DNA of 64,000 bases. It comes from Thermococcus sp. 18S1 (GTDB lineage Archaea; Methanobacteriota_B; Thermococci; Thermococcales; Thermococcaceae). The stretch is from positions 868,001 to 932,000 of the forward strand of contig NZ_SNUU01000001.1 in the NCBI RefSeq assembly GCF_012027645.1, in the 5' to 3' direction. The stretch's first letter is position 1. Each line of letters begins with the position of its first letter. The position numbers and the translations under genes are program-made. Under the pieces are notes generated by a model that was not told the origin of the DNA, did not search any database, and worked only from the letters and a program-made list of their open reading frames with translations. Of the stretch, positions 1 to 64,000 are shown piece by piece.

Positions 1-16
1 CTCCAGCCCTGAGCAT
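1..16 (-). CDS. 5' end of a gene running off the window
   Basis: A GGTGA ribosome-binding site (24-28, minus strand) precedes an ATG at 14-16, and the readable codons give only Met-Leu-Arg-Ala-Gly before the edge. It follows the aminotransferase on the same strand at short distance, so it is probably the next gene of the operon. In aminotransferase plus hexapeptide acyltransferase clusters for acetamido sugars the partner is often a Gfo/Idh/MocA-type sugar dehydrogenase, whose N-terminus could begin like this. That is inference from context; five residues identify nothing. Confidence 0.35.
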
Positions 17-39
17 TTTCATCACCGAAATAAATGGGG

Positions 40-1149
40 TTAGGAGGCAAGTTCATTGAGGGTCTCCAGTATGTACCCGATATCCTCTTCACTCACGGCA
101 GGATGCACTGGAAGGCTTAGGACTCTCTTGCTTGCCTCTATCGCGTTTGGACAACAGTCTTTCTCATACCCGAGCTTTTGGAAGAGGGGTTGCCAGTGAA
201 CGGGCATTGGATAGTGGACGGCCGTACCAATCCCCCGCTCTCTGAGCTTTGTCATCAATTCATCTCTGCTCAGGGAGAATTCATCCTCAACGCGGATGAC
301 GTACTGGTGGAAGACGTGGTAAACCCTTGGATCGACGTAGGGAGGAGTCAGACCGTTAATCTTCCTAATGCCCTCACTGAGTTTCTCTGCATTCTCGTTT
401 CGTATCCTGTTCCATTCATCCAGCTTTCTCAGCTGGATGCGACCGATTGCGCCGGCCATGTTGGTGGTTCTCAGATTGTACCCGAGTTCGACGTGGAGGT
501 ACTTTTCCGCCTGCCCGTGACTCCTGATGAGCTTGGCCCTCCTCGCGAGCTCATCATCGTTCGTAACGACCATTCCTCCCTCGCCGGTCGTCATGTTCTT
601 CGTTGGGTAGAAGCTGAATGCGGCAATGTGGCCAAAAGTTCCCACTTTCCGCCCCTCGAACTTGGCTCCGTGAGCCTGAGCACAGTCCTCGATGAGGTAG
701 AGGTTGTAATCCTCGGCGATTTCGGTGAAAACCTTCATGTTGGCTGGCTGACCGTAGAGGTGGACGACTAGAATAGCCTTTGTTTTGTCCGTTATCTTTT
801 CTAGAACTTCGTTGGGATCAAGGTTGTGGGTTTTTGGGTCGATGTCTGCAAAAACTGGTCTTGCCCCCTGAAAGAGAATTGATGTGGCTGAGGCTATGAA
901 CGTGAATGGGGTCGTTATCACCTCATCGCCGGGCCCTATTTTGAGGGCCTTTAACGCCACATCCAACGCGGCGGTCCCGTTGGCGACTGCAATGCCATGC
1001 TTGGCGCCAAGATAGTCGGCAAATTCTCTTTCAAAGGCTTCTACTTCCTTTCCGTGGGCCAACATGCCATTCTTCAAAACTTCGGCAACGGCGTTGATTT
1101 CTTCATCCCCTATGAGGGGTTTGGCAATGGGGATGTTCCTCATTTTCAT
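40..1149 (-). CDS. DegT/DnrJ/EryC1/StrS-type sugar aminotransferase
   Basis: A 369-residue PLP-dependent aminotransferase of the DegT/DnrJ/EryC1/StrS family, cytoplasmic, which transfers an amino group to a keto sugar nucleotide. Visible hallmarks are the N-terminal PLIGDEEI start typical of the family, the LIEDCAQAHGA segment contributing the PLP-binding aspartate, and FSFYPTKNMTTGEGG, where the lysine (about residue 185) forms the Schiff base. Length is normal. It starts 4 bp after the acyltransferase stop, so the two are cotranscribed. The pairing with a WbpD-like acetyltransferase suggests synthesis of a 3-amino or 3-acetamido sugar nucleotide for surface glycans (as WbpE/WbpD do in bacteria). 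The exact sugar cannot be read from sequence. Confidence 0.9.
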   Translation of the reverse strand: MKMRNIPIAKPLIGDEEINAVAEVLKNGMLAHGKEVEAFEREFADYLGAKHGIAVANGTAALDVALKALKIGPGDEVITTPFTFIASATSILFQGARPVFADIDPKTHNLDPNEVLEKITDKTKAILVVHLYGQPANMKVFTEIAEDYNLYLIEDCAQAHGAKFEGRKVGTFGHIAAFSFYPTKNMTTGEGGMVVTNDDELARRAKLIRSHGQAEKYLHVELGYNLRTTNMAGAIGRIQLRKLDEWNRIRNENAEKLSEGIRKINGLTPPYVDPRVYHVFHQYVIRVEDEFSLSRDELMTKLRERGIGTAVHYPMPVHWQPLFQKLGYEKDCCPNAIEASKRVLSLPVHPAVSEEDIGYILETLNELAS

Positions 1150-1153
1150 CGCC

Positions 1154-1756
1154 TCACAGGCTGTTTTCCTTTAAATAACGCTCGTAATCTTCTTTCCTTA
1201 TTTTAACTTCCCGTCCGCAGTGGGAGCACTTAAAGACGACGTGCTCGTCATCTTCTCCAACTTTTTCTGTGAGCTTTCTCCCGCAGTAGCAGACGAAGCC
1301 CTTCAAGCGGGCGGGGTTGCCGTAAACTAAGCCAAAAGGTGGGACGTCCTTGGTGACGACCGCTCCAGCACCAACCATTGCGTACTCGCCGATTGTCACG
1401 CCGCAAACTATTGTAGCATGTGCCCCTATGCTGGCCCCCTTCTTTACGAGGGTTGGAACGACCTCCCAGTCCTGGTTGAAGGCCCTCGGGTAGAGGTCGT
1501 TGGTGAAGGTCATGTGTGGGCCGAGGAAGACGTCGTCTTCAACTTTAACGCCATGATAAACGCTAACCCCGTTCTGTATTTTCACGTTGTTCCCAATCTC
1601 GACATCAACGTCGATATAAACGTCTTTTCCGATGTTGCAGTTCTTTCCGATTTTGGCGCCCTTGCGGACGTGGGCAAAATGCCAGATTCTGGTTCCTTCG
1701 CCGATTTCAGCGCCCTCTTCAACAACAGCTAGTGGGTGGGCAAAAAAATTCTCCAT
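1154..1756 (-). CDS. Left-handed beta-helix (hexapeptide) sugar N-acyltransferase
   Basis: About 200 residues from the ATG at 1756 (MENFFAHP). A longer open frame extends to 1804, but its extra 16 residues come from the glycosyltransferase remnant, so the internal ATG is preferred. The protein is a run of hexapeptide repeats ([44 protein letters not shown]), a WbpD-like fold that N-acetylates amino sugar nucleotides. The C-terminus carries two cysteine pairs (CYCG and CSHCG) that look like a zinc ribbon. It directly precedes the sugar aminotransferase, so it probably acetylates that enzyme's product. Family assignment is firm; the substrate is inferred. Confidence 0.88.
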
Positions 1757-1760
1757 GGCT

Positions 1761-1925
1761 TTATACCCCCTTATTTCTCTGAATAGAGATGAAATTCGAA
1801 TCAATGTTTCCTTTCAACTTCAGAACATCCCCGTACTTCTTGGCAAGCGTGACGACTGACCCGATCGTCAGCTCCTCGTTGTACGCTGGGATCACGACCA
1901 GAACCCGCTGCCCCATGATTTTCAC
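1761..1925 (-). pseudogene. Truncated N-terminus of a family 2 glycosyltransferase
   Basis: From GTG 1925 (or ATG 1916) the minus strand reads a typical archaeal GT2 start, VLVVIPAYNEELTIGSVV, continuing ALAKKYGD-like and then diverging and stopping at 1761 after about 54 codons. A full enzyme would be 200 or more residues with DDGSSD and DxD motifs, none of which follow. A ribosome-binding site and an upstream ATTTAAAT TATA element (about 1961-1969) are intact, so this is a decapitated gene at the head of the operon whose leader still drives the acyltransferase and aminotransferase. The break point is right before the acyltransferase. Confidence 0.7.
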
Positions 1926-2268
1926 CGGCTCCCCTTGTTACACCCCATCCATGGTTCGTGATTTAAATCCCCTGCTGGATTATTGTATCACCCTAGAGAT
2001 TCCATTGCGTCTTATTGGCTCTGCGCTCTTAAAGCTTTCTAACCATCGGGGGTACTTTGGTTTGTACACGGAACGTTAGTCGTTGTTAAATCGGCCGGTG
2101 TTGGTATAAATTGTAACAGCAGCCGCGCCTGATGCCCTTTTATGTACCCTTAGATTGCCCAAATCCCACGACCTGTTCCATTTCACTCCATTTGGGATCC
2201 CATCGCCCCCTTCCGCCGACCCCGACCGAAAACTTTTTAAACCCTCTCTCCTCCCTAATCTCGGACAC
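1926..2268. other. Intergenic region between the sugar operon and the tRNAs
   Basis: No convincing coding sequence on either strand. It contains the outward promoter for the minus-strand sugar operon (ATTTAAAT at about 1961-1969) and the tRNA promoter near 2233-2242. A TATA-like GGTATAAATTG at about 2104-2114 on the plus strand has no gene directly downstream and could add to tRNA transcription or be chance. Confidence 0.5.
2233..2242 (+). promoter_or_regulatory. TATA box of the tRNA-Glu/tRNA-Ile unit
   Basis: CTTTTTAAAC lies about 27-36 bp before the mature 5' end of tRNA-Glu, the normal distance for an archaeal TATA box and a start site just upstream of the tRNA. The two tRNAs are 13 bp apart with no second TATA element between, so they are probably one transcript. 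Confidence 0.6.
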
Positions 2269-2346
2269 GCCCCGGTGGTGTAGCCCGGTCAATCATGCGG
2301 GACTCTCGATCCCGCGACCCGGGTTCAAATCCCGGCCGGGGCACCA
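2269..2346 (+). tRNA. tRNA-Glu (anticodon CTC)
   Basis: A 78-nt cloverleaf with encoded CCA. The acceptor stem GCCCCGG pairs with CCGGGGC, the anticodon stem CGGGA/TCCCG encloses the loop CTCTCGA with anticodon CTC, and the T arm contains GGGTTCAAATCCC. No intron. It is followed after 13 bp by tRNA-Ile. Confidence 0.95.
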
Positions 2347-2359
2347 GAATCCTTCTCCT

Positions 2360-2437
2360 GGGCCCGTGGCTCAGCCTGGTCAGAGCGCCCGCCTGATAAG
2401 CGGGAGGTCCGGGGTTCGAAGCCCCGCGGGCCCACCA
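2360..2437 (+). tRNA. tRNA-Ile (anticodon GAT)
   Basis: A 78-nt cloverleaf with encoded CCA. The acceptor stem GGGCCCG pairs with CGGGCCC, the anticodon stem CCCGC/GCGGG encloses CTGATAA with anticodon GAT, and the T arm is GGGGTTCGAAGCCCC. No intron. The accessory patch with the AAA ATPase and AbiE pair begins directly downstream. Confidence 0.95.
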
Positions 2438-2444
2438 GTTCTAC

Positions 2445-2466
2445 AAACTTCGCGAAGGCGAAGTTT
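2445..2466. terminator. Perfect 9-bp hairpin after tRNA-Ile
   Basis: AAACTTCGC and GCGAAGTTT form a perfect 9-bp stem with a 4-nt loop, 7 bp after the tRNA CCA end. It may help end or process the tRNA transcript. Archaeal termination normally needs oligo-T rather than a hairpin, so the role is uncertain; it may instead belong to the hairpin-rich block that follows. Confidence 0.4.
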
Positions 2467-2833
2467 GATCAAGGTTTGTGATTCCTTATTGAATGACTGC
2501 TTTTGGAGTGGATTTTCTTTAAGAGCTGTTTTTTGATATGTGGATTCGTTCCAAAGGGCACTTTTCAGGGGGTTCAAGTTTTTTAGCGCTCCAAAGGAGC
2601 GCGGTTTGAGTAGAACCCATGTGGAAACGGCCTGTTTGATGAATCCAAAATTTCTAACGGCGGAGTTTTGAATTGAAATCCCACTTCAAGAGTACCCTGT
2701 TGAGGAATCACAAACTTTGATGAAACTTTTCGCCAGAAAAGTTTCTTTGGTGAAGCTTTTTTCAAAAGCTTCAGCGCTGGCGGAAAGTTTGCGTGTGAGT
2801 CTAAGGGCACTGTTCTTCAGAGGATTGTTAGGC
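2467..2833. repeat. Noncoding mosaic rich in perfect hairpins
   Basis: No believable gene. Three perfect hairpins stand out: 2586-2602 (GCGCTCC, 3-nt loop), 2722-2745 (GAAACTTTT, 6-nt loop) and 2751-2773 (TGAAGCTTTT, 3-nt loop). Words such as AAACTTT, AAAAGTTT and GAAGCTTTT recur, and the hairpin at 2445-2466 uses the same AAACTT word. The look is of a decayed or modular repeat element beside the tRNAs. Open frames across it are low-complexity and start without ribosome-binding sites. Confidence 0.5.
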
Positions 2834-2891
2834 TCTAGTCTGCTTAAGTCGACTAAACCATAAGGTTTTTATTCTGTTTGAACAGACTAGA
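2834..2891. promoter_or_regulatory. Operator-promoter of the AAA ATPase gene
   Basis: A perfect 9-bp inverted repeat, TCTAGTCTG (2834-2842) and CAGACTAGA (2883-2891), brackets a TATA element (GGTTTTTATTC, about 2865-2875). A third related palindrome, AGTCGACT, sits at 2847-2854. All share an AGTC/GACT core. The downstream arm ends 2 bp before the GTG at 2894, so the mRNA is probably leaderless and a bound repressor would cover both TATA box and start site. Confidence 0.6.
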
Positions 2892-2893
2892 CT

Positions 2894-4288
2894 GTGGTGA
2901 GGGTCTTGGACGAGAAATTCCTGGAAACTTTTGTGAGACGCACCGTTGATACTGCAGACAAAACACTCAAGAAGTACGCTTTTGCTCCCAACGGGGAAAA
3001 ACGCCCAGAACGAAAACTCCTCCCAAAACTGTCTCAGGAGGTTGAGTCTTTTCTTCAGGGTAGAGAGAATCGGGTTATTGTCCTCTACGGCCTCCGTGGT
3101 GTCGGGAAGACAACGATGCTGGCTCAGATATACTTTGACCTTTTATCTAGAGTCCCCCGCGAGCGGCTGATTTACATCTCCTTGGACAGACTCTATCCTT
3201 TAGGCATCAGTCTAAACGACTTCATAATGGCCTATGAGCGCCTGATCGGCGAGAGGGTGGAAGAGTTTAGTGCGCCTACCTTCCTGTTTATCGACGAAGC
3301 CCATTATGATAGGAACTTTGGGACCACGGTGAAGGCACTTCACGACTCCGCGAACAACCTGATGATCATTGTTACAGGTTCCTCTTCCCTTCCCTTGAAG
3401 CTCGACCCTGACCTAACACGCCGCGCCAAGAAGCTCAGAGTACCACCGCTCACTTTCACTGAGTACCTCCTCCTGAAGAAGGGAGTTCACATTCCGGAGA
3501 AGTTAAGTGACGCCCTGAAAGACGCTTTTCTTACCTGTAATTTTACCGGAATCGAAAGCATACTGGGCGACGTTCTCCTGAAGTTCAGCGAGAAGGATGT
3601 TGAAGACTATCTCGTTCATGGTTCTCTACCCGTCTACCTGAACTCCGAAAATCCCCTGGAAGATGCTTATGAGATTCTCCGGAAAATCATCGAAGTTGAC
3701 CTCAGACACGAGGGGCTGAGTGAAACAACCCGCGAGAAGGCCCTCGGCCTGCTCCTTCTGATGGCTTCCGGGGAGAGCCTGACCTATGATACAATCACAT
3801 CGACGCTTGGAATATCCAGGGATGCCGTGGCCAAACTCCTGGAGAAGCTCGAAGACCTTGAAGTGATATTCCCCGTCAGGGCCTACGGCTCTATAGGTAA
3901 GGTCGCAAGAAAGACTCCCAAATACAAGTTCCTCGCCTCAATACTCAGAAGCGCGGTGCTCTATGAATTTGGCCTTTTTGGGAGGGACAGTAAGACAATG
4001 GGCATGCTCCTTGAGGACGTGGTGGCGTTTTACCTGCACATCCTGGCAAGGGAAAAGCGGCTCCGCCTTCACTACGATGCCCAGAAGGGGGGAGCTGACT
4101 TTATCTTAAGTGGGAGGAAAATGGGCGTTGTCGTTGAAGTTGGATGGGGGAAGAAGGGAATTAAACAGGCCCTAAGAACTATGAAAAAGACTGGCCTGAA
4201 CTGTGGTGTGGTCGTCCATAATGGAAAGCTTGAAAACAGAAATGGAGTGTGGTTCGTCCCCCGTGAACTGTTTCTCCTGATGCTTTGA
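2894..4288 (+). CDS. AAA-family ATPase with DUF4143-like C-terminal region
   Basis: A 464-residue P-loop ATPase of the large archaeal AAA_14/DUF4143-like class. Walker A is GLRGVGKT (66-73), Walker B is FLFIDEAH (130-137) and a sensor-like TGSSS lies at 161-165. A winged-helix-like segment follows around residues 285-330 (TLGISRDAVAKLLEKLEDL), then a C-terminal region with GADFIL and VVVEVGW, reminiscent of a PD-(D/E)xK nuclease-like fold. The start is the GTG at 2894, apparently leaderless behind a palindromic operator. Members of this class are typical of accessory islands and their cellular role is unknown; some are suspected in defence or toxin-like functions. The AbiE pair sits next to it. 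Confidence 0.8.
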   Translation: MVRVLDEKFLETFVRRTVDTADKTLKKYAFAPNGEKRPERKLLPKLSQEVESFLQGRENRVIVLYGLRGVGKTTMLAQIYFDLLSRVPRERLIYISLDRLYPLGISLNDFIMAYERLIGERVEEFSAPTFLFIDEAHYDRNFGTTVKALHDSANNLMIIVTGSSSLPLKLDPDLTRRAKKLRVPPLTFTEYLLLKKGVHIPEKLSDALKDAFLTCNFTGIESILGDVLLKFSEKDVEDYLVHGSLPVYLNSENPLEDAYEILRKIIEVDLRHEGLSETTREKALGLLLLMASGESLTYDTITSTLGISRDAVAKLLEKLEDLEVIFPVRAYGSIGKVARKTPKYKFLASILRSAVLYEFGLFGRDSKTMGMLLEDVVAFYLHILAREKRLRLHYDAQKGGADFILSGRKMGVVVEVGWGKKGIKQALRTMKKTGLNCGVVVHNGKLENRNGVWFVPRELFLLML

Positions 4289-4347
4289 GCTTTTTCGTAG
4301 TTCCCTTTATCCAAATCCCTCCCTTCGGGTGGAAGGGATGTTAGTAT

Positions 4348-4379
4348 CGTTAAGTTTGTGGACTTAACCAAACTTAACG
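4348..4379. repeat. Perfect 11-bp inverted repeat
   Basis: CGTTAAGTTTG (4348-4358) and CAAACTTAACG (4369-4379) are perfect inverted copies around a 10-bp spacer, 60 bp after the ATPase stop. No TATA or gene start lies close enough to call it an operator. It could form a hairpin at the 3' end of the ATPase mRNA or be an element end. Confidence 0.5.
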
Positions 4380-4416
4380 AAAGTTCTTCGAGACAGTTAG
4401 AAACCTCCGGGGGCGT

Positions 4417-4474
4417 GGGGGCGGAGCCCCCCAGCAGATTGAAAAAAGCGGGGTGCAGGGGCTTCGCCCCTGCA
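4417..4474. repeat. Two GC-rich hairpins between ATPase and abiE genes
   Basis: GGGGGC/GCCCCC (about 4417-4431) and TGCAGGGGC/GCCCCTGCA (4454-4474, 9-bp stem with a TTC loop) sit back to back. They resemble the GGGGC-GAGCCCC repeat units common in Thermococcus intergenic DNA. Reading frames through them are not credible genes. Confidence 0.5.
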
Positions 4475-4536
4475 TTCCACATATCCAGATGAGCGATTGT
4501 GTGCTATCGTAAGTTCCACCCCTTTAACCCTTTCCG

Positions 4537-4570
4537 AAAATTTTATTAGGAAAGTTACCATAACGGTTAC
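4537..4570 (+). promoter_or_regulatory. Promoter and possible operator of the AbiE pair
   Basis: A TATA element (AAAATTTTATTA, about 4537-4548) lies some 30 bp before the ATG at 4574, leaving at most a very short leader. Between them GTTAC occurs twice, at 4554-4558 and 4566-4570, 12 bp apart. AbiEi antitoxins are known in bacteria to repress their own promoter, so these repeats are a reasonable binding site, by inference. Confidence 0.45.
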
Positions 4571-4573
4571 TAT

Positions 4574-5365
4574 ATGCAGAAAAATTACTACCTCACAAAA
4601 ACTGAACAGGACATAATGAGGGCGATACGGGGAGCGGATATTGTGAGTGCCGACGAGATTAGAGAGCTCTTCCCAGGTCTCAGCAGTGGGATGGTTAAAA
4701 AGGTCCTTTGGAGCCTCTCGAAAAAGGGCTACCTCACAAGGCTGAAGAAAGGCCTCTACCTCGTCAACGAAGGCCCTGGAAAGCCCTCAATAAAAAACCC
4801 TTACAGGATAGCACTGGCCCTGTTCCCCGGATACATAGCCTTCTCTTCCGCCCTGAGGCTTTACGATCTGCTTGACTACGAGCCGTTCACGGTATTCGTG
4901 GCCACGCCGAGAAGATCCGGTAAAAGGACCATTGGGGAGTACACGATCAAGGCAGTTGCCCTGGGAGAAAAGGCCACCGGAATGAGGCTCAAGGACGGAA
5001 TTTATACATCCACCCTCGCAAAGACTTTCTTCGACTGCTTCTACAAGCCTGCCTACTGCGGGGGCTATCCCGAGATAACCAAGGCCCTCTACGAGGCCGA
5101 AAAACTCGACTGGGACGAATTCTTGAGCTACTTCGAACGCTTTGCCAGCGACTCCCTCTGTCAGAGAACCGGCTACGTCCTGGAACTCCTCAGGAACGAG
5201 TTGGAAGCAGACATCCCAGAGGAGGTTCTTGACTATCTAAGGGGCAGGGTTAAAAGCTGGGCGAAGCTTGTTCCGACTCTTCCCTCCCGCGGGAGGAGTA
5301 TTAAGGGGTGGAAAGTGATAGACAACATTGGAAAGGAGAAAATACTGGGGTGGGTGTATGGATGA
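4574..5365 (+). CDS. abiEi: AbiEi-family antitoxin / transcriptional regulator
   Basis: 263 residues. The N-terminal ~70 residues form a winged helix (TEQDIMRAIRGADIVSADEI, then MVKKVLWSLSKKGYLTRLKKGLYLV), matching the AbiEi antitoxin DNA-binding domain. The rest is the AbiEi C-terminal domain, with the usual FSSALRLYDLLDYEPFTVFVAT and KTFFDCFYKPAYCGG segments. It overlaps the AbiEii gene by 8 bp, the standard arrangement of a type IV toxin-antitoxin pair, in which this protein counteracts the nucleotidyltransferase toxin and represses the operon. The start is the ATG 26 bp after the TATA element. Assignment rests on domain pattern and partner. Confidence 0.85.
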   Translation: MQKNYYLTKTEQDIMRAIRGADIVSADEIRELFPGLSSGMVKKVLWSLSKKGYLTRLKKGLYLVNEGPGKPSIKNPYRIALALFPGYIAFSSALRLYDLLDYEPFTVFVATPRRSGKRTIGEYTIKAVALGEKATGMRLKDGIYTSTLAKTFFDCFYKPAYCGGYPEITKALYEAEKLDWDEFLSYFERFASDSLCQRTGYVLELLRNELEADIPEEVLDYLRGRVKSWAKLVPTLPSRGRSIKGWKVIDNIGKEKILGWVYG

Positions 5366-6152
5366 GGAAATGCTCCGGTATCTGGCCGCCAAGACTGGGC
5401 TGGGCCTGAACTACATCGCCAAGGAGGAGCGCATTTCTTTCCTTCTGAGCCAGCTGTGGGAAATCTTCGGCGAGAAAGCGATACTTAAGGGCGGCACTGC
5501 CCTCAACAGGGTTTACCTCGCAAAGATTGGAGCGGCGAGGTTTTCTGAGGATATAGACATTGACTATTTCAACGGCGACGTTGGCATTGCGGCAGAGGAG
5601 ATAAAAGAGGGCATGAGGCTCGTCGAGGGATTTGACGTTAAGGGGCCGAGGGTTCTGCACAGGACTTTTCGATTCGATTGCTATTACAGGAACCCCCTCG
5701 GGAACCGGGATAGGGTTAAAGTTGAGTTCTACCTCAGCAGGCCGCCTTACATTGAGGCCGGAGTTGAGCTGGTTAAATCCCCATTTGTGGGGGAGTATCC
5801 AACCATGTTCAGGGTATACTCCTTTGAAGACCTGCTCGCCAAGAAACTCACTGCCCTATACAACCGCACTGAAGGCAAGGACATCTACGATTCATTCCAC
5901 GCCCTCAACATGGAGTTTAATAAGAAAAGGCTGGAGGATGCTTTGAAGCTCACCCTCAGATTCTACCATATCGATAATGAGGACTTCCTAAGGAGTTTAA
6001 TTGAGAAGCTCGAGTACGCAAAGGAAAATGCCCGCTACATCGGAAACTCCACCAACCACTTCATTCCAAAGAGCCTGCGTCCCAACTGGGAAGAGATGAT
6101 AGGAAGCCTGAAGCTCAGAATTGAAGAACTGGGTCGGACGATTTCTTTGTAG
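5358..6152 (+). CDS. abiEii: AbiEii-family nucleotidyltransferase toxin
   Basis: 264 residues from ATG 5358 (GGGGTG ribosome-binding site upstream); a longer frame from 5328 is less likely because it would lie deep inside abiEi. The nucleotidyltransferase signature is KGGTALNRVY (44-53) followed by RFSEDIDID (61-69), with the metal-binding acidic residues. The later segment AKKLTALYNRTEGKDIYD matches the conserved R-x-E-x-KD motif of AbiEii. AbiEii enzymes transfer nucleotides to RNA (tRNA in MenT relatives) and cause growth arrest, giving phage abortive infection in bacteria. Whether it acts so in a hyperthermophile is unknown. Confidence 0.87.
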   Translation: MDEEMLRYLAAKTGLGLNYIAKEERISFLLSQLWEIFGEKAILKGGTALNRVYLAKIGAARFSEDIDIDYFNGDVGIAAEEIKEGMRLVEGFDVKGPRVLHRTFRFDCYYRNPLGNRDRVKVEFYLSRPPYIEAGVELVKSPFVGEYPTMFRVYSFEDLLAKKLTALYNRTEGKDIYDSFHALNMEFNKKRLEDALKLTLRFYHIDNEDFLRSLIEKLEYAKENARYIGNSTNHFIPKSLRPNWEEMIGSLKLRIEELGRTISL

Positions 6153-6240
6153 TTCCCACCTTTCCCCAGAGAAAGGTTTATAAGCCAACTCCCTCAATGC
6201 CCACCAGTGATTAAAACCACCTTTCTTGGAGGTGTTCGCA

Positions 6241-6420
6241 GTGGAAGCCAAGTTCGAGATACCCGTATGCACATCATGCGGAAAGGAGATAACCCCTAGG
6301 GAGCACGCCACTCACTTCGTCTGCCCGAACTGCGGCGAGGAGATAATCTGGCGCTGCGAAAGCTGCAGGGTCCTCTCAGTCCCCTACAAGTGCCCGAAGT
6401 GCGGCTGGGAGGGGCCGTGA
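6241..6420 (+). CDS. Small zinc-ribbon RNA-binding-type protein
   Basis: 59 residues from GTG 6241, chosen because a strong GGAGGTG lies at 6228-6234. Four CxxC pairs are visible (CTSC, CPNC, CESC, CPKC), enough for two zinc ribbons that fill nearly the whole protein. The gene is 18 bp upstream of the aEF-1 beta gene and both have strong ribosome-binding sites, so they form a translation-linked operon behind a TATA element at about 6173-6180 (GTTTATAA). Such proteins are annotated in Thermococcales as zinc finger RNA-binding proteins; the precise job is unknown. Confidence 0.85.
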
Positions 6421-6438
6421 AGTCTGGAGGTGAAAAAG

Positions 6439-6714
6439 ATGAGCGACTTCAACCTCGTTGGTGTTATTAAGGTCATGCCGACCGACCCGGATGTCAACCT
6501 CGACGAGCTCGAGGAGAAGCTGAAGGCCGTCATCCCCGAGAAGTTCGGCCTCGCCAAGGTCGAGCGCGAGCCGATTGCCTTCGGTCTCGTCGCCCTCAAG
6601 TTCTACGTCCTCGGAAGGGACGAGGAGGGCTACTCCTACGACGCCGTCGCCGACCTCTTCCGCGAGGTCGAGAACGTCGAGAGCGCGGAAGTTGAGACCG
6701 TCTCGAGGATCTGA
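6439..6714 (+). CDS. Elongation factor 1-beta (aEF-1B), EF-1A nucleotide exchange factor
   Basis: 91 residues from ATG 6439, preceded by GGAGGTG (6426-6432); an earlier in-frame GTG at 6430 lies inside that site. The sequence MSDFNLVGVIKVMPTDPDV, then DLDELEEKL-like helix and IAFGLVALKFYVLG strand match the alpha/beta fold of archaeal EF-1 beta. The protein promotes GDP/GTP exchange on aEF-1A during elongation. Codon usage is strongly optimised (CTC, GTC, GAG), as expected for a highly expressed gene. Confidence 0.95.
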   Translation: MSDFNLVGVIKVMPTDPDVNLDELEEKLKAVIPEKFGLAKVEREPIAFGLVALKFYVLGRDEEGYSYDAVADLFREVENVESAEVETVSRI

Positions 6715-6749
6715 ATCCTCGGTTCCATTTCTATATCTTCCATCCACCC

Positions 6750-7979
6750 TCAAGCTGCCCTTCTTATGGTCCCGGTGAGCGCAATCACCGCCAGCACCGT
6801 CCCGTACGCACCGATCCACGCCACGCCTATCCCATCGATCCCCATCGGCCCCATGAGGGTGTAGCTGAGCCCCAGGAAGAGCCCGGCCTTGAGGACGTTG
6901 AGGAGGGCAACCTCCCTCACCCGCTTCCGGATGTTGAGGATGGTCACCGAGAAGTTCACCGGGACCACCAGGAAGGAACCCAGCATCATGAGCTTCAGAA
7001 GCCCAAAACCTGCCACGTACTCCTCCCCGAACAGCCCGAGCAGAAGCCCACCAAAAAACCACACGAAGCCGGTCGCGGCGGCAAGGTAAGCGTAGCTGAC
7101 AAGCGTGGCCCTTTTGAGGGTTCCCCATACGTTCTCAAGCCCATGGCTCCCCTCGACGAAGAAGGAAGTGTTCACCGCGTTGGGGACGAACATGAGCAGG
7201 TTCGCGACGGAGAAGGCTATGTAGAAGTACGCCGCCTCCTCGCTCCCGAGAACCGTCAGAACAACCGTGGGCATCACGTAGTTCGGCGCCACGTTGGCGA
7301 GGTCGGCCACGTAGTTGCCGATGGAGAACGTGAGGGACTCCCTTAAAAACTCCGTATCCAGCCTTGGCCGCACCCACCCGGCGGAGGCCAGCCCGTAAAC
7401 CGTCCCCAGAAGCAGGCCCAGGCCGAAGGAGGACACTATACCCAGGGTGCCCAGGGAGACGAGGGCGAACAGGAAGGCGAACCTGGCCGAGAACAGTAGG
7501 CTCTGGACAAAGCTGTGCTCCGCTTTCCTCCGGGCTATCGCGTAAATCGCGAGCACGTTGTAGGCTGTGGCGGCCAGGGAGAACAGCACGAAGAGGGCGA
7601 AGAACTCCGCCGAGAAAACGCCCTCAAACGACCCCATCCTCCCCGCGAGCAGTGCATAGGCGGTGGAAACTGCGAGGGAAGCGGCGAGGGTCGCGGCCAG
7701 CGCGCTGCCTATGACCCTCTCCCCGTAGCGGGGGTAGAACCGTATCATCGAGAAGTTCAGGCCGAGCATCGATATTGTGAAGACCAGACTTATCGCTGAT
7801 ATCACGGCGGAGGCAGTCCCAACGTCGGACGGGGAATAGAGCCTCGCGGCAACGTTCCAGAACACGAATCCCGCGGCTGCGGTGACCATCATCGACAGGG
7901 ATATGTAGAGGGAGTTCCTGTACAGGGGGTTTTTTACGTGCCCCAGAACCGAACTGAACAGCCGGCCGACCATCCCCAT
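6750..7979 (-). CDS. Oligosaccharide flippase-like membrane protein (Wzx/MATE superfamily)
   Basis: 409 residues with about 12 hydrophobic spans. The N-terminal region (RNSLYISLSMMVTAAAGFVFWNV, then ARLYSPSDVGTASAV) is typical of polysaccharide flippases of the MOP superfamily, which move lipid-linked sugars across the membrane. GTASAVISAISLVFTISMLGLNFS is the matching second and third span. The gene is convergent with aEF-1 beta and 57 bp from the TPR gene upstream on the same strand, with a TATA element (TGTTTTTATC) near 8010-8020. Start could be ATG 7979 or 7973. The lipid-linked substrate is unknown. Confidence 0.85.
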   Translation of the reverse strand: MGMVGRLFSSVLGHVKNPLYRNSLYISLSMMVTAAAGFVFWNVAARLYSPSDVGTASAVISAISLVFTISMLGLNFSMIRFYPRYGERVIGSALAATLAASLAVSTAYALLAGRMGSFEGVFSAEFFALFVLFSLAATAYNVLAIYAIARRKAEHSFVQSLLFSARFAFLFALVSLGTLGIVSSFGLGLLLGTVYGLASAGWVRPRLDTEFLRESLTFSIGNYVADLANVAPNYVMPTVVLTVLGSEEAAYFYIAFSVANLLMFVPNAVNTSFFVEGSHGLENVWGTLKRATLVSYAYLAAATGFVWFFGGLLLGLFGEEYVAGFGLLKLMMLGSFLVVPVNFSVTILNIRKRVREVALLNVLKAGLFLGLSYTLMGPMGIDGIGVAWIGAYGTVLAVIALTGTIRRAA

Positions 7980-8036
7980 CTTCCCGCCCCGTTGGAATCA
8001 ATGGGTGGACGATAAAAACATATCGGGGCAGGGGCA

Positions 8037-9062
8037 TCAAAGCCCCAGACCCAGACTCAGCTTCGGCCTCTTCCACTCGTCCAGAACCGAGCGGAGCTCC
8101 TCGTTCTCCACCCTGGAGTAGAGCCCGTCAAAGCGCTCCTTCGCACCGTCCTCCCCGCCCTTCCAGCGGGCAAGCTCGGCGATGGCCCTGAAGAAGTAAG
8201 CGGTGTCGTCCTCGAAGAGCTCCGCAAAGGACTCCATGTTCTCCGCTACAACGCCGTAGGAGCCCTCGTTGAAGAGCCCCTCGATGAAGTCCATCAGCGT
8301 GTCGAAGACGAGGCCAAAAATCTCGTCGCTCACGTTTATGGCCTTTACGAGGGCGTCCCGTATGGCCCTGAAAGCCTTGTCGTACTCCTCCCTTCCGGCT
8401 AATATCTCAGCCTCGACCAGCCTGGCGTTTATCTCAATCTCGTCCTCCCTCGGGTTCCGGAGAACCTCGCCTATCAGCGCCTCCGCCGCGTCGTAGTCCC
8501 CGAGCTCGTACCTGAAGTGCGCAAGGTCGAGGCGGCTTATCATGTGGTTCTTTTCGTCGCTGAGCCTCTCAAAAATTTCTCTGGCGCGCTCCATGAGCTC
8601 GATGGCCTTCTCGGTCTCGCCGAGCTCGTCGTAGTTCACAGCCAGGTTAGCCAGCGTGAGCGCTATCTCCCGCTCGTTCTTCAGAACCTCCTCCTCGAGT
8701 TTGAGGAGCTCCTCGTAGGTCTCTATCGCCTTCTCCGGCATGCCGAAGTGCTCGTAGGCGTCCGCCAGGTAGTAGAGCGCGGTGGCGTACTCCTCAGGGT
8801 CATCCTTCTTCCTCTCGGCCACCCTCCTGTAGAGCTCGATTCCTGCCTCGGCGTCGTCGAGGTGCGCGTAGACGTGGCCTATCTCGTGGGCCAGGTCGTA
8901 TGGATCCTCGCACTCCTCTGCGACATCCTTGAGCCTCTCGAGCTCCTTTCTGAGGGTCTCCTCGTCCTCTATGGAGTCTATGTAATCGTCAAAGAGCTCC
9001 AGGAGCCTCTCACAGTCCTTCGCGGTGAGGGCGTTCTCCCATTCGGCCTTTATGTCGCCCAT
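8037..9062 (-). CDS. Tetratricopeptide (TPR) repeat protein
   Basis: 341 residues from ATG 9062 (GGTGATG upstream; GTG 9068 is the alternative). The protein is a chain of TPR-like helix pairs: repeats are clear at about 65-145 (AHLDDAEAGIELYRRV, ALYYLADAYEHFGMPEKAIETY, ALTLANLAVNYDELGETEKAIEL) and 180-225. It is highly acidic and has no signal peptide or membrane span, so it is a cytoplasmic scaffold of unknown partner. Its promoter region lies back to back with that of the thermosome gene. Confidence 0.85.
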   Translation of the reverse strand: MGDIKAEWENALTAKDCERLLELFDDYIDSIEDEETLRKELERLKDVAEECEDPYDLAHEIGHVYAHLDDAEAGIELYRRVAERKKDDPEEYATALYYLADAYEHFGMPEKAIETYEELLKLEEEVLKNEREIALTLANLAVNYDELGETEKAIELMERAREIFERLSDEKNHMISRLDLAHFRYELGDYDAAEALIGEVLRNPREDEIEINARLVEAEILAGREEYDKAFRAIRDALVKAINVSDEIFGLVFDTLMDFIEGLFNEGSYGVVAENMESFAELFEDDTAYFFRAIAELARWKGGEDGAKERFDGLYSRVENEELRSVLDEWKRPKLSLGLGL

Positions 9063-9123
9063 TTTCACATCACCCGGTTTCGGTTCGCCGAACGGGTTAA
9101 AAAGCTATGGTGGCACCTTACCG

Positions 9124-9136
9124 AAAAATTTATAAA
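9124..9136 (+). promoter_or_regulatory. TATA region of the thermosome gene
   Basis: GAAAAATTTATAAATAA spans this point and is a strong AT-rich TATA element about 95 bp before the start codon, giving a leader of roughly 65-70 nt. The long leader ends in GGAGGTGAGAGGAG, an unusually extended ribosome-binding site (about 9210-9223). Heat-shock regulators such as Phr act on promoters of this kind in Thermococcales, but no specific site can be confirmed here. Confidence 0.55.
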
Positions 9137-9224
9137 TAAGCCAAAGGAACCATAGACCGGAAACACTAATTGTAACTAAAAGCTCTCATTGGCGGAAAAC
9201 AAAAGCGGGCGGAGGTGAGAGGAG

Positions 9225-10856
9225 ATGGCCCAGCTCGCTGGACAGCCGGTTGTTATTCTGCCTGAGGGAACTCAGAGGTACGTTGGTAGGGATGCTCAGA
9301 GGCTCAACATTCTCGCCGCGAGGATCATAGCCGAGACCGTCAGGACCACTCTCGGTCCGAAGGGTATGGACAAAATGCTCGTTGACAGCCTCGGAGACAT
9401 CGTCATCACCAACGACGGTGCCACCATCCTCGACGAGATGGACATCCAGCACCCGGCTGCGAAGATGATGGTTGAGGTTGCGAAGACCCAGGACAAGGAG
9501 GCTGGCGATGGAACCACCACTGCCGTCGTCATCGCTGGTGAGCTTCTCAGGAAGGCTGAGGAGCTTCTCGACCAGAACATTCACCCGAGCATAATCATAA
9601 AGGGTTACGCCCTGGCCGCCGAGAAGGCCCAGGAGATACTCGACAACATGGCCAGGGAGATCGACGTTGAGGACGCCGAGATCCTCAAGAAGGCCGCGGT
9701 CACCTCCATCACCGGTAAGGCCGCCGAGGAGGAGCGCGAGTACCTCGCCGAGATAGCCGTTGACGCCGTCAGGCAGGTCGCCGAGAAGGTCGACGGCACC
9801 TACAAGGTCGACCTCGACAACATCAAGTTCGAGAAGAAGGAGGGCGGCAGCGTCAGGGACACCAGGCTCGTTCGCGGTGTCGTCATCGACAAGGAAGTTG
9901 TCCACCCGGGAATGCCGAAGAGGGTTGAGGGTGCCAAGATCGCCCTCATCAACGAGGCCCTCGAGGTCAAGGAGACCGAGACCGACGCCGAGATCAGGAT
10001 CACCAGCCCGGAGCAGCTCCAGGCCTTCCTCGAGCAGGAGGAGAAGATGCTCCGCGAGATGGTCGACAAGATCAAGGAGGTCGGCGCCAACGTCGTCTTC
10101 GTTCAGAAGGGTATCGATGACCTTGCCCAGCACTACCTGGCCAAGTACGGCATCCTCGCCGTCAGGCGCGTCAAGAAGAGCGACATGGAGAAGCTCGCCA
10201 AGGCCACCGGCGCCAAGATCGTCACCAACGTCCGCGACCTCACCAGCGAGGACCTCGGTGAGGCCGAGCTCGTCGAGCAGAGGAAGGTCGCCGGCGAGAA
10301 CATGATCTTCGTCGAGGGCTGCAAGAACCCGAAGGCCGTCACCATACTCATCCGCGGCGGTACCGAGCACGTCGTTGACGAGGTCGAGAGGGCCCTCGAG
10401 GACGCCGTCAAGGTCGTCAAGGACATCGTCGAGGACGGCAAGATACTCGCCGCCGGCGGTGCCCCGGAGATCGAGCTCGCCATCAAGCTCGATGAGTTCG
10501 CCAAGGAGGTCGGCGGCAAGGAGCAGCTCGCCATCGAGGCCTTCGCTGAGGCCCTCAAGGTCATCCCGAGGACCCTCGCTGAGAACGCCGGTCTCGACCC
10601 GGTCGAGATCCTCGTGAAGGTCATCGCCGCCCACAAGGAGAAGGGCGCCACCATCGGCGTTGACGTCTTCGAGGGCGAGCCGGCCGACATGATGGAGCGC
10701 GGCGTCATCGCTCCGCTCAGGGTCACCAAGCAGGCCATCAAGAGCGCCAGCGAGGCGGCAATAATGATCCTCAGGATCGACGACGTTATCGCCGCCAGCA
10801 AGCTCGAGAAGGACAAGGGCGGCGAGGGCGGCGACTTCGGAGGCGACCTCGACTGA
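9225..10856 (+). CDS. Thermosome subunit (group II chaperonin)
   Basis: 543 residues, normal for an archaeal CCT/TCP-1 chaperonin subunit, forming the double-ring ATP-driven protein-folding cage in the cytoplasm. Visible are the ATP-site motifs LGPKGMDKM (43-51), NDGATIL (63-69) and GDGTTT (94-99), and GGAPEIELA in the second half of the equatorial domain. The C-terminus ends in a short GGEGG-FGGDLD tail projecting into the cavity. Codon usage is the most biased in the window, consistent with very high expression. Thermococcus species often carry two subunits (CpkA and CpkB types); which one this is cannot be settled here. Confidence 0.97.
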
Positions 10857-10922
10857 AGGCCTTTAACCTCTTCTTTCCTTTCATCCGAAAAGCATTTTTA
10901 GTCCAACGGAAACTTTTCTCGT

Positions 10923-11804
10923 ATGCCCTCCATTGAAGTGAGAGGCCTCTCCAAACGGTACGGCTCAAAAAAGGCCCTCAGCGACGTCTCCTTCACCGTG
11001 GAAGAGGGCGAGATAGTCGGGATAATCGGGCCGAACGGTGCCGGAAAGACGACGCTGATAAGGATTCTGAGCTGTCTTCTGAAGCCCGACTCCGGTGAAG
11101 TCAGGATTTTTGGAAGGAGGCCCTGTGAGGCAAAGGACCTTTTCGCGCTCCTCCCCCAGGACGTCAGGGCGCACTTCTACACGCTCACCCCGAGGGACTA
11201 CGTCTACCACTACCTCCGGATGAGGGGACTTGGGAGGGACGAAGCCAGAAGGACTGCGGACGATGCCATGGAACTCTTTGGAATAGACTACGCGGACGAA
11301 GCCATGTCCACCCTTTCAGGGGGCATGGTCAGAAGGGCCCTCCTGGCCATGGTTCTCTCGGCCCATGCCAGACTCTACTTCCTCGACGAGCCCACCGTTG
11401 GCCTGGACGTCGAGAACAGGCTCATCCTGTGGGAGATTCTCCGGAAAAAGGCCGAGGAATCAACGATAGTCCTCACCAGCCACTACCTTAACGAGATATC
11501 GAGCGTCTGCGACCGCGTTCTCCTCCTGAAGGACGGGAAGATAAAGGCCTTCGGAAGGCCCGAGAGGGTCGCGAGGGACTACCTGAGAGGTCTTCATTCG
11601 AAGATAGTAGCCTTTGAAGACGTTGAGCTTGAGGGCTTTCTCCTGAAAAAGGCCGGGAGAAGGGTCTACATCTACACCCGCTCCAGGGGTGAAGAGAAGG
11701 AGATAATGGAAGCCCTCGAAAGTGCGGGAATACCCTTCAGGAGGGAGAGCCTGACGATAGAGGACGTGTTCATCGCGGGTGGTCTCGATGATGGCGCTGA
11801 TTGA
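10923..11804 (+). CDS. ABC transporter ATP-binding protein
   Basis: 293 residues. Walker A is GPNGAGKT (36-43), the Q-loop LLPQD is near 77-81, the ABC signature LSGGM is at 131-135 and Walker B LYFLDEPT at 151-158, followed by the switch histidine in LTSHYL. The C-terminal ~70 residues match the extra domain of drug or lipid exporter ATPases (CcmA/ABC-2 type). The ATG lies about 30 bp from a weak TATA element (CATTTTTAG), so the mRNA may be leaderless. It overlaps the permease gene, its obvious partner. Confidence 0.93.
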   Translation: MPSIEVRGLSKRYGSKKALSDVSFTVEEGEIVGIIGPNGAGKTTLIRILSCLLKPDSGEVRIFGRRPCEAKDLFALLPQDVRAHFYTLTPRDYVYHYLRMRGLGRDEARRTADDAMELFGIDYADEAMSTLSGGMVRRALLAMVLSAHARLYFLDEPTVGLDVENRLILWEILRKKAEESTIVLTSHYLNEISSVCDRVLLLKDGKIKAFGRPERVARDYLRGLHSKIVAFEDVELEGFLLKKAGRRVYIYTRSRGEEKEIMEALESAGIPFRRESLTIEDVFIAGGLDDGAD

Positions 11805-12471
11805 GTACTACGCCAGGGCACTGACCCGGGGGAGGTTCTCCCTCATCAGCTTTGCGGTTCAGCCGCTCTCCTTCATCTTCATAGTCTACGTCGTGAGCGG
11901 AGGCAGGTTTTTGAACACAGCTCTAGCCGGAGCGGTCGTCAGCTTCATAGCCGGGGTCGGCATAGCGGACCTTGCGATAGAGCTGGTCGGAATGAAGACG
12001 CGTTCGAGGTTCTACGACGTAATCATGAGCCTGCCCGGAAGCAACTGGAAAAAGGCCCTTGGCATCTCGATCGGAATGAGCGTTCCGGCTTTGCCCTACG
12101 TCGGTCTTTTGACGATGATACTCCTCTGGAGGCTTGGAGTTGATGCTTTCCCGAGAATGCTTGCGACGATGGTGGCGCTGTGGCTCTGGAGTGCCGGAAT
12201 TGGCTTCCTCCTGGGTGTTAAGGGAAAGGAGCCGATTAGGGTGATGAGGCTCTCAAACCTCCTCGTTACAGGGCTGACGGTCTTTCCACCGGTTTACTAT
12301 CCCCCGAGCGTTCTCCCGGAGTGGCTTGCAAAAATCCTGGTATTCCTCCCGACCGTGAGTGCCTCCCAGGTCATATCTGGGACGGGCGGAAGTGCGTCCC
12401 TTATAACAACGTTCCTCTGGGGAATCCTCGGTATGGCTTTCCTCCTCAGGTTCGCGGGGCTTGAGGGATGA
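11788..12471 (+). CDS. ABC-2 type transporter permease
   Basis: About 227 residues starting at ATG 11788 or 11791, overlapping the end of the ATPase gene by about 17 bp, which implies translational coupling. Six hydrophobic spans are visible, with the pattern of ABC-2 export permeases; VFPPVYYPPSVLPEWLAKIL before the last span is the usual re-entrant region (P-P-x-Y/V-LP). Together with the upstream ATPase it would form a small exporter, as a dimer of each. Substrate unknown. Confidence 0.85.
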   Translation: MMALIEYYARALTRGRFSLISFAVQPLSFIFIVYVVSGGRFLNTALAGAVVSFIAGVGIADLAIELVGMKTRSRFYDVIMSLPGSNWKKALGISIGMSVPALPYVGLLTMILLWRLGVDAFPRMLATMVALWLWSAGIGFLLGVKGKEPIRVMRLSNLLVTGLTVFPPVYYPPSVLPEWLAKILVFLPTVSASQVISGTGGSASLITTFLWGILGMAFLLRFAGLEG

Positions 12472-12505
12472 GCTTTGGGCCGAGTGCTAAAATAATTACC
12501 GGGGG

Positions 12506-12681
12506 TTGATAGAGGAAATTGAGGCGGTCTATAAGAACGGTATATTCCAACCCTTCAAAAGCTTCATCTCCGTGATAATGAGAGGGTAGTACTGGTTGTC
12601 AAGTTAGCGAGAGCCTGCCAAAGCTCAAAAGTCCCTCTAGGCTTATTGGAGGTGGTAGAAGATGATAGCGATAGGCGCTAA
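12506..12681 (+). pseudogene. Frameshifted DUF104 (AF2212-type) antitoxin
   Basis: The first frame reads IEEIEAVYKNGIFQPFKS and then hits a stop; a shift of one frame near 12560-12566 restores LHLRDNERVVLVVKLA and runs to TAA at 12681. Joined, the two halves give the DUF104 antitoxin pattern EAVYKNGxxxPLxxLxL, the same family as the intact gene at 28127-28327. A single-base loss in the TTCAAAAGCTT stretch would explain it. No clear PIN toxin gene follows; a weak KVVIIDYLY reading at about 12731-12757 might be its ruin. It sits between the ABC transporter and the archaeocin-like gene. Confidence 0.65.
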
Positions 12682-12931
12682 GTGTTAATTTCTGTGAGCT
12701 GAATCACAAAAATTGTCTGGAAAAGCTCAAAAGTTGTCATTATTGATTACTTGTATTCTTCTGTCCACTCCTTTACTCACCCTTCTTTCGTTTTATTCTC
12801 GTCTTTTTGATACGGTTGAAAATTGTAAACCATAACAAAAAAGAAAAACATTGTTTAATCCAACTTATGAAAGGAAAAATTTATATATGATGATTGTCTG
12901 CTTTTCCCGACTAACTGGGTAGGTGGTGGTC
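12682..12931. promoter_or_regulatory. AT-rich intergenic region and promoter of the cysteine-rich precursor gene
   Basis: No gene is visible in these 250 bases, which are clearly more AT-rich than the flanks. A strong TATA element (AATTTATATATGA, about 12878-12890) lies about 45 bp before the ATG at 12932, so the archaeocin-like gene has its own promoter, and a GGTGGT ribosome-binding site (12922-12927) follows. Confidence 0.6.
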
Positions 12932-14023
12932 ATGAACTGGAGAAAGGCAACGTTTAGCATCTTCTTGGTCTTCATGGTGTTGAGTCTGCAGTTGATAGCG
13001 GCTCCCCAGGCCATGGCGATGAGTACCAACAACGCCAGCGTAACCTTTAGGAGGGCAGTCGTTGCTTGGTATGATGAGAAGGGTAAGCTTCAGATGAACG
13101 TCACGTGGGTGAATGCAACATTAAACTTCACTAATTTGACGCATTCTCCCTGCGCTTGCCAGAACACAAGTTCTTGTGGTGCTTTTAATACGAGCGCTCA
13201 CGTTAATGTTTCAATAACCACTCTGTACAACATGACAAGGGATCATGAACAGTTGTTGTTCGTTAAGGTTACTGCTTACAATGCCACCTTTAACTACACC
13301 ATATACAACCTTGTTTATAGAGCTGAGAGGAGTCAGTATAATTTTACGCTAATCACTAAAATCTTAACTGACCCGAAGACTGGTGAGTACACGGCTTTTG
13401 TTACTGGAATGAACATTGCTCCTGATGATAAGAACAGGGCAGTTCCTGTTGGGGATACTGTGCTGGTACTCGATAACCTTACGCTTTCGGATTACTACTG
13501 GACTCTGAATAAGGTTCTTATGAAGCTTCGCAGGGGCGACGAGACGAGCTGGATTTGGGACAGGAGTGCTTACGAGTTAAGACACCTCTCACACTTGGTG
13601 AGGCTTAAACTACCTGAGTACAATGGAAAAGCAGACTTAGGGTATGCTATAGTCATCGATGACTATTCAGGATGCTCTCACCTCTGTGATTTGGCTTGTA
13701 CCTCAGCTTTTACTATAGTATGCTTAGGTGCTATGGTATCTAGTGGGGGATGGCTTGGATTGGCCTGTTTCCTTGGTGGGGCATTCTGCACCGCAGGATG
13801 CACTGCATTATGTAGCTCCGACTGGGGATGGAATACACTCATAAGTGGAGGAGTAAGTGGAGGTTGCTCGTATGTATGTAGTGAACTCATTATAAAGGAG
13901 GGGGCATGCGGAAGGTTACTATGCAAGATACCCTTCCCCGGATGCATTAGTGGCTGTGCTGCGGTCCTGACTCCAATATTCTGTCCTCAAATATGTGCAG
14001 CGTTTAGTGCTCTATTGCCTTAA
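12932..14023 (+). CDS. Secreted precursor with 16-cysteine C-terminal domain, candidate halocin C8-like archaeocin
   Basis: 363 residues from ATG 12932 (GGTGGT upstream; the GTGs before it lie in that site). Residues 1-29 form a Sec-type signal peptide ending QAMA. Residues 30-242 are an extracellular domain with many N-glycosylation sequons (NVT, NAT, NFT) and three cysteines (74, 76, 82). Residues 246-363 form a hydrophobic, glycine-rich domain with 16 cysteines: 248, 252, 256, 264, 279, 286, 290, 294, 312, 316, 326, 331, 338, 342, 351, 355, often as CxxxC. This matches the plan of the halocin C8 precursor: an N-terminal part (immunity protein HalI in haloarchaea) joined to a compact Cys-rich C-terminal peptide freed by cleavage. 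Differences are Sec instead of Tat export and a larger Cys domain. Function is inferred from architecture. Confidence 0.65.
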   Translation: MNWRKATFSIFLVFMVLSLQLIAAPQAMAMSTNNASVTFRRAVVAWYDEKGKLQMNVTWVNATLNFTNLTHSPCACQNTSSCGAFNTSAHVNVSITTLYNMTRDHEQLLFVKVTAYNATFNYTIYNLVYRAERSQYNFTLITKILTDPKTGEYTAFVTGMNIAPDDKNRAVPVGDTVLVLDNLTLSDYYWTLNKVLMKLRRGDETSWIWDRSAYELRHLSHLVRLKLPEYNGKADLGYAIVIDDYSGCSHLCDLACTSAFTIVCLGAMVSSGGWLGLACFLGGAFCTAGCTALCSSDWGWNTLISGGVSGGCSYVCSELIIKEGACGRLLCKIPFPGCISGCAAVLTPIFCPQICAAFSALLP

Positions 14024-14077
14024 AATATTTTAGAGATTTATTTATCTATATTTTTTAGAGGTTATAGGTGATGCCTT

Positions 14078-14845
14078 ATGGGGGGAAACAAGGGACTTAT
14101 AATGATTGTTCTCATGATAGTGGTCACTTTCTCATTGTGGGGATTTGTTTGGGTAAATGTGGGAGGCATAACTTTTGGATGGGTTATTACAATGATAGCG
14201 CTTCTTATCCTCGTGGCATTTTCAATCGTCTTTTTCCTTGGTAGAATTCTTGAGAAACATGGCTATACAAAAAGAGACATCAAAAGACTACACGTGATTT
14301 TGGAAGAGCATTGGAATGAACCATGGGAGCCGGGGTATCTCTTATATGAAGTGCAAAGGTGTATCATCTATCATCTTCTTCTCTGGGGATTTTTGGGCAC
14401 CCTGCTTCTGCAGTTCAAAGATTTTTCTTTAGTGTTAATCACATGCGTTGGCATAGTTCTCCTCTTAATTGGGGGGTATCCCCTTTTTGCCACGATGATT
14501 GTGTGGATTTTAGCGCTTCCTTTCTACTTCCTTAGGGACAAGAGGGCTGAGGATGCCTTTGAGTTCATCGGTAAAACCTCCCTTGTCTCAACCATCGCAA
14601 TTCCTCCAATATGGGTCGTCTCCCGTTATCTTGCAACCCAGAACCACCCAGAGGAAATCCTGGGAATATTCAACGCCGTGGTTGCGAATGCCGAAAAGTT
14701 CCTGGTTCTCTCAGTCTTGAACACCCTGTTTGGCTTTCTTGGTTTGTACCTCTCGCGCAGAGTTGGAAGAAGAATCCTCACGATTGTTCTGCTTTCACTT
14801 GCAGTGGCCATGCTCTTCGTCGTCTGGTCATTGTTCAAACGTTAA
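14078..14845 (+). CDS. Membrane protein A1 of the archaeocin-like locus
   Basis: 255 residues with about six or seven hydrophobic spans. After two N-terminal spans comes a charged stretch (FLGRILEKHGYTKRDIKRL, then EEHWNEPWEPGYL, about 52-88), then more spans and a loop KRAEDAFEFIGKTSL (about 155-169) before the C-terminal pair. GGTGATG precedes the ATG, 54 bp after the cysteine-rich gene. It is a close paralogue of the protein at 15689-16480 and a distant one of the two others. No known family is recognised. Position directly behind the precursor suggests a role in export, maturation or self-protection, by inference only. Confidence 0.8.
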   Translation: MGGNKGLIMIVLMIVVTFSLWGFVWVNVGGITFGWVITMIALLILVAFSIVFFLGRILEKHGYTKRDIKRLHVILEEHWNEPWEPGYLLYEVQRCIIYHLLLWGFLGTLLLQFKDFSLVLITCVGIVLLLIGGYPLFATMIVWILALPFYFLRDKRAEDAFEFIGKTSLVSTIAIPPIWVVSRYLATQNHPEEILGIFNAVVANAEKFLVLSVLNTLFGFLGLYLSRRVGRRILTIVLLSLAVAMLFVVWSLFKR

Positions 14846-14866
14846 ACCTGCCAGGGGGTGTTTTAA

Positions 14867-15661
14867 ATGAAATCTGGAAAAAGGTTGGTAATAGAGGCTG
14901 TAACAGTCCCGCTGGTGGCGTGGGTGGTGATATGGCTGTTTCTCTATATTCACCCAACCTCCAGTATTCGGCGTGGGAATTTCAACGCTTCATGGCTGAT
15001 TACAGCGGTAGTTTCTCTCTTCCTTGCACTGGCTTTTATCGCCCTTATACTCAAAAGGCGCCTGAGAAAGTCAGGGCATACCGACTTCAAATTTAAAGAG
15101 CTTCCCAAAGTTCTTGAGAGAACTAACCCGGAGAACATCAAGGATTTGACATCGGGAATTTTTCGTGCCCTTTTAATATGGGGTGCTTTTAGTTCTGGAG
15201 TTCTGATTAATGGCCCTGGGAAGGGAATAACCCTTGCTATTGACTTTGCCTTGGTTTTCATAACCGTCGGGCTCTTGTTGATTGTCTCCATGGTGATACT
15301 GTTCATGGACGTTCCTTCGATGTTCTATGAAAGCTTAACTGGAAAACGGCTCTCACCAATCTTCAAGGAAATCCTGCTGATTTCGCTGGTTTCTGGGGGC
15401 TCTCTGGTCCTTTTAGGGTTTATACTCTCACATTCTGGGGCCTCAGAAATTATGGTATTCCACTCTCTCCTAAAATTCTATGTAAACAGAGATCTATATA
15501 AGAACCTCCTGTTGCTCTCTGCTTTAAACTCTCTGTACGGCATTACCGGAATTCTAATCCTGCCCCGGAGGAGAAGGCTTGGCCTCTTAATGCTCCTGAT
15601 GATTGCCCTGGCCCTCATTCCCCTCGTGATAAAGATTTTTATTCAACTACACTCATTGTAG
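14867..15661 (+). CDS. Membrane protein B1 of the archaeocin-like locus
   Basis: 264 residues, multi-spanning, starting 21 bp after A1. The first two spans are followed by ALILKRRLRKSGHTDFKFKE, comparable in place and character to the ILEKHGYTKRDIKRL stretch of A1. IWGAFSSGVLI and the C-terminal ALNSLYGITGILILPRR also line up with LWGFLGTLLL and VLNTLFGFLGLYLSRR of A1, so A and B types look like ancient paralogues. Its close paralogue is at 16482-17276 (shared start MK-G--LV-EAV-VPL). No outside family is recognised. Confidence 0.8.
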   Translation: MKSGKRLVIEAVTVPLVAWVVIWLFLYIHPTSSIRRGNFNASWLITAVVSLFLALAFIALILKRRLRKSGHTDFKFKELPKVLERTNPENIKDLTSGIFRALLIWGAFSSGVLINGPGKGITLAIDFALVFITVGLLLIVSMVILFMDVPSMFYESLTGKRLSPIFKEILLISLVSGGSLVLLGFILSHSGASEIMVFHSLLKFYVNRDLYKNLLLLSALNSLYGITGILILPRRRRLGLLMLLMIALALIPLVIKIFIQLHSL

Positions 15662-15688
15662 TCCGGGCAAAAATCCCCGGTGGTCTCA

Positions 15689-16480
15689 ATGAGGAGGAGA
15701 AAAATTATTCTCCAGATATTCGTTTTTCCTGTAGTGCTCTTCTCGATGCTGTTTGGCTTCGCCTGGGTGAAACTCGGCGTCATAACCCTTGAATGGGTTC
15801 TTAGTACGATCCTTCTTTTTGTCCTCATGGTGGCTTCAATGGTCCTCTTCCTCACCCGCATTCTAGAGAAGCATGGATACAGGAAGAGGGACATCAAGAG
15901 AATTGACGAGATTCTTGAGGAGCACTGGAAGGAACCGTGGGATTCAGGCTACCTGAAGTACGATGTGCAGGAATGCATAGCCCATCACCTCATTCTCTGG
16001 GGAATTTTCAGTACGTCTCTCCTGGGGTTTCACGATGTTTTCCTTGCCATAATGGCGTTCGTTGGTCTGGCTTTTCTTATGGTCGTGATGTATCCAGTCT
16101 TCGTCACAATGGTAGTTTGGATTGTAGCCCTCCCGTTGTACTTTCTCAAGAGTAAAAGAGCAGGGGATGCCTTTGAGCTTATCGGTAAAACGTCCCTTGC
16201 ATCAACCATTGCAATTCCTCCAATATGGGTCGTCTCCCGTTATCTTGCAACCCAGAACTATCCGAAGGAAATCCTGGGAATCTTCACCGCCGTGGTTGTG
16301 AACGCCGAGGGGTTTTTGATTCTCTCCATTCTCAACGCCCTGTTCGGCTTTCTGGGAGTTTATCTCTCGCGCAGAGTTGGAAAGAGGCTTCTTACCGTGG
16401 TTCTGCTCTCTCTTGCTGTAGCTATGCTCTTCGTTGTCTGGAGCATCCTTCAACCTTTAAATTCTGCCGGAGGTGTCTAA
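15689..16480 (+). CDS. Membrane protein A2, close paralogue of A1
   Basis: 263 residues from ATG 15689 (GGTGGT upstream; an earlier in-frame GTG at 15680 lies in that site). It follows A1 throughout. The most striking stretch is DNA 16205-16258, identical to 14591-14644 in A1 except one base over 54, which encodes part of the span after the KRAGDAFE loop; elsewhere the two genes differ much more. This points to gene conversion or a partial recent duplication. The gene is 27 bp after B1 and 1 bp before B2. Function unknown. Confidence 0.8.
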   Translation: MRRRKIILQIFVFPVVLFSMLFGFAWVKLGVITLEWVLSTILLFVLMVASMVLFLTRILEKHGYRKRDIKRIDEILEEHWKEPWDSGYLKYDVQECIAHHLILWGIFSTSLLGFHDVFLAIMAFVGLAFLMVVMYPVFVTMVVWIVALPLYFLKSKRAGDAFELIGKTSLASTIAIPPIWVVSRYLATQNYPKEILGIFTAVVVNAEGFLILSILNALFGFLGVYLSRRVGKRLLTVVLLSLAVAMLFVVWSILQPLNSAGGV

Positions 16481-16481
16481 G

Positions 16482-17276
16482 ATGAAGCCCGGACGGAAGC
16501 TGGTGCTGGAAGCTGTACTGGTCCCGTTGGCTATCTGGGTGGCCCTGTGGGGACTGTTTTATTTTCGCCCGCGTGTCCCCTCTCAGAAGATGACCATTAC
16601 AATCTCCGGACTGATAATGGCGGTCGTTTCCTTCTTCATCGCGCTCGCGATAGCCCTTTTCATACTCAAAAGGCGCCTTGAAACGGAACACAATTTCAAA
16701 TTTGGGTTTAGGGAGCTTCCCCGGGTTATTGACGAGACGGATATCGGGATTATACAGGATTCGGCAAAGGATATCGCTTTTGTAATTTTAATGTGGGGTT
16801 CCCTCAGCACGGCTCTTATACATATGGGATTTGAGAAGGGCGTTGTTTACGTCATCAATCTCGCTGTTATGTGTGTTATGCTTTGCCTTCCCCTGTTCCT
16901 GGCAGTAGGAGTGCTGTTTATAGACTTCCCCATCTTTCTCTACGCGCGTTTCGTTGGGAAAGCCTCATCTCCGGGTTCTAGGGAAGTTCTCGTTGGTTCC
17001 CTCGTCTCGCTTGCGTTCCTGGTCACGGTGGGTTTGGTTGCAAACTACTCTGATGTCCGCGTTGATGTGATACGCCCGATTCTGAACTTCTACCGTGAAG
17101 ACCCAATCGGGTATCGGTACGTCCTGTTGCTTTCAGGTTCAGAGGCACTTTACAGCCTTCTGGGAATGCTAATCTATCCAAAGAAGAGGAAACTCGGAAT
17201 TCTACTCGTACTGCCCCTCGTCCTCCTCCTCGCCCATACCCTGCTGAAGACGTTTATATGGATGCATTCCCATTAA
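16482..17276 (+). CDS. Membrane protein B2, close paralogue of B1
   Basis: 264 residues from ATG 16482, one base after the A2 stop codon (an earlier frame start at 16473 would overlap A2 and lacks a ribosome-binding site). Membrane spans and charged stretches match B1, including the C-terminal LSGSEALYSLLGMLIYPKKRKLG, equivalent to LNSLYGITGILILPRRRRLG in B1. It closes the A-B-A-B array and is convergent with the Taw3 gene, 13 bp away. No outside family recognised. Confidence 0.8.
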   Translation: MKPGRKLVLEAVLVPLAIWVALWGLFYFRPRVPSQKMTITISGLIMAVVSFFIALAIALFILKRRLETEHNFKFGFRELPRVIDETDIGIIQDSAKDIAFVILMWGSLSTALIHMGFEKGVVYVINLAVMCVMLCLPLFLAVGVLFIDFPIFLYARFVGKASSPGSREVLVGSLVSLAFLVTVGLVANYSDVRVDVIRPILNFYREDPIGYRYVLLLSGSEALYSLLGMLIYPKKRKLGILLVLPLVLLLAHTLLKTFIWMHSH

Positions 17277-17289
17277 GAGTAAGGCGTCC

Positions 17290-17877
17290 TTATATCTTCC
17301 CAACCTCTTCCTCCAGCCTCTTCAGCTTCCCCTTGAAGCGCCTCACCTGGGAGTTGGCGATTTCAACGATCCTCTCGATGTATTCCCCGTCCACCCAGAG
17401 CTCCCCATCAGAGCCAAGCGGAACGTCCATCCTCTCGGTGGAGCGTATCTCAACCAGGAGCTTCTTGTGGCTCACGCTCTTGATGTTCGAGTACTTGAAG
17501 CCCAGCCCGATGGCGAGGTTGAGGAGTTTTACAGCATCTTCGAGCGTTCTCGCGCCGACGTGAAGAATCGGACTCCTGACCAGGAACCAGAGCTGCCCCT
17601 TCTCATGCCTCCCGATGGCCTCAAGCACCTCCTCGACTTTGACGGTTCTGTGCCACTTGCCGAGCCAGACCGAGTTCACCTTGTCCCCGAAGTCCGGCAT
17701 CTCCATGACCGAAATCCTGCCCGAGCACGAGGAGGTGGTGAAGTAGTTCTCAAGGGAGTTGATTTTATCGAGCAGCGGGATTATGTCCTCATCCACCTTG
17801 CCCTCTTCCAAGGCCTGCCTGAGGCCTTCCATCGCTCTAGCTTTCTGCTCATCGAAGTTTTTGGTGTAGAGGAACAT
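17290..17877 (-). CDS. taw3: tRNA wyosine-derivative methyltransferase Taw3/TYW3
   Basis: 195 residues, normal for Taw3, the SAM-dependent methyltransferase acting on the wyosine pathway intermediate at G37 of tRNA-Phe. The family hallmark SSCSGRI (49-55) and the SVWLGKWHRTV segment are present, as is the SPILHVGARTLEDAVKLL region. It begins 3 bp after the helicase stop codon on the same strand, so both are one transcript. Start at 17877 gives the usual short N-terminus (MFLYTKNFDEQK). Confidence 0.92.
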   Translation of the reverse strand: MFLYTKNFDEQKARAMEGLRQALEEGKVDEDIIPLLDKINSLENYFTTSSCSGRISVMEMPDFGDKVNSVWLGKWHRTVKVEEVLEAIGRHEKGQLWFLVRSPILHVGARTLEDAVKLLNLAIGLGFKYSNIKSVSHKKLLVEIRSTERMDVPLGSDGELWVDGEYIERIVEIANSQVRRFKGKLKRLEEEVGKI

Positions 17878-17880
17878 CCA

Positions 17881-19857
17881 TCACACCTCCAGCTTTCCGG
17901 CATCGACAACAGCCTCCCTCTCACCCACAAACTCCACCAGCCGTTTATAAGTTGGATGGGCACTCAAAGTCGAGGAATCGCCTATCAAAATCAGCTTCCT
18001 CTTGGCCCTCGTCAGCGAGACGTTTAACCTTCTCAAATCCTTTAAGAAACCAAGCTCGCCCTTCTTGTTGGAGCGGACGAAAGACAGGACAATTACCTCC
18101 TTTTCCCTTCCCTGGTAGCCGTCCACAGTCTTCACCTCGACTTCCTCCGGCAAAAGCGAGCGTATCAGGTCGCGCTGGTCGTCGTAGGGGGTAATCACTC
18201 CAATCCACTCCGGATTGAGGCCGAGCTCCAGAAGTCTCTCAACTGTTTCCTTAACCAGCCTCGCCTCAAGCGGATTCTCCCTGCTCTCGCTCCCATAGCG
18301 CTGCCTCTCGAAGCGGTCTTCCCTTCCGGAGGTGTCCACGAAGACCAGGACGTTATCCGGCCTGAGGACTTTGTTCCAGGAACCATCGCACGCGGGGCTT
18401 TTAACTCCGAGATCGGCTAGGGTTATCGCCCTGATGCTATCATCAGCCTCTATCCTGCCGCCGTAGAACTCCCTGCTCGGGAACTCCATGAGGCGTTCGT
18501 TCATCCTGTACTGGACGGTGAGCATCTCGCTCTTCCCGGGATAGCGCTCAATCAGACCCTCAAAGAGGGTTCTGCTCAGCTCCTTCGCCTTCTCGCTGAG
18601 TATCGTCGGGGGCAGCTGCTTGTGGTCTCCGGCCAAAACGAACCGCCTTGCACGGTTGATTGGGATGAGGACGCTCGGAATGGTTGCCTGGGTGGCCTCG
18701 TCTATTATCGCCACGTCATAGGAGCCGTAGTCAACGACCTCCAGTCCAGCCGAGGAGTTCGTCGTTAAAACAACGTCCGCCTCCCTGATTATATCCCTCG
18801 CGATTCTCTCCTCAAGCTTTCTGGCATCGTCGAAGGTCTTCTGGACCTGGCGGTTGATCTTTATCCACTCCGCCATCTCCCGGATCAGCCTTGCCGGAAC
18901 ACCCCTCGTCCCGATGCCCTTCGAGGCCAGCCTGAGTATCTCCTTGTCGCTCAGCCCGCGCCTGTACTTCGGCGAGGGCTTCGTGAAGGTGTCGCGCTTT
19001 TCCGCCAGATTCTGGCCGATAACCCTTAACTCCCTCAGCTCGCCGTAGAGCTCGTGCTGGGTTATTAAGTAGGCCAAAGTTGTCTCGTGGAGGCTCCTTG
19101 AGACCCTGCTCGGGTGGCCGACGCGTACGACCTTCAAACCGGAGTCAACAAGCCTCTCCACGAGGTTGTCCACGGCAACATTGCTCTCCGCCGTTGCCAG
19201 AACCTTGTTGCCCCTCTTCACCTCCTGCCTTATCAGCTCAGCTAGAGTTCTCGTCTTGCCTGTTCCAAACGGGCCGTGGATAAGGAAGAAGTCGGGGCTT
19301 CCAAGGGCTTTAGCAACCGCATTCCTCTGGCTCGCGTTCAAACTCTTATCGAAGGGCGTGAACTCAAGGGCCTCACTTTCTTCCGGCTCCCTCAGACCGA
19401 GGTAGAGCTCCAGGGCCTTCCTCCCGCTCTCTCGAAGGGCCTCAAGGTTCTCAAGCCAGCGCTTGAAGGTTATATCGTTGGCGTAGAGGTCGATGCGGAC
19501 TCCCTTTAACGCCCACTCCGGGACGGTTTCAATGGCGACCGTTATGAACCGCTTCCCCTTCTCGACGACTGTTCCAACCAGGTCGCTCTTCAGCGGGTCT
19601 CTCCTGCTGACCACGACCAAATCGCCAACGCTTATCTCCGTCTTTATCTCTCTATCGCGGCCGTATTTCACCAGAAAATAGCCCAGCTCATCTCCAACGA
19701 TCTTTCCGTTGAGCCCGAGAATCGCCCTTCCAACCTTCTCCCTCTCGCGACCGGAAAGACGCCTCATCTCGGCGCGCATCGCCTCTATCTCGGCCCTGCG
19801 CTCCATCTCGACGAGCACCTTGAGGTGAGAGATGAACTTCTCCAGTTTTTCGTCCAT
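17881..19857 (-). CDS. SF1 DNA/RNA helicase, Upf1/IGHMBP2-like
   Basis: 658 residues from ATG 19857 (MDEKLEKF). A longer open frame to 20160 runs through the promoter region of the divergent ATPase and is rejected. Walker A is GPFGTGKT (195-202), motif II is IIDEAT, motif [12 protein letters not shown], then QYRMNERLM (motif IV), and [19 protein letters not shown] plus [12 protein letters not shown] (motifs V and VI). This is the Upf1/Dna2-like superfamily 1B, 5'-3' helicases on DNA or RNA, common in Thermococcales. It is followed directly by taw3. Confidence 0.92.
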
Positions 19858-19940
19858 TTTTCCTCCCGATGAGCGAAGAGAAGAGCCGTTTAAAAGGGTT
19901 GGGCTTCCCAAGGTTTGCCTGCCTGCGAAAGGTATAAAAG

Positions 19941-19976
19941 TATAGTGCATTACAATTTTATGCATAAAACTATAAT
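19941..19976. promoter_or_regulatory. Palindromic operator-like region before the second ATPase gene
   Basis: A perfect 12-bp palindrome TTTATGCATAAA (19957-19968) lies inside a looser inverted repeat whose outer arms are TATAGT (19941-19946) and ACTATA (about 19969-19974). A TATA-like TATAAAAG (19933-19940) sits directly upstream, and the ATG follows at 19987. The region could be bound by a repressor overlapping the transcription start. Confidence 0.45.
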
Positions 19977-19986
19977 GTGATGGGCC

Positions 19987-21468
19987 ATGTTCGTGGACAG
20001 GAAAAGAGAGTTGAGAATTCTGCACTCTGCCTACAAGGCCCTCAAAGAAGGGCACAAAGTGAACATCGCAGTGATAGGCCCGAGACGAGTGGGTAAGACA
20101 GAGCTCCTTCTCAAATTCAAGGAGGAAGCCGACGGGGTGGTACCTTACCTCAACCTTCAAAGGATTGGAAGCGTGGACTCCTTCATCTTTGCATACGCCC
20201 GTGAACTGCTCTATGAGCTATCCCGGGTCAAAAAACTCAACGTTGAAAGGATTCACCTTTTGAACTGGGATGACCTGCTCATACTCGCCGCCAAGCTCGG
20301 CGTTGATGAGGAGATCAAAGCCATTAAAAATGGCACTCTGGAAACTTTGTTTGAAGCCCAGGAGAGGATTCTGGAGAAGCTTGGTGAGAAAGCCATCTTC
20401 ATTCTCGATGAGTTCCAGGAGGTTAAGAACCTCCCCAGGTTCCTTGAAGTGATGAGGGCCATCACGGAGAAAGAGAAACGGGTTGCTTATTTCATCTCCG
20501 GCTCGGCAGTGAGCATGATGGAGGAGATACTGTCCCCCGAGAAACCGTTCTTTGGCCAGTTTAGGAGGATCTATCTGCCGGGATTACCCAAGGAGGATAC
20601 CTTCGAGCTCGCCAGAAGCATACTCGAGAACTCCGGCGTGGCTTACTCCCACTCAGCCCTTGAGGCGGTTTACCGGCTGACTGGGGGGCATCCGTTTTAC
20701 GTCCATGCAGTCTGCAGGAGGGTTGTGGAAGAGGGATTCGAGCGGATCGGGAAGAAGGAGGTCGAGTACGCTTTTCTCACGGAGCTCCTCACAGAAACTG
20801 GGGAGATTTACATGCACCTCGATTACGTGTTCAATGAATCCCTTTCGAGGGCCTACAAGGGGGCGGTGCACAGGGAGATACTCCTTACCCTTGCCAAAGA
20901 GGAAGGACTGAGGCTCTCCGAGATCGCCAGACGCCTTGGAAAACCGAGCGGGGAGGTCTCAAACTACCTAAAGTTCTTGCTCAGGACCGACTTAATAGTC
21001 AGAGAAAACGGCAGGTATTACTTTGTAGACAAGCTCATGCGCTTCTGGCTCGCAAAGACTTATCTCGGCATCACCGGACTGGAACTCCGCCGGGAGAGAC
21101 TGCGTGAGGAGCTCATTAAAGAGCTTGAAGAAAAGTTTCTGAAGGCAAAAACGGAGCTTGGCCTTACGGGTGAGGCCTGGGTGAGGGAACGGCTTGGAAG
21201 GGTTCTAGGTCTTGAATTTAAGCCCTACCGCAGGGGCGACATGGAGTTTGATGGGGTTGCCCTCGGGGATACGCCGCATGTGCTCGAAGTCAAGTGGAGG
21301 AGTCGTCCGGCTTCGTATAAGGATGTCAAAGAATTTGCCGAAAAGGTGAGGGAAGAATTCGGCAGCGCCAAGATGTTCTTCTTCTCAAAGGCAGGATTTA
21401 CAGAAAAGGCGCTCCAGCTCTGTCAGGAACTCGGAGTGAAGCCTATTACAAAGGAGGAGCTGAGATGA
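19987..21468 (+). CDS. Archaeal AAA ATPase with wHTH and PD-(D/E)xK-like domain (DUF234 type)
   Basis: 493 residues. Walker A is GPRRVGKT (31-38) and Walker B IFILDEFQE (137-145); SGSAVSMME (171-179) looks like the sensor 1 region. A winged helix follows at about 296-345 (LRLSEIARRLGKPSGEVSNYL). The C-terminus (395-440) has E397, D422 and EVKW at 434-437, the pattern of a PD-(D/E)xK nuclease fold, as in archaeal ATPases with the DUF234 domain. These form a large Thermococcales family of unknown role, often in variable regions. It is distinct from the ATPase at 2894-4288. Confidence 0.85.
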   Translation: MFVDRKRELRILHSAYKALKEGHKVNIAVIGPRRVGKTELLLKFKEEADGVVPYLNLQRIGSVDSFIFAYARELLYELSRVKKLNVERIHLLNWDDLLILAAKLGVDEEIKAIKNGTLETLFEAQERILEKLGEKAIFILDEFQEVKNLPRFLEVMRAITEKEKRVAYFISGSAVSMMEEILSPEKPFFGQFRRIYLPGLPKEDTFELARSILENSGVAYSHSALEAVYRLTGGHPFYVHAVCRRVVEEGFERIGKKEVEYAFLTELLTETGEIYMHLDYVFNESLSRAYKGAVHREILLTLAKEEGLRLSEIARRLGKPSGEVSNYLKFLLRTDLIVRENGRYYFVDKLMRFWLAKTYLGITGLELRRERLREELIKELEEKFLKAKTELGLTGEAWVRERLGRVLGLEFKPYRRGDMEFDGVALGDTPHVLEVKWRSRPASYKDVKEFAEKVREEFGSAKMFFFSKAGFTEKALQLCQELGVKPITKEELR

Positions 21469-21494
21469 GCGCAGAATAAGAAAAGGTCTTTGGA

Positions 21495-21552
21495 GGGTGG
21501 TCAGCCCATGCGAGTTTCCTCACCGCTCGGACGAAACTTCCCTCATCATCCC
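21495..21552 (-). ncRNA. C/D box sRNA (rRNA 2'-O-methylation guide)
   Basis: On the minus strand the order is GGG, C box ATGATGA (21543-21549), 12-nt guide GGGAAGTTTCGT, D' box CCGA (21527-21530), GCGG, C' box TGAGGA (21517-21522), 12-nt guide AACTCGCATGGG, D box CTGA (21501-21504), then CCACCC. Both guide-to-box spacings are exactly 12 nt, the classic archaeal form. The D guide is complementary over about 10 nt (CCATGCGAGT) to what I recall of the 5' part of Thermococcales 16S rRNA, which would place a methylated U there; this match is from memory. Confidence 0.8.
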
Positions 21553-21581
21553 AGAAGGAGTAGGGAAGAGGGGTTAAAAAG

Positions 21582-21911
21582 CTAAGCCCTCTCAGAAGAA
21601 ATCACCGAGACTATGTCCCTGTGGAAGGACCTCAACGCCTTCCAGTGCCGCTCGTCAATCTCGTTGCTCCACGAGACCCTCTTGTAGAACCTTTCCAGGT
21701 CGTCGAGCAGGTACTCCAGGTATTCCCTGCGCCCGTTGTCAACACCGATGCCGTTGCTCAAGAGCTTGCCCCTCAGAAACGGCATGACCTCCGACGGCCG
21801 ACCGAGAGCCGCCCAGAAGAGACCTTCCTTCAGGATTTCACCCAACAGCTCCTCAAAACCAAAGCTCCTCTCAACCTTTCCAGCGGAGGGTTTGGCCCTC
21901 CCCCCTTGCAA
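21582..21911 (-). CDS. Small protein of unknown function, possibly frameshifted at its start
   Basis: 109 codons in the open frame, of which the part from about residue 14 (RSFGFEELLGEILKEGLF) looks like a real, mostly helical, cytoplasmic protein. The only good start signals lie upstream in another frame: ATG at about 21935 after GGTGATT reads MEAAVRNVARGEG and stops, while the main frame opens with TTG at 21911 inside AAGGGGGGAGGG. A one-base slip in that G run would join MEAAVRNVA to the rest. So it is either translated from TTG or a gene broken near its 5' end. No family recognised. Confidence 0.5.
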   Translation of the reverse strand: MQGGRAKPSAGKVERSFGFEELLGEILKEGLFWAALGRPSEVMPFLRGKLLSNGIGVDNGRREYLEYLLDDLERFYKRVSWSNEIDERHWKALRSFHRDIVSVISSERA

Positions 21912-22091
21912 CGTTTCTTACGGCTGCCTCCATAGTAATCACCGAAAAATGTGGACATCGATGTCTATTTTAGTCTTTCGGCTTGTTCTTTGTATTTGTG
22001 ATGAACCGATGGGTAAAAAAGGGGAAAGTTTGGATTGAACGTAAACTTTTCCTGGTTCTTTTGTCATATCGTCGGCGCCGGCCTCTTAAAG

Positions 22092-23489
22092 TCAGTTGTC
22101 TATTATTTTCCTCGTCCACGCTCCCTTCATGAACCAGGCGAAAGCAATCACCGCGGAAAAGAGATTACTAAGTCCCATCCCCAGCCAGAGTCCACTTGTA
22201 TCGTGCATGAGCACTCCAAGTCCGTATCCCAACGGAAGACGAAGTCCCCACAGTCTCAGCGTACTTAAAATGAGCTCGTTTCTTGTGTGGCCTGAGCTCT
22301 GGAACACATCTGTCACTGCAGAGTACACTCCAAAAAATGGAAGGAAGGTCATGAGGTACAGTGCCGCTTTCCTGCTTTCTGCAATGACTTCCGGGTCGTT
22401 TATGAAAAATCCGAATACCTCCGCGTGGAAAAGGGCTAATGCAGCCGCTCCCACCCCCAGGAGGACGAAGTTCAATAACATTGCGGTTTCGGCTATCCTT
22501 TTGGCCCGATCGTAAAGGCCTGCACCGATGTTCTGGCCGATCATCGTGCCCATAGCGGCGCTGATGCTGATGGGTACCGCGAACATTACCTCAACCAGTT
22601 TGTCCGTTATGCTGTATGTGGCAAAAACCACGTCAGGGTTTCCATATTGTGCCCCCATCGTGTATATTATCCTCGCCAATAGGACGCCGCCGAAATCCAT
22701 AGTCACGGCACTTGCACTTGATGGCAAACCAACACGGAATATCCTGGAATAAAGATCCCAATCCGGTTTGAGTAGTTTCCTGGTGATGTGGATTCCAATT
22801 TTGCCCGTGAAAAGGAGATAACCTCCCACAAAGGCCCCGGCCGTGTTGGCCAGCATCGTGGCGACGGCGGCACCAACCACACCCAATCTCGGAAAACCTG
22901 CCCATCCAAAAATCAGGATAGGGTCGAGAAGAAAGTTGAGGATTATTGTGGCAGTGTTAATCTTTACTGGAGTCTTGGTGTCGCCCGTGGCCATTGCGAG
23001 AGAGTTGAATGCGAAAAGCGTAAACGAAAATGGTATCTCAATGAAAACCACCCTAAGATAGCTGAGGGCGTAGGGATATACGGTTTCACTAACGTTCATG
23101 AAGTGGAGAAAATACGGAGCTGTGACTACACCAAAAATACCTGTAATTGTGGATGTTATGAACATAAATGAATACATTGCTCCAGCGGAACGATTGGCTT
23201 TCTCGTAATCGCCCGTGCCTATGTACTGTGTCACAAGTGCAAAACCCGCCACGACGAATCCATCACCTATACTCAGCAAAAGACCAATTATCGGCCATGA
23301 AACGCTTGGGGTTGCAACTTCGACCCTTCCAAGTTTTCCAAGCCAGAACATATCCGTCATGTTATACACTATTTCAATCAGCTGGTTAAGAAGCAGGGGA
23401 TAGGCCAGCACTAATAACGTACTTAATATTGGTCCTGTGAGTATTTTATCTCGTGTTGTTTTTAGTTTACCTTTCTTATTTGGATTCAT
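22092..23489 (-). CDS. MATE-family efflux transporter
   Basis: 465 residues with 12 predicted spans in two homologous halves. The N-terminal LAYPLLLNQLIEIVYNMTDMFWLGKLG and the second-half VGLPSSASAVTMDFGGVLLARII match MATE proteins, and both halves carry the usual G-(x)-G-D/N-turns (IGTGDYEKANR; IGQNIGAGLYDRAKR). MATE pumps export cationic drugs or metabolites using sodium or proton gradients. The start at 23489 has an AT-rich promoter region upstream. Codon usage is somewhat more AT-rich than the housekeeping genes nearby. Confidence 0.92.
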   Translation of the reverse strand: MNPNKKGKLKTTRDKILTGPILSTLLVLAYPLLLNQLIEIVYNMTDMFWLGKLGRVEVATPSVSWPIIGLLLSIGDGFVVAGFALVTQYIGTGDYEKANRSAGAMYSFMFITSTITGIFGVVTAPYFLHFMNVSETVYPYALSYLRVVFIEIPFSFTLFAFNSLAMATGDTKTPVKINTATIILNFLLDPILIFGWAGFPRLGVVGAAVATMLANTAGAFVGGYLLFTGKIGIHITRKLLKPDWDLYSRIFRVGLPSSASAVTMDFGGVLLARIIYTMGAQYGNPDVVFATYSITDKLVEVMFAVPISISAAMGTMIGQNIGAGLYDRAKRIAETAMLLNFVLLGVGAAALALFHAEVFGFFINDPEVIAESRKAALYLMTFLPFFGVYSAVTDVFQSSGHTRNELILSTLRLWGLRLPLGYGLGVLMHDTSGLWLGMGLSNLFSAVIAFAWFMKGAWTRKIIDN

Positions 23490-23732
23490 GTTTAATTCGA
23501 TACATTAAGAGTATAAAAAATTTAACCAGCCATTAAACTAATTAGCCATTATGTGACCTGTGGACTTTGCGGACGGATATACTTGCAGCTTCTTATGTGT
23601 GGACGTTTCCGAAATGAGGTAATCCTGTGCATTGAGGATTTATAGTCGCTAGGAGCGATTGTATAACTTCTTCGGGGGCGTGAAGAGGTTACCTCGCTAG
23701 CATAAGCGGACCGTCAAAACCCTTAAAAACCC
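23490..23732. other. Intergenic region between MATE gene and guaB
   Basis: No gene seen. It holds the MATE promoter on the left (AT-rich, 23505-23535). Several short inverted repeats occur (GAGGTTACCTC near 23684-23694; TCGCTAGGAGCGA near 23646-23658). The guaB TATA element CTTAAAAAC is at 23722-23730. Confidence 0.4.
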
Positions 23733-23750
23733 TTGACAGATTCACGTTAA
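23733..23750. promoter_or_regulatory. Candidate purine operator before guaB
   Basis: TTGACAGATTCACGTTAA fits the 18-bp palindrome TTnACAT-N4-ATGTnAA seen at the pur promoters, with mismatches at two inner positions. It begins 11 bp after the start of the CTTAAAAAC TATA element (23722-23730), whereas the proximal pur sites are 17-18 bp after theirs. No good partner copy is found 42 bp upstream. Likely the same regulator, weaker case. Confidence 0.45.
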
Positions 23751-25235
<1,485 letters not shown>

Positions 25236-25300
25236 TTTTCCTGGCATTTGTCGGGCAAAGCTTTTTATTTTTTGCTGTGGTATTCTATATGGTGGTGTTG

Positions 25301-26620
25301 ATGCGAAGGATTGTGGTTTTCACAATGCTTCTGGTTCTCTTGTCCGGCACTGTCGCGGCGGTTCACGACAACGGTGGCAGCTCTTCGGGGTACTGGGTTG
25401 ACGTTGCTACCGATGGATTTGACAACGGTTACTACCTTATCGTTTGGAGCAACGGATCTGGAGCCTTTGGGGCACTATACCAGATCCGCGATAATACTCT
25501 AGTAGACAACGTGACTGTTGATAATCTTGACAAGGCGTTCCAAATTGGGATAGCCTCAAAGTTGAGTGGGGTTATTGGTGGTCATCTTGAGGACAACAAA
25601 TACCTTATAGTTTGGAAGAGAAACTCTACCAAACATCTCTATGGCAGGCTTTATGACTATCAGGGAAACCCACTGACTGACGTATTCCAGATATACGGTG
25701 AGAATCCCGTGGGGGACTACGTTGGGGTCAGCTACGGTGGTGGGTACTTCGTGGTTCTCTTTGGCAGGGCATACGCCAGTGCTAGGAATGAGCTCTATTA
25801 CGCTGTTATAGACGAGAACGGCAACATTGTGGACTCGGGTTTGCTGTTTGATGGAAAGGACAGGTACACAAACGGGGGGGCAATAAAGTATCTCTCCCTT
25901 GGTTATAACCCGGATCTTGGTGTTTTTGGTGCGGTGTTCAGAGTGGCTGACGATTCCGGGAACTATGAGGTGGGCTTTTTGAAGTTCAAGCTCCTGTCCA
26001 ACGGTCATGTTGATACCAGCTCGATAGGGTACACCACTATCGACCCGCCAACTTCAAAAGATGCATATCACACCTCCATGGCTTACACCAACGGCGGTTT
26101 CCTGGCGGCATACTCCAGGTCCGGTGGAACTTCTGAGAGGCTTGTCTGGTACACCCGTCCCGTTTACATTGCCGATGATGGCTCCGTTTCCCTTGGAAGC
26201 ACCACCCAGCTCTTCACGAACTACAACGCCGGCCACGGGGATTTGACCTTTGTAGAGAACGGCACTAATGACTACCTGGTGTTTGTCTGGGAGCTCAGGG
26301 ACAATCCTGATGACAACAACGACCCATTCTACCTGAACATTCAGCGGCTGAAGCCCGACGGGACACCATTGGGCAGTGCCGAGACGTTAATCAAGGAATC
26401 CAACAGCAAACGAAACCCGGCAATTGTGGCAAAGCCGGCCCATTCTCCAGAGACCTATATTGTAGTCTGGATCGACGATACTGCCGACAAAGTTCAGAAC
26501 TCCGAGTATTTCTATGATTTAAGCGAGGTGAGCACGACGAACGAGGTTCCGTTCTTCGGCAACATGGCCGTTGCTGCTCTGATACTCCTGGGAGGCCTCT
26601 GGCTCTTCAGGCGCCGCTGA
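25301..26620 (+). CDS. Surface-anchored beta-rich protein with C-terminal sorting-like tail
   Basis: 439 residues from ATG 25301, chosen because GGTGGTG (25291-25297) precedes it. Residues 1-19 are a signal peptide (RRIVVFTMLLVLLSGTVAA). The body is beta-strand rich with repeats of a tryptophan/DNxxYLIVW pattern (for example GHLEDNKYLIVWKRN, FVENGTNDYLVFVWELRD, YIVVWIDD), suggesting a propeller-like fold. The C-terminus is VPFFGN, a hydrophobic span and RRR, the form of an archaeal tail anchor or an archaeosortase-type signal. A TATA element (CTTTTTATTTTT) lies just upstream. Exposed on the cell surface; function unknown. Confidence 0.75.
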   Translation: MRRIVVFTMLLVLLSGTVAAVHDNGGSSSGYWVDVATDGFDNGYYLIVWSNGSGAFGALYQIRDNTLVDNVTVDNLDKAFQIGIASKLSGVIGGHLEDNKYLIVWKRNSTKHLYGRLYDYQGNPLTDVFQIYGENPVGDYVGVSYGGGYFVVLFGRAYASARNELYYAVIDENGNIVDSGLLFDGKDRYTNGGAIKYLSLGYNPDLGVFGAVFRVADDSGNYEVGFLKFKLLSNGHVDTSSIGYTTIDPPTSKDAYHTSMAYTNGGFLAAYSRSGGTSERLVWYTRPVYIADDGSVSLGSTTQLFTNYNAGHGDLTFVENGTNDYLVFVWELRDNPDDNNDPFYLNIQRLKPDGTPLGSAETLIKESNSKRNPAIVAKPAHSPETYIVVWIDDTADKVQNSEYFYDLSEVSTTNEVPFFGNMAVAALILLGGLWLFRRR

Positions 26621-26674
26621 ACTTTAAAGGCAACCCTTTTAACTACATCTTCTTTTTATGCTCTGGCGAGGGCC

Positions 26675-28075
26675 ATGACCAGCGTTGGAATCATTGGAAG
26701 CGGTGCCGCGGGATTAACCGCCGCAATAGCCCTTGCGAGACGGGGCTTCGACGTGACGGTCATCGGGAGGGGAATAAAGGAGAGCAACTCCTACCTCGCC
26801 CAGGCCGGGATAGCCTTTCCCATCCTCAACGGTGATTCTCCTAAAGCTCACGTTCTGGACACTATCAGGGCCGGCAAGTACCTCAACGATGAAGAGGTTG
26901 TGTGGAGCGTAATCTCAAAGGCGAGCGAGGCCTACGAGTTTCTCCTCTCGATAGGGCTGGAGTTCGAGACCAACGAGACCGAGGGGGGTCACTCATTCCA
27001 CCGCGTCTTCACCGTAAGGAACGAGACCGGAAAGCACCTCATGAAAGTCCTCTATCTGGCCGCCAGGGAAGCGGGCGTTCACTTCGTCGAGGACATTGCC
27101 GAGGAGCTGGCTGTGAGAGAGGGCAAGGCCTACGGGGTCTTTCTCGACGGAGAGCTTCTTACCTTCGATGCTACTATTATAGCCACCGGCGGATTTGCCT
27201 CGCTCTTCAAGTACACCGCCGGTTCGCCCCTCAACCTTGGGGTTCTAATCGGTGATGCCATAATGAAGGGCTCCCCCGCGAGGGACCTGGAGTTCGTCCA
27301 GTTCCACCCGACCGGCTACATCGGGAAAAGAGGCGTTTTCCTCGTCAGCGAGGCCGTCCGCGGTGCCGGGGCAAAGCTGGTGACGGAAGACGGGGAGCGC
27401 TTCGTTAACGAGCTCTCCACGAGGGACATCGTTGCGAGGGCCATTTACCGCCAGATGAAAGCTGGTAAGAGGGTCTTCCTCGACGCAACGGGCATAGAGG
27501 ACTTCAAGAAAAGTTTCCCTCAGATATACGCTTTCCTGGGGAAGGACGGCATCGATCCGGCTGAAGACCTAATCCCGGTCTCCCCGATAGCCCACTACAC
27601 CATCGGCGGGATAGCGGTCGACCTCTGGTACAGGACGGCAATCGAGAACCTCTACGCTGTCGGAGAGGCCATGAGCAACGGCTTCCACGGGGCGAACAGA
27701 TTGGCGAGCAACTCCCTCCTTGAGTGCCTCGTTTCCGGCCTTGAGGTTGCACGAACCATAGCGAGGGACAGGCCAAAGCTCGGCGAGGTTCGGGAGATTC
27801 CGTACCGCTTCGATTCACTGGGGGACGTCGATTCCATCAGGGAGATACTCTGGGAGCATGCTGGCATTGTGAGGAGCGGTCCCTCTTTGAGGGAAGGCTT
27901 AGAGAAGCTCGATTCGGTTGAGATGGATCCGAGGTTAAAGCTGCTTGCGGGCGGAGTCCTTGAGTGTGCCCTCGCGAGGGAAGAAAGCAGGGGCGCCCAC
28001 TACCGCGAGGACTTTCCGGCCATGAGCAAATCCTTCGAGAGACCGAGCTTCTTCGACGGGAGGTGCAGGCTTTAG
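26675..28075 (+). CDS. nadB: L-aspartate oxidase
   Basis: 466 residues. It oxidises L-aspartate to iminoaspartate, the first step of de novo NAD synthesis, with FAD. The FAD dinucleotide fold is at the N-terminus (GIIGSGAAGLTAAIALARR), followed by the substrate-site motifs HSFHRVF, FVQFHPTG and the HGANRLASNSLLE segment of the succinate dehydrogenase/NadB flavoprotein family. At 466 residues it is shorter than bacterial NadB (about 540) because the C-terminal helical domain is reduced, as in other archaeal forms. The product goes to NadA (30131-31039), from which it is separated here by three genes. Confidence 0.93.
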   Translation: MTSVGIIGSGAAGLTAAIALARRGFDVTVIGRGIKESNSYLAQAGIAFPILNGDSPKAHVLDTIRAGKYLNDEEVVWSVISKASEAYEFLLSIGLEFETNETEGGHSFHRVFTVRNETGKHLMKVLYLAAREAGVHFVEDIAEELAVREGKAYGVFLDGELLTFDATIIATGGFASLFKYTAGSPLNLGVLIGDAIMKGSPARDLEFVQFHPTGYIGKRGVFLVSEAVRGAGAKLVTEDGERFVNELSTRDIVARAIYRQMKAGKRVFLDATGIEDFKKSFPQIYAFLGKDGIDPAEDLIPVSPIAHYTIGGIAVDLWYRTAIENLYAVGEAMSNGFHGANRLASNSLLECLVSGLEVARTIARDRPKLGEVREIPYRFDSLGDVDSIREILWEHAGIVRSGPSLREGLEKLDSVEMDPRLKLLAGGVLECALAREESRGAHYREDFPAMSKSFERPSFFDGRCRL

Positions 28076-28126
28076 TTTCGGGTCATGTTTATAACCCCTT
28101 GGCTTAGAGTATGTGTAGGTGATAGT

Positions 28127-28327
28127 ATGCCAAAGGCCATAGAGGCCGTTTATGAAAATGGGGTCATAAAACCTCTGAAACCTCTCCACTTGCCCTCCAA
28201 AAGGATAATTGTCTATATTGAGGAGAGGAAATTCTCCCAGCTCATAGATGAGCTCGAACTTGAGGCGAGGGAGGAGATAGATGTCAGCATCGACGCCGTG
28301 AGGGGTCGGGATGAAAGTAGTTCTTGA
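28127..28327 (+). CDS. DUF104 (AF2212-type) antitoxin
   Basis: 66 residues from ATG 28127 (GGTGATAGT upstream). It is a typical DUF104 protein: AIEAVYENGVIKPLKPLHLP, then a strand IIVYIEERK and a helical acidic tail expected to bind the toxin. Such proteins are partners of PIN-domain RNases in archaea. The gene overlaps the PIN gene by 17 bp, so the two are coupled. A frameshifted relative lies at 12506-12681. Confidence 0.88.
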   Translation: MPKAIEAVYENGVIKPLKPLHLPSKRIIVYIEERKFSQLIDELELEAREEIDVSIDAVRGRDESSS

Positions 28328-28781
28328 CACGAGCGTCATCGCTAAGGCGCTGATGAAGCCCAGAAGATCCCTTCCGCAAAATGTCCTTGAGCGCGAGCTC
28401 AAGACTCACGAGAAGGCAAGGCTGGTTGTGAAACTGTGCGACTCCCATGATGTTTCTATTCCTTTGGCTGGTCTCGTTGAAGTTGCGAGTGTTCTGAGGA
28501 GAAATGGACATTCGAAAGTTATTCACACTGTTATTGAGTCCCTCTCGGTCTCCTATGAGATAGTCCAGGAGGAACTTATCTTCGAAACGGCACTTGATGT
28601 GGCATCACAAACCGGTGCCTCCGGCTTTGACACGTATTTCATAGCGTTGGCGCTTCTAAAAGATGCATTGCTTATTACCGATGACCTCAAAATGTTCAAG
28701 CATTCCACAGACATCGGGATTAAGTCGGTTCTTCTGAGAGACACCACCATAGAAGACCTCCAGGAGCTTCTTAAGCCCTAG
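28311..28781 (+). CDS. PIN-domain ribonuclease toxin (VapC-like)
   Basis: 156 residues. The PIN fold is clear: MKVVLDTSVIAKAL with Asp6, Glu57 in GLVEVAS, Asp107 in SGFDTYFIALA and Asp124/125 in LITDDLKM, the four acidic residues of the metal site. These enzymes cleave RNA (often tRNA or rRNA) to halt growth and are held by the antitoxin encoded just upstream. The DUF104-PIN pair sits between nadB and the DUF401 permease, splitting what looks like a nad gene group. Confidence 0.9.
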   Translation: MKVVLDTSVIAKALMKPRRSLPQNVLERELKTHEKARLVVKLCDSHDVSIPLAGLVEVASVLRRNGHSKVIHTVIESLSVSYEIVQEELIFETALDVASQTGASGFDTYFIALALLKDALLITDDLKMFKHSTDIGIKSVLLRDTTIEDLQELLKP

Positions 28782-28900
28782 CCGGAGATTACTGAAAGCG
28801 CATGGACAACCTTTGAGAGATATGTTCAATCGACGGAAGGTGCAGGCTCTAACCAAAGGTTTAAATTCTCATCGAATCCTTATCATGCCCGGTGAAACGA

Positions 28901-30088
28901 GTGGAACTGCTCTACCTCATCGCCTCCTTCGCGATAGTAATAGCTCTCATCTGGCTTAAAATCAACATTGGCGTCTCGATATTCGTCGGTTCTCTAGTGC
29001 TGGCCTTCCTGTTTGGAATGAGTCCCGGGGATGCCGTTGCGGCCCTTTACCACTCCGCCACCTCGTGGGAGACGATAAGGCTGGTGCTCATAATAGCCTT
29101 CATCATGGGTATGACCTCTGTCTTCTCCCAGATAGGCTACCTGAAGGACATGGAAACGGCGGCGAGCAACCTCTTTCCCAAGGCCAAGTACTCCCTGGCC
29201 ATGCTTCCGGCCCTCATCGGGCTTATGCCCATGCCCGCCGGTGCATTGGTCTCGGCCCCCATGATAGAGCCGGTCGCCGGGAAGTTCGAGATGAGCCCCA
29301 CTGACAAGACCCTCGTCAACTACTGGTTCAGGCATGTATGGGAGCACTCGTGGCCAATGTACCAGGCCATAGTCATCGCCTCGGCCCTCGTTGGAATCTC
29401 GATACGGGAGATGAGCACCAAGATGTTTCCCCTGACGATTCTTATGGCGCTCATCGGCTACGTCCTCCTCATCCGCCCACTTCCGGATGCCGGTTCCGGG
29501 GAGGGAGACGTCAAAACCGGCCTCAGGCTTCTCCTGAAGAGCACCTCTCCAATACTGATAATCATACTCGCCTCCATAGTTCTCGGCTTGGATATGGTCT
29601 ACGGCGCTTTCCTGGGCTTTATCGCAGCCCTCATCCCCAACCTTAGAAGGGTGGACGTGAAGAAGGTGCTCGCCTATGCCCTCCAGCCTAAGATAGTCTT
29701 CCTTCTCGTTGCGGTGATGTACTTCAAATACGTGCTCCAGGTTACGGGGGCGGTTGAGACGCTTCCGAACGCCATGATATCAATGAACCTGCCGGTCGTC
29801 CTCGTTCTCATGGTGACGCCCTTCATCGTTGGCCTTATGACGGGCATAAGCTTCGCCTACGTGGGCATGACCTTTCCCCTGCTCCTGCCTTTCTTTACCA
29901 GCTTTGACATGGTGGCGCTCGCTTACCTGAGCGGCTACATGGGCATGCTCTTCAGTCCCGTGCACCTCTGCTTCGTGTTCTCGGCCGAATACTACGGGGC
30001 TGAACTCAGGAGGGTCTACCTGCGGCTCCTTCCTCCGGCACTGCTCCTCTTCGCTGGGGGCGTTGCCTACATAGCCCTCGTTCTCTGA
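28901..30088 (+). CDS. DUF401-family membrane transporter
   Basis: About 395 residues and 10-11 hydrophobic spans. The start is given as GTG 28901, which has GGTGA at 28891-28895; GTG 28892 as a leaderless start is the alternative. The sequence GLMPMPAGALVSAPMIEPV and NYWFRHVWEHSWPMYQ are strongly conserved-looking polar loops within the membrane, typical of the DUF401 group in the ion transporter/anion permease clan. Its place between nadB and nadAC suggests transport of an NAD precursor or of aspartate-like acids, which is only inference from position. Confidence 0.8.
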   Translation: MELLYLIASFAIVIALIWLKINIGVSIFVGSLVLAFLFGMSPGDAVAALYHSATSWETIRLVLIIAFIMGMTSVFSQIGYLKDMETAASNLFPKAKYSLAMLPALIGLMPMPAGALVSAPMIEPVAGKFEMSPTDKTLVNYWFRHVWEHSWPMYQAIVIASALVGISIREMSTKMFPLTILMALIGYVLLIRPLPDAGSGEGDVKTGLRLLLKSTSPILIIILASIVLGLDMVYGAFLGFIAALIPNLRRVDVKKVLAYALQPKIVFLLVAVMYFKYVLQVTGAVETLPNAMISMNLPVVLVLMVTPFIVGLMTGISFAYVGMTFPLLLPFFTSFDMVALAYLSGYMGMLFSPVHLCFVFSAEYYGAELRRVYLRLLPPALLLFAGGVAYIALVL

Positions 30089-30102
30089 AAGCTTTTATAC
30101 CC

Positions 30103-30119
30103 TGGAACATAGCATTCCA
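30103..30119. promoter_or_regulatory. Inverted repeat at the nadA promoter
   Basis: TGGAA and TTCCA flank a 7-bp spacer, just downstream of the TATA element (GCTTTTATACC, about 30091-30101) and therefore on the start site. GGTGA and the ATG at 30131 follow. A repressor responding to NAD or its precursors could bind here; the repeat is short, so it may be chance. No clear copy was found before nadB. Confidence 0.35.
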
Positions 30120-30130
30120 CAGGTGAGACC

Positions 30131-31039
30131 ATGAAGATGGAGGAGCTCGTGCGGGAGATTGAACGCCTGAAGGAGGAGCGCAACGCTATAATAATGGCCC
30201 ACAACTACCAGCTGCCTGAAATCCAGGACATAGCCGACTTCCTTGGCGACAGCCTTGAGCTCGCGAGGAAGGCAGTCAACGTTGATGCCGACGTCATAGT
30301 CTTCGCGGGAGTAGACTTCATGGCCGAGACCGCGAAGATCCTCAATCCCGAAAAGACTGTCCTGCTCCCGAGCAAAAGGGCCACCTGCGCCATGGCCAAC
30401 ATGCTGAAGGTCGAGCACATCCTCAGGGCCAAGGAGCAGTATCCGGACGCTCCGGTGGTTCTCTACGTAAACACCACCGCCGAGACCAAGGCCTACGCCG
30501 ACGTGACGGTGACCTCAGCCAACGCGGTCAAAATAGTTGAAAAGCTCGATTCCGATGTCATAATCTTCGGCCCCGATAAGAATCTGGCGAACTACGTGGC
30601 CAAACAGACCGGCAAGAGGGTCATTCCTGTACCAGAGTACGGGCACTGCTACGTTCACAGACAGTTCACCCTTGAGGACGTCGAACGCGCTAGGAAGCTC
30701 TATCCCAACGCCAAGCTGATGGTTCACCCCGAGTGCGAGCCGGAAGTGCAGGAAAGGGCCGACATAATAGTCTCCACGGGAGGAATGATAAGGCGCGCGA
30801 AGGAGTGGAACGAGTGGGTCGTCTTCACGGAGCACGAGATGGTCTACAGGCTCGGGAAGCTCTACCCCGATATCAAGTTCCACCCGGCCAAGGAGGACGC
30901 CGTCTGCATAGGAATGAAGGCCATAACGCTCAACCACATATACGAGGCCCTCAGGGACATGAAGTACGAGGTTGAAGTGCCGGAGGAGATAGCCCAGAAG
31001 GCCAGGAAGGCCATCGAGAGAATGCTGGAGATGAGCTGA
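30131..31039 (+). CDS. nadA: Quinolinate synthase
   Basis: 302 residues, the usual length of the archaeal single-[4Fe-4S] enzyme. It condenses iminoaspartate from NadB with dihydroxyacetone phosphate to give quinolinate. Cluster ligands are expected at Cys86 (ATCAMAN), Cys173 (YGHCYVH) and Cys259 (DAVCIGM), matching the three-cysteine pattern of Pyrococcus NadA, and the substrate-binding HNYQ (24-27) and STGGM (215-219) motifs are present. GGTGA precedes the ATG. It is 1 bp from nadC. Confidence 0.96.
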
Positions 31040-31040
31040 G

Positions 31041-31874
31041 ATGGTGCCTCTCTCCTATCTCCTTCGCTTCATCGAGGAGGACGCTCCCTTCGGCGACGTC
31101 ACGAGCGAGGCGGTGGTTCCGGAGGGAATCAATGCTAAGGCCGTAATCATAGCCAAGGGGGAAGGGGTTATAGCGGGCGTTGAGGAGGCCAAAGCCCTGT
31201 TCGAACACTTCGGGGTTAAAGTTGAGGTCAGAAAACATGACGGGGAGAGAGTGGGGAAGGGAGATGCCATCCTTGAGCTTGAAGGGGACGCACGCTCCAT
31301 ACTCCTCGTCGAGAGAACCGCTTTGAACGTCATGGGCAGGATGAGCGGCATAGCCACCGAGGTCAGAAGGCTGGTCGATAAGGTTAAGGCCGTGAATCCC
31401 AAGGTTCGCGTTGCCGGAACCAGGAAGACCCTCCTCAAGCCGCTGGATAAGAGGGCGATACTCATCGGCGGCGGCGAGCCGCACCGCTTCTCGCTGAGCG
31501 ACGCGATACTCATAAAGGACAACCATCTCGCTCTAGTCCCCCTGGAGGAAGCCATAAGGCGCGCCAAGGCATTCAGCGTTTACAAGGTCGTCGAGGTCGA
31601 AGTTGAGAGTCTTGAGGATGCCATTAAAGCGGCAAAGGCTGGAGCCGATGTTGTGATGCTCGACAACATGAGTCCGGTCGAGATAGCCGGGACGATAGAG
31701 GCTCTAAAGCGCGAGGGTCTTCGCGATAGGGTGAAGATCGAGGTCTCCGGCGGAATAACCCCCGAAAACATCGAGGAGTACGCCAGGCTTGACATCGACG
31801 TCATAAGCCTCGGCTACCTCACGCATTCCGTCAAGAACTTCGACGTCAGCCTTGAGATAATTGGAAAGGTATGA
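31041..31874 (+). CDS. nadC: Nicotinate-nucleotide pyrophosphorylase (quinolinate phosphoribosyltransferase)
   Basis: 277 residues. It converts quinolinate and PRPP to nicotinate mononucleotide. The type II phosphoribosyltransferase pattern is present: ERTALNVMGRMSGIAT, the basic GTRKTLLKPLDKRA, HRFSLSDAILIKDNH, then EVEVESLEDA and VMLDNMSP, and the phosphate-binding EVSGGITPENI. The ATG follows the nadA stop by one base, so translation is coupled. Confidence 0.96.
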   Translation: MVPLSYLLRFIEEDAPFGDVTSEAVVPEGINAKAVIIAKGEGVIAGVEEAKALFEHFGVKVEVRKHDGERVGKGDAILELEGDARSILLVERTALNVMGRMSGIATEVRRLVDKVKAVNPKVRVAGTRKTLLKPLDKRAILIGGGEPHRFSLSDAILIKDNHLALVPLEEAIRRAKAFSVYKVVEVEVESLEDAIKAAKAGADVVMLDNMSPVEIAGTIEALKREGLRDRVKIEVSGGITPENIEEYARLDIDVISLGYLTHSVKNFDVSLEIIGKV

Positions 31875-31952
31875 GCAAAGGTTTTTCATCTATTTTTCGA
31901 TTCTTCCGATATCTTTTTCGGTCCCTTGAACCTTCTCCGCGGCAAGGTTTAT

Positions 31953-31995
31953 ATTCAAGTTTTTTCTTGAATAATATTGCAAGTCATAACTTGAA
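31953..31995. promoter_or_regulatory. Double palindromic operator of pdxST
   Basis: ATTCAAG (31953-31959) and CTTGAAT (31966-31972) form a perfect 7-bp inverted repeat with a T6 spacer. A second palindrome, CAAGT-CATA-ACTTG (31980-31993), lies with its centre 24 bp further on. The half-site CTTGAA also occurs at 31925-31930 and 31990-31995. The TATA element (GGTTTATATTC, about 31947-31956) touches the first repeat and the coding start follows at 32008, so this is a likely repressor site for vitamin B6 synthesis. Confidence 0.6.
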
Positions 31996-32007
31996 ATGGT
32001 GATGCCC

Positions 32008-33015
32008 ATGGGAAAGCTCCACGTTATAGAGGCCAAGGGTACGGACAGGCTCAAGAGGGGCTTCGCCAAGATGGTTAAGGGCGGAGTGATAATGGACGTC
32101 ACGAACGCCGAGCAGGCCAGAATAGCGGAGGAAGCCGGCGCGGTTTCTGTTATGGCGCTCCACATGGTTCCCGCGGACATAAGAAGGGCCGGCGGCGTTG
32201 CCAGAATGGCCCCCGTTGAGAAGATTCGGGAAATAATGGATGCGGTGACGATCCCGGTCATGGCGAAGGTAAGGATCGGCCACGTGGCCGAGGCCAGAAT
32301 CCTTGAGGCCCTCGGCGTCGACATGATAGATGAAAGCGAGGTTCTGACACCCGCCGATCCGTATTTCCACATAGACAAGAGGGAGTTCAGCGTCCCCTTC
32401 GTCTGCGGCGCCAGAAACCTCGGCGAGGCTGTGAGGAGGATATGGGAAGGCTCGGCCATGATCAGAACCAAGGGTGAGGCCGGAACCGGCAACATAGTTG
32501 AGGCAGTAAGGCACGTCCGCCTCGTCGCCGAGGGCATAAGGCGGATTCAGGCCATGACCGATGAGCAGGTCTACGGGGTTGCCGAGAAGTTCGCCGAGCC
32601 TTACGTCAGGCTCTCGCTCAACGTCAAGGAGATAGCCGGTCTGCCGGCGAAGGTTCTTGAGAATGAACCTGTTTACGGCCACTACACCTACGGCGAGATA
32701 GTCGAGGGGCTTTACCGGATTCTTCTTGAGATAAAGAAGCTCGGCCGCCTTCCGGTCGTTAACTTCGCGGCTGGAGGAGTCGCCACCCCAGCCGACGCTG
32801 CCCTGATGATGGAGATGGGAATGGACGGTGTCTTCGTCGGCTCGGGAATCTTCAAGAGCTCCCAGCCCGAGAAAATGGCCAGGGCTATAGTTGAAGCCGT
32901 CAACCACTGGGATGAGCCGGACGTTTTGGCGGAGATAAGCAGGGAAATCGGCGAGCCGATGCGCGGCAGGGACATTGAAGAACTGGAGGTTCGCCTTGAG
33001 GAGAGGGGCGTCTGA
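32008..33015 (+). CDS. pdxS: Pyridoxal 5'-phosphate synthase lyase subunit
   Basis: 335 residues from ATG 32008 ([12 protein letters not shown]), the usual archaeal length; ATGs at 31996 and 32002 are part of the GGTGATG ribosome-binding region. It makes PLP from ribose 5-phosphate, glyceraldehyde 3-phosphate and ammonia as a dodecamer with PdxT. The Schiff-base lysine lies in VMAKVRIGH, the second in [10 protein letters not shown], and the phosphate site in [15 protein letters not shown] and [11 protein letters not shown]. It is followed by pdxT after 32 bp. Controlled by the palindromes directly upstream. Confidence 0.97.
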
Positions 33016-33047
33016 TCTCTTCTCTGTCTTTTCATGAGGTGGTGAGA

Positions 33048-33641
33048 GTGGTCAGGGTGGGTGTTATCGGCCTTCAGGGTGACGTCAGCGAACACATCGA
33101 GACTGCAAGGAAGGCCCTAGAAAACCTTGGGGTCACCGGTGAAGCTGTCTGGCTCAGGAAACCGGGGCAGCTGGAGGGGATTTCCGCGATCATAATCCCC
33201 GGCGGCGAGAGCACGACGATATCGAGGCTTATGCTGAAAAACGGTCTGTTTGAACCGCTCAAAAAGCTCGGCGAGGAAGGACTTCCCATAATGGGAACCT
33301 GTGCCGGCCTGATAATGCTCTCAAAGGAGGTAATAGGCGCCACTCCGGAGCAGAGGTTCCTCGGGCTCCTCGACGTCAGGGTAAACAGAAACGCCTACGG
33401 CAGGCAGGTGGACAGCTTCGAGGCACCGATAAAGCTGGCCTTCAGTGACGACCCCTTCCCAGGAGTCTTTATCCGCGCCCCGAGGATAGTCGAACTCCTG
33501 AACGATAAGGTCAGGCCGATAGCCTGGCTTGGAGACAGGGTCGTGGGAGTCGAGGCCGGCAACGTAATCGGGCTGGAGTTCCATCCGGAGCTAACGGAGG
33601 ACACAAGGGTTCACGAATACTTCCTTGAGAAGGCGGTATAA
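33048..33641 (+). CDS. pdxT: Pyridoxal 5'-phosphate synthase glutaminase subunit
   Basis: 197 residues from GTG 33048 (MVRVGVIGLQGD), chosen since GGTGGTGA precedes it and the length fits the family. This class I glutamine amidotransferase supplies ammonia to PdxS. The nucleophile is Cys85 in GTCAGLIML, the oxyanion motif is PGGEST (51-56), and the His-Glu pair is in LEFHPEL. Same operon as pdxS. Confidence 0.96.
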   Translation: MVRVGVIGLQGDVSEHIETARKALENLGVTGEAVWLRKPGQLEGISAIIIPGGESTTISRLMLKNGLFEPLKKLGEEGLPIMGTCAGLIMLSKEVIGATPEQRFLGLLDVRVNRNAYGRQVDSFEAPIKLAFSDDPFPGVFIRAPRIVELLNDKVRPIAWLGDRVVGVEAGNVIGLEFHPELTEDTRVHEYFLEKAV

Positions 33642-33714
33642 TCTGAACATTTTTTCATCAATTTTTGCCAGAAAGTTTTTTATTTTTGCCGTTTAAATGT
33701 TTATAGGTGGTAGC

Positions 33715-35736
33715 GTGAGTGAGCCCAAGACGGTCGTGTGTCCCTACTGCGGCTTCGGCTGCAGGCTTCTCGTTGATCCCAAGACGATGAGGGTTAAACC
33801 CCACCGAGGCGAGCCTAACAGGGGCAAGCTCTGCCCCAAGGGTCTCCACGCGACTGAGTTCGTTCTTTCCGCGGACAGGCTCAAGCGTCCCCTTAAGCGT
33901 GAAGGCTCCAGAATGAGGCCGATAAGCTGGGGACAGGCCATCGAGGAGATAGCGGGTAAACTCCTCGAGATCCGCGAGCTGTATGGGGCGGATGCAGTGG
34001 CGTTCATAGCCTCCTCCAAGGTCAGCAACGAGGAGAACTATCTCCTCCAGAAGATTGCGCGGCTTTTCGGCACCAACAACATAGACAACTGTGCCCGTCT
34101 CTGCCACGAGGCGAGTGTTCACGCCCTCAAGATGACCGTTGGGGCGGGAGCGCAGACCAACCCCTACGAAGACCTGGAGAGATTCGGAGTTATACTCATC
34201 TGGGGCTACAATCCCGCCGAGACCCACCCCGTTGTCATGGACTACATCCTGAGGGCCAAGAAGAGGGGAGCGAAAGTAATCGTCGTTGACGTCAGGGAAA
34301 CCAGAACGATGGCCTTCGCGGATTATAGGCTCATCATCCGCCCCGGGACTGACATAGCCCTCGCGAATGCCCTGATGAACGTCATAATCCGGGAGGAGCT
34401 CTACGATGAGGAGTTCATAAAGACCAGAACCGTTGGCTTCTCGGAGGTAAGGATGGCTGTGAGGAAGTACACGCCGGAGTACGCGGAGAAGGTAACCGGA
34501 ATTCCGGCCGAAAGGATCCGCGAAGTTGCGAGAACCTTTGCCCTCGCCGGAAGCGGTGCGATAATGTGGGGCATGGGGCTCACCCAGCACGTTTCAGGCG
34601 TTGAGAACGTCATGGCCGTTATAGACCTCGCCCTGCTCCTCGGCTACATCGGCGAAAAGGGCGGCCTCTACCCGATGCGCGGTCAGAACAACGTTCAGGG
34701 AGCGGCATACATGGGAGCGCTGAGTGAGTTCCTGCCGGGCTATGTCCCCCTGACCGATGAGAGGTTCAGGAAGCGCGTGGCGAAGATATGGGGCGTGGAA
34801 GACCTCCCAACGGAGCGCGGGCTCTACCTCACGGAGCTCTGGGAGGCGATAGAGAGCGGCGACGTCAAGGCACTCTACATAGTCGGGGAAAACCCTGCCG
34901 TCAGTGAGGCGGACTTCCTCCGGGTGAGAAACGCCCTCAGAAAGCTCGACCTCCTCGTCGTTCAGGACGTTTTCATGAGCAGGACTGCCCGCTATGCCCA
35001 CTACGTCCTGCCCGCTTCGGCCTTCTGCGAGAAATCCGGCAGCTATATGAACAGCGAGAGGAGAATCCAGTGGAGCCACAAGGTCTGCGAGCCGATGGGT
35101 GATTCCAAGCCCGACTGGGAGATACTTACCATGCTCGGCAGGACCCTCGGTTTGCCTGGGTTCAACTATTCGAGCGTTGAAGAGATAACGGCAGAGTACT
35201 TCCGCCTCTTCCCTTCCTTGGAGGAGAGGAGCGTTGACGAGCTGAAGGCGGGCGATGGGGTATTCCTTCCGAAGAAGAGGCTCCACACCTGGGAGTTCTC
35301 AACGCCAGACGGAAAGGCCAGGTTCATCGCTGTGGAGCAGGTGCAGCCGTGGGAGAGGCCGGACTACGAGTACCCCTTCATCCTCACCACAATCAGGCTG
35401 ATAAGCCACTACAACACCGGCGAAATGACCCTCAGGAGCCCATCACTCGTCAGGCTGATGGGAGAGCCCAGGGTGCTGGTAAACAGGAGCGACGCGGAGA
35501 GGCTTGGAATCCACGACGGCGACTGGGTCGAGATTGAGACGAGGCGCGGGAATATTAGAATGAGGGCCAAGCTCGGCGGTGTTCCATCGGGCGTCGTCGC
35601 GGTCCCGTTCCACTTCAAGGCGAACAAAATAACGAGCCCGGCTCTAAACAAAGCCGGAACACCGGAGCTCAAGTTCTCCGCGGCGAGGCTGAGAAAGCTC
35701 AGAAGCGGAAAGCCCACTCCGGGTACTCACCGGTGA
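33715..35736 (+). CDS. Molybdopterin oxidoreductase, formate dehydrogenase alpha-like
   Basis: 673 residues from GTG 33715 (AGGTGG at 33705-33710; ATG 33697 lies before it). Cys9, Cys12, Cys16 and Cys40 bind a [4Fe-4S] cluster. [11 protein letters not shown] has Cys130 at the place of the molybdenum or tungsten ligand that is Sec or Cys in formate dehydrogenases, and the following SVHALK matches the same family. MGLTQH and [10 protein letters not shown] are typical cofactor-binding stretches. No iron-sulfur beta subunit, hydrogenase or membrane partner lies next to it, so the electron acceptor is unknown. The 3' end overlaps purF by 38 bp, tail to tail. Confidence 0.88.
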
Positions 35737-37033
35737 GGCATGCCAGACAGAGATCCTTCCTCCCAACGGCCTTTTTCAGCCCATCGACGCTGAGATAAGC
35801 CAGGCTGTCGGCCCCTATGGATTCCCTCACCTTCTCAACGCTTCCAAACGCCGCTATGAGTTCGTGCCTCGTCGGAATGTCCACCCCCATGTAGCACGGG
35901 TACCTTATCGGCGGAGAAGCTATCCTGACGTGAACCTCCCTCGCTCCGGCCCTTCTGAGCATGGCGACGATGCGCTTCATTGTAGTCCCCCTGACGATTG
36001 AATCGTCAACAAGAACGACGCTCTTTCCATCTATTACCTCCCTCACCGGCGAGAGCTTGAGCTTGACCTTCAGCTCGCGGTAGAACTGACCGGGAGTTAT
36101 GAACGTCCTCCCTATGTAGCGGTTCTTTATGAGGCCCTCCGAGTAGGGAATCCCGCTGACCCTGGAGAAGCCAAGCGCCGCCGCCCTTCCAGAGTCCGGC
36201 ACGGCTATGACGACGTCTCCATTGGCAGGGCTCTCCTTCGCCAGCTCCTCCCCCATCCTGACCCTCGCAGTATAGACGTTCACACCGTCTATCGTGCTGT
36301 CCGGACGGGCGAAGTATATGTACTCAAAAACGCAGCCGCGGCGCCCCCCCGTTGCCACGACCCTGCTTTCGATTTCATCCTCCGAGAGGAGGAAGACCTC
36401 CCCCGGCCTGACATCCCTTACCTCCTCCACAAAGAGCCTCAACGCGGAATCCTCCGAGGCGAAATAGTGGCCGTCTCCACTCCCGTAGCTGAGCGGCCTG
36501 AAGCCGACCGGATCCCTAGCCACGAGTATCTTCCCGTCGAAGAGAAGGGCCACGGAGTATGCCCCTTTGACCTCCTCAAAGACGGCCTTCATGGCCTCAA
36601 ACTCGTCTCCGGTCTCGCGGAGGTGCCAGAGAAAAGAAATCCCCAACAGCTCGGAATCTACCGAGTGCCTGAACTTAATCCCCAGCCGTTCGTAGTGCCT
36701 CCTGAGGGGAAGGAAATTCGTGAGGGTCCCGTTGTGGGCTATCGCGATGCTCTTTCCGCAGCAGCTGGCCTCCAGCGGCTGGGTTTCCGTGAGGGAGCCG
36801 GAGGTGGAATACCGGACGTGGGCTATTACCATCTTGGATTTCAGCTTCGCTATCTCGCCGTTCCTGAAGACCTCCGAGACGAGCCCCCGGCCGGCTACCG
36901 TTTTTATCCTGTGCCTCCAGACGCTTATCCCCGCGCTCTCCTGCCCCCTGTGCTGAAGTGCTATCAGCGCGTAGTAGGCTTTTCTGGGCGCGTTCTCGGC
37001 AACCGCTGCAAAGACGCCGCACTTCTCCCTCAT
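35699..37033 (-). CDS. purF: Amidophosphoribosyltransferase
   Basis: About 444 residues from ATG 37033 ([10 protein letters not shown]). A longer frame to 37180 crosses the promoter and is rejected. It performs the first committed step of purine synthesis, PRPP plus glutamine to phosphoribosylamine. Cys5 becomes the N-terminal nucleophile after removal of a four-residue propeptide. HRGQESAG and AHNGTLTN belong to the glutaminase domain; [13 protein letters not shown] is the PRPP site. Four cysteines ([23 protein letters not shown]) match the [4Fe-4S] ligands of the Bacillus-type enzyme. Divergent from purC. Confidence 0.95.
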
Positions 37034-37051
37034 GAGGAACCCCGCCAGTTT

Positions 37052-37069
37052 TTGACTTAAACATGTTAA
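37052..37069. promoter_or_regulatory. Purine operator before purF
   Basis: On the minus strand TTAACATGTTTAAGTCAA, a close match to the shared palindrome TTnACAT-N4-ATGTnAA. It ends 18 bp before the purF ATG, like the proximal sites of purT and purL, but a second copy 42 bp upstream is not convincing. The AT-rich CATATTTATT (minus strand, 37070-37079) next to it may be the TATA element. Confidence 0.55.
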
Positions 37070-37129
37070 TAAATATGAGTTTCGACGCCGTATTTTAGCC
37101 TCTTTGTGTTTAAAAGCTTTGCCCATTGA

Positions 37130-37189
37130 TTGACATTTACATGCTAAAACAAGCCTTAAATACGGAAAGATTTTACACAAAAATGGTGA
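37130..37189. promoter_or_regulatory. Purine operator pair with TATA box, purC promoter
   Basis: Distal site TTGACATTTACATGCTAA (37130-37147) and proximal site TTTACACAAAAATGGTGA (37172-37189) start exactly 42 bp apart. The TATA element CTTAAATAC is at 37155-37163, 25 bp after the start of the distal site and 17 bp before the proximal site. The proximal site runs into the GGTGA ribosome-binding site, so part of its right half could be explained by translation signals alone. Confidence 0.65.
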
Positions 37190-37194
37190 AGTCC

Positions 37195-37890
37195 ATGCAG
37201 GTTTACGAAGGTAAGGCCAAGAAGGTTATCCCCCTCGACGATGGAAAGGCCATTATGGAGTTCAAGGACGATGCCACGGCCTTCGACGGTAAGAAGAAGG
37301 GCCAGTTTAGGGGCAAGGGCTGGCTCAATGCCCAGATAAGCGCGGTTCTCTTCAAAGTCCTTGAGGAGAGGGGCGTTAAGACGCACTTCATAGGGGTCGC
37401 CGGCGACAATAGGCTCATCGTTGAGCGCTTGAAGATGTACCCCATCGAGGTCGTGGTTAGAAACGTCGTTGCCGGGAGCCTGAAGAAGCGCCTTCCCCTC
37501 GAAGAAGGAACCGAGCTGCCGAAGCCAATAGTCGAGCTCTACTACAAGGACGACAGCCTCGGCGATCCTATGATAAACCACCACCATGCCAGGGTTCTGG
37601 GGGTAAGCGAGAGCGAGATAAGGGAGATGGAGCGCATAGCCCTCAAGGTGAACGAAATCCTTAGAGAGTACTTTGCCGAGCGCGGAGTAATTCTGGTCGA
37701 CTTCAAGCTGGAGTTTGGAAAGAACGAGAGGGGCGAGATAATCCTCGGCGACGAGATAAGCCCGGACACCTGCCGCTTCTGGGACGCCGAGACAAAGAAG
37801 AGCCTCGACAAGGACGTCTTCAGGTTTGATAAAGGTGACCTGATAAACGCCTACGAGGAGCTCTACGAGCGCTTGGCCGGCACTTCCTGA
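37195..37890 (+). CDS. purC: SAICAR synthetase (phosphoribosylaminoimidazole-succinocarboxamide synthase)
   Basis: 231 residues from ATG 37195 ([11 protein letters not shown]); the longer frame from 37126 runs through the promoter. It joins aspartate to CAIR with ATP. The nucleotide-binding YEGKAKKV, the substrate motifs [14 protein letters not shown] and [12 protein letters not shown], and [32 protein letters not shown] are all present. GGTGA precedes the start. Its 3' end overlaps the lhr gene by 28 bp, tail to tail. Confidence 0.97.
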
Positions 37891-40800
37891 GCCTCCTCTA
37901 TCATAGCCATTATTTTTCTGTGGAGCTGTTTGATAAGCTCCCTCCTGTCCTCCATAAGGACAACGTCGCTCGAGCCTATCGCCTCCAGGTTGAAGGCGAA
38001 GGGACTCGGAACGCTGTGGGTTCTGAACTCCACCCTTATCCTGCCCTCCCTGACCCGGCTCAGGAAGAGCTCCGCGCTCTCAACGTCCATCTTGTCCTCC
38101 ATAATCTCGCGGTAGACCTCCTTCAGGAGCGGAAAGTCTGGATGGTTCTCCTTGAGGACCTTGAGGAGTGAAACCGCCATCACCTGCTGCCTGCCGAGTC
38201 TCTTGCTCCTGCCCACGTAGCGCCTGAGGATTAGAAGCCCGCGGTTTGCCACGTGCCTGAAGCGCCTCTTCAGCAGCTCTGTGTTGTCCAGGGCTCGCTT
38301 CAGCGTCTCCCTCAAATCCCCGACCTCGAAAAGCTCCAGGACCTCCTCCTCGCTCAGCTCGACCTCCGGCGGGAGCAGCAGGGCGAAGCCGTTGTCGTTT
38401 ATGGCTATCCCAACGTTGCAGTTCTTCTTCTTGCTCACGAGGTAGGCAAAGGCCCTGCTGAGTGCATCGTTAGCGCGCCTCCCGATGAGGGTGTGGAAGA
38501 AGTAGCGGTTCCGCTTTCCGGGGACGAACTCAACCAGCACCGTTTCATCGTCCGGAATCACCGAATACTTCTCCTGCTCGCGGAAATAGGCTATGATGGC
38601 CCTCGCCGCCCTTTCGTCCACCCCGTACTTCCGTACGAGCCTTCTGACCGCGTCCCTTCTCTTCAACAGCTCCTTAACTTCCCGTCTGAACCCCTGTATG
38701 TCGAGGGCCAGGTCGAAGCTGAGCGGGAGCATCTCGGAGAACCACGCTGGAATCGTGGGCTTCGCCCCCTCGCGCGGAATCACGTATATCTTGTTCCCCC
38801 TGCTCTTGACGAACTCGTAGGTTCTTCCGGCCAGGACGAAGATATCGCCGGGCATCAAGCGCTCCGCGAACTCCTCCTCAACCGTTCCAATCATCTGCTT
38901 GTCCATGGTGTGAACCCTTATCTTGGCTTCGTCAGGAATCGTGCCGACGTTCATGTAGTAAATCGCCCTCGTCATCTTTCCGCGCCGTCCAAAGCGCCCG
39001 TCCTCGAGCCATATCTTGGCGTACACCTTCTTCTCTTCTAAACCAGCGTATTCGCCGGCGAGGTACCTCAAAACACTCATGAAGTCATCAAAAGGCAGGT
39101 TCCTGAAGGGATAAGCGCGCCTCACGAGGCTGTAGGCTTCCTCAACCTCCCAAACTTTGTTGAGGGCCATCCCGAGGAGGTGCTGAACGAGGACGTCGAG
39201 CGGGTTCTCGGGGATTCTAACGCGGTCAAGTCTCCTGTTTCTCGCGTTGTGTGCCAAAACGGTGACCTCAACGAGGTCGTCCCTGTCGAGGGCCAGAATC
39301 ACACCCTTGCTGACCTCGTGGAGCCTGTGACCGGCCCTGCCTATGCGCTGCAACGCGCGGTTCACGCTCTTCGGCGAGCCGATGAGGACGACCAAATCTA
39401 TCGTGCCTATGTCAATCCCGAGTTCGAGGCTGGTTGAGCTGTTTTTCGAGACGAAGCCATTAACGACGTAGTTTCCGGTTTCGGAGTTCAGTACACCGTA
39501 GGCATCGGCGATGAAAACTGATTCGACGGATTCAATCTTATCAAAGAAAACATCTCCCTCTGCGAGTTTTCGGAGCTCTTTAATCTCAGGAATTACGCTG
39601 TCTACCCCCCTCTCTTTGGCAACCATCTCATAGAAGTCAAGCAGTTTTGTTAAGTTCCTCCTACTGATTTCTCGTGTTCCCAGCTCAACTTTTATAGGAT
39701 TGTACATCCCCATCTTTTGAAGCCTGTAGGAGCTGATGCCAAGTTTTTCCCTAATTTTCCTCAGTCGATGACCGATTCCAGGAATCACGTCAGAATTGGA
39801 GTACCCGTTATTGGCGAGGTCTTTTATTCTTTCAAGCCCAGAACGCCAGGGTTCAATTAGCTCCCCAAATTTCCTTAGGTACTCGCCACCTAAGATTGCG
39901 ATGGTGTAAGATGTTCCAGTCTTTCTTATCTCTCTGCCCCTGAAGAATTGCTGTTCATTGTGATGCCTTCTCCTGATGGAGGCAACGATTCCGAGCTGAA
40001 GCAAGAGAGTGCGTATCCCCTCCGCGAACTCGGAGTTAAAAGTAACAAAGCCTGCCGAATACACGCGTCCGTTCTCTTTTATTTCGAGGTATCCATCACC
40101 GTCGAAGTAGCCGGAGAGGAACTGAACCTTATGTTCCATTGGGAGGCGGTAGAGTATCTCCGGAAATCTCCCCTTGATGGATTTTCTGCCATCGTTTCCT
40201 ATGAGTTCCTTGAAAAGGTGAAGAAGTACGTTAAAGGAGAGTTCAAGGGCGTACGTACTCTCGTTTTGTTTTCTTATGCTTCCCTCGATTCCAAGCTCCT
40301 CCTTGGCAAGCTCAGCATAATGCTTGAGCATATCCAAGTCGCTGGAGAACAATGTTATAGTACCACCCTTCCACGAACCATCTGCAAGCCAGAAACCGAG
40401 GACTCTGGCCATTCTTGGGGTGAACCTCTTGGGCAGTTCATAGCTGTTCTTGTCCGAGGTTATTTTCTCCACGTCGTTTTCTTCAAGGGCCATGCCAACC
40501 TCCTTGAGAGCCACTTTTAATTTGCTCCACCTAAAGGGATACTCGCCTCGGAGTTGCTTCGATAAGTAGCTTTCACTTATGCCCAACTTTCTCGCAAAAG
40601 CTTTAATCGAGCCAAATTTTGATTGAATGTTCTCTTTTAGCTCCCTCAAAAATTCGGTATGGAGATGCAGGTAAGCAGAATCCGGCAAGATTTCAAAAAT
40701 TGACACTTCTTCATCTGGACTCGGCAACCTGCGTAGAACTCCAACGTAATCACCTGGTTTAAGCTTCTCTGCTTCAATCCAGATGAGCTTTCCGTCCTTT

Positions 40801-42044
40801 ATTGTAAGGAACTTGTGTTCCCGCGTGGCTTCGACTTCGAAGCCGAGCCTTGTCCTGAGCTTGATTCCCATTGAGTTGTACTTAATCCGGTGAGTCCCTC
40901 CAAACCTTACAAAACTGCTTCCTATATCTGTGACTCCAACTATCTCCTCGTTATCAGTAAGTTCATTTATCCTATAAGTTCCTCTGGCGGTAAAAATTTT
41001 AGTGTGTCCCGGAACGCATACAACTGCCTTAAGTTCGCCCCGCTTGAGCTTCTCCTCGACGTCCAGGCGAACCTCCCTCGACAGACTCGAGTGGTGGGCC
41101 TCTATCAGACCCTCAAACTCCGGAAAGCGCTTCTTGAGGTTGAAGGCTACCCTCTCGGCGCCGCTCCTCGTGTTGGTGAATATGAGGGTGGTCCTGTGCT
41201 CCCGGATCAGCTCGGCCAGACGGTTGTAGAGGGCCTCGCTCAGCGCCCCTGCAGGAGTGTAAATCAAATCCTCAACGACGCTCTCGACCCGTATTTCAGT
41301 CTGCTTCGCGAAGCTCACGTCCACTATCAGTCCTGACCTTGGCTCCCCGTTTTCAAAGCCGAAGACGAACTTGGCAACTTCCTCAAGCGGGTGTATGGTG
41401 GCGCTCAGGCCTATTCTCACAAAGCGCTCCTCGGCCATCTCCTGGAGTCTCTCGATGCTTAATGCAAGGTGGGAACCGCGCTTGTTCTCAGCCAGGGCGT
41501 GAACCTCGTCCACGATGAGGTATTTAACCGTCTTCAGCCTCTCGCGGAACTTTGGTGCGTTCAGGGCTATCGCGAGGCTCTCCGGCGTCGTGATCAGTAT
41601 GTGGGGCGGCTTCCGCACCATCTTGCTCTTCTCGTAGCTCGAGGTGTCGCTCGTCCTTATGCCGATCCTTATCTCGGGAATTTCGTAACCCAGCTCCTTC
41701 GCCGCCTCTTTTATCTCCGCGAGGGGGCCCTCGAGGTTGCGCTTTATGTCGTTGTTGAGCGCTCTCAGCGGGGAGACGTAGAGGACGTAGATTTTATCCT
41801 CAAGCTTTCCCTCCTTGCCGAGGAGAATGAGCTCGTTTATGGCCGAGAGAAAGGCGGAGAGCGTTTTTCCCGAGCCCGTCGGCGATGAGATGAGGACGTT
41901 CTCACCCTTGTGAATCTCGATAACCGCGTAGCGCTGGGGCGGGGTGAAGGTCCCAAACTTCCGCTTAAACCACTCCCTAACCGGCTCGCTCAGAATCGAG
42001 AATATCTCCCCATCGCTGTATTCTCTCCCGGCCCAGCGTATCAT
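37863..42044 (-). CDS. lhr: Lhr-type ATP-dependent helicase with intein
   Basis: 1393 codons encode an 867-residue helicase split by a 526-residue intein (343-868). Extein motifs: Walker A SSPTGSGKT (53-61), DEVH (179-182), SAT (214-216), TNTRSGAERV, then after splicing SSTSLELGIDIG and ALQRIGRAGHR (motifs V and VI). The length fits the Lhr core: two RecA domains, winged helix and C-terminal region. Lhr proteins are 3'-5' translocases on single-stranded DNA, thought to act in repair. The metallophosphoesterase upstream is a typical Lhr companion. Splicing must occur for activity, since the intein sits in motif V. Confidence 0.95.
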   Translation of the reverse strand: MIRWAGREYSDGEIFSILSEPVREWFKRKFGTFTPPQRYAVIEIHKGENVLISSPTGSGKTLSAFLSAINELILLGKEGKLEDKIYVLYVSPLRALNNDIKRNLEGPLAEIKEAAKELGYEIPEIRIGIRTSDTSSYEKSKMVRKPPHILITTPESLAIALNAPKFRERLKTVKYLIVDEVHALAENKRGSHLALSIERLQEMAEERFVRIGLSATIHPLEEVAKFVFGFENGEPRSGLIVDVSFAKQTEIRVESVVEDLIYTPAGALSEALYNRLAELIREHRTTLIFTNTRSGAERVAFNLKKRFPEFEGLIEAHHSSLSREVRLDVEEKLKRGELKAVVCVPGHTKIFTARGTYRINELTDNEEIVGVTDIGSSFVRFGGTHRIKYNSMGIKLRTRLGFEVEATREHKFLTIKDGKLIWIEAEKLKPGDYVGVLRRLPSPDEEVSIFEILPDSAYLHLHTEFLRELKENIQSKFGSIKAFARKLGISESYLSKQLRGEYPFRWSKLKVALKEVGMALEENDVEKITSDKNSYELPKRFTPRMARVLGFWLADGSWKGGTITLFSSDLDMLKHYAELAKEELGIEGSIRKQNESTYALELSFNVLLHLFKELIGNDGRKSIKGRFPEILYRLPMEHKVQFLSGYFDGDGYLEIKENGRVYSAGFVTFNSEFAEGIRTLLLQLGIVASIRRRHHNEQQFFRGREIRKTGTSYTIAILGGEYLRKFGELIEPWRSGLERIKDLANNGYSNSDVIPGIGHRLRKIREKLGISSYRLQKMGMYNPIKVELGTREISRRNLTKLLDFYEMVAKERGVDSVIPEIKELRKLAEGDVFFDKIESVESVFIADAYGVLNSETGNYVVNGFVSKNSSTSLELGIDIGTIDLVVLIGSPKSVNRALQRIGRAGHRLHEVSKGVILALDRDDLVEVTVLAHNARNRRLDRVRIPENPLDVLVQHLLGMALNKVWEVEEAYSLVRRAYPFRNLPFDDFMSVLRYLAGEYAGLEEKKVYAKIWLEDGRFGRRGKMTRAIYYMNVGTIPDEAKIRVHTMDKQMIGTVEEEFAERLMPGDIFVLAGRTYEFVKSRGNKIYVIPREGAKPTIPAWFSEMLPLSFDLALDIQGFRREVKELLKRRDAVRRLVRKYGVDERAARAIIAYFREQEKYSVIPDDETVLVEFVPGKRNRYFFHTLIGRRANDALSRAFAYLVSKKKNCNVGIAINDNGFALLLPPEVELSEEEVLELFEVGDLRETLKRALDNTELLKRRFRHVANRGLLILRRYVGRSKRLGRQQVMAVSLLKVLKENHPDFPLLKEVYREIMEDKMDVESAELFLSRVREGRIRVEFRTHSVPSPFAFNLEAIGSSDVVLMEDRRELIKQLHRKIMAMIEEAQEVPAKRS
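39441..41018 (-). mobile_element. Intein with LAGLIDADG homing endonuclease in Lhr
   Basis: 526 residues from Cys343 (CVPGHTKIF, block A) to Asn868, followed by extein Ser869. Block B shows TREH (407-410). Two LAGLIDADG-type motifs are present, LGFWLADGS (549-557) and LSGYFDGDG (643-651). The C-terminus is VVNGFVSKN, so the penultimate residue is Lys instead of the usual His. Two helix-turn-helix-like segments lie outside the nuclease motifs, at about 478-500 (SIKAFARKLGISESYLSKQL) and 757-785 (RLRKIREKLGISSYRLQK), which probably help recognise the homing site. DNA is a little more AT-rich than the extein. Confidence 0.93.
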
Positions 42045-42090
42045 GGTTGGAACTTCCAGGGTCTAATTAAAAACTTTTTGCTTCCTAAAT

Positions 42091-42780
42091 TCAAACTGGA
42101 CCGAGCCCTTTGAGGACCTCGGTGAGCCTGCCCAGCTCCCCGAAATCCAGGAGCTCCCCCTCGACGGGCACCAGCACGCGCAGCTTTGAGCTGTCGAACT
42201 TCCTGAGGAACGGCGAGACTATCTCCCTCGTCACGTCGTTCCCGTAGGCCCATGGGCTGAATGCGGGCAGGACGATGAGCCTCTCGCTCCACAGAAAAGC
42301 CGGCACCTTCACGCTCGCCCCGACCTCGTCCCTCAGCCTTATCGCGGGGTGCTCGTGGCCGATTATGAACCTCTCCCCCTCCTCCAGCCTGTGGCCGTGA
42401 ACCAGGGTCCATCTCCCTACTTCCAACCTGTCCACGATTTCAACTCCCCTCTCCCTCAGCCACAGTATCCCCGGGTCGTGGTTTCCCCTGACCACCGTTA
42501 TCTCACCGACTTCGCCCTCAAGGGCGTCGAAGAACCTTCCCAGCTCCTCTCGCTCCATCCTGAACGGGACGAAAGAGTGCTTTAAATCCCCGTTGATGAT
42601 GAGCCTCTTCGGCCGTTCCCTCCTCACAACCGTCAGAACCTCCCCGATAAGCCTGTCGAGGAGGCTGGGAACGTAGTTGCCCTCCCTTGCCATGGACCTC
42701 TCGAAGCCTATGTGGAGGTCAGCGATTATCAGGTCCTTTCCCAGCAGGACCGCTTTCTCGGGAACGGGCCTCGGCTTCAT
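42091..42780 (-). CDS. Lhr-associated metallophosphoesterase
   Basis: 229 residues. The calcineurin-like metal-site motifs are complete: ADLHIGFE (20-27), INGDLKH, VRGNHDPG, LVHGHR and GHEHPAI. The group resembles archaeal MJ0037-type phosphoesterases found next to Lhr helicases, presumably acting as a nuclease or phosphatase on the helicase's nucleic acid product. It ends 46 bp before lhr and starts 22 bp after the 55-residue gene, all on the minus strand. Confidence 0.88.
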   Translation of the reverse strand: MKPRPVPEKAVLLGKDLIIADLHIGFERSMAREGNYVPSLLDRLIGEVLTVVRRERPKRLIINGDLKHSFVPFRMEREELGRFFDALEGEVGEITVVRGNHDPGILWLRERGVEIVDRLEVGRWTLVHGHRLEEGERFIIGHEHPAIRLRDEVGASVKVPAFLWSERLIVLPAFSPWAYGNDVTREIVSPFLRKFDSSKLRVLVPVEGELLDFGELGRLTEVLKGLGPV

Positions 42781-42802
42781 GGTATCCGAAACGAGCCGGG
42801 GC

Positions 42803-42970
42803 TTAAAACGCTTGCCGTTCGGACTCGTAGGTTATGAAAACCGTGTAGCAGCCCTTTTCGTCTTCCTCTATCACTATTTTCCTCAGTCGGATTCCGTATT
42901 CGCTTACGGCCCTTTCCACCAGCTCCGGCAGGTTCTCAAGGAAAGCTTTCCTCTTTACCGTGAGCTCCAT
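42803..42970 (-). CDS. Conserved-looking 55-residue protein between purM and the phosphoesterase
   Basis: ATG at 42970 preceded by GGTGGTCGC, stop at 42803. The product begins MELTVKRKAFLENLPELV and ends with the strand CYTVFITYESERQAF, an alpha-beta pattern with one cysteine and no membrane span. It begins 30 bp after the purM stop codon and precedes the phosphoesterase by 22 bp on the same strand. The good ribosome-binding site and tight fit argue that it is real. No family recognised; function unknown. Confidence 0.65.
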   Translation of the reverse strand: MELTVKRKAFLENLPELVERAVSEYGIRLRKIVIEEDEKGCYTVFITYESERQAF

Positions 42971-43000
42971 GCGACCACCAAGAAAAGTTTAGTAAGGGGC

Positions 43001-44002
43001 TTAAAGCCTTACCCCGTAGTTCTCTACCCTTATCCCAGACTCCTCAGTGACGACTCCAAGCTCAAGGCTCTCGTGGTGCTTGTTGAGGACATCAAGCGCC
43101 TCTTCCTTTTCTTCCTGCGGAACGACCGCGACCATGCCAACGCCCATGTTGAAGACCCTGAACATCTCCTCCAGGGGTACGCCGTTTTCGTGAATCAACC
43201 TGAATATTCCATCGATGGAGGGCATCTCGATTGAGAAGCCGTAGTTCGTGAGGCGCTTCAGGTTGGTCAGACCCCCACCGGTTATGTGCGCCAGTCCGTG
43301 AACCTCGACGCTCTTCAGCAGTTCGAGAAGGGCCTTCACATAAATCCTCGTCGGCTCCAAAAGCCACTCCCAGAGCTTTCTCCCCCCGTATTCGTAGTCG
43401 AGGCCGTACTTCGGGATGAGGAGCTTTCTCGCCAGTGTCAGGCCGTTGGAGTGTATCCCCGAGCTCGATATTCCTATTACAGCGTCACCAGGCTTTATCT
43501 TCTCCCCTGTGATTACCCTACCCTTCTCGACGATTCCGATGGCGGTCCCGGCCAAATCGAAACCGTTTATCAGGTCGGGCATCACCGCGGTTTCTCCCCC
43601 GACTATCGCTATCCCCGCCTGCCTCGCCCCCTCGTAGAGGCCCTTGGCTATCTCCTCAAACACTCTCTCGTCCGGCTCCTTCACGGCGAGATAGTCAACG
43701 AGCGCCACCGGTTCGGCCCCAACGCAGAGCAGGTCGTTCACGTTCATCGCTATCATGTCTATCCCTATCGTGTCGAACTTACCGACGGCTTCGGCCACGA
43801 GCACCTTGGTTCCGACTCCGTCAGTTGTCATGGCTAGGTAGAATTCGCCGAAATCCATAAGCGCCGCGTAGTGGCCTATTCCACTCGGCTCACCGGTTTT
43901 GCCCCTCCTGAACTCGAAGGTCTTCTTCGCGAGACCGATGATTCCCCTGAGGGCCCTCGCGGTTTTCTCGTCATCGACTCCGGCCTGAGCGTAGGTCAGC
44001 AT
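43001..44002 (-). CDS. purM: Phosphoribosylformylglycinamidine cyclo-ligase (AIR synthetase)
   Basis: 333 residues from ATG 44002 ([13 protein letters not shown]); GGTGATG lies just before, and the longer frame to 44026 adds residues not seen in the family. It closes the imidazole ring of FGAM with ATP. Family marks are [41 protein letters not shown] and [15 protein letters not shown], and [12 protein letters not shown]. Divergent from purT, sharing a promoter region with purine operators; it leads the operon purM, 55-residue gene, phosphoesterase, lhr. Confidence 0.96.
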
Positions 44003-44042
44003 GAGCATCACCGGTGAGAGTTCCACCGAGGGCTTAAAAGCT

Positions 44043-44102
44043 TTGCCATGTTTATGCTTAAAAAGGCTTAAATATCATGAATTTTTAACATTTTAACGTC
44101 AA
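44043..44102. promoter_or_regulatory. Purine operator pair with TATA box, purT promoter (shared with purM)
   Basis: Distal site TTGCCATGTTTATGCTTA (44043-44060) and proximal site TTAACATTTTAACGTCAA (44085-44102) start exactly 42 bp apart. The TATA element CTTAAATAT is at 44067-44075, 24 bp after the distal start and 18 bp before the proximal start. The distal copy also lies directly upstream of the outward purM TATA element (GCTTTTAAGC, about 44031-44042), so it could serve both genes. Confidence 0.7.
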
Positions 44103-44119
44103 AATTTGAGGTGATGGTC

Positions 44120-45409
44120 ATGATCAAGCCCCGTGATGAGCTCGGAACGGCCACAACGGATTCTGCCCAGAAGATAGTGCTCCTCGGAAGCGGCGAGTTG
44201 GGAAAGGAAATGGCTATTGAAGCCCAGAGGCTGGGAGTTGAGGTCGTGGCGGTCGACCGCTACGCCAACGCCCCTGCGATGCAGGTTTCTCACCGTTCCT
44301 ACGTGGGAAACATGAGGGATGCGGACTTTCTGTTTTCCGTGATTGAGCGAGAAAAACCTGATGCGATAATTCCCGAGATTGAGGCGATTAACCTCGATGC
44401 CCTCTTCGAGCTGGAGAAGGACGGCTACTTCGTGGTTCCAAACGCGAGAGCGACCTGGATAGCCATGCACAGGGAGAGGACGAGGGAAACCCTCGCGAAG
44501 GAAGCCAAGGTTCCGACTTCACGCTACGCCTACGCGACCACTCTGGATGAGCTCTACGAGGCCTGTGAGAGGATAGGCTACCCCTGCCACACCAAGGCTA
44601 TAATGAGCTCCTCAGGTAAGGGTTCCTACTTCGTTAAGGGGCCGGAGGATGTTCCGAAGGCCTGGGAAGTGGCCAAGAAGAAGGCTCGCGGTAGCGCCGA
44701 CAAGATAATCGTGGAAGAACATATCGACTTTGACGTCGAGATTACCGAGCTTGCTGTGAGGCATTACGACGAGAACGGTGAAATCGTCACGACCTTCCCA
44801 AGACCGGTCGGTCACTACCAGATTGACGGCGACTACCACGCGAGCTGGCAGCCGGCGGAGATAAGCGAAAAGGCCGAACGCGAGGTTTACAGGATTGCCA
44901 AGCGCATCACCGACGTCCTCGGCGGCCTCGGACTGTTCGGTGTAGAGATGTTCGTGAAGGGCGATAGGGTCTGGGCCAACGAGGTCTCGCCGAGGCCCCA
45001 CGACACCGGCATGGTGACGCTGGCATCACATCCAACGGGCTTCTCCGAGTTCGGGCTTCACCTCAGGGCGGTTTTGGGACTCCCCATTCCCGGAGAGTGG
45101 GTCGATGGGTGCCGCCTGTTCCCCATCCTAACGCCAGCGGCAACTCACGTCATCAATGCCAACATCTCCGGCCACTCACCCCGCTTCCGCGGCTTGGCAA
45201 GGGCTATGAGCGTCCCCAACTCAACGGTAAGGCTCTTTGGAAAGCCTGAGGCGTATCCGGGCAGAAGGCTCGGGGTTGTGCTCGCCTGGGATTCAGACGT
45301 TGGAGAGGCAAGGAAGCGCGCCGAGATTGTCGCCCACATGGTTGAGCTTAGAACCAGGAGTTCAGAGTGGCACTCTCAGGACTACGAGAGGAGAAAACAC
45401 CTGATTTGA
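44120..45409 (+). CDS. purT: Formate-dependent phosphoribosylglycinamide formyltransferase
   Basis: 429 residues from ATG 44120 (MIKPRDELG), preceded by GAGGTGATGG. It makes FGAR from GAR, formate and ATP, the folate-free route common in archaea. The ATP-grasp fold is visible: IVLLGSGELGKEMAIEAQRL, the VPTSRYAYATTLDEL linker, KAIMSSSGKGSYFVKG (P-loop-like), VEEHIDFDVEIT and VWANEVSPRPHDTGMVTL with metal-binding acidic residues. Convergent with purE. The use of formate fits PurP, also formate-dependent, later in the cluster. Confidence 0.97.
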   Translation: MIKPRDELGTATTDSAQKIVLLGSGELGKEMAIEAQRLGVEVVAVDRYANAPAMQVSHRSYVGNMRDADFLFSVIEREKPDAIIPEIEAINLDALFELEKDGYFVVPNARATWIAMHRERTRETLAKEAKVPTSRYAYATTLDELYEACERIGYPCHTKAIMSSSGKGSYFVKGPEDVPKAWEVAKKKARGSADKIIVEEHIDFDVEITELAVRHYDENGEIVTTFPRPVGHYQIDGDYHASWQPAEISEKAEREVYRIAKRITDVLGGLGLFGVEMFVKGDRVWANEVSPRPHDTGMVTLASHPTGFSEFGLHLRAVLGLPIPGEWVDGCRLFPILTPAATHVINANISGHSPRFRGLARAMSVPNSTVRLFGKPEAYPGRRLGVVLAWDSDVGEARKRAEIVAHMVELRTRSSEWHSQDYERRKHLI

Positions 45410-45530
45410 TTAACACCTTGTTACAGTTCGACGGAAAAAGGAAAGACTTAAAAATGCTAAAATGTTCCAAAATGTGTGCTTAAATCAGATGTTTCTAAAA
45501 TAAAGTGAGGATTGAATAAGAGATTGTCCT

Positions 45531-45552
45531 GATGCGGGCTTATGCCCGCATC
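45531..45552. terminator. Perfect 9-bp hairpin over the purE stop codon
   Basis: GATGCGGGC (45531-45539), loop TTAT, GCCCGCATC (45544-45552). The loop holds the purE stop codon on the minus strand. It lies at the tail-to-tail junction of purT and purE and could end both transcripts or protect their 3' ends. The 120 bases between purT and it contain no gene. Confidence 0.45.
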
Positions 45553-45971
45553 CTTTCCCTGTACTCTTCGAGCTTCTCCCTCAGCTTTTCATCCTTTACC
45601 GCGAGGATCTCCACTGCCAGCAATGCGGCGTTCTTACCGTTGTCTATTCCAACTGTGGCAACGGGAACACCCGGAGGAAGCTGGGCTATGCTCAGGAGGG
45701 CGTCGAGGCCGTTGAGCTTGGCCGAAACAGGAACTCCGATGACGGGCTTGACAGTGTGGGCCGCTATAACCCCGGGCAGTGCAGCACTCAGTCCGGCGAT
45801 GGCTATGAAAACCTCGTAGTCTTTCTTGGCAAGCTCCTCAACCTTTTTCGGGTTTCTGTGGGCCGAGGCGACCTCAACGTCGTAGTCAACGCCGAACTCA
45901 TCGAGAACCCCGGTAACCTTCTCGGCTATATGGGAGTCGCTCTTGCTCCCCATTACCACGAGCACCTTCAT
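45540..45971 (-). CDS. purE: N5-carboxyaminoimidazole ribonucleotide mutase / AIR carboxylase catalytic subunit
   Basis: 143 residues from ATG 45971 ([13 protein letters not shown]), GGTGA upstream. The class hallmark [12 protein letters not shown] and [13 protein letters not shown], plus [15 protein letters not shown] and PVIGVPVS, are present. No purK gene lies nearby, so either N5-CAIR forms otherwise, PurK is elsewhere, or the enzyme uses CO2 directly. Divergent from purD with shared operators. Confidence 0.95.
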
Positions 45972-46011
45972 GGGCTTCACCGGATTGAGTTCATCTTGAC
46001 CTTTATAAATT

Positions 46012-46071
46012 TTGCCATTTTAATGTAAAAACAAAGCTTAAAAACTTAAGTTTTTGACAAATACATGGTGA
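46012..46071. promoter_or_regulatory. Purine operator pair with TATA box, purD promoter (shared with purE)
   Basis: Distal site TTGCCATTTTAATGTAAA (46012-46029) and proximal site TTGACAAATACATGGTGA (46054-46071) start exactly 42 bp apart. The purD TATA element CTTAAAAAC is at 46037-46045, 25 bp after the distal start and 17 bp before the proximal start. The distal copy touches the outward purE TATA element (TTTATAAAG, minus strand, about 46001-46010). As at purC, the proximal right half overlaps the ribosome-binding site. Confidence 0.68.
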
Positions 46072-46076
46072 AGTTC

Positions 46077-47393
46077 ATGAAGGTTCTGCTCGTTGGAGGC
46101 GGCGGTAGGGAGAACGCCATCGGTGAGGCGCTCGTGAGGAGCGGCGCCGAGCTGTACGTCATCTCAAAGCACAGGAATCCTGGACTGGCCAGGCTCGCAA
46201 ATGACTACGGCCTGGCCAGAGAAACGGACATCGAGAAAGTCCTCGAACTCGCCCGGAAATGGGGAATAGAACTTGCCTTCATAGGTCCGGAGGCACCGCT
46301 TGAGAAGGGTATAGTCGATTCCTTTGAGCGTGAGGGCATCCCGGCGGTTGGGCCGACTAAAGAGGCCGCCCAGCTAGAGACCAATAAGGCCTTTGCCCGC
46401 TCCCTCATGGAGAAGTATGAAATTCCCGGCAGGAAGCTCTTCCGCGTCTTTGAAGACGTCTCCGAGATGCGCTCTTGGATAGACGACTTCGGAAGGCCGG
46501 TCGTTGTGAAACCCCTCGGGCTCACCGGCGGGAAGGGCGTTAAGGTGGTCGGCTATCAGCTGCGGGACAACGAGGAAGCTAAGGCCTACGCCGAGGAACT
46601 CATCAGGAAAGATGGAAGGGTTCTAGTTGAGGAAAGAACCGACGGCGTTGAGTTCACCTTCCAGGTCTTCACGGACGGGAAGAGGGTAATCCCCATGCCC
46701 CTCGCCCAGGACTATCCCCACGCCTACGAGGGCGATAAGGGCCCCATTACCGGCGGCATGGGGAGCTACTCATGTTCAAGCCACCTCCTACCCTTCGTTC
46801 CGAGGGAGGACTACGAAAAGGCCCTTGAAACCCTGAAAGCGACAGTTAAAGCCATGCGGAAGAACGGAACGCCGTACAGGGGAATCCTCTACGGCCAGTT
46901 CATGCTCTCCAAAGAGGGTCCCGTCATAATCGAGTACAACGCCCGCTTCGGCGACCCCGAGGCCATGAACGTTCTGCCCCTTCTGAAGACGAGCCTGCTT
47001 GATATCGCCGAGGGAATCGTGGACGGCAACCTCGGAGAGGCGGAGTTCGAGAAAAAGGCAACGGTCGTCAAGTACCTCGCACCGAAGGGATATCCAGTCA
47101 GTCCCGTGAGGGGAGTGAAGGTCGAAGTGAACGAGAGGGCCATAGCCGAAGCCGGGGCGAAGCTCTACTACGCTTCCATTGACGAGAACTTCACACTCCT
47201 CGGCTCCCGTGCCATAGCGGTCGTTGGAATCGCCGATACTCTCGAAGAGGCGGAGAGGATAGCCGAGAAAGCCGTTCCCCACGTTAAGGGTGAGCTTTTC
47301 TATCGCAGGGACGTCGGCACGAGGGAGAGCGTCGAGAAGAGAATCGGCCTGATGAGGGAGTTTGGAAAGGAGTTCGAGCCGAATTCATGCTGA
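46077..47393 (+). CDS. purD: Phosphoribosylamine-glycine ligase (GAR synthetase)
   Basis: 438 residues from ATG 46077 (MKVLLVGGGGREN), GGTGA at 46067. It joins glycine to phosphoribosylamine with ATP. ATP-grasp features: GGGGRENAI, IGPEAPLEKGIVD, RPVVVKPLGLTGGKGVKVV, EFTFQVFTDGKRVIPMPLAQDYPHA and EYNARFGDPEAM with metal-binding acidic residues. It leads the operon purD, purP, purS, purQ, each with close spacing. Confidence 0.97.
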   Translation: MKVLLVGGGGRENAIGEALVRSGAELYVISKHRNPGLARLANDYGLARETDIEKVLELARKWGIELAFIGPEAPLEKGIVDSFEREGIPAVGPTKEAAQLETNKAFARSLMEKYEIPGRKLFRVFEDVSEMRSWIDDFGRPVVVKPLGLTGGKGVKVVGYQLRDNEEAKAYAEELIRKDGRVLVEERTDGVEFTFQVFTDGKRVIPMPLAQDYPHAYEGDKGPITGGMGSYSCSSHLLPFVPREDYEKALETLKATVKAMRKNGTPYRGILYGQFMLSKEGPVIIEYNARFGDPEAMNVLPLLKTSLLDIAEGIVDGNLGEAEFEKKATVVKYLAPKGYPVSPVRGVKVEVNERAIAEAGAKLYYASIDENFTLLGSRAIAVVGIADTLEEAERIAEKAVPHVKGELFYRRDVGTRESVEKRIGLMREFGKEFEPNSC

Positions 47394-47403
47394 GGTGGTT
47401 GGA

Positions 47404-48546
47404 ATGATAAGCCGTGAGGAGATTTTGAGCGTTCTTGAAAGTTACGATCCCGAGAAAATCACCGTTGGAGTAATAGGGAGCCACTCCGCTCTGGACATAG
47501 CAGACGGTGCAAAGGAGGAAGGCCTTCCGGTTCTCGTCGTCGCCCAGAGGGGCAGGCACAGAACCTACGCCGAGTACTTCAGGCTTAGGAAGACGAGGGA
47601 CGGCCTGACAAAGGGCTTCATCGACGAGGTTATGATTCTTGAGAAGTTTGCTCAGATAATTGACGTTCAGGAGGAGCTGGTAAAGAGGAACGTCATCTTC
47701 GTGCCGAACCGCTCCTTTGTTGTATACACCGGCATCGACAGGGTTGAGAACGATTTCCGCGTCCCGCTCTTCGGCAGTAGAAACCTCCTCAGAAGCGAGG
47801 AGAGGAGCGAGGAGAAAAGCTACTACTGGCTCCTTGAGAAGGCTGGGCTTCCCTATCCTGAACCCGTTAAACCAGAAGAGATTGACGAGGTCGGCCTCGT
47901 CATCGTCAAGCTTCCCCATGCCAAGAAGAGGCTTGAGCGCGGCTTCTTCACCGCCGCAAGCTACAAGGAGTTCCGCGAGAAGGCAGAGAAGCTCATCAAG
48001 CTCGGCGTAATCACCGAGGAAGACCTCGCCAAAGCGAGAATCGAGCGCTACATCATCGGTCCGGTGTTCAACTTTGACTTCTTCTACTCACCGATAGATG
48101 AGGAGATAGAGCTTTTAGGAATAGACTGGCGCTTTGAGACCAGCCTGGACGGTCACGTCCGTCTTCCAGCTTCCCAGCAGCTTACCCTGCCGGAGCACCA
48201 GTTCGAGCCGGAATACACCGTCACCGGTCATGCATCCTCAACGCTCCGCGAGTCCCTCCTTGAGAAGGTCTTCGACATGGCCGAGCGCTATGTGAAGGCC
48301 ACCCGGGAGTACTATCCCCCGGGAATCATCGGCCCCTTCACCCTGCAAACTGCGGTGGACAAAGACCTCAACTTCTACATCTACGACGTCGCCCCGAGAA
48401 CCGGCGGCGGAACCAACATCCACATGGCGATGGGGCACCCCTACGGAAACGCTCTCTGGAGGAAGCCGATGAGTACGGGAAGGAGGGTTGCCCTTGAGAT
48501 AAAGCGCGCCCTTGAGCTCGACGAGCTTGAGAAGGTAGTCACGTGA
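47404..48546 (+). CDS. purP: PurP family: formate-dependent AICAR formyltransferase (first copy)
   Basis: 380 residues from ATG 47404 (MISREEILSVLESYD), 10 bp after purD. PurP adds formate to AICAR with ATP, giving FAICAR, the archaeal replacement for the PurH transformylase. Marks are GSHSALDIADGAKEEG at the N-terminus, the ATP-grasp VPNRSFVVYTGID to PLFGSRNLL, and TGHASSTLRESLLEK plus YDVAPRTGGGTNIHM at the C-terminus. It is a paralogue of the gene at 53605-54600, longer by about 50 residues and clearly diverged. Thermococcales normally have two; the division of labour is unclear. Confidence 0.88.
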   Translation: MISREEILSVLESYDPEKITVGVIGSHSALDIADGAKEEGLPVLVVAQRGRHRTYAEYFRLRKTRDGLTKGFIDEVMILEKFAQIIDVQEELVKRNVIFVPNRSFVVYTGIDRVENDFRVPLFGSRNLLRSEERSEEKSYYWLLEKAGLPYPEPVKPEEIDEVGLVIVKLPHAKKRLERGFFTAASYKEFREKAEKLIKLGVITEEDLAKARIERYIIGPVFNFDFFYSPIDEEIELLGIDWRFETSLDGHVRLPASQQLTLPEHQFEPEYTVTGHASSTLRESLLEKVFDMAERYVKATREYYPPGIIGPFTLQTAVDKDLNFYIYDVAPRTGGGTNIHMAMGHPYGNALWRKPMSTGRRVALEIKRALELDELEKVVT

Positions 48547-48556
48547 GGTGGTTGGA

Positions 48557-48799
48557 GTGAGGTGGAAGGTTACCGTCATCGTTCGCCTTAAGGAAGGCCT
48601 CAACGACCCCGAAGGGAGGGTCATAGGAAACGCCCTCAGGAACCTCGGCTACGCGGTGGAGAGCATGCACGTTCCCAAGTACTTCGAGTTCGAGCTGGAG
48701 AGCGAAGAGCCAGAGCGGGAAGTGGAGGAGATGTGCAGGCGCCTTTTGGCCAACCCGCTCATCCACGACTACGAGTACAGCATCGAGCCGGTGAGCTGA
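48557..48799 (+). CDS. purS: FGAM synthase small subunit
   Basis: 80 residues from GTG 48557, with GAGGTGG (48545-48551) upstream. The sequence [20 protein letters not shown] and [17 protein letters not shown] match PurS, the small dimer that bridges PurL and PurQ. It is followed by purQ after one base and lies 10 bp after purP. Confidence 0.95.
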
Positions 48800-48800
48800 G

Positions 48801-49472
48801 ATGATTAAGTTCGCCGTGGTGGTGTTTCCGGGAACCAACTGCGACTTCGAGACCGAGAGAGCGATAAGGAAGGCCGGTGCCGAGGCCGAGCGCGTCTGGT
48901 ACAAAACGAGCCTCAAAGACTTTGACGGGGTTGTTCTGCCAGGTGGCTTCAGCTACGCTGATTATCTTCGCGCCGGGGCGATAGCGGCAAGGCAGGAGAT
49001 AATGGAGGAAGTTAAGGAGTTCGCCCGCGAGGGGAGGCCCGTCCTCGGGATATGCAATGGCTTTCAGGTTCTGACGGAGGCGGGGCTCCTTCCGGGGGCA
49101 CTGAGGCCGAACAGGATCCCGCGCTTCCTCTGCAGGTGGGTTCACCTTCGCGTTAACGACGTTGAAACGCCCTTTACTTCCCTCTACGAGCCGAGGGAGG
49201 TCATAAAGATGCCTATAGCACACGCTGAGGGGAATTACTACGTTGACGATCCCTCGAAGGTCAGGATAGTTTTCCAGTACAGCGATGAAAACGGAGACGT
49301 AACTGACGGGGCCAATCCCAACGGCTCGGTTCTCAACATAGCGGCGATAGCCAACGAGAGGGGCAACGTCCTTGGAACCATGCCCCATCCGGAGCGCGCA
49401 AGCGACCGCTTTTTGGGCAGTGAAGACGGCCTGAGGCTCTTCAGGAGCATGGTGGAGTGGGCGAAGAGATAG
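48801..49472 (+). CDS. purQ: FGAM synthase glutaminase subunit
   Basis: 223 residues. The class I glutaminase triad is visible: Cys85 in GICNGFQVL, and the His-Glu pair in [22 protein letters not shown] and [18 protein letters not shown] are typical of PurQ. It provides ammonia to PurL for FGAM formation. Its partner purL is separated from it by the M1-like peptidase gene. Confidence 0.96.
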
Positions 49473-49669
49473 ATTTTTTATTTTTCTACAGAGGGCGTTT
49501 GATTTCTCCCCCCTAAGGGGTGAGTATTTCAGGAGAAAATGTACTCCCCTTTTGGGAATTTGTGGCCGGTGCACTTTCTTCATATTACGAAGCTAAATTA
49601 CGTTTTTGTTGTACTCTACGCGGACAATAAAGAATATTTATTTAAGGATTCAATGAGGAGTAAGTGCAT
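49473..49669. other. Terminator-like and AT-rich spacer before the M1-like peptidase gene
   Basis: Oligo-T runs ATTTTTTATTTTTC (about 49472-49486) directly after purQ look like an archaeal transcription terminator. CCCCTAAGGGG (near 49510-49520) and a weaker GAGTA/TACTC pairing follow. A TATA element (AATATTTATTTAA, about 49632-49644) serves the peptidase gene. Nothing else is seen. Confidence 0.5.
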
Positions 49670-51382
49670 ATGAAACTGGGAAAAATGTTGGTGATTTTGT
49701 TTTTGACCTGCGTTGTTATGGTATTTACGATATCCATTTTCGAAAATTGGGGTATTCATAACCGTCCCCGTTCAGAAAATTTCCAGGTAATTCAGGGGAA
49801 GAATATCCCTGAAGTAAATGTCTCTTCCCATGAAATCGCCTATTTAGTTCGAAGTAATGTGTCTGAACTTGATGTTAAGTCATTTACAGAACTCAAAATT
49901 GATGTTTCCTCTCAAAAAAGCTTGGAATTGTATGGAAAGAAAATTTTGATGGTAGGAAACGTCAAGGAAAGCAATGTTGGCAGGATATCCCTGGTTTATC
50001 CTAAAGGGGTTGTTCTTGATAACATTACAGCAAAAAGTGCAAGGATTAAGAATATCTCAATAGCTACTACTCCCCAGGCAGATATTTTGATACTCGTTTT
50101 GGAAACATCACAAAATAACGTCGGAGCCATAACAATAGAATATCACGCTAAACTAACACGTTTTGAGCCCTTTATCAGCTACGTAGAAATGAAAGACGGC
50201 TGGAGCATTTTCAGGACAATGTATGACGGCAACGAATTGGTATTGTCATCACTGTGGTTATTAAGGGAGGTTGGAGTTTTCAAAAGCTATGAGTCTCAAA
50301 TACGATTAGAGATTCCTGAGGGTTGGATGGGAGTTGTGATAGACGAAAAAGGAGAAGGATTCTGGGAGGGCATTCATGAAGAATCAGCAGATGAGAGAGC
50401 TGTTTTTGTGTATTACTCGAAGAATTCGAGAAACCCGGTAATAATCGCCGGTAATTTCTCGTGCGTTAGTAATGACCCCTTCGGAGTATCACTTGACATA
50501 TGCCAAGTGGGAAAGCGAAGAGAAGACGTGCTTTTCATCGCTTCAAAAGTTTTGGAGGACTATTCTAAACTTCTTGGGGGTTATCCGTATTCTGATCTCA
50601 GAATCATTTACCTGGAAAGTCTGGGTACTAAGGGAGGGTTTGAATTCCCGCGTGGAGTTATATTGATAAATCCTAAGACAAACGGAACTCTAATTCTTGC
50701 TCATGAAATTGCTCACTCCTGGTTCGGCGACTATGCGTCTTTTGGCAGGATGGATGAAACGCTTGCGAATTATCTTGCCCTGACCTACACAGACTTCCCT
50801 GAGTTACTCAATTTTACTGAGCATTCCCCTTTAATTGATTCTGCTTACAGCCTGGAGCGGGTCTACCAAGAGGAGATATCCAACGCACATGCAGAAGGAA
50901 TGATCTATTACAAAGGCGCTTCCGTCTTCCGCTCCCTGCAGTTTGTTCTTGGTAATGAAACCTTCTTTAGGGGTATTAGGGAGCTTTTAAGGGAGTGTCA
51001 TGACAGAGAATGCAATTTGACGGAGGTTCAGGAGGTTCTTGAAAGGGTTAGCGGTGGGGATCTGAATTGGTTCTTCAGAGAATGGTTCTATACTGCCGAA
51101 GTTCCAGACTATTATGTGGAAAACCTGGACTTGAGGCTTGAAAACGGGAAGTACTCCCTGAACTTTGAAGTAATAGACAGAAACAACTTCACAATGCCCC
51201 TAATGATTGAAGTGGTAACAGTAAAAGGGAGAGTTACTAAAAAAGTTTGGGTTGATGGTAGAGCTAAAGTCAGCTTTGAACTGGAAGATAAACCTACTGT
51301 GATTGTCCTCGACCCTAACGAGTGGATGGTCAATGAGAACCTGAACTACACAGTAAACGGAATTAAGATAAGAATTGAGTAA
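49670..51382 (+). CDS. Membrane-anchored M1-family (gluzincin) peptidase-like protein
   Basis: 570 residues from ATG 49670, TGAGGAG upstream. Residues about 5-25 are a signal peptide or anchor (MLVILFLTCVVMVFTISIF), so the rest lies outside the cell. The zinc motif is HEIAH (345-349), with a downstream DETLANYLALTY supplying the third ligand at about 363, closer than the usual 18-residue gap. The GAMEN exopeptidase motif is replaced by GGFEFPRG. It may be a variant aminopeptidase. The gene is far more AT-rich than its purine neighbours, has its own promoter, and interrupts purQ-purL, suggesting insertion by transfer. Confidence 0.82.
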   Translation: MKLGKMLVILFLTCVVMVFTISIFENWGIHNRPRSENFQVIQGKNIPEVNVSSHEIAYLVRSNVSELDVKSFTELKIDVSSQKSLELYGKKILMVGNVKESNVGRISLVYPKGVVLDNITAKSARIKNISIATTPQADILILVLETSQNNVGAITIEYHAKLTRFEPFISYVEMKDGWSIFRTMYDGNELVLSSLWLLREVGVFKSYESQIRLEIPEGWMGVVIDEKGEGFWEGIHEESADERAVFVYYSKNSRNPVIIAGNFSCVSNDPFGVSLDICQVGKRREDVLFIASKVLEDYSKLLGGYPYSDLRIIYLESLGTKGGFEFPRGVILINPKTNGTLILAHEIAHSWFGDYASFGRMDETLANYLALTYTDFPELLNFTEHSPLIDSAYSLERVYQEEISNAHAEGMIYYKGASVFRSLQFVLGNETFFRGIRELLRECHDRECNLTEVQEVLERVSGGDLNWFFREWFYTAEVPDYYVENLDLRLENGKYSLNFEVIDRNNFTMPLMIEVVTVKGRVTKKVWVDGRAKVSFELEDKPTVIVLDPNEWMVNENLNYTVNGIKIRIE

Positions 51383-51390
51383 TTCTCTGT

Positions 51391-51450
51391 TTAACATTTT
51401 TATGTCAAAATAAACCTTAAAAACAAAACTTTTTTACATTAACTCGTCAA
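51391..51450. promoter_or_regulatory. Purine operator pair with TATA box, purL promoter
   Basis: Distal site TTAACATTTTTATGTCAA (51391-51408) is the best palindrome of the set; the proximal site TTTACATTAACTCGTCAA (51433-51450) starts exactly 42 bp later. The TATA element CTTAAAAAC is at 51416-51424, 25 bp after the distal start and 17 bp before the proximal start. The purL ATG (51467) follows a GGAGGG. Confidence 0.75.
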
Positions 51451-51466
51451 TAAAGGAGGGTTAATC

Positions 51467-54600
<3,134 letters not shown>

Positions 54601-54669
54601 ACCTGTTTAATTCCCGCTCGGATAGGTTTATAAATTGACGTCCGAATGGTTGGCAAAAAGGTGGTGCTC

Positions 54670-55593
54670 ATGTGGGAGAGATTCATCGAGGAGAAGGTTG
54701 AGGAGATTAGGGAAACGGTCGGCGATGGTAGGGCGATAATAGCACTCTCCGGAGGCGTTGACAGCTCCGTTGCAGCGGTGCTTGCTCACAAGGCCATAGG
54801 CGATAAGCTCCACGCGGTCTTCGTCAACACCGGCTTCATGAGGAAGGGCGAACCTGAATTCGTCGTCAGGACATTCAGGGACGAGTTCGGTCTCAACCTG
54901 CACTACGTCGATGCCGGCGAGAGGTTCTTCAGCGAGCTCAAGGGCGTCACAGACCCCGAGGAGAAGAGGAAGATAATCGGCAGGGTCTTCATCGAGGTGT
55001 TTGAAGAGGTCGCGAGGGCGATCGACGCCCAGTTCCTAATCCAGGGGACGATAGCCCCGGACTGGATCGAGAGCAAGGGGAAAATCAAGAGCCACCACAA
55101 CGTTGGCGGACTCCCGGAGAGGCTCAACCTCAAGCTGATAGAGCCGCTCCGCGATCTCTACAAGGACGAGGTCAGGGAGCTGGGTAAGGAGCTCGGCCTC
55201 CCGGAGAAGATATACAACCGCATGCCCTTCCCGGGGCCGGGATTGGCCGTCCGCGTCCTTGGGGAGGTCACGCCGGAGAAGGTTGCCATTGTTAGAGAAG
55301 CTAATGCTATAGTCGAGGAGGAGATCGAGAAGGCCGGTCTAAAGCCCTGGCAGGCCTTCGCCGTTCTGCTGGGAGTGAAGACCGTCGGCGTTCAGGGCGA
55401 CATAAGGGCCTACAAGGAAACGATCGCCGTTCGCGTCGTTGAGAGCCTCGATGGAATGACCGCCAACGCCATGAACGTTCCCTTCGAGGTTCTCCAGAGG
55501 ATATCCTTCAGGATAACCAGCGAGATACCCGAGGTTGGAAGGGTGCTCTACGACATCACCAACAAGCCCCCGGCAACGATTGAGTTCGAGTGA
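54670..55593 (+). CDS. guaA: GMP synthase ATP-pyrophosphatase subunit (GMPS-B)
   Basis: 307 residues from ATG 54670 ([14 protein letters not shown]), preceded by GGTGGTG; the earlier frame start at 54646 lies before that site. It adenylates XMP and aminates it to GMP. The PP-loop SGGVDSSV (about 35-42), [23 protein letters not shown] and the C-terminal dimer domain ending [13 protein letters not shown] are typical. The glutaminase is separate and follows after 9 bp, the archaeal two-subunit form. Confidence 0.96.
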
Positions 55594-55602
55594 GGTGGTG
55601 GT

Positions 55603-56172
55603 ATGATAATCATAATGGACAACGGCGGGCAGTACGTCCACAGGATTTGGAGGACTCTGAGATACCTCGGTGTCGAGGCCAAGATAATCCCCAACACGAC
55701 ACCGCTTGAGGAGATAAAGGCCATGAAGCCAAAGGGCATAATCTTCTCAGGCGGCCCAGATATCGAGAAGACAGGCAACTGCTCCGTCATCTTGGAGCAC
55801 TACGACGAGTTCAACGTCCCCATCCTCGGCATCTGCCTTGGCCACCAGCTGATAGCGAAGCACTTCGGCGGAAAGGTTGGGAAGGGCGAGAAGGCCGAAT
55901 ACAGCCTCGTTGAGGTGGAGATACTGGAGGAGAACGACATCTTCCGCGGGCTTCCGAAGATGCTCAAGGTCTGGGAGAGCCATATGGATGAGGTGAAGGA
56001 GCTTCCGGAAGGCTTCAAGCTCTTGGCCAGAAGTGAGACCTGCCCGGTTGAGGCCATGAAGCACGAGAGCCTTCCCATCTACGGCGTTCAGTTCCACCCC
56101 GAGGTCTTCCACACGGAGCGTGGGGCAGACATTTACCGCAACTTCGCGGAGCTCTGCGGGGAGCTCAGCTAG
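55603..56172 (+). CDS. guaA: GMP synthase glutaminase subunit (GMPS-A)
   Basis: 189 residues. A stand-alone class I glutamine amidotransferase that feeds ammonia to GMPS-B. Motifs are [13 protein letters not shown] at the start, [10 protein letters not shown] (oxyanion region), Cys78 in GICLGHQ and the His-Glu pair in [15 protein letters not shown] precedes the ATG. Last gene of the purine cluster. Confidence 0.96.
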
Positions 56173-56327
56173 TCGGTCCTCTCCCCATCTTTTGTCGGCA
56201 ACGGGTTCTCTCATCATCGCTCCTCCATCATTTTGAGACCACATCTGAAAAGTCTTGCTGGTTACGACTGGAAATTGCAAATTAGAAAACTTTTTAAAGT
56301 TTAATTCTTACTATTTTTGGTGATAGT

Positions 56328-56603
56328 TTGGGACACACGGTCTACTACATCACCAGAATTGATAGGTGGAAGGAGTTCAGGGGGTTCCTAAAGAAGGTCT
56401 GCGAAGGGCTCGGTTTCAGTTTCCTTGAGGGCGAAGATGCCGTCATAATTTTTCCAGAATGCCCTGGTGCCGAGCCCCTGGAGATAAAGAAGAGAGGTAA
56501 GGGGTTCGTCAAGACGAACCTAGTTGAGCCATGTCACTCGATATATCTCCTCATTCTTCATTCGGTTTCTTCCTTCGGCTCTGTCGAGCTCTGGGAGGAC
56601 TGA
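56328..56603 (+). CDS. Small protein of unknown function
   Basis: 91 residues starting with TTG 56328, after GGTGATAG and a TATA element (TTTTTAAAG, about 56290-56300). The product has an alpha-beta look (TVYYITRIDRWKEFRGFLKKV, then DAVIIFPECPGAEPLEI) with three cysteines and no signal or membrane span. Its 3' end overlaps the minus-strand membrane protein gene by 46 bp, which is unusual and suggests that one of the two ends may be eroded. No family recognised. Confidence 0.6.
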   Translation: MGHTVYYITRIDRWKEFRGFLKKVCEGLGFSFLEGEDAVIIFPECPGAEPLEIKKRGKGFVKTNLVEPCHSIYLLILHSVSSFGSVELWED

Positions 56604-57316
56604 TCCGTGAGATAGACCTCTATAATCCTTGTCGGAACCGCCCCCTTGAGCTTTCTGTCCTCCACGATAAGCTTCACCACCCGGCCGATCTCCAGATCCT
56701 CCACGGCATCGACCCAGTAGTGGCCGGGTTTGACGTTCGCCGCTATGTCGTCGTGCACAAAGACCTTGACGACGTCGCCTTTAATCTCTTCAACAACGCC
56801 GTAGGTGTAGTCCCTTCCGTATTTCTGCTTGAAGTACCACCTGAATGCCATGACGACCGCGAAGACGATCACAAGGTAGCCATAGTAGTAGTACACGGAG
56901 GTCGCTATCTGTTTCAACACAATATAACCCAAAAATGCCCCGAAGGATATTGCGAAGATTGAATAGTAAAAAACTCTATACGGGGAGACCTCTATGAAGA
57001 ACTCTTTATACTGAGTTATGTCATGTCTGATGTATAAAAGGTATAGTATCCCGAGTCCTATAATGTACAGGGGGTTATTCGTCAGCAATAGGGCTCCGAG
57101 ATTAACTAGCAGATACAGAAGGAACATTATTTGTAGCCTTAAGCTTAGGAGCTCATGGATGGTTAGGGGAGTTTTTGTTAGTTTTCTAATGAATTTAAAT
57201 TCGGGAGGATTCTCGGAGGGGGTAGGTAATAGAATTGATTTCAAGATTATTTTGAATCGAATGATACAGCGTTCTGTGAGGTATCCAACTAAGTACATGA
57301 ATTCTATTATCCTCAT
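56558..57316 (-). CDS. Membrane protein with C-terminal soluble beta domain (DUF2101-like)
   Basis: 252 residues from ATG 57316, because GGTGATCAAA lies directly before it. Two pairs of membrane spans are visible (about 60-95 and 115-165), after which a soluble domain follows (YGVVEEIKGDVVKVFVHDD to VVKLIVEDRKLKGAVPTRI), a small beta-barrel-like fold. It resembles the archaeal DUF2101 membrane proteins, with moderate certainty. It is the last gene of the prepilin operon, 16 bp after its neighbour, so a role in pilus assembly is possible. Confidence 0.7.
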   Translation of the reverse strand: MRIIEFMYLVGYLTERCIIRFKIILKSILLPTPSENPPEFKFIRKLTKTPLTIHELLSLRLQIMFLLYLLVNLGALLLTNNPLYIIGLGILYLLYIRHDITQYKEFFIEVSPYRVFYYSIFAISFGAFLGYIVLKQIATSVYYYYGYLVIVFAVVMAFRWYFKQKYGRDYTYGVVEEIKGDVVKVFVHDDIAANVKPGHYWVDAVEDLEIGRVVKLIVEDRKLKGAVPTRIIEVYLTDQSSQSSTEPKEETE

Positions 57317-57332
57317 TTTGATCACCCGATGC

Positions 57333-58412
57333 CTATGGTCCTAAAATTGCATCGCTGCTGGCTGAGTCTAGTATTATTCCATATTCTGAACCTGGAACTG
57401 GGACACCAGTTAGACACGGGGAACCGTCGATTGCACATTGGAGGTAATAATAGTCAATATTAGTTGAACTTGGGAGAGGGGTTCCCCCCAGTGATTTCAG
57501 GGCCTCAAGTAGGACGTTGTCCACTGAAGGCACAGTTAATGTCGCTAATCCAATGGGGAGAGGGGTTTTAATTCCCAGGTCTCTTTGGAACTCGTGAGCT
57601 AGGGACAGATAATGTTCGTGGGTCTGATAATTGATGTTGCCCTCAAAGCGTTCTAAGATTGAGGGATATATTACATTGTCCCCGTCTACTCCGATATAGC
57701 ATTGATCAAGTGCAGCATTGTCCAGTTCTGAGACATTGTAAAATCCGTATTCCGAGCTTGGGAAAGGTATTCTACATGGCTCTATCACACGAGTGTAAAG
57801 GCCATTTAGCTTTCTAGCAATATACGGATCTTCAACTCCTGAGATGCTTAGAATTGAGTACATATACCCACTTTGCGGTAGGTCTCCTTGGTATACCACC
57901 TTTCCAGAGGAGTCTTGGATAGTTATGTCTTTTATTTTTACCCTAACTGCTAGATGAAATGAGTCTAAAGGTGCTACTGTTATTTCCAAGTGATTGGAGA
58001 CGAATTCATCTGGATCGTTGGGTGTTATTGTCATCCCTTGGGCTTGGAGATATGTTACAACATTTCCAAACCAGTATTTAAGTGTGAACTTGTTTAGTTC
58101 GGTTTGTTTTACACCATTAATCTCTCCGTATACTATGAGGTCCTCCATGGTTTCAGAGGCATCGTTGACAAATCCATTGGAAATTACATACTCTGTCATC
58201 GTAAGATACGACTTCTTCATGCTGAGGTCAATTGCGTTTCTTAGATCCTCCTGCATGCCAAGGATGTCAAAGTACTCTCTTTCCACTTGTGTTCTCTCAT
58301 TCTGCGCGAAAATAATGCTGGAAGATGCACTCTCGTATGTGGCAAGAAGAAGTAGTAATGGTATCATGAGCAGTAAAATAGTTGTATTCAAAAGGAATGC
58401 CCGGTGTTTCAT
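57333..58412 (-). CDS. Prepilin-like secreted protein, 359 residues
   Basis: The N-terminus MKHRA-FLLNTTILLLMIPLLLLLATYE fits a class III (prepilin peptidase) signal: a short basic leader, cleavage after Ala, then an uninterrupted hydrophobic helix. The rest is a large extracellular domain with several cysteines (DQCYIGV, QCAIDGSPCLTG). It begins one base after the stop of the 865-residue gene. No specific family recognised. It is probably a minor pilin or adhesin subunit of the structure encoded by the operon. Confidence 0.75.
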   Translation of the reverse strand: MKHRAFLLNTTILLLMIPLLLLLATYESASSSIIFAQNERTQVEREYFDILGMQEDLRNAIDLSMKKSYLTMTEYVISNGFVNDASETMEDLIVYGEINGVKQTELNKFTLKYWFGNVVTYLQAQGMTITPNDPDEFVSNHLEITVAPLDSFHLAVRVKIKDITIQDSSGKVVYQGDLPQSGYMYSILSISGVEDPYIARKLNGLYTRVIEPCRIPFPSSEYGFYNVSELDNAALDQCYIGVDGDNVIYPSILERFEGNINYQTHEHYLSLAHEFQRDLGIKTPLPIGLATLTVPSVDNVLLEALKSLGGTPLPSSTNIDYYYLQCAIDGSPCLTGVPVPGSEYGIILDSASSDAILGP

Positions 58413-58413
58413 A

Positions 58414-61011
58414 TTATCCCCTCCATATCCTTAATGTTACCTCTATTGGGCCTAGTGACTTGGGAACGTTTTTAATGCCTATACTCTTTGCGGAGAGACC
58501 TTGGAGTCTAATAAGGATAGGATTGTTTTGGGTTCCCGGTAGTTCGGTGTAATCTTCTCTGGCCCCGAGTTGGATAAAGAGACGGAATATAGCATCGTCT
58601 AGGGCGTATTCCTCTGGGTTGAGTGAAGATGCTTTGATTTCAATGGGAGTCTCCCCTGGCTTACAGTTTCCAATTGTTACTGTATCTTGACCTAACTGCC
58701 CACTTAGATTATACCAATAGCTGAGTCTATATCCACAGGCTCCTTCTTGAGAGTACTTGGGGAATATATTGCCATATGGAACATATCCATAAAGGAAATA
58801 GCGGACGAGGGCTCTGCTATCATTGTATCTAAACGTATAATACGAGGAATCACTGATGATTTTAAACGTATTTTCCTGTCCTGGAACCATTATATTGGCC
58901 GTGAGTCTGCGGTATGCAACGCGTATTAGGTACAGATCTAGTGGGAACGTCAGGAAATTGTTTTCAGCATTTTGGCCCTCGTAGAGTTTTGTGGTCCCTG
59001 TGGGATAGGGCACAAAGTGGATGGCGCTCCATACATCCACATACCATGGAATAGCCTTTTCTGGAAGATAATACGAAAACTGCATGCCAGTGTACGTATC
59101 GGCATCCTGTGCCCAATCTGGTTGGTCTCCGGTTGGCTCTAGTATCCTAAGCTCTTCTTGAGGAATATAAAACCTGTTTATCTTGACATCACTGTCGTAT
59201 TGAACCCTTATGAATGAATTTGGATATCCGTATAACCTCCTATGGTTGCTCCATGAGGTGTTGTAGTCTTGGCCGGCGTATCTAATAACCCTATCCTCAT
59301 CGGGGTCGTAGTATGCATCGAGCAGTATAATCAGATTGAAATTCTTTTTATTGAGATCATCGAGGGTTGTGTATTGGAGGATCCCATTCAAAAGTGTTTC
59401 ACTGGGAATAACTAGTGTAGTTTTGTTGCCATCTAAGGTGGTGTTGATATATACTGGCTTCAACGTCGTTCCGTCTGAGTAGTATATTCTCACTTCATGG
59501 ATTCCTTCGACTGTGAGAGTGGCCTCGATACCCCTTATTTCTCCAGGGGCAAAAATGGAGTTGAGATAATAAATTCCAGTACAGGAGCTATTAACATCGT
59601 AGAGCTTAAGCAGCCCAGGATCTTGAACACTTGGGCTTGTGGTAGTGTATGTTAAATAGAGCCAGCTACCACTTCCAAATCCTATCTCATCATCACCATA
59701 ACTTCTGAAAACCGCTGTCACTTTGTTTGTGCCCCCGTGGAAGAATGAGCTTACATTCTGGTTGTATGGATTGCTTGGGTTCCCGTTGATCGTCACCATC
59801 ATTGTCTCGTATGTGGATCGTTGTGCAGCGTGCCACTGTCCATCTATTCCTGACGCGTCTGGGGGAAGAGCAACGTTAAATCCTATTTGAAGCGTGTTAT
59901 ACGGGGAGATGTAATACTCTGCTTCCGAAACAGTTAGCGCCTCCTGAGACACCTTTGAGCTGGAGATATACTCCTTTACAAACCATGTTTTTTTCCCGTG
60001 GCCTTCCCAATGTCCCGTCCAAACTACAGTCAGATAGACTTCATCGGGATACATCACGATATAATTGCCGTTAGGGTAGTAGTATGTTATACTCATGATT
60101 TGGTACTCTTCAGTTAACTGGTTTCCAGTTAGACTACGTGATAAATTAGTATACGCCTCTATTATAAGATACCCGCCGGAATATATTCTGAGCCGTCCGA
60201 TGCTACCGTCGGGATAGAAATCGTAGTCCACGGATGTTGCACCTAGGTTCTCGTTTATGTTAATAATTGAGGAGTTGTATCTGCCAATAAACTTAAACTG
60301 GCCCGAGTTTATTCTGTTTGTATCAAAACTCCAGTCGAACGGATGAGTAGCTTGATAGTAAAATGTGACCTGCTGAGGGCTAATCTCATAACTTTTCGGG
60401 TTAGGGTTGATACCTCCCGCAAGAACCCTTTGAATTCCTATTAACTCCCTCCTTACAAAAGATCCTTTTGTAAGCTGGGCTTTGGCCACGTATCCCCTGG
60501 GAAGAGTGTTCTTAACATATCCACTCACCATTGTTGTGGCAACTCCGACATCCTTTGCCTCTTGGTACGAATTATCAAACGTCAGAAATGGGCTGGTGTA
60601 GTCGTCAATGATTAATTGGTACTTATAGCCTTGGGATAGCGCTTGAAGTATGTATCCTAGGATAGTTTCGGCTTTTTCCTGGTAGGATGGCTCAGAAGGA
60701 ACGATATCGTTGATTGCCCAGTACGTTGCTGCGATGTCGAGAGGTGGCATGTCTGGCGTGACATAGGTTAGGTCTAGAGTTCCGTCTTTTATCCATGAAT
60801 CAATAACTGCGGGATCTACGAGTTGGTTAAGCCCCGCGGTTCTCATCGTCTCAAGGATATCTTGGGCGATAGCTTTGTTCCGGCTTTGGAGTGTGGGGGA
60901 ATAGACTTTTGAAGGGCTCCCTGTTATGGATACAATGCTTGCAATTATCATAAGTGTCAAGAGGAAAGAAAGAAGTGCATCAAGAGTGAATATAAACCCT
61001 TGTCGTTTCAT
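58414..61011 (-). CDS. Giant prepilin-like protein, 865 residues
   Basis: The N-terminus MKRQG-FIFTLDALLSFLLTLMIIASIV is a class III signal (leader KRQG, cleavage before Phe, hydrophobic helix with an early Asp). The following 830 residues are an extracellular, beta-rich domain full of Tyr, Asn and Ser, with N-glycosylation sequons. Most archaeal pilins are 100-200 residues, so this is exceptionally large; an adhesin carried at the pilus tip is a reasonable idea. It overlaps the 484-residue gene upstream by 4 bp. No family recognised. Confidence 0.75.
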   Translation of the reverse strand: MKRQGFIFTLDALLSFLLTLMIIASIVSITGSPSKVYSPTLQSRNKAIAQDILETMRTAGLNQLVDPAVIDSWIKDGTLDLTYVTPDMPPLDIAATYWAINDIVPSEPSYQEKAETILGYILQALSQGYKYQLIIDDYTSPFLTFDNSYQEAKDVGVATTMVSGYVKNTLPRGYVAKAQLTKGSFVRRELIGIQRVLAGGINPNPKSYEISPQQVTFYYQATHPFDWSFDTNRINSGQFKFIGRYNSSIININENLGATSVDYDFYPDGSIGRLRIYSGGYLIIEAYTNLSRSLTGNQLTEEYQIMSITYYYPNGNYIVMYPDEVYLTVVWTGHWEGHGKKTWFVKEYISSSKVSQEALTVSEAEYYISPYNTLQIGFNVALPPDASGIDGQWHAAQRSTYETMMVTINGNPSNPYNQNVSSFFHGGTNKVTAVFRSYGDDEIGFGSGSWLYLTYTTTSPSVQDPGLLKLYDVNSSCTGIYYLNSIFAPGEIRGIEATLTVEGIHEVRIYYSDGTTLKPVYINTTLDGNKTTLVIPSETLLNGILQYTTLDDLNKKNFNLIILLDAYYDPDEDRVIRYAGQDYNTSWSNHRRLYGYPNSFIRVQYDSDVKINRFYIPQEELRILEPTGDQPDWAQDADTYTGMQFSYYLPEKAIPWYVDVWSAIHFVPYPTGTTKLYEGQNAENNFLTFPLDLYLIRVAYRRLTANIMVPGQENTFKIISDSSYYTFRYNDSRALVRYFLYGYVPYGNIFPKYSQEGACGYRLSYWYNLSGQLGQDTVTIGNCKPGETPIEIKASSLNPEEYALDDAIFRLFIQLGAREDYTELPGTQNNPILIRLQGLSAKSIGIKNVPKSLGPIEVTLRIWRG

Positions 61012-62462
61012 TGGTTCTCACCCCCAAGGTCGTCCCACACCTCGGCTCTCAATAGGATACTGTCAAATTTTGGAGCAAGGAATGGCTCGAGGTTGGGGGT
61101 TATACTGATCTGAACAGAGGACCTATCCCATCTGGATATAGAATACATCCATAATCCTATTACTTCTCCCTCTGATCCACTACATAAATCTTTCAGTGGG
61201 ATACTTACTGAGGAATCTCCAGAATACCTCTTTATTTGTTTGTTTCCCTGGTATACCACAACTGCATTCAGCTTGCCATCTTGCTCGTTCCTGTATATTT
61301 TAAGTCCTGTCAACTGAGAGCCGCTTATAATCACAAACTCTATACTTCCGGCACTTTCAGGGGCAGATACTGTAAAGCTACCGCTCTCGGGTACCTGATA
61401 TTTTAGCCTACCGTAGATTAGGGGGTTTCTGTCAGAGGGGCCACCTGAGAGGTCATATTGAATCCTTCCGACAATTGAAATTCTCTCTGCGACCTCAGTC
61501 CATGGGGACCGCTTCTTTGAATCGTCTATCTCGTCTGGTTCAACCACTATTGCCCCGTTTATTACTGCGAACCGGTATGTAGCTTCTTTTTTCTCTATAA
61601 GTTCGTCATATGTCGTATACTTTGCCCATATCTCGGGGCGGGAGTTGTCATATGCAGTAACAGTTAAGACTACGTTTCCCTTTCCTGTGAACTTGAATGA
61701 ATACGGGCACTCGCCCCCTCCAAAATTCAGTTTGAAGTTGCTGGTTTCGGGACCGGTAATGTAAATTTCTATAGTTGAGTCGGCGGGGATAATGTAATTT
61801 TCAACGTATTTGCCCCTTTTTGCCTCGATGTATACCACTTGGCCGGTTACGAACTTTATATGGTCCCCCTCCATTAAATCAAGGTTGTTTCCTTTTTTGA
61901 GGTCGCAGATGGAGTCGTCTACGTAAGTAACACCATTACGCTGTATTTCCACGTAAGTTACGGTAAAGATGGTGTTTCCTTTTGAGTCTCCTGCCATCAT
62001 GAAATTTATGCCTGGGGGGTTGTCATTGGGATTCTCAAAGGTTTTGTTATATAGGTATACCGTGGGAAAGTCTCCTGTTATTCCGATTTGGAACTCTGAG
62101 AGGTAGCCTTCAAGAAGAACGTCTCGGTAGTTGGCCATCTTTGCAATAATTGTCTTTAGGATTTCTTTATAGTTGGAAAGAGCCTCCAGTTTGTAATAGT
62201 CTAAGGAATAAAGGCTGTTGTTTTCCCTCAATCCAATAACCTCTGTGTTTGAGGGATTGGTTGCCCAGTTGGCCGGTTCTCCTGGGCTCTTTGTCATGAT
62301 ATCGAGCACATTATCCGCTATGTTGGCTCGTTCGTACCATCCTAACATTGTGGTTATCTCGTTCTGCAGGGTACTCGAAGTACTGTTTACTGTGCCTAGG
62401 ATGAATATCACAAGAACTAATGCAAGCATTGCATCAAACGAAAATAACTGTGCCCTCCTCAT
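61008..62462 (-). CDS. Prepilin-like secreted protein, 484 residues
   Basis: The N-terminus MRRA-QLFSFDAMLALVLVIFILGTV fits a class III signal: RRA, cleavage before Gln, an acidic residue at position 6 of the mature form, then a hydrophobic helix. A large extracellular beta-rich domain follows (residues 30-484). It overlaps the neighbours on both sides by about 4 bp (ATGA type), so the operon is translationally coupled. No family recognised. Confidence 0.75.
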   Translation of the reverse strand: MRRAQLFSFDAMLALVLVIFILGTVNSTSSTLQNEITTMLGWYERANIADNVLDIMTKSPGEPANWATNPSNTEVIGLRENNSLYSLDYYKLEALSNYKEILKTIIAKMANYRDVLLEGYLSEFQIGITGDFPTVYLYNKTFENPNDNPPGINFMMAGDSKGNTIFTVTYVEIQRNGVTYVDDSICDLKKGNNLDLMEGDHIKFVTGQVVYIEAKRGKYVENYIIPADSTIEIYITGPETSNFKLNFGGGECPYSFKFTGKGNVVLTVTAYDNSRPEIWAKYTTYDELIEKKEATYRFAVINGAIVVEPDEIDDSKKRSPWTEVAERISIVGRIQYDLSGGPSDRNPLIYGRLKYQVPESGSFTVSAPESAGSIEFVIISGSQLTGLKIYRNEQDGKLNAVVVYQGNKQIKRYSGDSSVSIPLKDLCSGSEGEVIGLWMYSISRWDRSSVQISITPNLEPFLAPKFDSILLRAEVWDDLGGENQ

Positions 62463-62950
62463 GTTCTCACCACATTCACTTCGATTATTACAGTTTCCCC
62501 ATTGATATTTAGAGTCTGGTCAGTTACCTTTTGAGCATCAGTATTTCGGCTTATGTCATTCACAATGAATCTAAGGATATTGGTTTCAATCTGTTCTGGT
62601 TCCATGGCAACCATCCCCGAATACGAGATAGTGACTTTGACAGTCATTGTGTTCCCGGCTTTGCTTGTTGTGATGGATGTCACTCTGAATGCAGTGTATG
62701 TATAATCTGAGGCCGTTATAATGCTGTTGAGGGGATCGTAAATTCCATCTTTTGTATTAACGATCACTCCTGCGTTCAAGTATGTACATGCATGGGATGC
62801 GGAGGTTTTTACATAAGTGACAGTTGAAATCTCTCTGTTCTCATCGAGATATGCGGGAACGATAATTAGAATCCCTGTTAGGATTATTGCTGTAATAAAC
62901 AGAACCTCGACAGCAACTTGTCCCTTACGATGATGCCTGGAGCGTGACAT
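62459..62950 (-). CDS. Archaeal type IV pilin-like protein, 163 residues
   Basis: The start at ATG 62950 has GGAGGG upstream, inside the end of the preceding gene (26 bp overlap). The class III signal is RHHRKG-QVAVEVLFITAIILTGIL: cleavage after Gly, Glu at position 5 of the mature pilin and a hydrophobic helix. The remaining ~120 residues form a compact beta-rich head with one cysteine. Typical length of an archaeal pilin. Confidence 0.85.
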   Translation of the reverse strand: MSRSRHHRKGQVAVEVLFITAIILTGILIIVPAYLDENREISTVTYVKTSASHACTYLNAGVIVNTKDGIYDPLNSIITASDYTYTAFRVTSITTSKAGNTMTVKVTISYSGMVAMEPEQIETNILRFIVNDISRNTDAQKVTDQTLNINGETVIIEVNVVRT

Positions 62951-63377
62951 AGAGTTTTCCCTCCTTCTCGTTGTACGTAGCTACTATCCAGAATTCTTCC
63001 TGTCCTCTTTTGAGTACTACTGAGCTGGTCGCATATATCGGGACTGGACTCTTTTGGTATGTAGTATAGGTTTTGCCCTCAATGACTGCGGTTACTTTTA
63101 TCAAGTCTCCTGGATCTATTAGTGTTATTACAATACTGTCACTATCTGATTTCAAGGGGATTGGGGACTCTTTTTTTATTTTGAATCCATCTCCAACGGA
63201 GTAGCCTTTTACAACAGTGTCTCTAACATCCACGGAGAATATTTTAAGCCTGGTGGTGATATCAAATGTTCTAGCATGCCCTGTCTCAATATTGGCAATA
63301 TAGGCTATGTTAAGCATCGTGATGGCAATTAATGTAACTGCAAACAGGAAGTCAAGACTTACCTGGCCCCGCCTCAT
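62925..63377 (-). CDS. Archaeal type IV pilin-like protein, 150 residues
   Basis: ATG 63377 (MRRGQVSLDFLF) is preferred over the longer frame to 63443, which lies wholly inside the upstream gene. The signal is RRG-QVSLDFLFAVTLIAITML with Asp at position 5. The head domain is about 115 residues with alternating charged strands (IVITLIDPGDLIKVTAVIEG). It overlaps its downstream neighbour by 26 bp and starts near the stop of the first pilin. Confidence 0.83.
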   Translation of the reverse strand: MRRGQVSLDFLFAVTLIAITMLNIAYIANIETGHARTFDITTRLKIFSVDVRDTVVKGYSVGDGFKIKKESPIPLKSDSDSIVITLIDPGDLIKVTAVIEGKTYTTYQKSPVPIYATSSVVLKRGQEEFWIVATYNEKEGKLYVTLQASS

Positions 63378-63379
63378 CG

Positions 63380-63931
63380 TCACCCACCGGGCCTGATGTT
63401 TATTGTGATTTCGAGATAGTTGCCGGAGGTCTTGGTGCTCCATCCTTCATCCTCGCCGGGGTCCCACGTAACTACTATCCTTATGGACTTCGAAGGGAGG
63501 CCGTCTGAAAACGAGAGGTCATCGAAGTTTGCCAGGCTGTAGGGAACCTCTGTGGATACGGTGTTCTTATTTGCCCCGCTTGTAACAGAGCTGTCACCCA
63601 CCCATATAAGCACGGAGTCTTGGGTTCCTCCCATCGTCACCTTCGTGGAGCCAAAGGCCTTCTGGAGGTAATCCGGCTCGGCGAGGTATGTGACCTTTAC
63701 ATAGGTGGTGGACTTTGCACCGGGTCCTTGAGCGTACACCTGCGCTATGGTGCCGGCTATCGCGTTGGCGAGGCTCTTCTCCTCGAGGAGCACCTGCATT
63801 TTAAGGGTCTCCGTTGAAGTTGAACCCTGCTGGAACGTGATGCTGTTGACTGAATAGAGCAGAAGTATGAGCATTATCCCGAACACGAGCATGAATTCCA
63901 ATGACACCTGGCCACGTCTCGCAATCTTCAT
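63380..63931 (-). CDS. Archaeal type IV pilin-like protein, 183 residues
   Basis: First gene of the operon. The signal is MKIARRG-QVSLEFMLVFGIMLILLLYS with Glu at position 5, the best class III signal of the set. The head domain follows (about 150 residues). The start has GAGGGGAATGGT upstream and a TATA element at about 63969-63979. The pilin ATPase and platform protein that would be needed for assembly are not in this window. Confidence 0.86.
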   Translation of the reverse strand: MKIARRGQVSLEFMLVFGIMLILLLYSVNSITFQQGSTSTETLKMQVLLEEKSLANAIAGTIAQVYAQGPGAKSTTYVKVTYLAEPDYLQKAFGSTKVTMGGTQDSVLIWVGDSSVTSGANKNTVSTEVPYSLANFDDLSFSDGLPSKSIRIVVTWDPGEDEGWSTKTSGNYLEITINIRPGG

Positions 63932-63968
63932 ACCATTCCCCTCAATACTGGTATATCTTTGAACATCT

Positions 63969-63979
63969 ATTTAATGGTT
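63969..63979 (-). promoter_or_regulatory. TATA element of the prepilin operon
   Basis: CATTAAATAG on the minus strand lies about 40-48 bp before the ATG of the first pilin gene. No other promoter is obvious inside the seven-gene operon, whose genes overlap or nearly touch, so the whole block to 56558 may be one transcript. Confidence 0.45.
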
Positions 63980-64000
63980 GCCCTCGGATTTTTCGGCCGT

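Follow-up and report, generated by a model that had tools for sequence, protein, structure and literature searches.

How is the synthesis of vitamin B6 controlled in Archaea? The question is raised by two inverted repeats that lie in front of pdxS, the gene for the lyase subunit of pyridoxal 5'-phosphate synthase, in Thermococcus sp. 18S1. In bacteria a single regulator, PdxR (MocR subfamily of GntR proteins), serves both pdxST and pdxU, a gene for B6 transport, and MocR regulators are stated to be absent from Archaea (PMC5320631). Regulons for riboflavin (RbkR) and thiamine (ThiR) have been predicted in P. furiosus (PMC10746257), and the main text of a description of seven P. furiosus regulons makes no mention of pdx or pyridoxine (PMC6316755).

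The window examined here is a stretch of 64,000 nucleotides (G000:C1:868001-932000) within a genome of 1.99 Mb. An original prediction, made from these letters alone, held that the repeats are the operator of vitamin B6 synthesis. The repeats are conserved sites within the pdxST core promoter, and comparison among genomes suggests that this operator is best read as part of a B6 regulon with two targets.

Organization of the pdxST promoter

The pdxS gene (32008-33015, +) scores above the cut-offs of the NCBIfam models PRK04180.1 (484 bits) and TIGR00343 (474 bits) and matches SOR_SNZ of Pfam; its likely start is the ATG at 32008, favoured over a start at 31996. The open reading frame of the glutaminase subunit, pdxT (33039-33641, +; NCBIfam TIGR03800, 246 bits), begins 23 bp after the end of pdxS and is presumably co-transcribed with it. 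Directly upstream on the same strand are nadA and nadC, assigned by curated models. The NAD synthesis genes share their strand with a DUF401 membrane protein (28892-30088, +) that lies between nadA and a PIN gene; the latter overlaps the gene for an AF2212-like small protein that precedes it, and the two (28085-28781, +) are likely a toxin-antitoxin pair.

The promoter of pdxS contains a TATA-like box, TTTATATT (31948-31955, +), with a possible BRE, GCAAGG, directly 5' of it (31942-31947, +). Palindrome 1 (31954-31971) has the form TTCAAG-N6-CTTGAA with the spacer TTTTTT, and palindrome 2 (31978-31995) reads TGCAAG-N6-CTTGAA with the spacer TCATAA. Their centres, at 31962.5 and 31986.5, are 24 bp apart, which bears out the original description of two CTTGAA/TTCAAG-type repeats at that distance; the repeats also lie, as described, between the TATA element and the pdxS start, although the TATA box and palindrome 1 share 2 bp. 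Palindrome 2 ends 2 bp 5' of the likely ribosome-binding site GGTGAT (31998-32003, +), which matches the GGDGRD consensus of T. kodakarensis (PMC4247193). Since transcription in that species starts at a median of 23 bp past the TATA box (PMC4247193), the start of pdxS transcription is predicted near 31978, which would place site 1 between the TATA box and the start, and site 2 on about the first 18 transcribed bases, up to the edge of the ribosome-binding site.

The near-perfect, paired form of the motif is what sets this promoter apart. The exact 18-mer pattern TTCAAG-N6-CTTGAA has a single copy in the whole genome, the pdxS site. Pairs of CAAG-N6-CTTG at a spacing of 20-28 bp, a pattern picked after being seen, occur once in the window; none arose when the window was shuffled 200 times with dinucleotides preserved, nor in 5000 shufflings of the 133-bp segment 31875-32007. 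Only this form is unusual, because matches with up to two mismatches are common, both in the window (7, with 3.6 expected) and genome-wide (173, versus 133 for the reversed control); a search for further pairs, as proposed with the original prediction, thus returned frequent loose matches and no second exact 18-mer. The palindrome pair before pdxS is a real feature.

Conservation among the Thermococcaceae

A search of 94 Thermococcaceae genomes found a pdxS match in 75, and 69 upstream regions were read after six matches that were partial, broken or spurious (G058, G062, G064, G081, G082, and G083) had been dropped. Palindrome 1, with at most one mismatch in its 10 half-site positions, is present in 47 of the 69 regions and in all six genera; such a site is expected by chance in about 0.3% of cases per region at even base composition, and the half-sites are perfect in 37 of the 47. 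The palindromes are therefore not missing before pdxS orthologues, and in this respect the original prediction stands. A second site (up to three mismatches) follows 23–25 bp downstream of the first in 41 of the 47 operators, at a spacing of 24 bp in 28 cases, 23 bp in eight and 25 bp in five. The spacing to the TATA box is kept as well: among the 47, a YTTATA was found in 44 relatives and starts 7 bp 5' of TCAAG in 42 of these. Column information over the 47 operators averages 1.89 bits in the half-sites (a value inflated because the rows were selected on the half-sites), 1.17 bits in the unselected spacer and 0.29 bits upstream of the TATA box. The original prediction also counted a CTTGAA at 31925-31930 (+) as an extra half-site. 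The hexamer is there, but just one of the 47 operator-bearing promoters, that of the window genome itself, has it, so it is probably a chance occurrence and no part of the operator.

Beyond pdxS, one further promoter carries the motif repeatedly, that of a gene for the S component of an ECF transporter (S gene), described in the following section; no third promoter was seen to recur with the search patterns and in the genomes used. The pattern TATNTNCAAGTTTTNNCTTGA, which combines TATA box and palindrome, gave 55 matches with at most one mismatch in the 94 genomes (6 for the reversed control), of which 44 were placed before pdxS by comparison of coordinates (the one in G081 being counted without a gene check on its contig), five before the S gene, one before a truncated second copy of pdxS and five elsewhere. 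With TCAAGTTNNAACTTGA, 46 sites were found in 27 chosen genomes (20 for the reversed control), 34 of them before pdxS or the S gene and 12 elsewhere. Two more exact copies of TCAAGTTNNAACTTGA (G078 and G082) lie at the end of an open reading frame named by eye as moeA-like, overlapping or adjoining it, and are probably due to chance.

The truncated pdxS copy, whose match is to the first 38 residues, occurs in G016 (contig C18) behind a second complete double palindrome (L141, about 6127-6167, -), perhaps the remnant of a transferred or duplicated locus. A wide scan of contigs with the palindrome pattern returned mostly bacterial matches and seven records from Thermococci or Thermococcaceae. 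In one Oscillospiraceae metagenome assembly (JALEMR01), TATATNCAAGTTTTNNCTTGA occurs 18 times, spread over 17 loci (L397, L401, L404, L405, and 13 further ones); this is far above chance for an 18-base pattern and represents an unrelated element, either a dispersed repeat or a regulon.

A second target related to HmpT

The product of the S gene is a membrane protein some 200 aa long. Two members of the group score 139 and 119 bits against Pfam PF07155 (cut-off 26.7), and all NCBIfam models touched by the protein remain under their cut-offs. The nearest solved structure is HmpT (4HZU chain S), matched at an E-value of 1.9e-22 by the protein from G088 and of 3.5e-17 by that of the window genome. 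PdxU and PdxU2/HmpT have been placed in the same Pfam family (PMC9997740). Pyridoxamine has been extracted from and found bound to HmpT, and the abstract of that report gives the identity of the HmpT substrate, hydroxymethylpyrimidine (HMP) or forms of B6, as previously uncertain (PMC4860826). In an alignment, four of the seven HmpT pocket residues are identical in the archaeal protein (W76, Y120, N140, and Q143); the others are changed, E41 to D (an acidic swap), H84 to K and Q87 to E. Homology suggests that the substrate of the archaeal S component is a B6 vitamer, and it may differ from that of HmpT because of these three pocket positions.

A match to the S gene was obtained in 88 of the 94 genomes, nine of the matches being only 23–30% identical and possibly not orthologous. 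The palindrome (up to one mismatch) is present upstream in 57 of the 88, or in 57 of 79 if the nine distant matches are excluded, and lies at or just past the TATA box. In the window genome the gene is at G000:C1:575807-576388 and TAAAGTTATAACTTGA at 575757-575772. Nineteen genomes gave no match to pdxS, including 10 with a completeness of 90% or more and a contamination of no more than 5%; the S gene is present in 17 of the 19, and the site precedes it in all 17. A conserved second target of this kind strengthens the connection with vitamin B6 that the original prediction had drawn from pdxST.

Joint presence and absence of the operator

The motif is absent at pdxS in 22 of the 69 promoters, all from the window's own genus. 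The S-gene site was found in 36 of 46 genomes that have the pdxS site and in none of nine that do not (Fisher p 1.5e-5, kinship uncorrected), the nine being motif-negative genomes whose S gene is orthologue-like and has a full upstream region. In the wider contrast none of the 19 motif-negative genomes with any S match carries the site; the narrower group is the fairer one because nine of the matches are 23–30% identical and one genome (G065) has 33 bp of upstream sequence. The operator is thus conserved at two promoters with linked functions, and is present and absent together at both. In 10 of the 46 genomes with the pdxS site (G004, G006, G008, G012, G029, G035, G041, G048, G059, and G068) the best S-promoter site has at least two mismatches, and the site of G009, counted as positive, may be fortuitous, through overlap with the TATA region there.

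In a tree of 37 pdxS genes (39 were tried) the motif-negative ones cluster, yet at least three changes are needed on supported branches, so the tree does not establish a single loss of the motif. Ten of the 22 promoters without the motif (G019, G020, G021, G030, G033, G042, G050, G055, G065, and G067) share another 18-bp palindrome, near TTCAAAYC-N3-AYCTGAA and positioned some 8 bp farther past the TATA box. This different palindrome suggests a changed specificity or a different protein, and turnover of the operator is possible. In seven motif-negative genomes (G019, G021, G030, G033, G042, G067, and G072) the best matches to the S component are only 23–29% identical to the query; an S component for another substrate is a possible replacement there.

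Search for the regulator

According to the original prediction no gene for a PLP-responsive regulator lies nearby, and this agrees with an inspection by eye of the open reading frames at 27000-37000 of the window and of nine further pdxS loci (about 12–13 kb), in which no regulator gene adjacent to pdxST was recognised. Candidates elsewhere in the genome were screened on their presence pattern, using two HTH families and three motif-negative genomes (G022, G024, and G033) against one to three positive ones; none of 37 candidate regulators of the window genome fits the distribution of the operator. PF01022 and PF13412 served to collect the winged-helix genes, and fragments of 28 of these were checked against the three negative genomes and the positive G074. 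Only L260 (ArsR-type) and L280 (Lrp-type, with a Cys tail) were found in G074 and had no orthologue-like counterpart in any of the negatives. L280 was discarded, as its strong matches are confined to 20 of 94 genomes and include the motif-negative G028 and G069; L260 was discarded for a strong match in motif-negative G028 and for the lack of one in motif-positive G005, G007, G015, G027, G032, G035, G073, G076, G078, G080, and others. Nine further proteins, an RbkR-like and a ThiR-like one among them, were each strongly matched in at least one motif-negative genome. The ThiR-like protein is L320, which we take to be such from its look. RbkR and ThiR do not fit the distribution of the operator, since each of the three motif-negative genomes used has likely homologues of both.

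Signs of autoregulation were sought upstream of 57 genes with HTH hits (some of which are not regulators), and nothing resembling the operator was found: one site with at most one mismatch (TCGAGCCTCTGCTTGA) precedes the RbkR-like gene and four sites have two mismatches. The regulator may belong to other families, or may have been retained in some of the motif-negative genomes.

Two regulator genes lie in the vicinity of the S gene. A protein with HTH and AsnC domains, about 5 kb away in two genomes, was rejected as a candidate because it is matched in 94 of 94 genomes. An Lrp/AsnC-type gene (G000:C1:582668-582814; L248 13375-13845, -) is separated from the S gene by about 6 kb in the window genome and by about 8 kb in G022 and G024, and has a weak site, TAAAGGAAAACCTTAA, upstream.

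A model for the operator and its alternatives

The two palindromes would be tandem sites for one dimeric DNA-binding protein, dimeric binding being suggested by their symmetry, that represses pdxST by occupying the core promoter. Site 1 would cover about -24 to -7, from the TATA box to the predicted start, and site 2 about +1 to +18, and a dimer on either should collide with the transcription machinery. Through its own copy of the palindrome the gene for the HmpT/PdxU2-type S component would be repressed by the same protein, so that pdxST and the S gene would form a B6 regulon of two targets, to make or to import the vitamin, presumably off when a B6 vitamer is plentiful; the identity of the targets points to PLP as the most likely signal. 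Taken as a whole, this reading of one dimeric repressor for synthesis and uptake is considered probable, with roughly three chances in four or slightly better. The original view that the position fits a repressor is supported by the location of the sites downstream of the TATA box, and repression is the likely mode of action, since archaeal activators, Tar among them, are described as binding on the upstream side of BRE/TATA (PMC6737238).

The same location makes it improbable that the bound protein activates, or acts both ways, as dual-function regulators such as TrmBL1 are known in archaea (PMC4706686): both sites lie past the TATA core and flank the predicted start. Slightly less improbable, at about one chance in ten, is that the same operator answers to a signal other than B6 (thiamine, HMP or another metabolite), with pdxST as one of its outputs. 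The earlier uncertainty over the cargo of HmpT leaves room for this, as does ThiR, a predicted regulator of thiamine transport (PMC10746257) with L320 as its likely homologue here; but pdxST encodes an enzyme devoted to B6 synthesis, all three motif-negative genomes tried have the ThiR-like protein as well, and no promoters other than those of pdxS and the S gene were seen to recur in the genomes and with the patterns searched.

Instead of being a DNA site, palindrome 2 could act in the transcript by forming a leader hairpin close to the ribosome-binding site, and pairing of CAAGU with ACUUG is feasible in the leader. This is very unlikely, because the predicted leader is no stabler than shuffled sequences (z 0.20; 111 of 200 shuffles are as stable), the only match to an Rfam family stays below the cut-off (E 0.23; 19.9 bits against 48), and site 1, which bears the same symmetric motif, lies upstream of the predicted start and would not be transcribed. 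Least credible of all is that the repeats reflect chance or the AT-rich architecture of the core promoter, kept by recent common descent. Loose matches are indeed frequent in the genome, but the half-sites persist where the upstream flanks have diverged, the shuffled promoter stretches yielded no pair, and another gene, unlinked to pdxS, bears the motif too.

Relation to known systems and significance

Like the regulons of PdxR, the proposed two-target repressor would place pdxST and a putative B6 transporter under one operator, and PdxR motifs too consist of repeated boxes (PMC5320631); unlike them, the palindromes here lie downstream of an archaeal TATA box. In several bacterial species pdxR, whose product combines a GntR-type regulator with an aminotransferase-like domain, adjoins pdxST and binds the shared intergenic region, whereas no such neighbour was recognised here. 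The second target belongs with HmpT/PdxU2 in PF07155. With RbkR and ThiR the proposed system would have in common that it is a vitamin regulon of the Thermococcales, the target pathways being different. Operators of other Thermococcus regulators are likewise palindromic or pseudo-palindromic, but differ from TTCAAG-N6-CTTGAA in sequence: the activator Tar (TK0271) recognises TGGACA-N8-TGTCCA upstream of the TATA box (PMC6737238) and the repressor EnfR a 36-bp pseudo-palindrome (PMC10570040).

As a type of system this is a familiar one, a vitamin regulon; its novelty, judged by the open-access literature searched, lies in its serving B6 in Archaea. That literature yielded neither a description of this operator nor an archaeal regulator for B6. 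A more specific claim, that a dedicated B6 sensor-repressor unrelated to MocR/PdxR controls just these two transcripts and was lost or rewired in part of the window's genus, is put forward tentatively, at slightly below even chances. If true, such a sensor-repressor would be the first transcriptional control of B6 described in Archaea, and the operator offers a handle for capturing it. B6 transporters are a recognised gap (PMC9997740), and co-regulation would tie an orphan ECF S component to this vitamin, also in the genomes without a detected pdxS, which would presumably need to import B6.

What the first reader, a model, noticed from the sequence alone, without database searches (positions are those of the whole stretch)
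56558..63931. Prepilin operon with outsized members (359, 484 and 865 residues)
All six genes from 63931 down to 57333 begin with a sequence that fits archaeal prepilin peptidase cleavage: RRG-QVSLEF, RRG-QVSLDF, RKG-QVAVEV, RRA-QLFSFD, RQG-FIFTLD, HRA-FLLNTT. Three are ordinary pilins, but three carry very large extracellular domains. Gene overlaps show one coupled operon ended by a membrane protein. Inference: a pilus or cell-surface complex with large tip or adhesin subunits.
Basis: partly seen in the sequence, partly recalled or inferred. Interest (0 to 1): 0.6.

Follow-up and report, generated by a model that had tools for sequence, protein, structure and literature searches.

The report
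Archaeal pilus-tip operon with swapped domains
This stretch of a heat-loving archaeon's genome encodes a known set of small and oversized pilus subunits, probably the tip of its hair-like pili, and comparison of 41 relatives shows that the exposed parts of the three large subunits are repeatedly replaced by recombination while their anchoring ends stay fixed, as expected for a fast-changing surface-recognition device.

Summary
Six consecutive minus-strand genes (63931 to 57333) encode proteins with class III-type N-termini, three of them large (484, 865, 359 aa), followed by a DUF2101 membrane protein. The locus is the known Thermococcales 'clade 1' type IV pilus minor-pilin locus: CetZ and squalene-cyclase-like genes lie just upstream; ATPase and platform genes are about 260 kb away. 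Gene order is the same in all 40 other Thermococcales loci examined.

Three things go beyond the known description. (1) N-terminal motifs are invariant in 41/41: acid at +5 in the three small pilins, Asp at +6 in the 484 and 865 families, and no acid in the first 21 residues of the 359 family, the last pilin gene: the reported signature of a GspK-like tip subunit. (2) Most 359-family orthologues (up to 1217 aa) carry an inserted DUF2341 domain; the window's copy lacks it, and its 865-aa partner has a different insert. (3) The ectodomains are hypervariable and swapped between strains: G000 and G049 are 94-99% identical in neighbouring genes but 41% and 38% in the 865 and 359 families; in L066/L079 essentially only the p865 ectodomain is replaced.

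Best reading: a modular, recombining pilus-tip complex. Its ligand is unknown.

The parts
63971..64000 (-). 3' end of a 209-aa membrane protein gene (m209) that begins beyond the window; then CetZ and a secreted squalene-cyclase-like protein further upstream
   Evidence: same order in the Thermococcales loci examined
63380..63931 (-). p183, small minor pilin, RRG|QVSLEF (Glu+5)
   Evidence: PF04021, 25.9 bits, over cut-off; motif 41/41
62925..63443 (-). p172, small minor pilin, RRG|QVSLDF (Asp+5); probable true start 63377
   Evidence: motif 41/41; start inferred from orthologues
62459..62950 (-). p163, small minor pilin, RKG|QVAVEV (Glu+5)
   Evidence: motif 41/41; PF04021 below cut-off
61008..62462 (-). 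p484, modular minor pilin, RRA|QLFSFD (Asp+6); orthologues 331-918 aa, some with bactofilin-like repeats
58414..61011 (-). p865, modular minor pilin, RQG|FIFTLD (Asp+6)
59896..60414 (-). p865 residues 200-372: insert present in 9 of 41 orthologues (type A); modelled with low confidence
58789..59172 (-). p865 residues 614-741: jelly roll resembling the carbohydrate-binding-type domain of BcsB
   Evidence: VIA Z 10.0, rmsd 3.0, 112 aligned
57333..58412 (-). p359, HRA|FLLNTT, no acidic residue in mature positions 1-21; candidate tip-initiating subunit
57669..57701 (-). p359 residues 238-248: site where most orthologues carry a 380-866-residue insert, most with DUF2341
56558..57325 (-). DUF2101 membrane protein, last gene of the operon
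   Evidence: family present in 79 of 81 Thermococcales genomes

Best explanation
The six genes encode the minor-pilin (tip) set of a Thermococcales type IV pilus: three small minor pilins (p183, p172, p163) and three modular pilins (p484, p865, p359), each a conserved N-terminal prepilin helix plus a large grafted ectodomain. Inferred mechanism: a prepilin peptidase (the A24-family gene at C1:212 kb) removes the short leaders; p359, which lacks the acidic residue that would pair with the N-terminus of a subunit above it, starts assembly and ends up at the tip; p865 and p484 follow, then the small minor pilins link to the major pilin (probably the 55-66-aa stand-alone pilins). The ATPase and two platform proteins at C1:668-672 kb drive extrusion. 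The ectodomains act as exchangeable recognition modules: their middle parts are replaced by recombination between strains and genera while the assembly ends are kept. Shown here: operon conservation, motif classes, modular inserts, recombination and domain swapping. Inferred: processing, tip location, assembly order, ligand binding.
For: Conserved order in all 40 other loci examined and p865 found in 75 of 81 Thermococcales genomes. Motifs invariant 41/41, with the first acidic residue at +5, +6, or none before +22. Published signature of first-in-pilus subunits: lack of Glu5, large size, last gene of the minor-pilin cluster (PMC5207764; PMC9934059). DUF2341 in 15 of 22 p359 orthologues. DUF2341 and epd genes of the M. 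maripaludis pilus are hit in a transformation screen (PMC10133366). p865 jelly roll with Z 10 to BcsB. Recombination: type A p865 is one clade in its own tree (94/95) but needs 5 changes on the CetZ tree and at least 3 on a tree of three neighbouring genes; p865 and p359 identities track each other (rho 0.55) but not CetZ, the radical-SAM neighbour or DUF2101 (rho -0.19 to 0.10); L066/L079 share residues 1-176 and the last ~20 of p865 but little between.
Against: No direct evidence that the proteins are cleaved, assembled, or at the tip. Foldseek and VIA did not show a clear pilin or GspK relationship for p359. In the window p359 is not the largest pilin. From general knowledge, some archaeal pilins lack Glu5 without being tip subunits, so that signature is weaker in archaea. 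The Asp+6 motif has no precedent that I tested. Jelly rolls are common, so a carbohydrate ligand is only suggested.
Confidence: 0.68

Rival explanations
1. The large proteins form a stationary cell-surface complex (bindosome-like) rather than a pilus tip: class III-processed, membrane-held binding proteins that capture sugars or polymers.
For: Class III signal peptides are also used by non-pilus surface assemblies such as the Sulfolobus bindosome (PMC4858521). p865 has a carbohydrate-binding-like domain. ATPase and platform genes are not in the operon.
Against: Three ordinary minor pilins are coupled in the same operon in every locus. The literature places this locus in the clade 1 pilus system. 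No transporter genes are in the operon. The no-acid subunit as last pilin gene is a filament-tip signature.
Confidence: 0.15
2. The tip complex is chiefly a DNA-uptake device (competence pilus); the variable ectodomains bind DNA or select DNA sources.
For: Pili, and a DUF2341 protein in the epd locus, are needed for transformation of Methanococcus maripaludis, and Thermococcus kodakarensis and Pyrococcus furiosus are naturally competent (PMC10133366).
Against: DNA is chemically uniform, so a DNA receptor gives little reason for ectodomains to diverge to about 25% identity between near-identical strains. The two functions are compatible, however.
Confidence: 0.3
3. The divergence is ordinary fast evolution of exposed proteins, without recombination.
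For: Surface proteins evolve fast in archaea generally (PMC9425974).
Against: Identity drops abruptly from 98-100% to about 25% inside one gene and rises again. p865 relationships contradict those of neighbouring genes with strong support. Other T4P or secreted proteins of the same pair (G000/G049) are 97%, 96-98% and 82% identical.
Confidence: 0.04

Closest known systems
Archaeal clade 1 (Epd-type) type IV pilus of Thermococci and class I methanogens (Szabo 2007; Makarova 2016, PMC4858521)
   Same: This is the same locus type: several class III minor pilins, FtsZ-family and squalene-cyclase genes adjacent, large DUF2341 proteins proposed as tip adhesins, small stand-alone major pilins.
   Different: The window's variant lacks DUF2341 in its p359. 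The three motif classes, the no-acid last subunit and the domain swapping were not found in the text of that paper.
HIJK minor pilins of T2SS/T4aP, capped by GspK (PMC5207764, PMC9934059)
   Same: One subunit of an operon-encoded set lacks Glu5, is last in the cluster, and has a large domain inserted in the pilin part.
   Different: No sequence or clear structural similarity found; the extra domains are beta-rich, not helical.
Streptococcus sanguinis PilABC tip complex with modular lectin and adhesin pilins (PMC9934059, PMC8179133)
   Same: Modular pilins with grafted binding domains, and one subunit without Glu5, thought to sit at the tip.
   Different: Here three modular pilins instead of two, and it is the no-acid subunit itself that usually carries the large DUF2341 module; hypervariable among strains.
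VARTIG hypervariable Ig module of Thermococcales (PMC8416519)
   Same: Same order of archaea; a large surface protein whose distal part is shuffled by recombination between genomes; proposed recognition role.
   Different: VARTIG gene content differs at every locus and is patchy; this operon is nearly universal with fixed order, and belongs to a type IV pilus.
UpsA-based species-specific aggregation in Sulfolobales (PMC7064770)
   Same: Variable pilus regions decide recognition partners.
   Different: There the variable parts are in the pilin filament; here in minor, modular subunits.

Membership tests
Clade 1 / Epd-type archaeal T4P | Five or more class III minor pilins in one locus | tested here: met
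   six in the window, motif 41/41 in each family
Clade 1 / Epd-type archaeal T4P | FtsZ-family and squalene-cyclase genes at the Thermococci locus | tested here: met
   PF00091/PF21011 and PF13243 directly upstream
Clade 1 / Epd-type archaeal T4P | Secretion ATPase and two TadC-like proteins | tested here: met
   PF00437 and two PF00482 proteins at C1:668-672 kb, unlinked
Clade 1 / Epd-type archaeal T4P | ATPase falls in clade 1 of the ATPase tree | not tested
   no ATPase tree was built
Clade 1 / Epd-type archaeal T4P | Large DUF2341 protein in the locus | tested here: not met
   absent from the window's proteins; present in 15 of 22 p359 orthologues; reported as commonly found, not strictly defining
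Clade 1 / Epd-type archaeal T4P | Prepilin peptidase in the genome | tested here: met
   PF01478 at C1:212344, next to a 55-aa prepilin; PF06847 gave no match
GspK-like tip pilin (p359) | No glutamate at +5 | tested here: met
   41/41, no acid before +22
GspK-like tip pilin (p359) | Last gene of the minor pilin cluster | tested here: met
   last pilin gene in all loci examined
GspK-like tip pilin (p359) | Clearly larger than the other pilins | tested here: inconclusive
   often the largest (up to 1217 aa) but not in the window or the type A loci
GspK-like tip pilin (p359) | Pilin fold related to GspK | tested here: inconclusive
   no clear match; Neisseria PilV among weak rows at Z 2.6
Modular type 4 pilin (p484, p865, p359) | Prepilin leader and hydrophobic N-terminal helix | tested here: met
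Modular type 4 pilin (p484, p865, p359) | Extra domain grafted on the pilin part | tested here: met
   conserved ends, variable middle
Modular type 4 pilin (p484, p865, p359) | Incorporation in a filament | not testable with these tools
   needs proteomics or microscopy
VARTIG module | Different gene combination at each locus | tested here: not met
   constant order in all 41 loci

The most novel reading that the evidence does not exclude
The tip of this archaeal pilus is a hypervariable recognition device: three modular pilins whose binding domains are exchanged by recombination within and between genera, serving self/non-self recognition, escape from viruses that use the pilus, or switching of attachment targets; an archaeal counterpart of antigenic variation, built on a GspK-like tip subunit.
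Probability: 0.35. Interest if true: 0.75.

Novelty: new variant of a known kind. Interest (0 to 1): 0.56.

Why it matters
Archaeal pilus tips are poorly characterised. The invariant motif classes give a testable assembly order (p359 first), and would suggest that a tip subunit lacking Glu5 is a rule shared by bacterial and archaeal filaments. The swapped ectodomains show where selection acts and offer natural domain swaps, such as L066/L079, for finding the ligand.

Tried and rejected
Pfam, NCBIfam, PHROGs and PDB sequence searches gave nothing for the window's large proteins. Weak hits such as lipocalin, albumin I and TauE were rejected as below cut-off. Foldseek for p359 gave no significant match, and the VIA rows are under Z 6; for p865 Foldseek's top rows are large multi-domain beta proteins with TM-scores about 0.1, not taken as homology. 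I tested whether the p865 insert (200-372) and the p359 insert are the same domain moved between genes: no cross-family BLAST hit at E 0.01, so 'domain moved' is rejected at that sensitivity; only the mutual exclusion stands (9 of 9), and since type A is one clade in the p865 tree it is not nine independent events. Silent donor copies in the own genome: a p865 search found only the one copy, so local cassette switching like pilE/pilS is unlikely for p865. PF06847 peptidase: no match. A wider search found p865 relatives only in Thermococcales plus one distant unnamed archaeal MAG; methanogen genomes lie outside the GTDB phylum searched, so the M. maripaludis DUF2341 protein was not compared directly.
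Full report
1. What is there. The window is part of a Thermococcales-type genome (G000, 2.0 Mb; window = C1:868001-932000). On the minus strand, from 63931 down to 56558, lie p183, p172, p163, p484, p865, p359 and a DUF2101 membrane protein. The genes overlap or almost touch. Upstream, beyond the window end, are a 209-aa protein, a CetZ-type tubulin homologue and a secreted squalene-cyclase-like protein. A secretion ATPase with two platform proteins sits at C1:668-672 kb. An A24-family prepilin peptidase sits at C1:212 kb beside a 55-aa prepilin, and two more small prepilins (62 and 66 aa) at C1:1496 kb. These have the size of the major pilin of Methanococcus maripaludis (PMC3875500), so they are candidates for the major pilin (inference).

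2. It is a known locus. Makarova et al. 2016 (PMC4858521) describe the clade 1 type IV pilus system of Thermococci and class I methanogens, with at least five class III minor pilins, large DUF2341 proteins proposed as PilY-like tip adhesins, and FtsZ-family and squalene-cyclase genes in the Thermococci loci. ATPase clade membership was not tested here.

3. Conservation. A search with p865 found it in 75 of 81 Thermococcales genomes and DUF2101 in 79 of 81. In 40 loci read in full the order squalene cyclase - CetZ - m209 - p183 - p172 - p163 - p484 - p865 - p359 - DUF2101 is the same, apart from a squalene-cyclase match missing in L059 and a DUF2101 match missing next to the operon in L074. A profile search of the GTDB phylum found p865 only in the family of the window. 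One unnamed archaeal MAG (L105) has a distant version with the same order and a last subunit that again lacks an early acidic residue (G|IIYTLFAIVLI).

4. Three motif classes. With position 1 as the first residue after Gly/Ala of the leader, p183, p172 and p163 have Gln1 and an acidic residue at 5; p484 has Gln1 and Asp6; p865 has Phe/Tyr1 and Asp6; p359 has Phe/Tyr1, Asn4 and no acidic residue before position 22. Each holds in 41 of 41. In bacteria the subunit that starts the filament is the one without Glu5; it is usually large and encoded last (PMC5207764; PMC9934059). p359 meets two of these three features everywhere, and the size feature in many relatives but not in the window. I infer that p359 is the tip-initiating subunit. 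This is weaker in archaea than in bacteria because, from general knowledge, some archaeal pilins lack Glu5.

5. Modular ectodomains. p359 orthologues range from 359 to 1217 aa because of an insert at residues 238-248. DUF2341 is found in 15 of 22 p359 orthologues scanned and not in the window's copy. The window's p865 has an insert at 200-372 that 9 of 41 orthologues share (type A); all nine have a short p359. The two inserts are not detectably homologous. p484 varies from 331 to 918 aa, some copies with bactofilin-like repeats.

6. Structure. AlphaFold gives p359 a mean pLDDT of 89 with one long N-terminal helix, but no clear structural relative. p865 has mean pLDDT 77, with the insert poorly modelled; residues 614-741 form a jelly roll matching BcsB at Z 10.0 (rmsd 3.0, 112 aligned), followed by CBM-type and viral jelly rolls at Z 6-7. 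A shared fold does not show a ligand.

7. Recombination. Among the 41 loci, pairwise identities of p865 correlate with those of p359 (rho 0.55) but not with CetZ, the radical-SAM neighbour or DUF2101 (rho -0.19 to 0.10), whereas controls agree (CetZ with radical-SAM 0.58, CetZ with m209 0.70). Type A is one clade in the p865-core tree (94/95), but well-supported branches of the CetZ tree force five changes and those of a three-gene tree at least three. G000 and G049 are 94-99% identical in radical-SAM, squalene cyclase, CetZ and m209, but 41% in p865 and 38% in p359; elsewhere in the same pair a secreted protein beside the ATPase is 97% identical, the ATPase 96-98%, and a secreted DUF2341 protein 82%. 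In L066 versus L079 the DNA is 94-100% identical from CetZ through p484, p359 is 99% at its core (with a dip to 79-90% DNA identity in its insert), but p865 matches only over residues 1-176 and the last 20 or so; the ectodomain between is a distant homologue, and the L066 version is closest to proteins from another genus. L069/L072 shows the same pattern in all three large genes. No second p865 copy was found in the own genome, so donors are presumably other strains.

8. Interpretation. A minor-pilin tip complex with exchangeable recognition modules explains the operon, the motif classes, the inserts and the swaps. What it recognises is unknown: surfaces, other cells, polymers, DNA, or viruses that exploit it. 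Two published parallels are the VARTIG module of Thermococcales (PMC8416519), also recombining but with unstable gene content, and the modular tip pilins of Streptococcus sanguinis (PMC9934059). A Thermococcales pilin family with a variable region (arCOG04026) was listed in PMC9425974; whether it is one of these families I could not establish, so prior notice of part of the variability is possible.

9. Verdict. The locus type is known; the motif logic, loss of the DUF2341 module and domain swapping appear not to be described, as far as the searches here could show.

Noticed in passing
G049:C1:2007984-2011415 (relative's genome): The orthologue of the pilus ATPase is an open frame of 1146 aa matching the query as 1-460 and 457-622 with about 500 aa between: probably an intein in the pilus ATPase.
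   Followed up: no
L005:11756-13984 (upstream of the window end): The secreted squalene-cyclase-like protein is itself highly divergent and swapped between close strains (L050/L052 50% vs L050/L053 96%).
   Followed up: partly
L128:4012-5397 and L129:3951-4384: Small stand-alone prepilins (55, 62, 66 aa), one directly upstream of the A24 prepilin peptidase; candidate major pilins.
   Followed up: partly
L054:8588-11344: 918-aa p484 orthologue with a long run of beta-solenoid (bactofilin-like) repeats; this locus has neither the p865 nor the p359 insert.
   Followed up: partly
L105:8619-13071: An unnamed archaeal MAG carries a distant version of the same five-pilin arrangement, with a last subunit lacking an early acidic residue.
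   Followed up: partly
L088, L098: Contigs labelled Thermoproteota and Altiarchaeales carry typical Thermococcales p865/p359 genes: probably mis-binned contigs.
   Followed up: no
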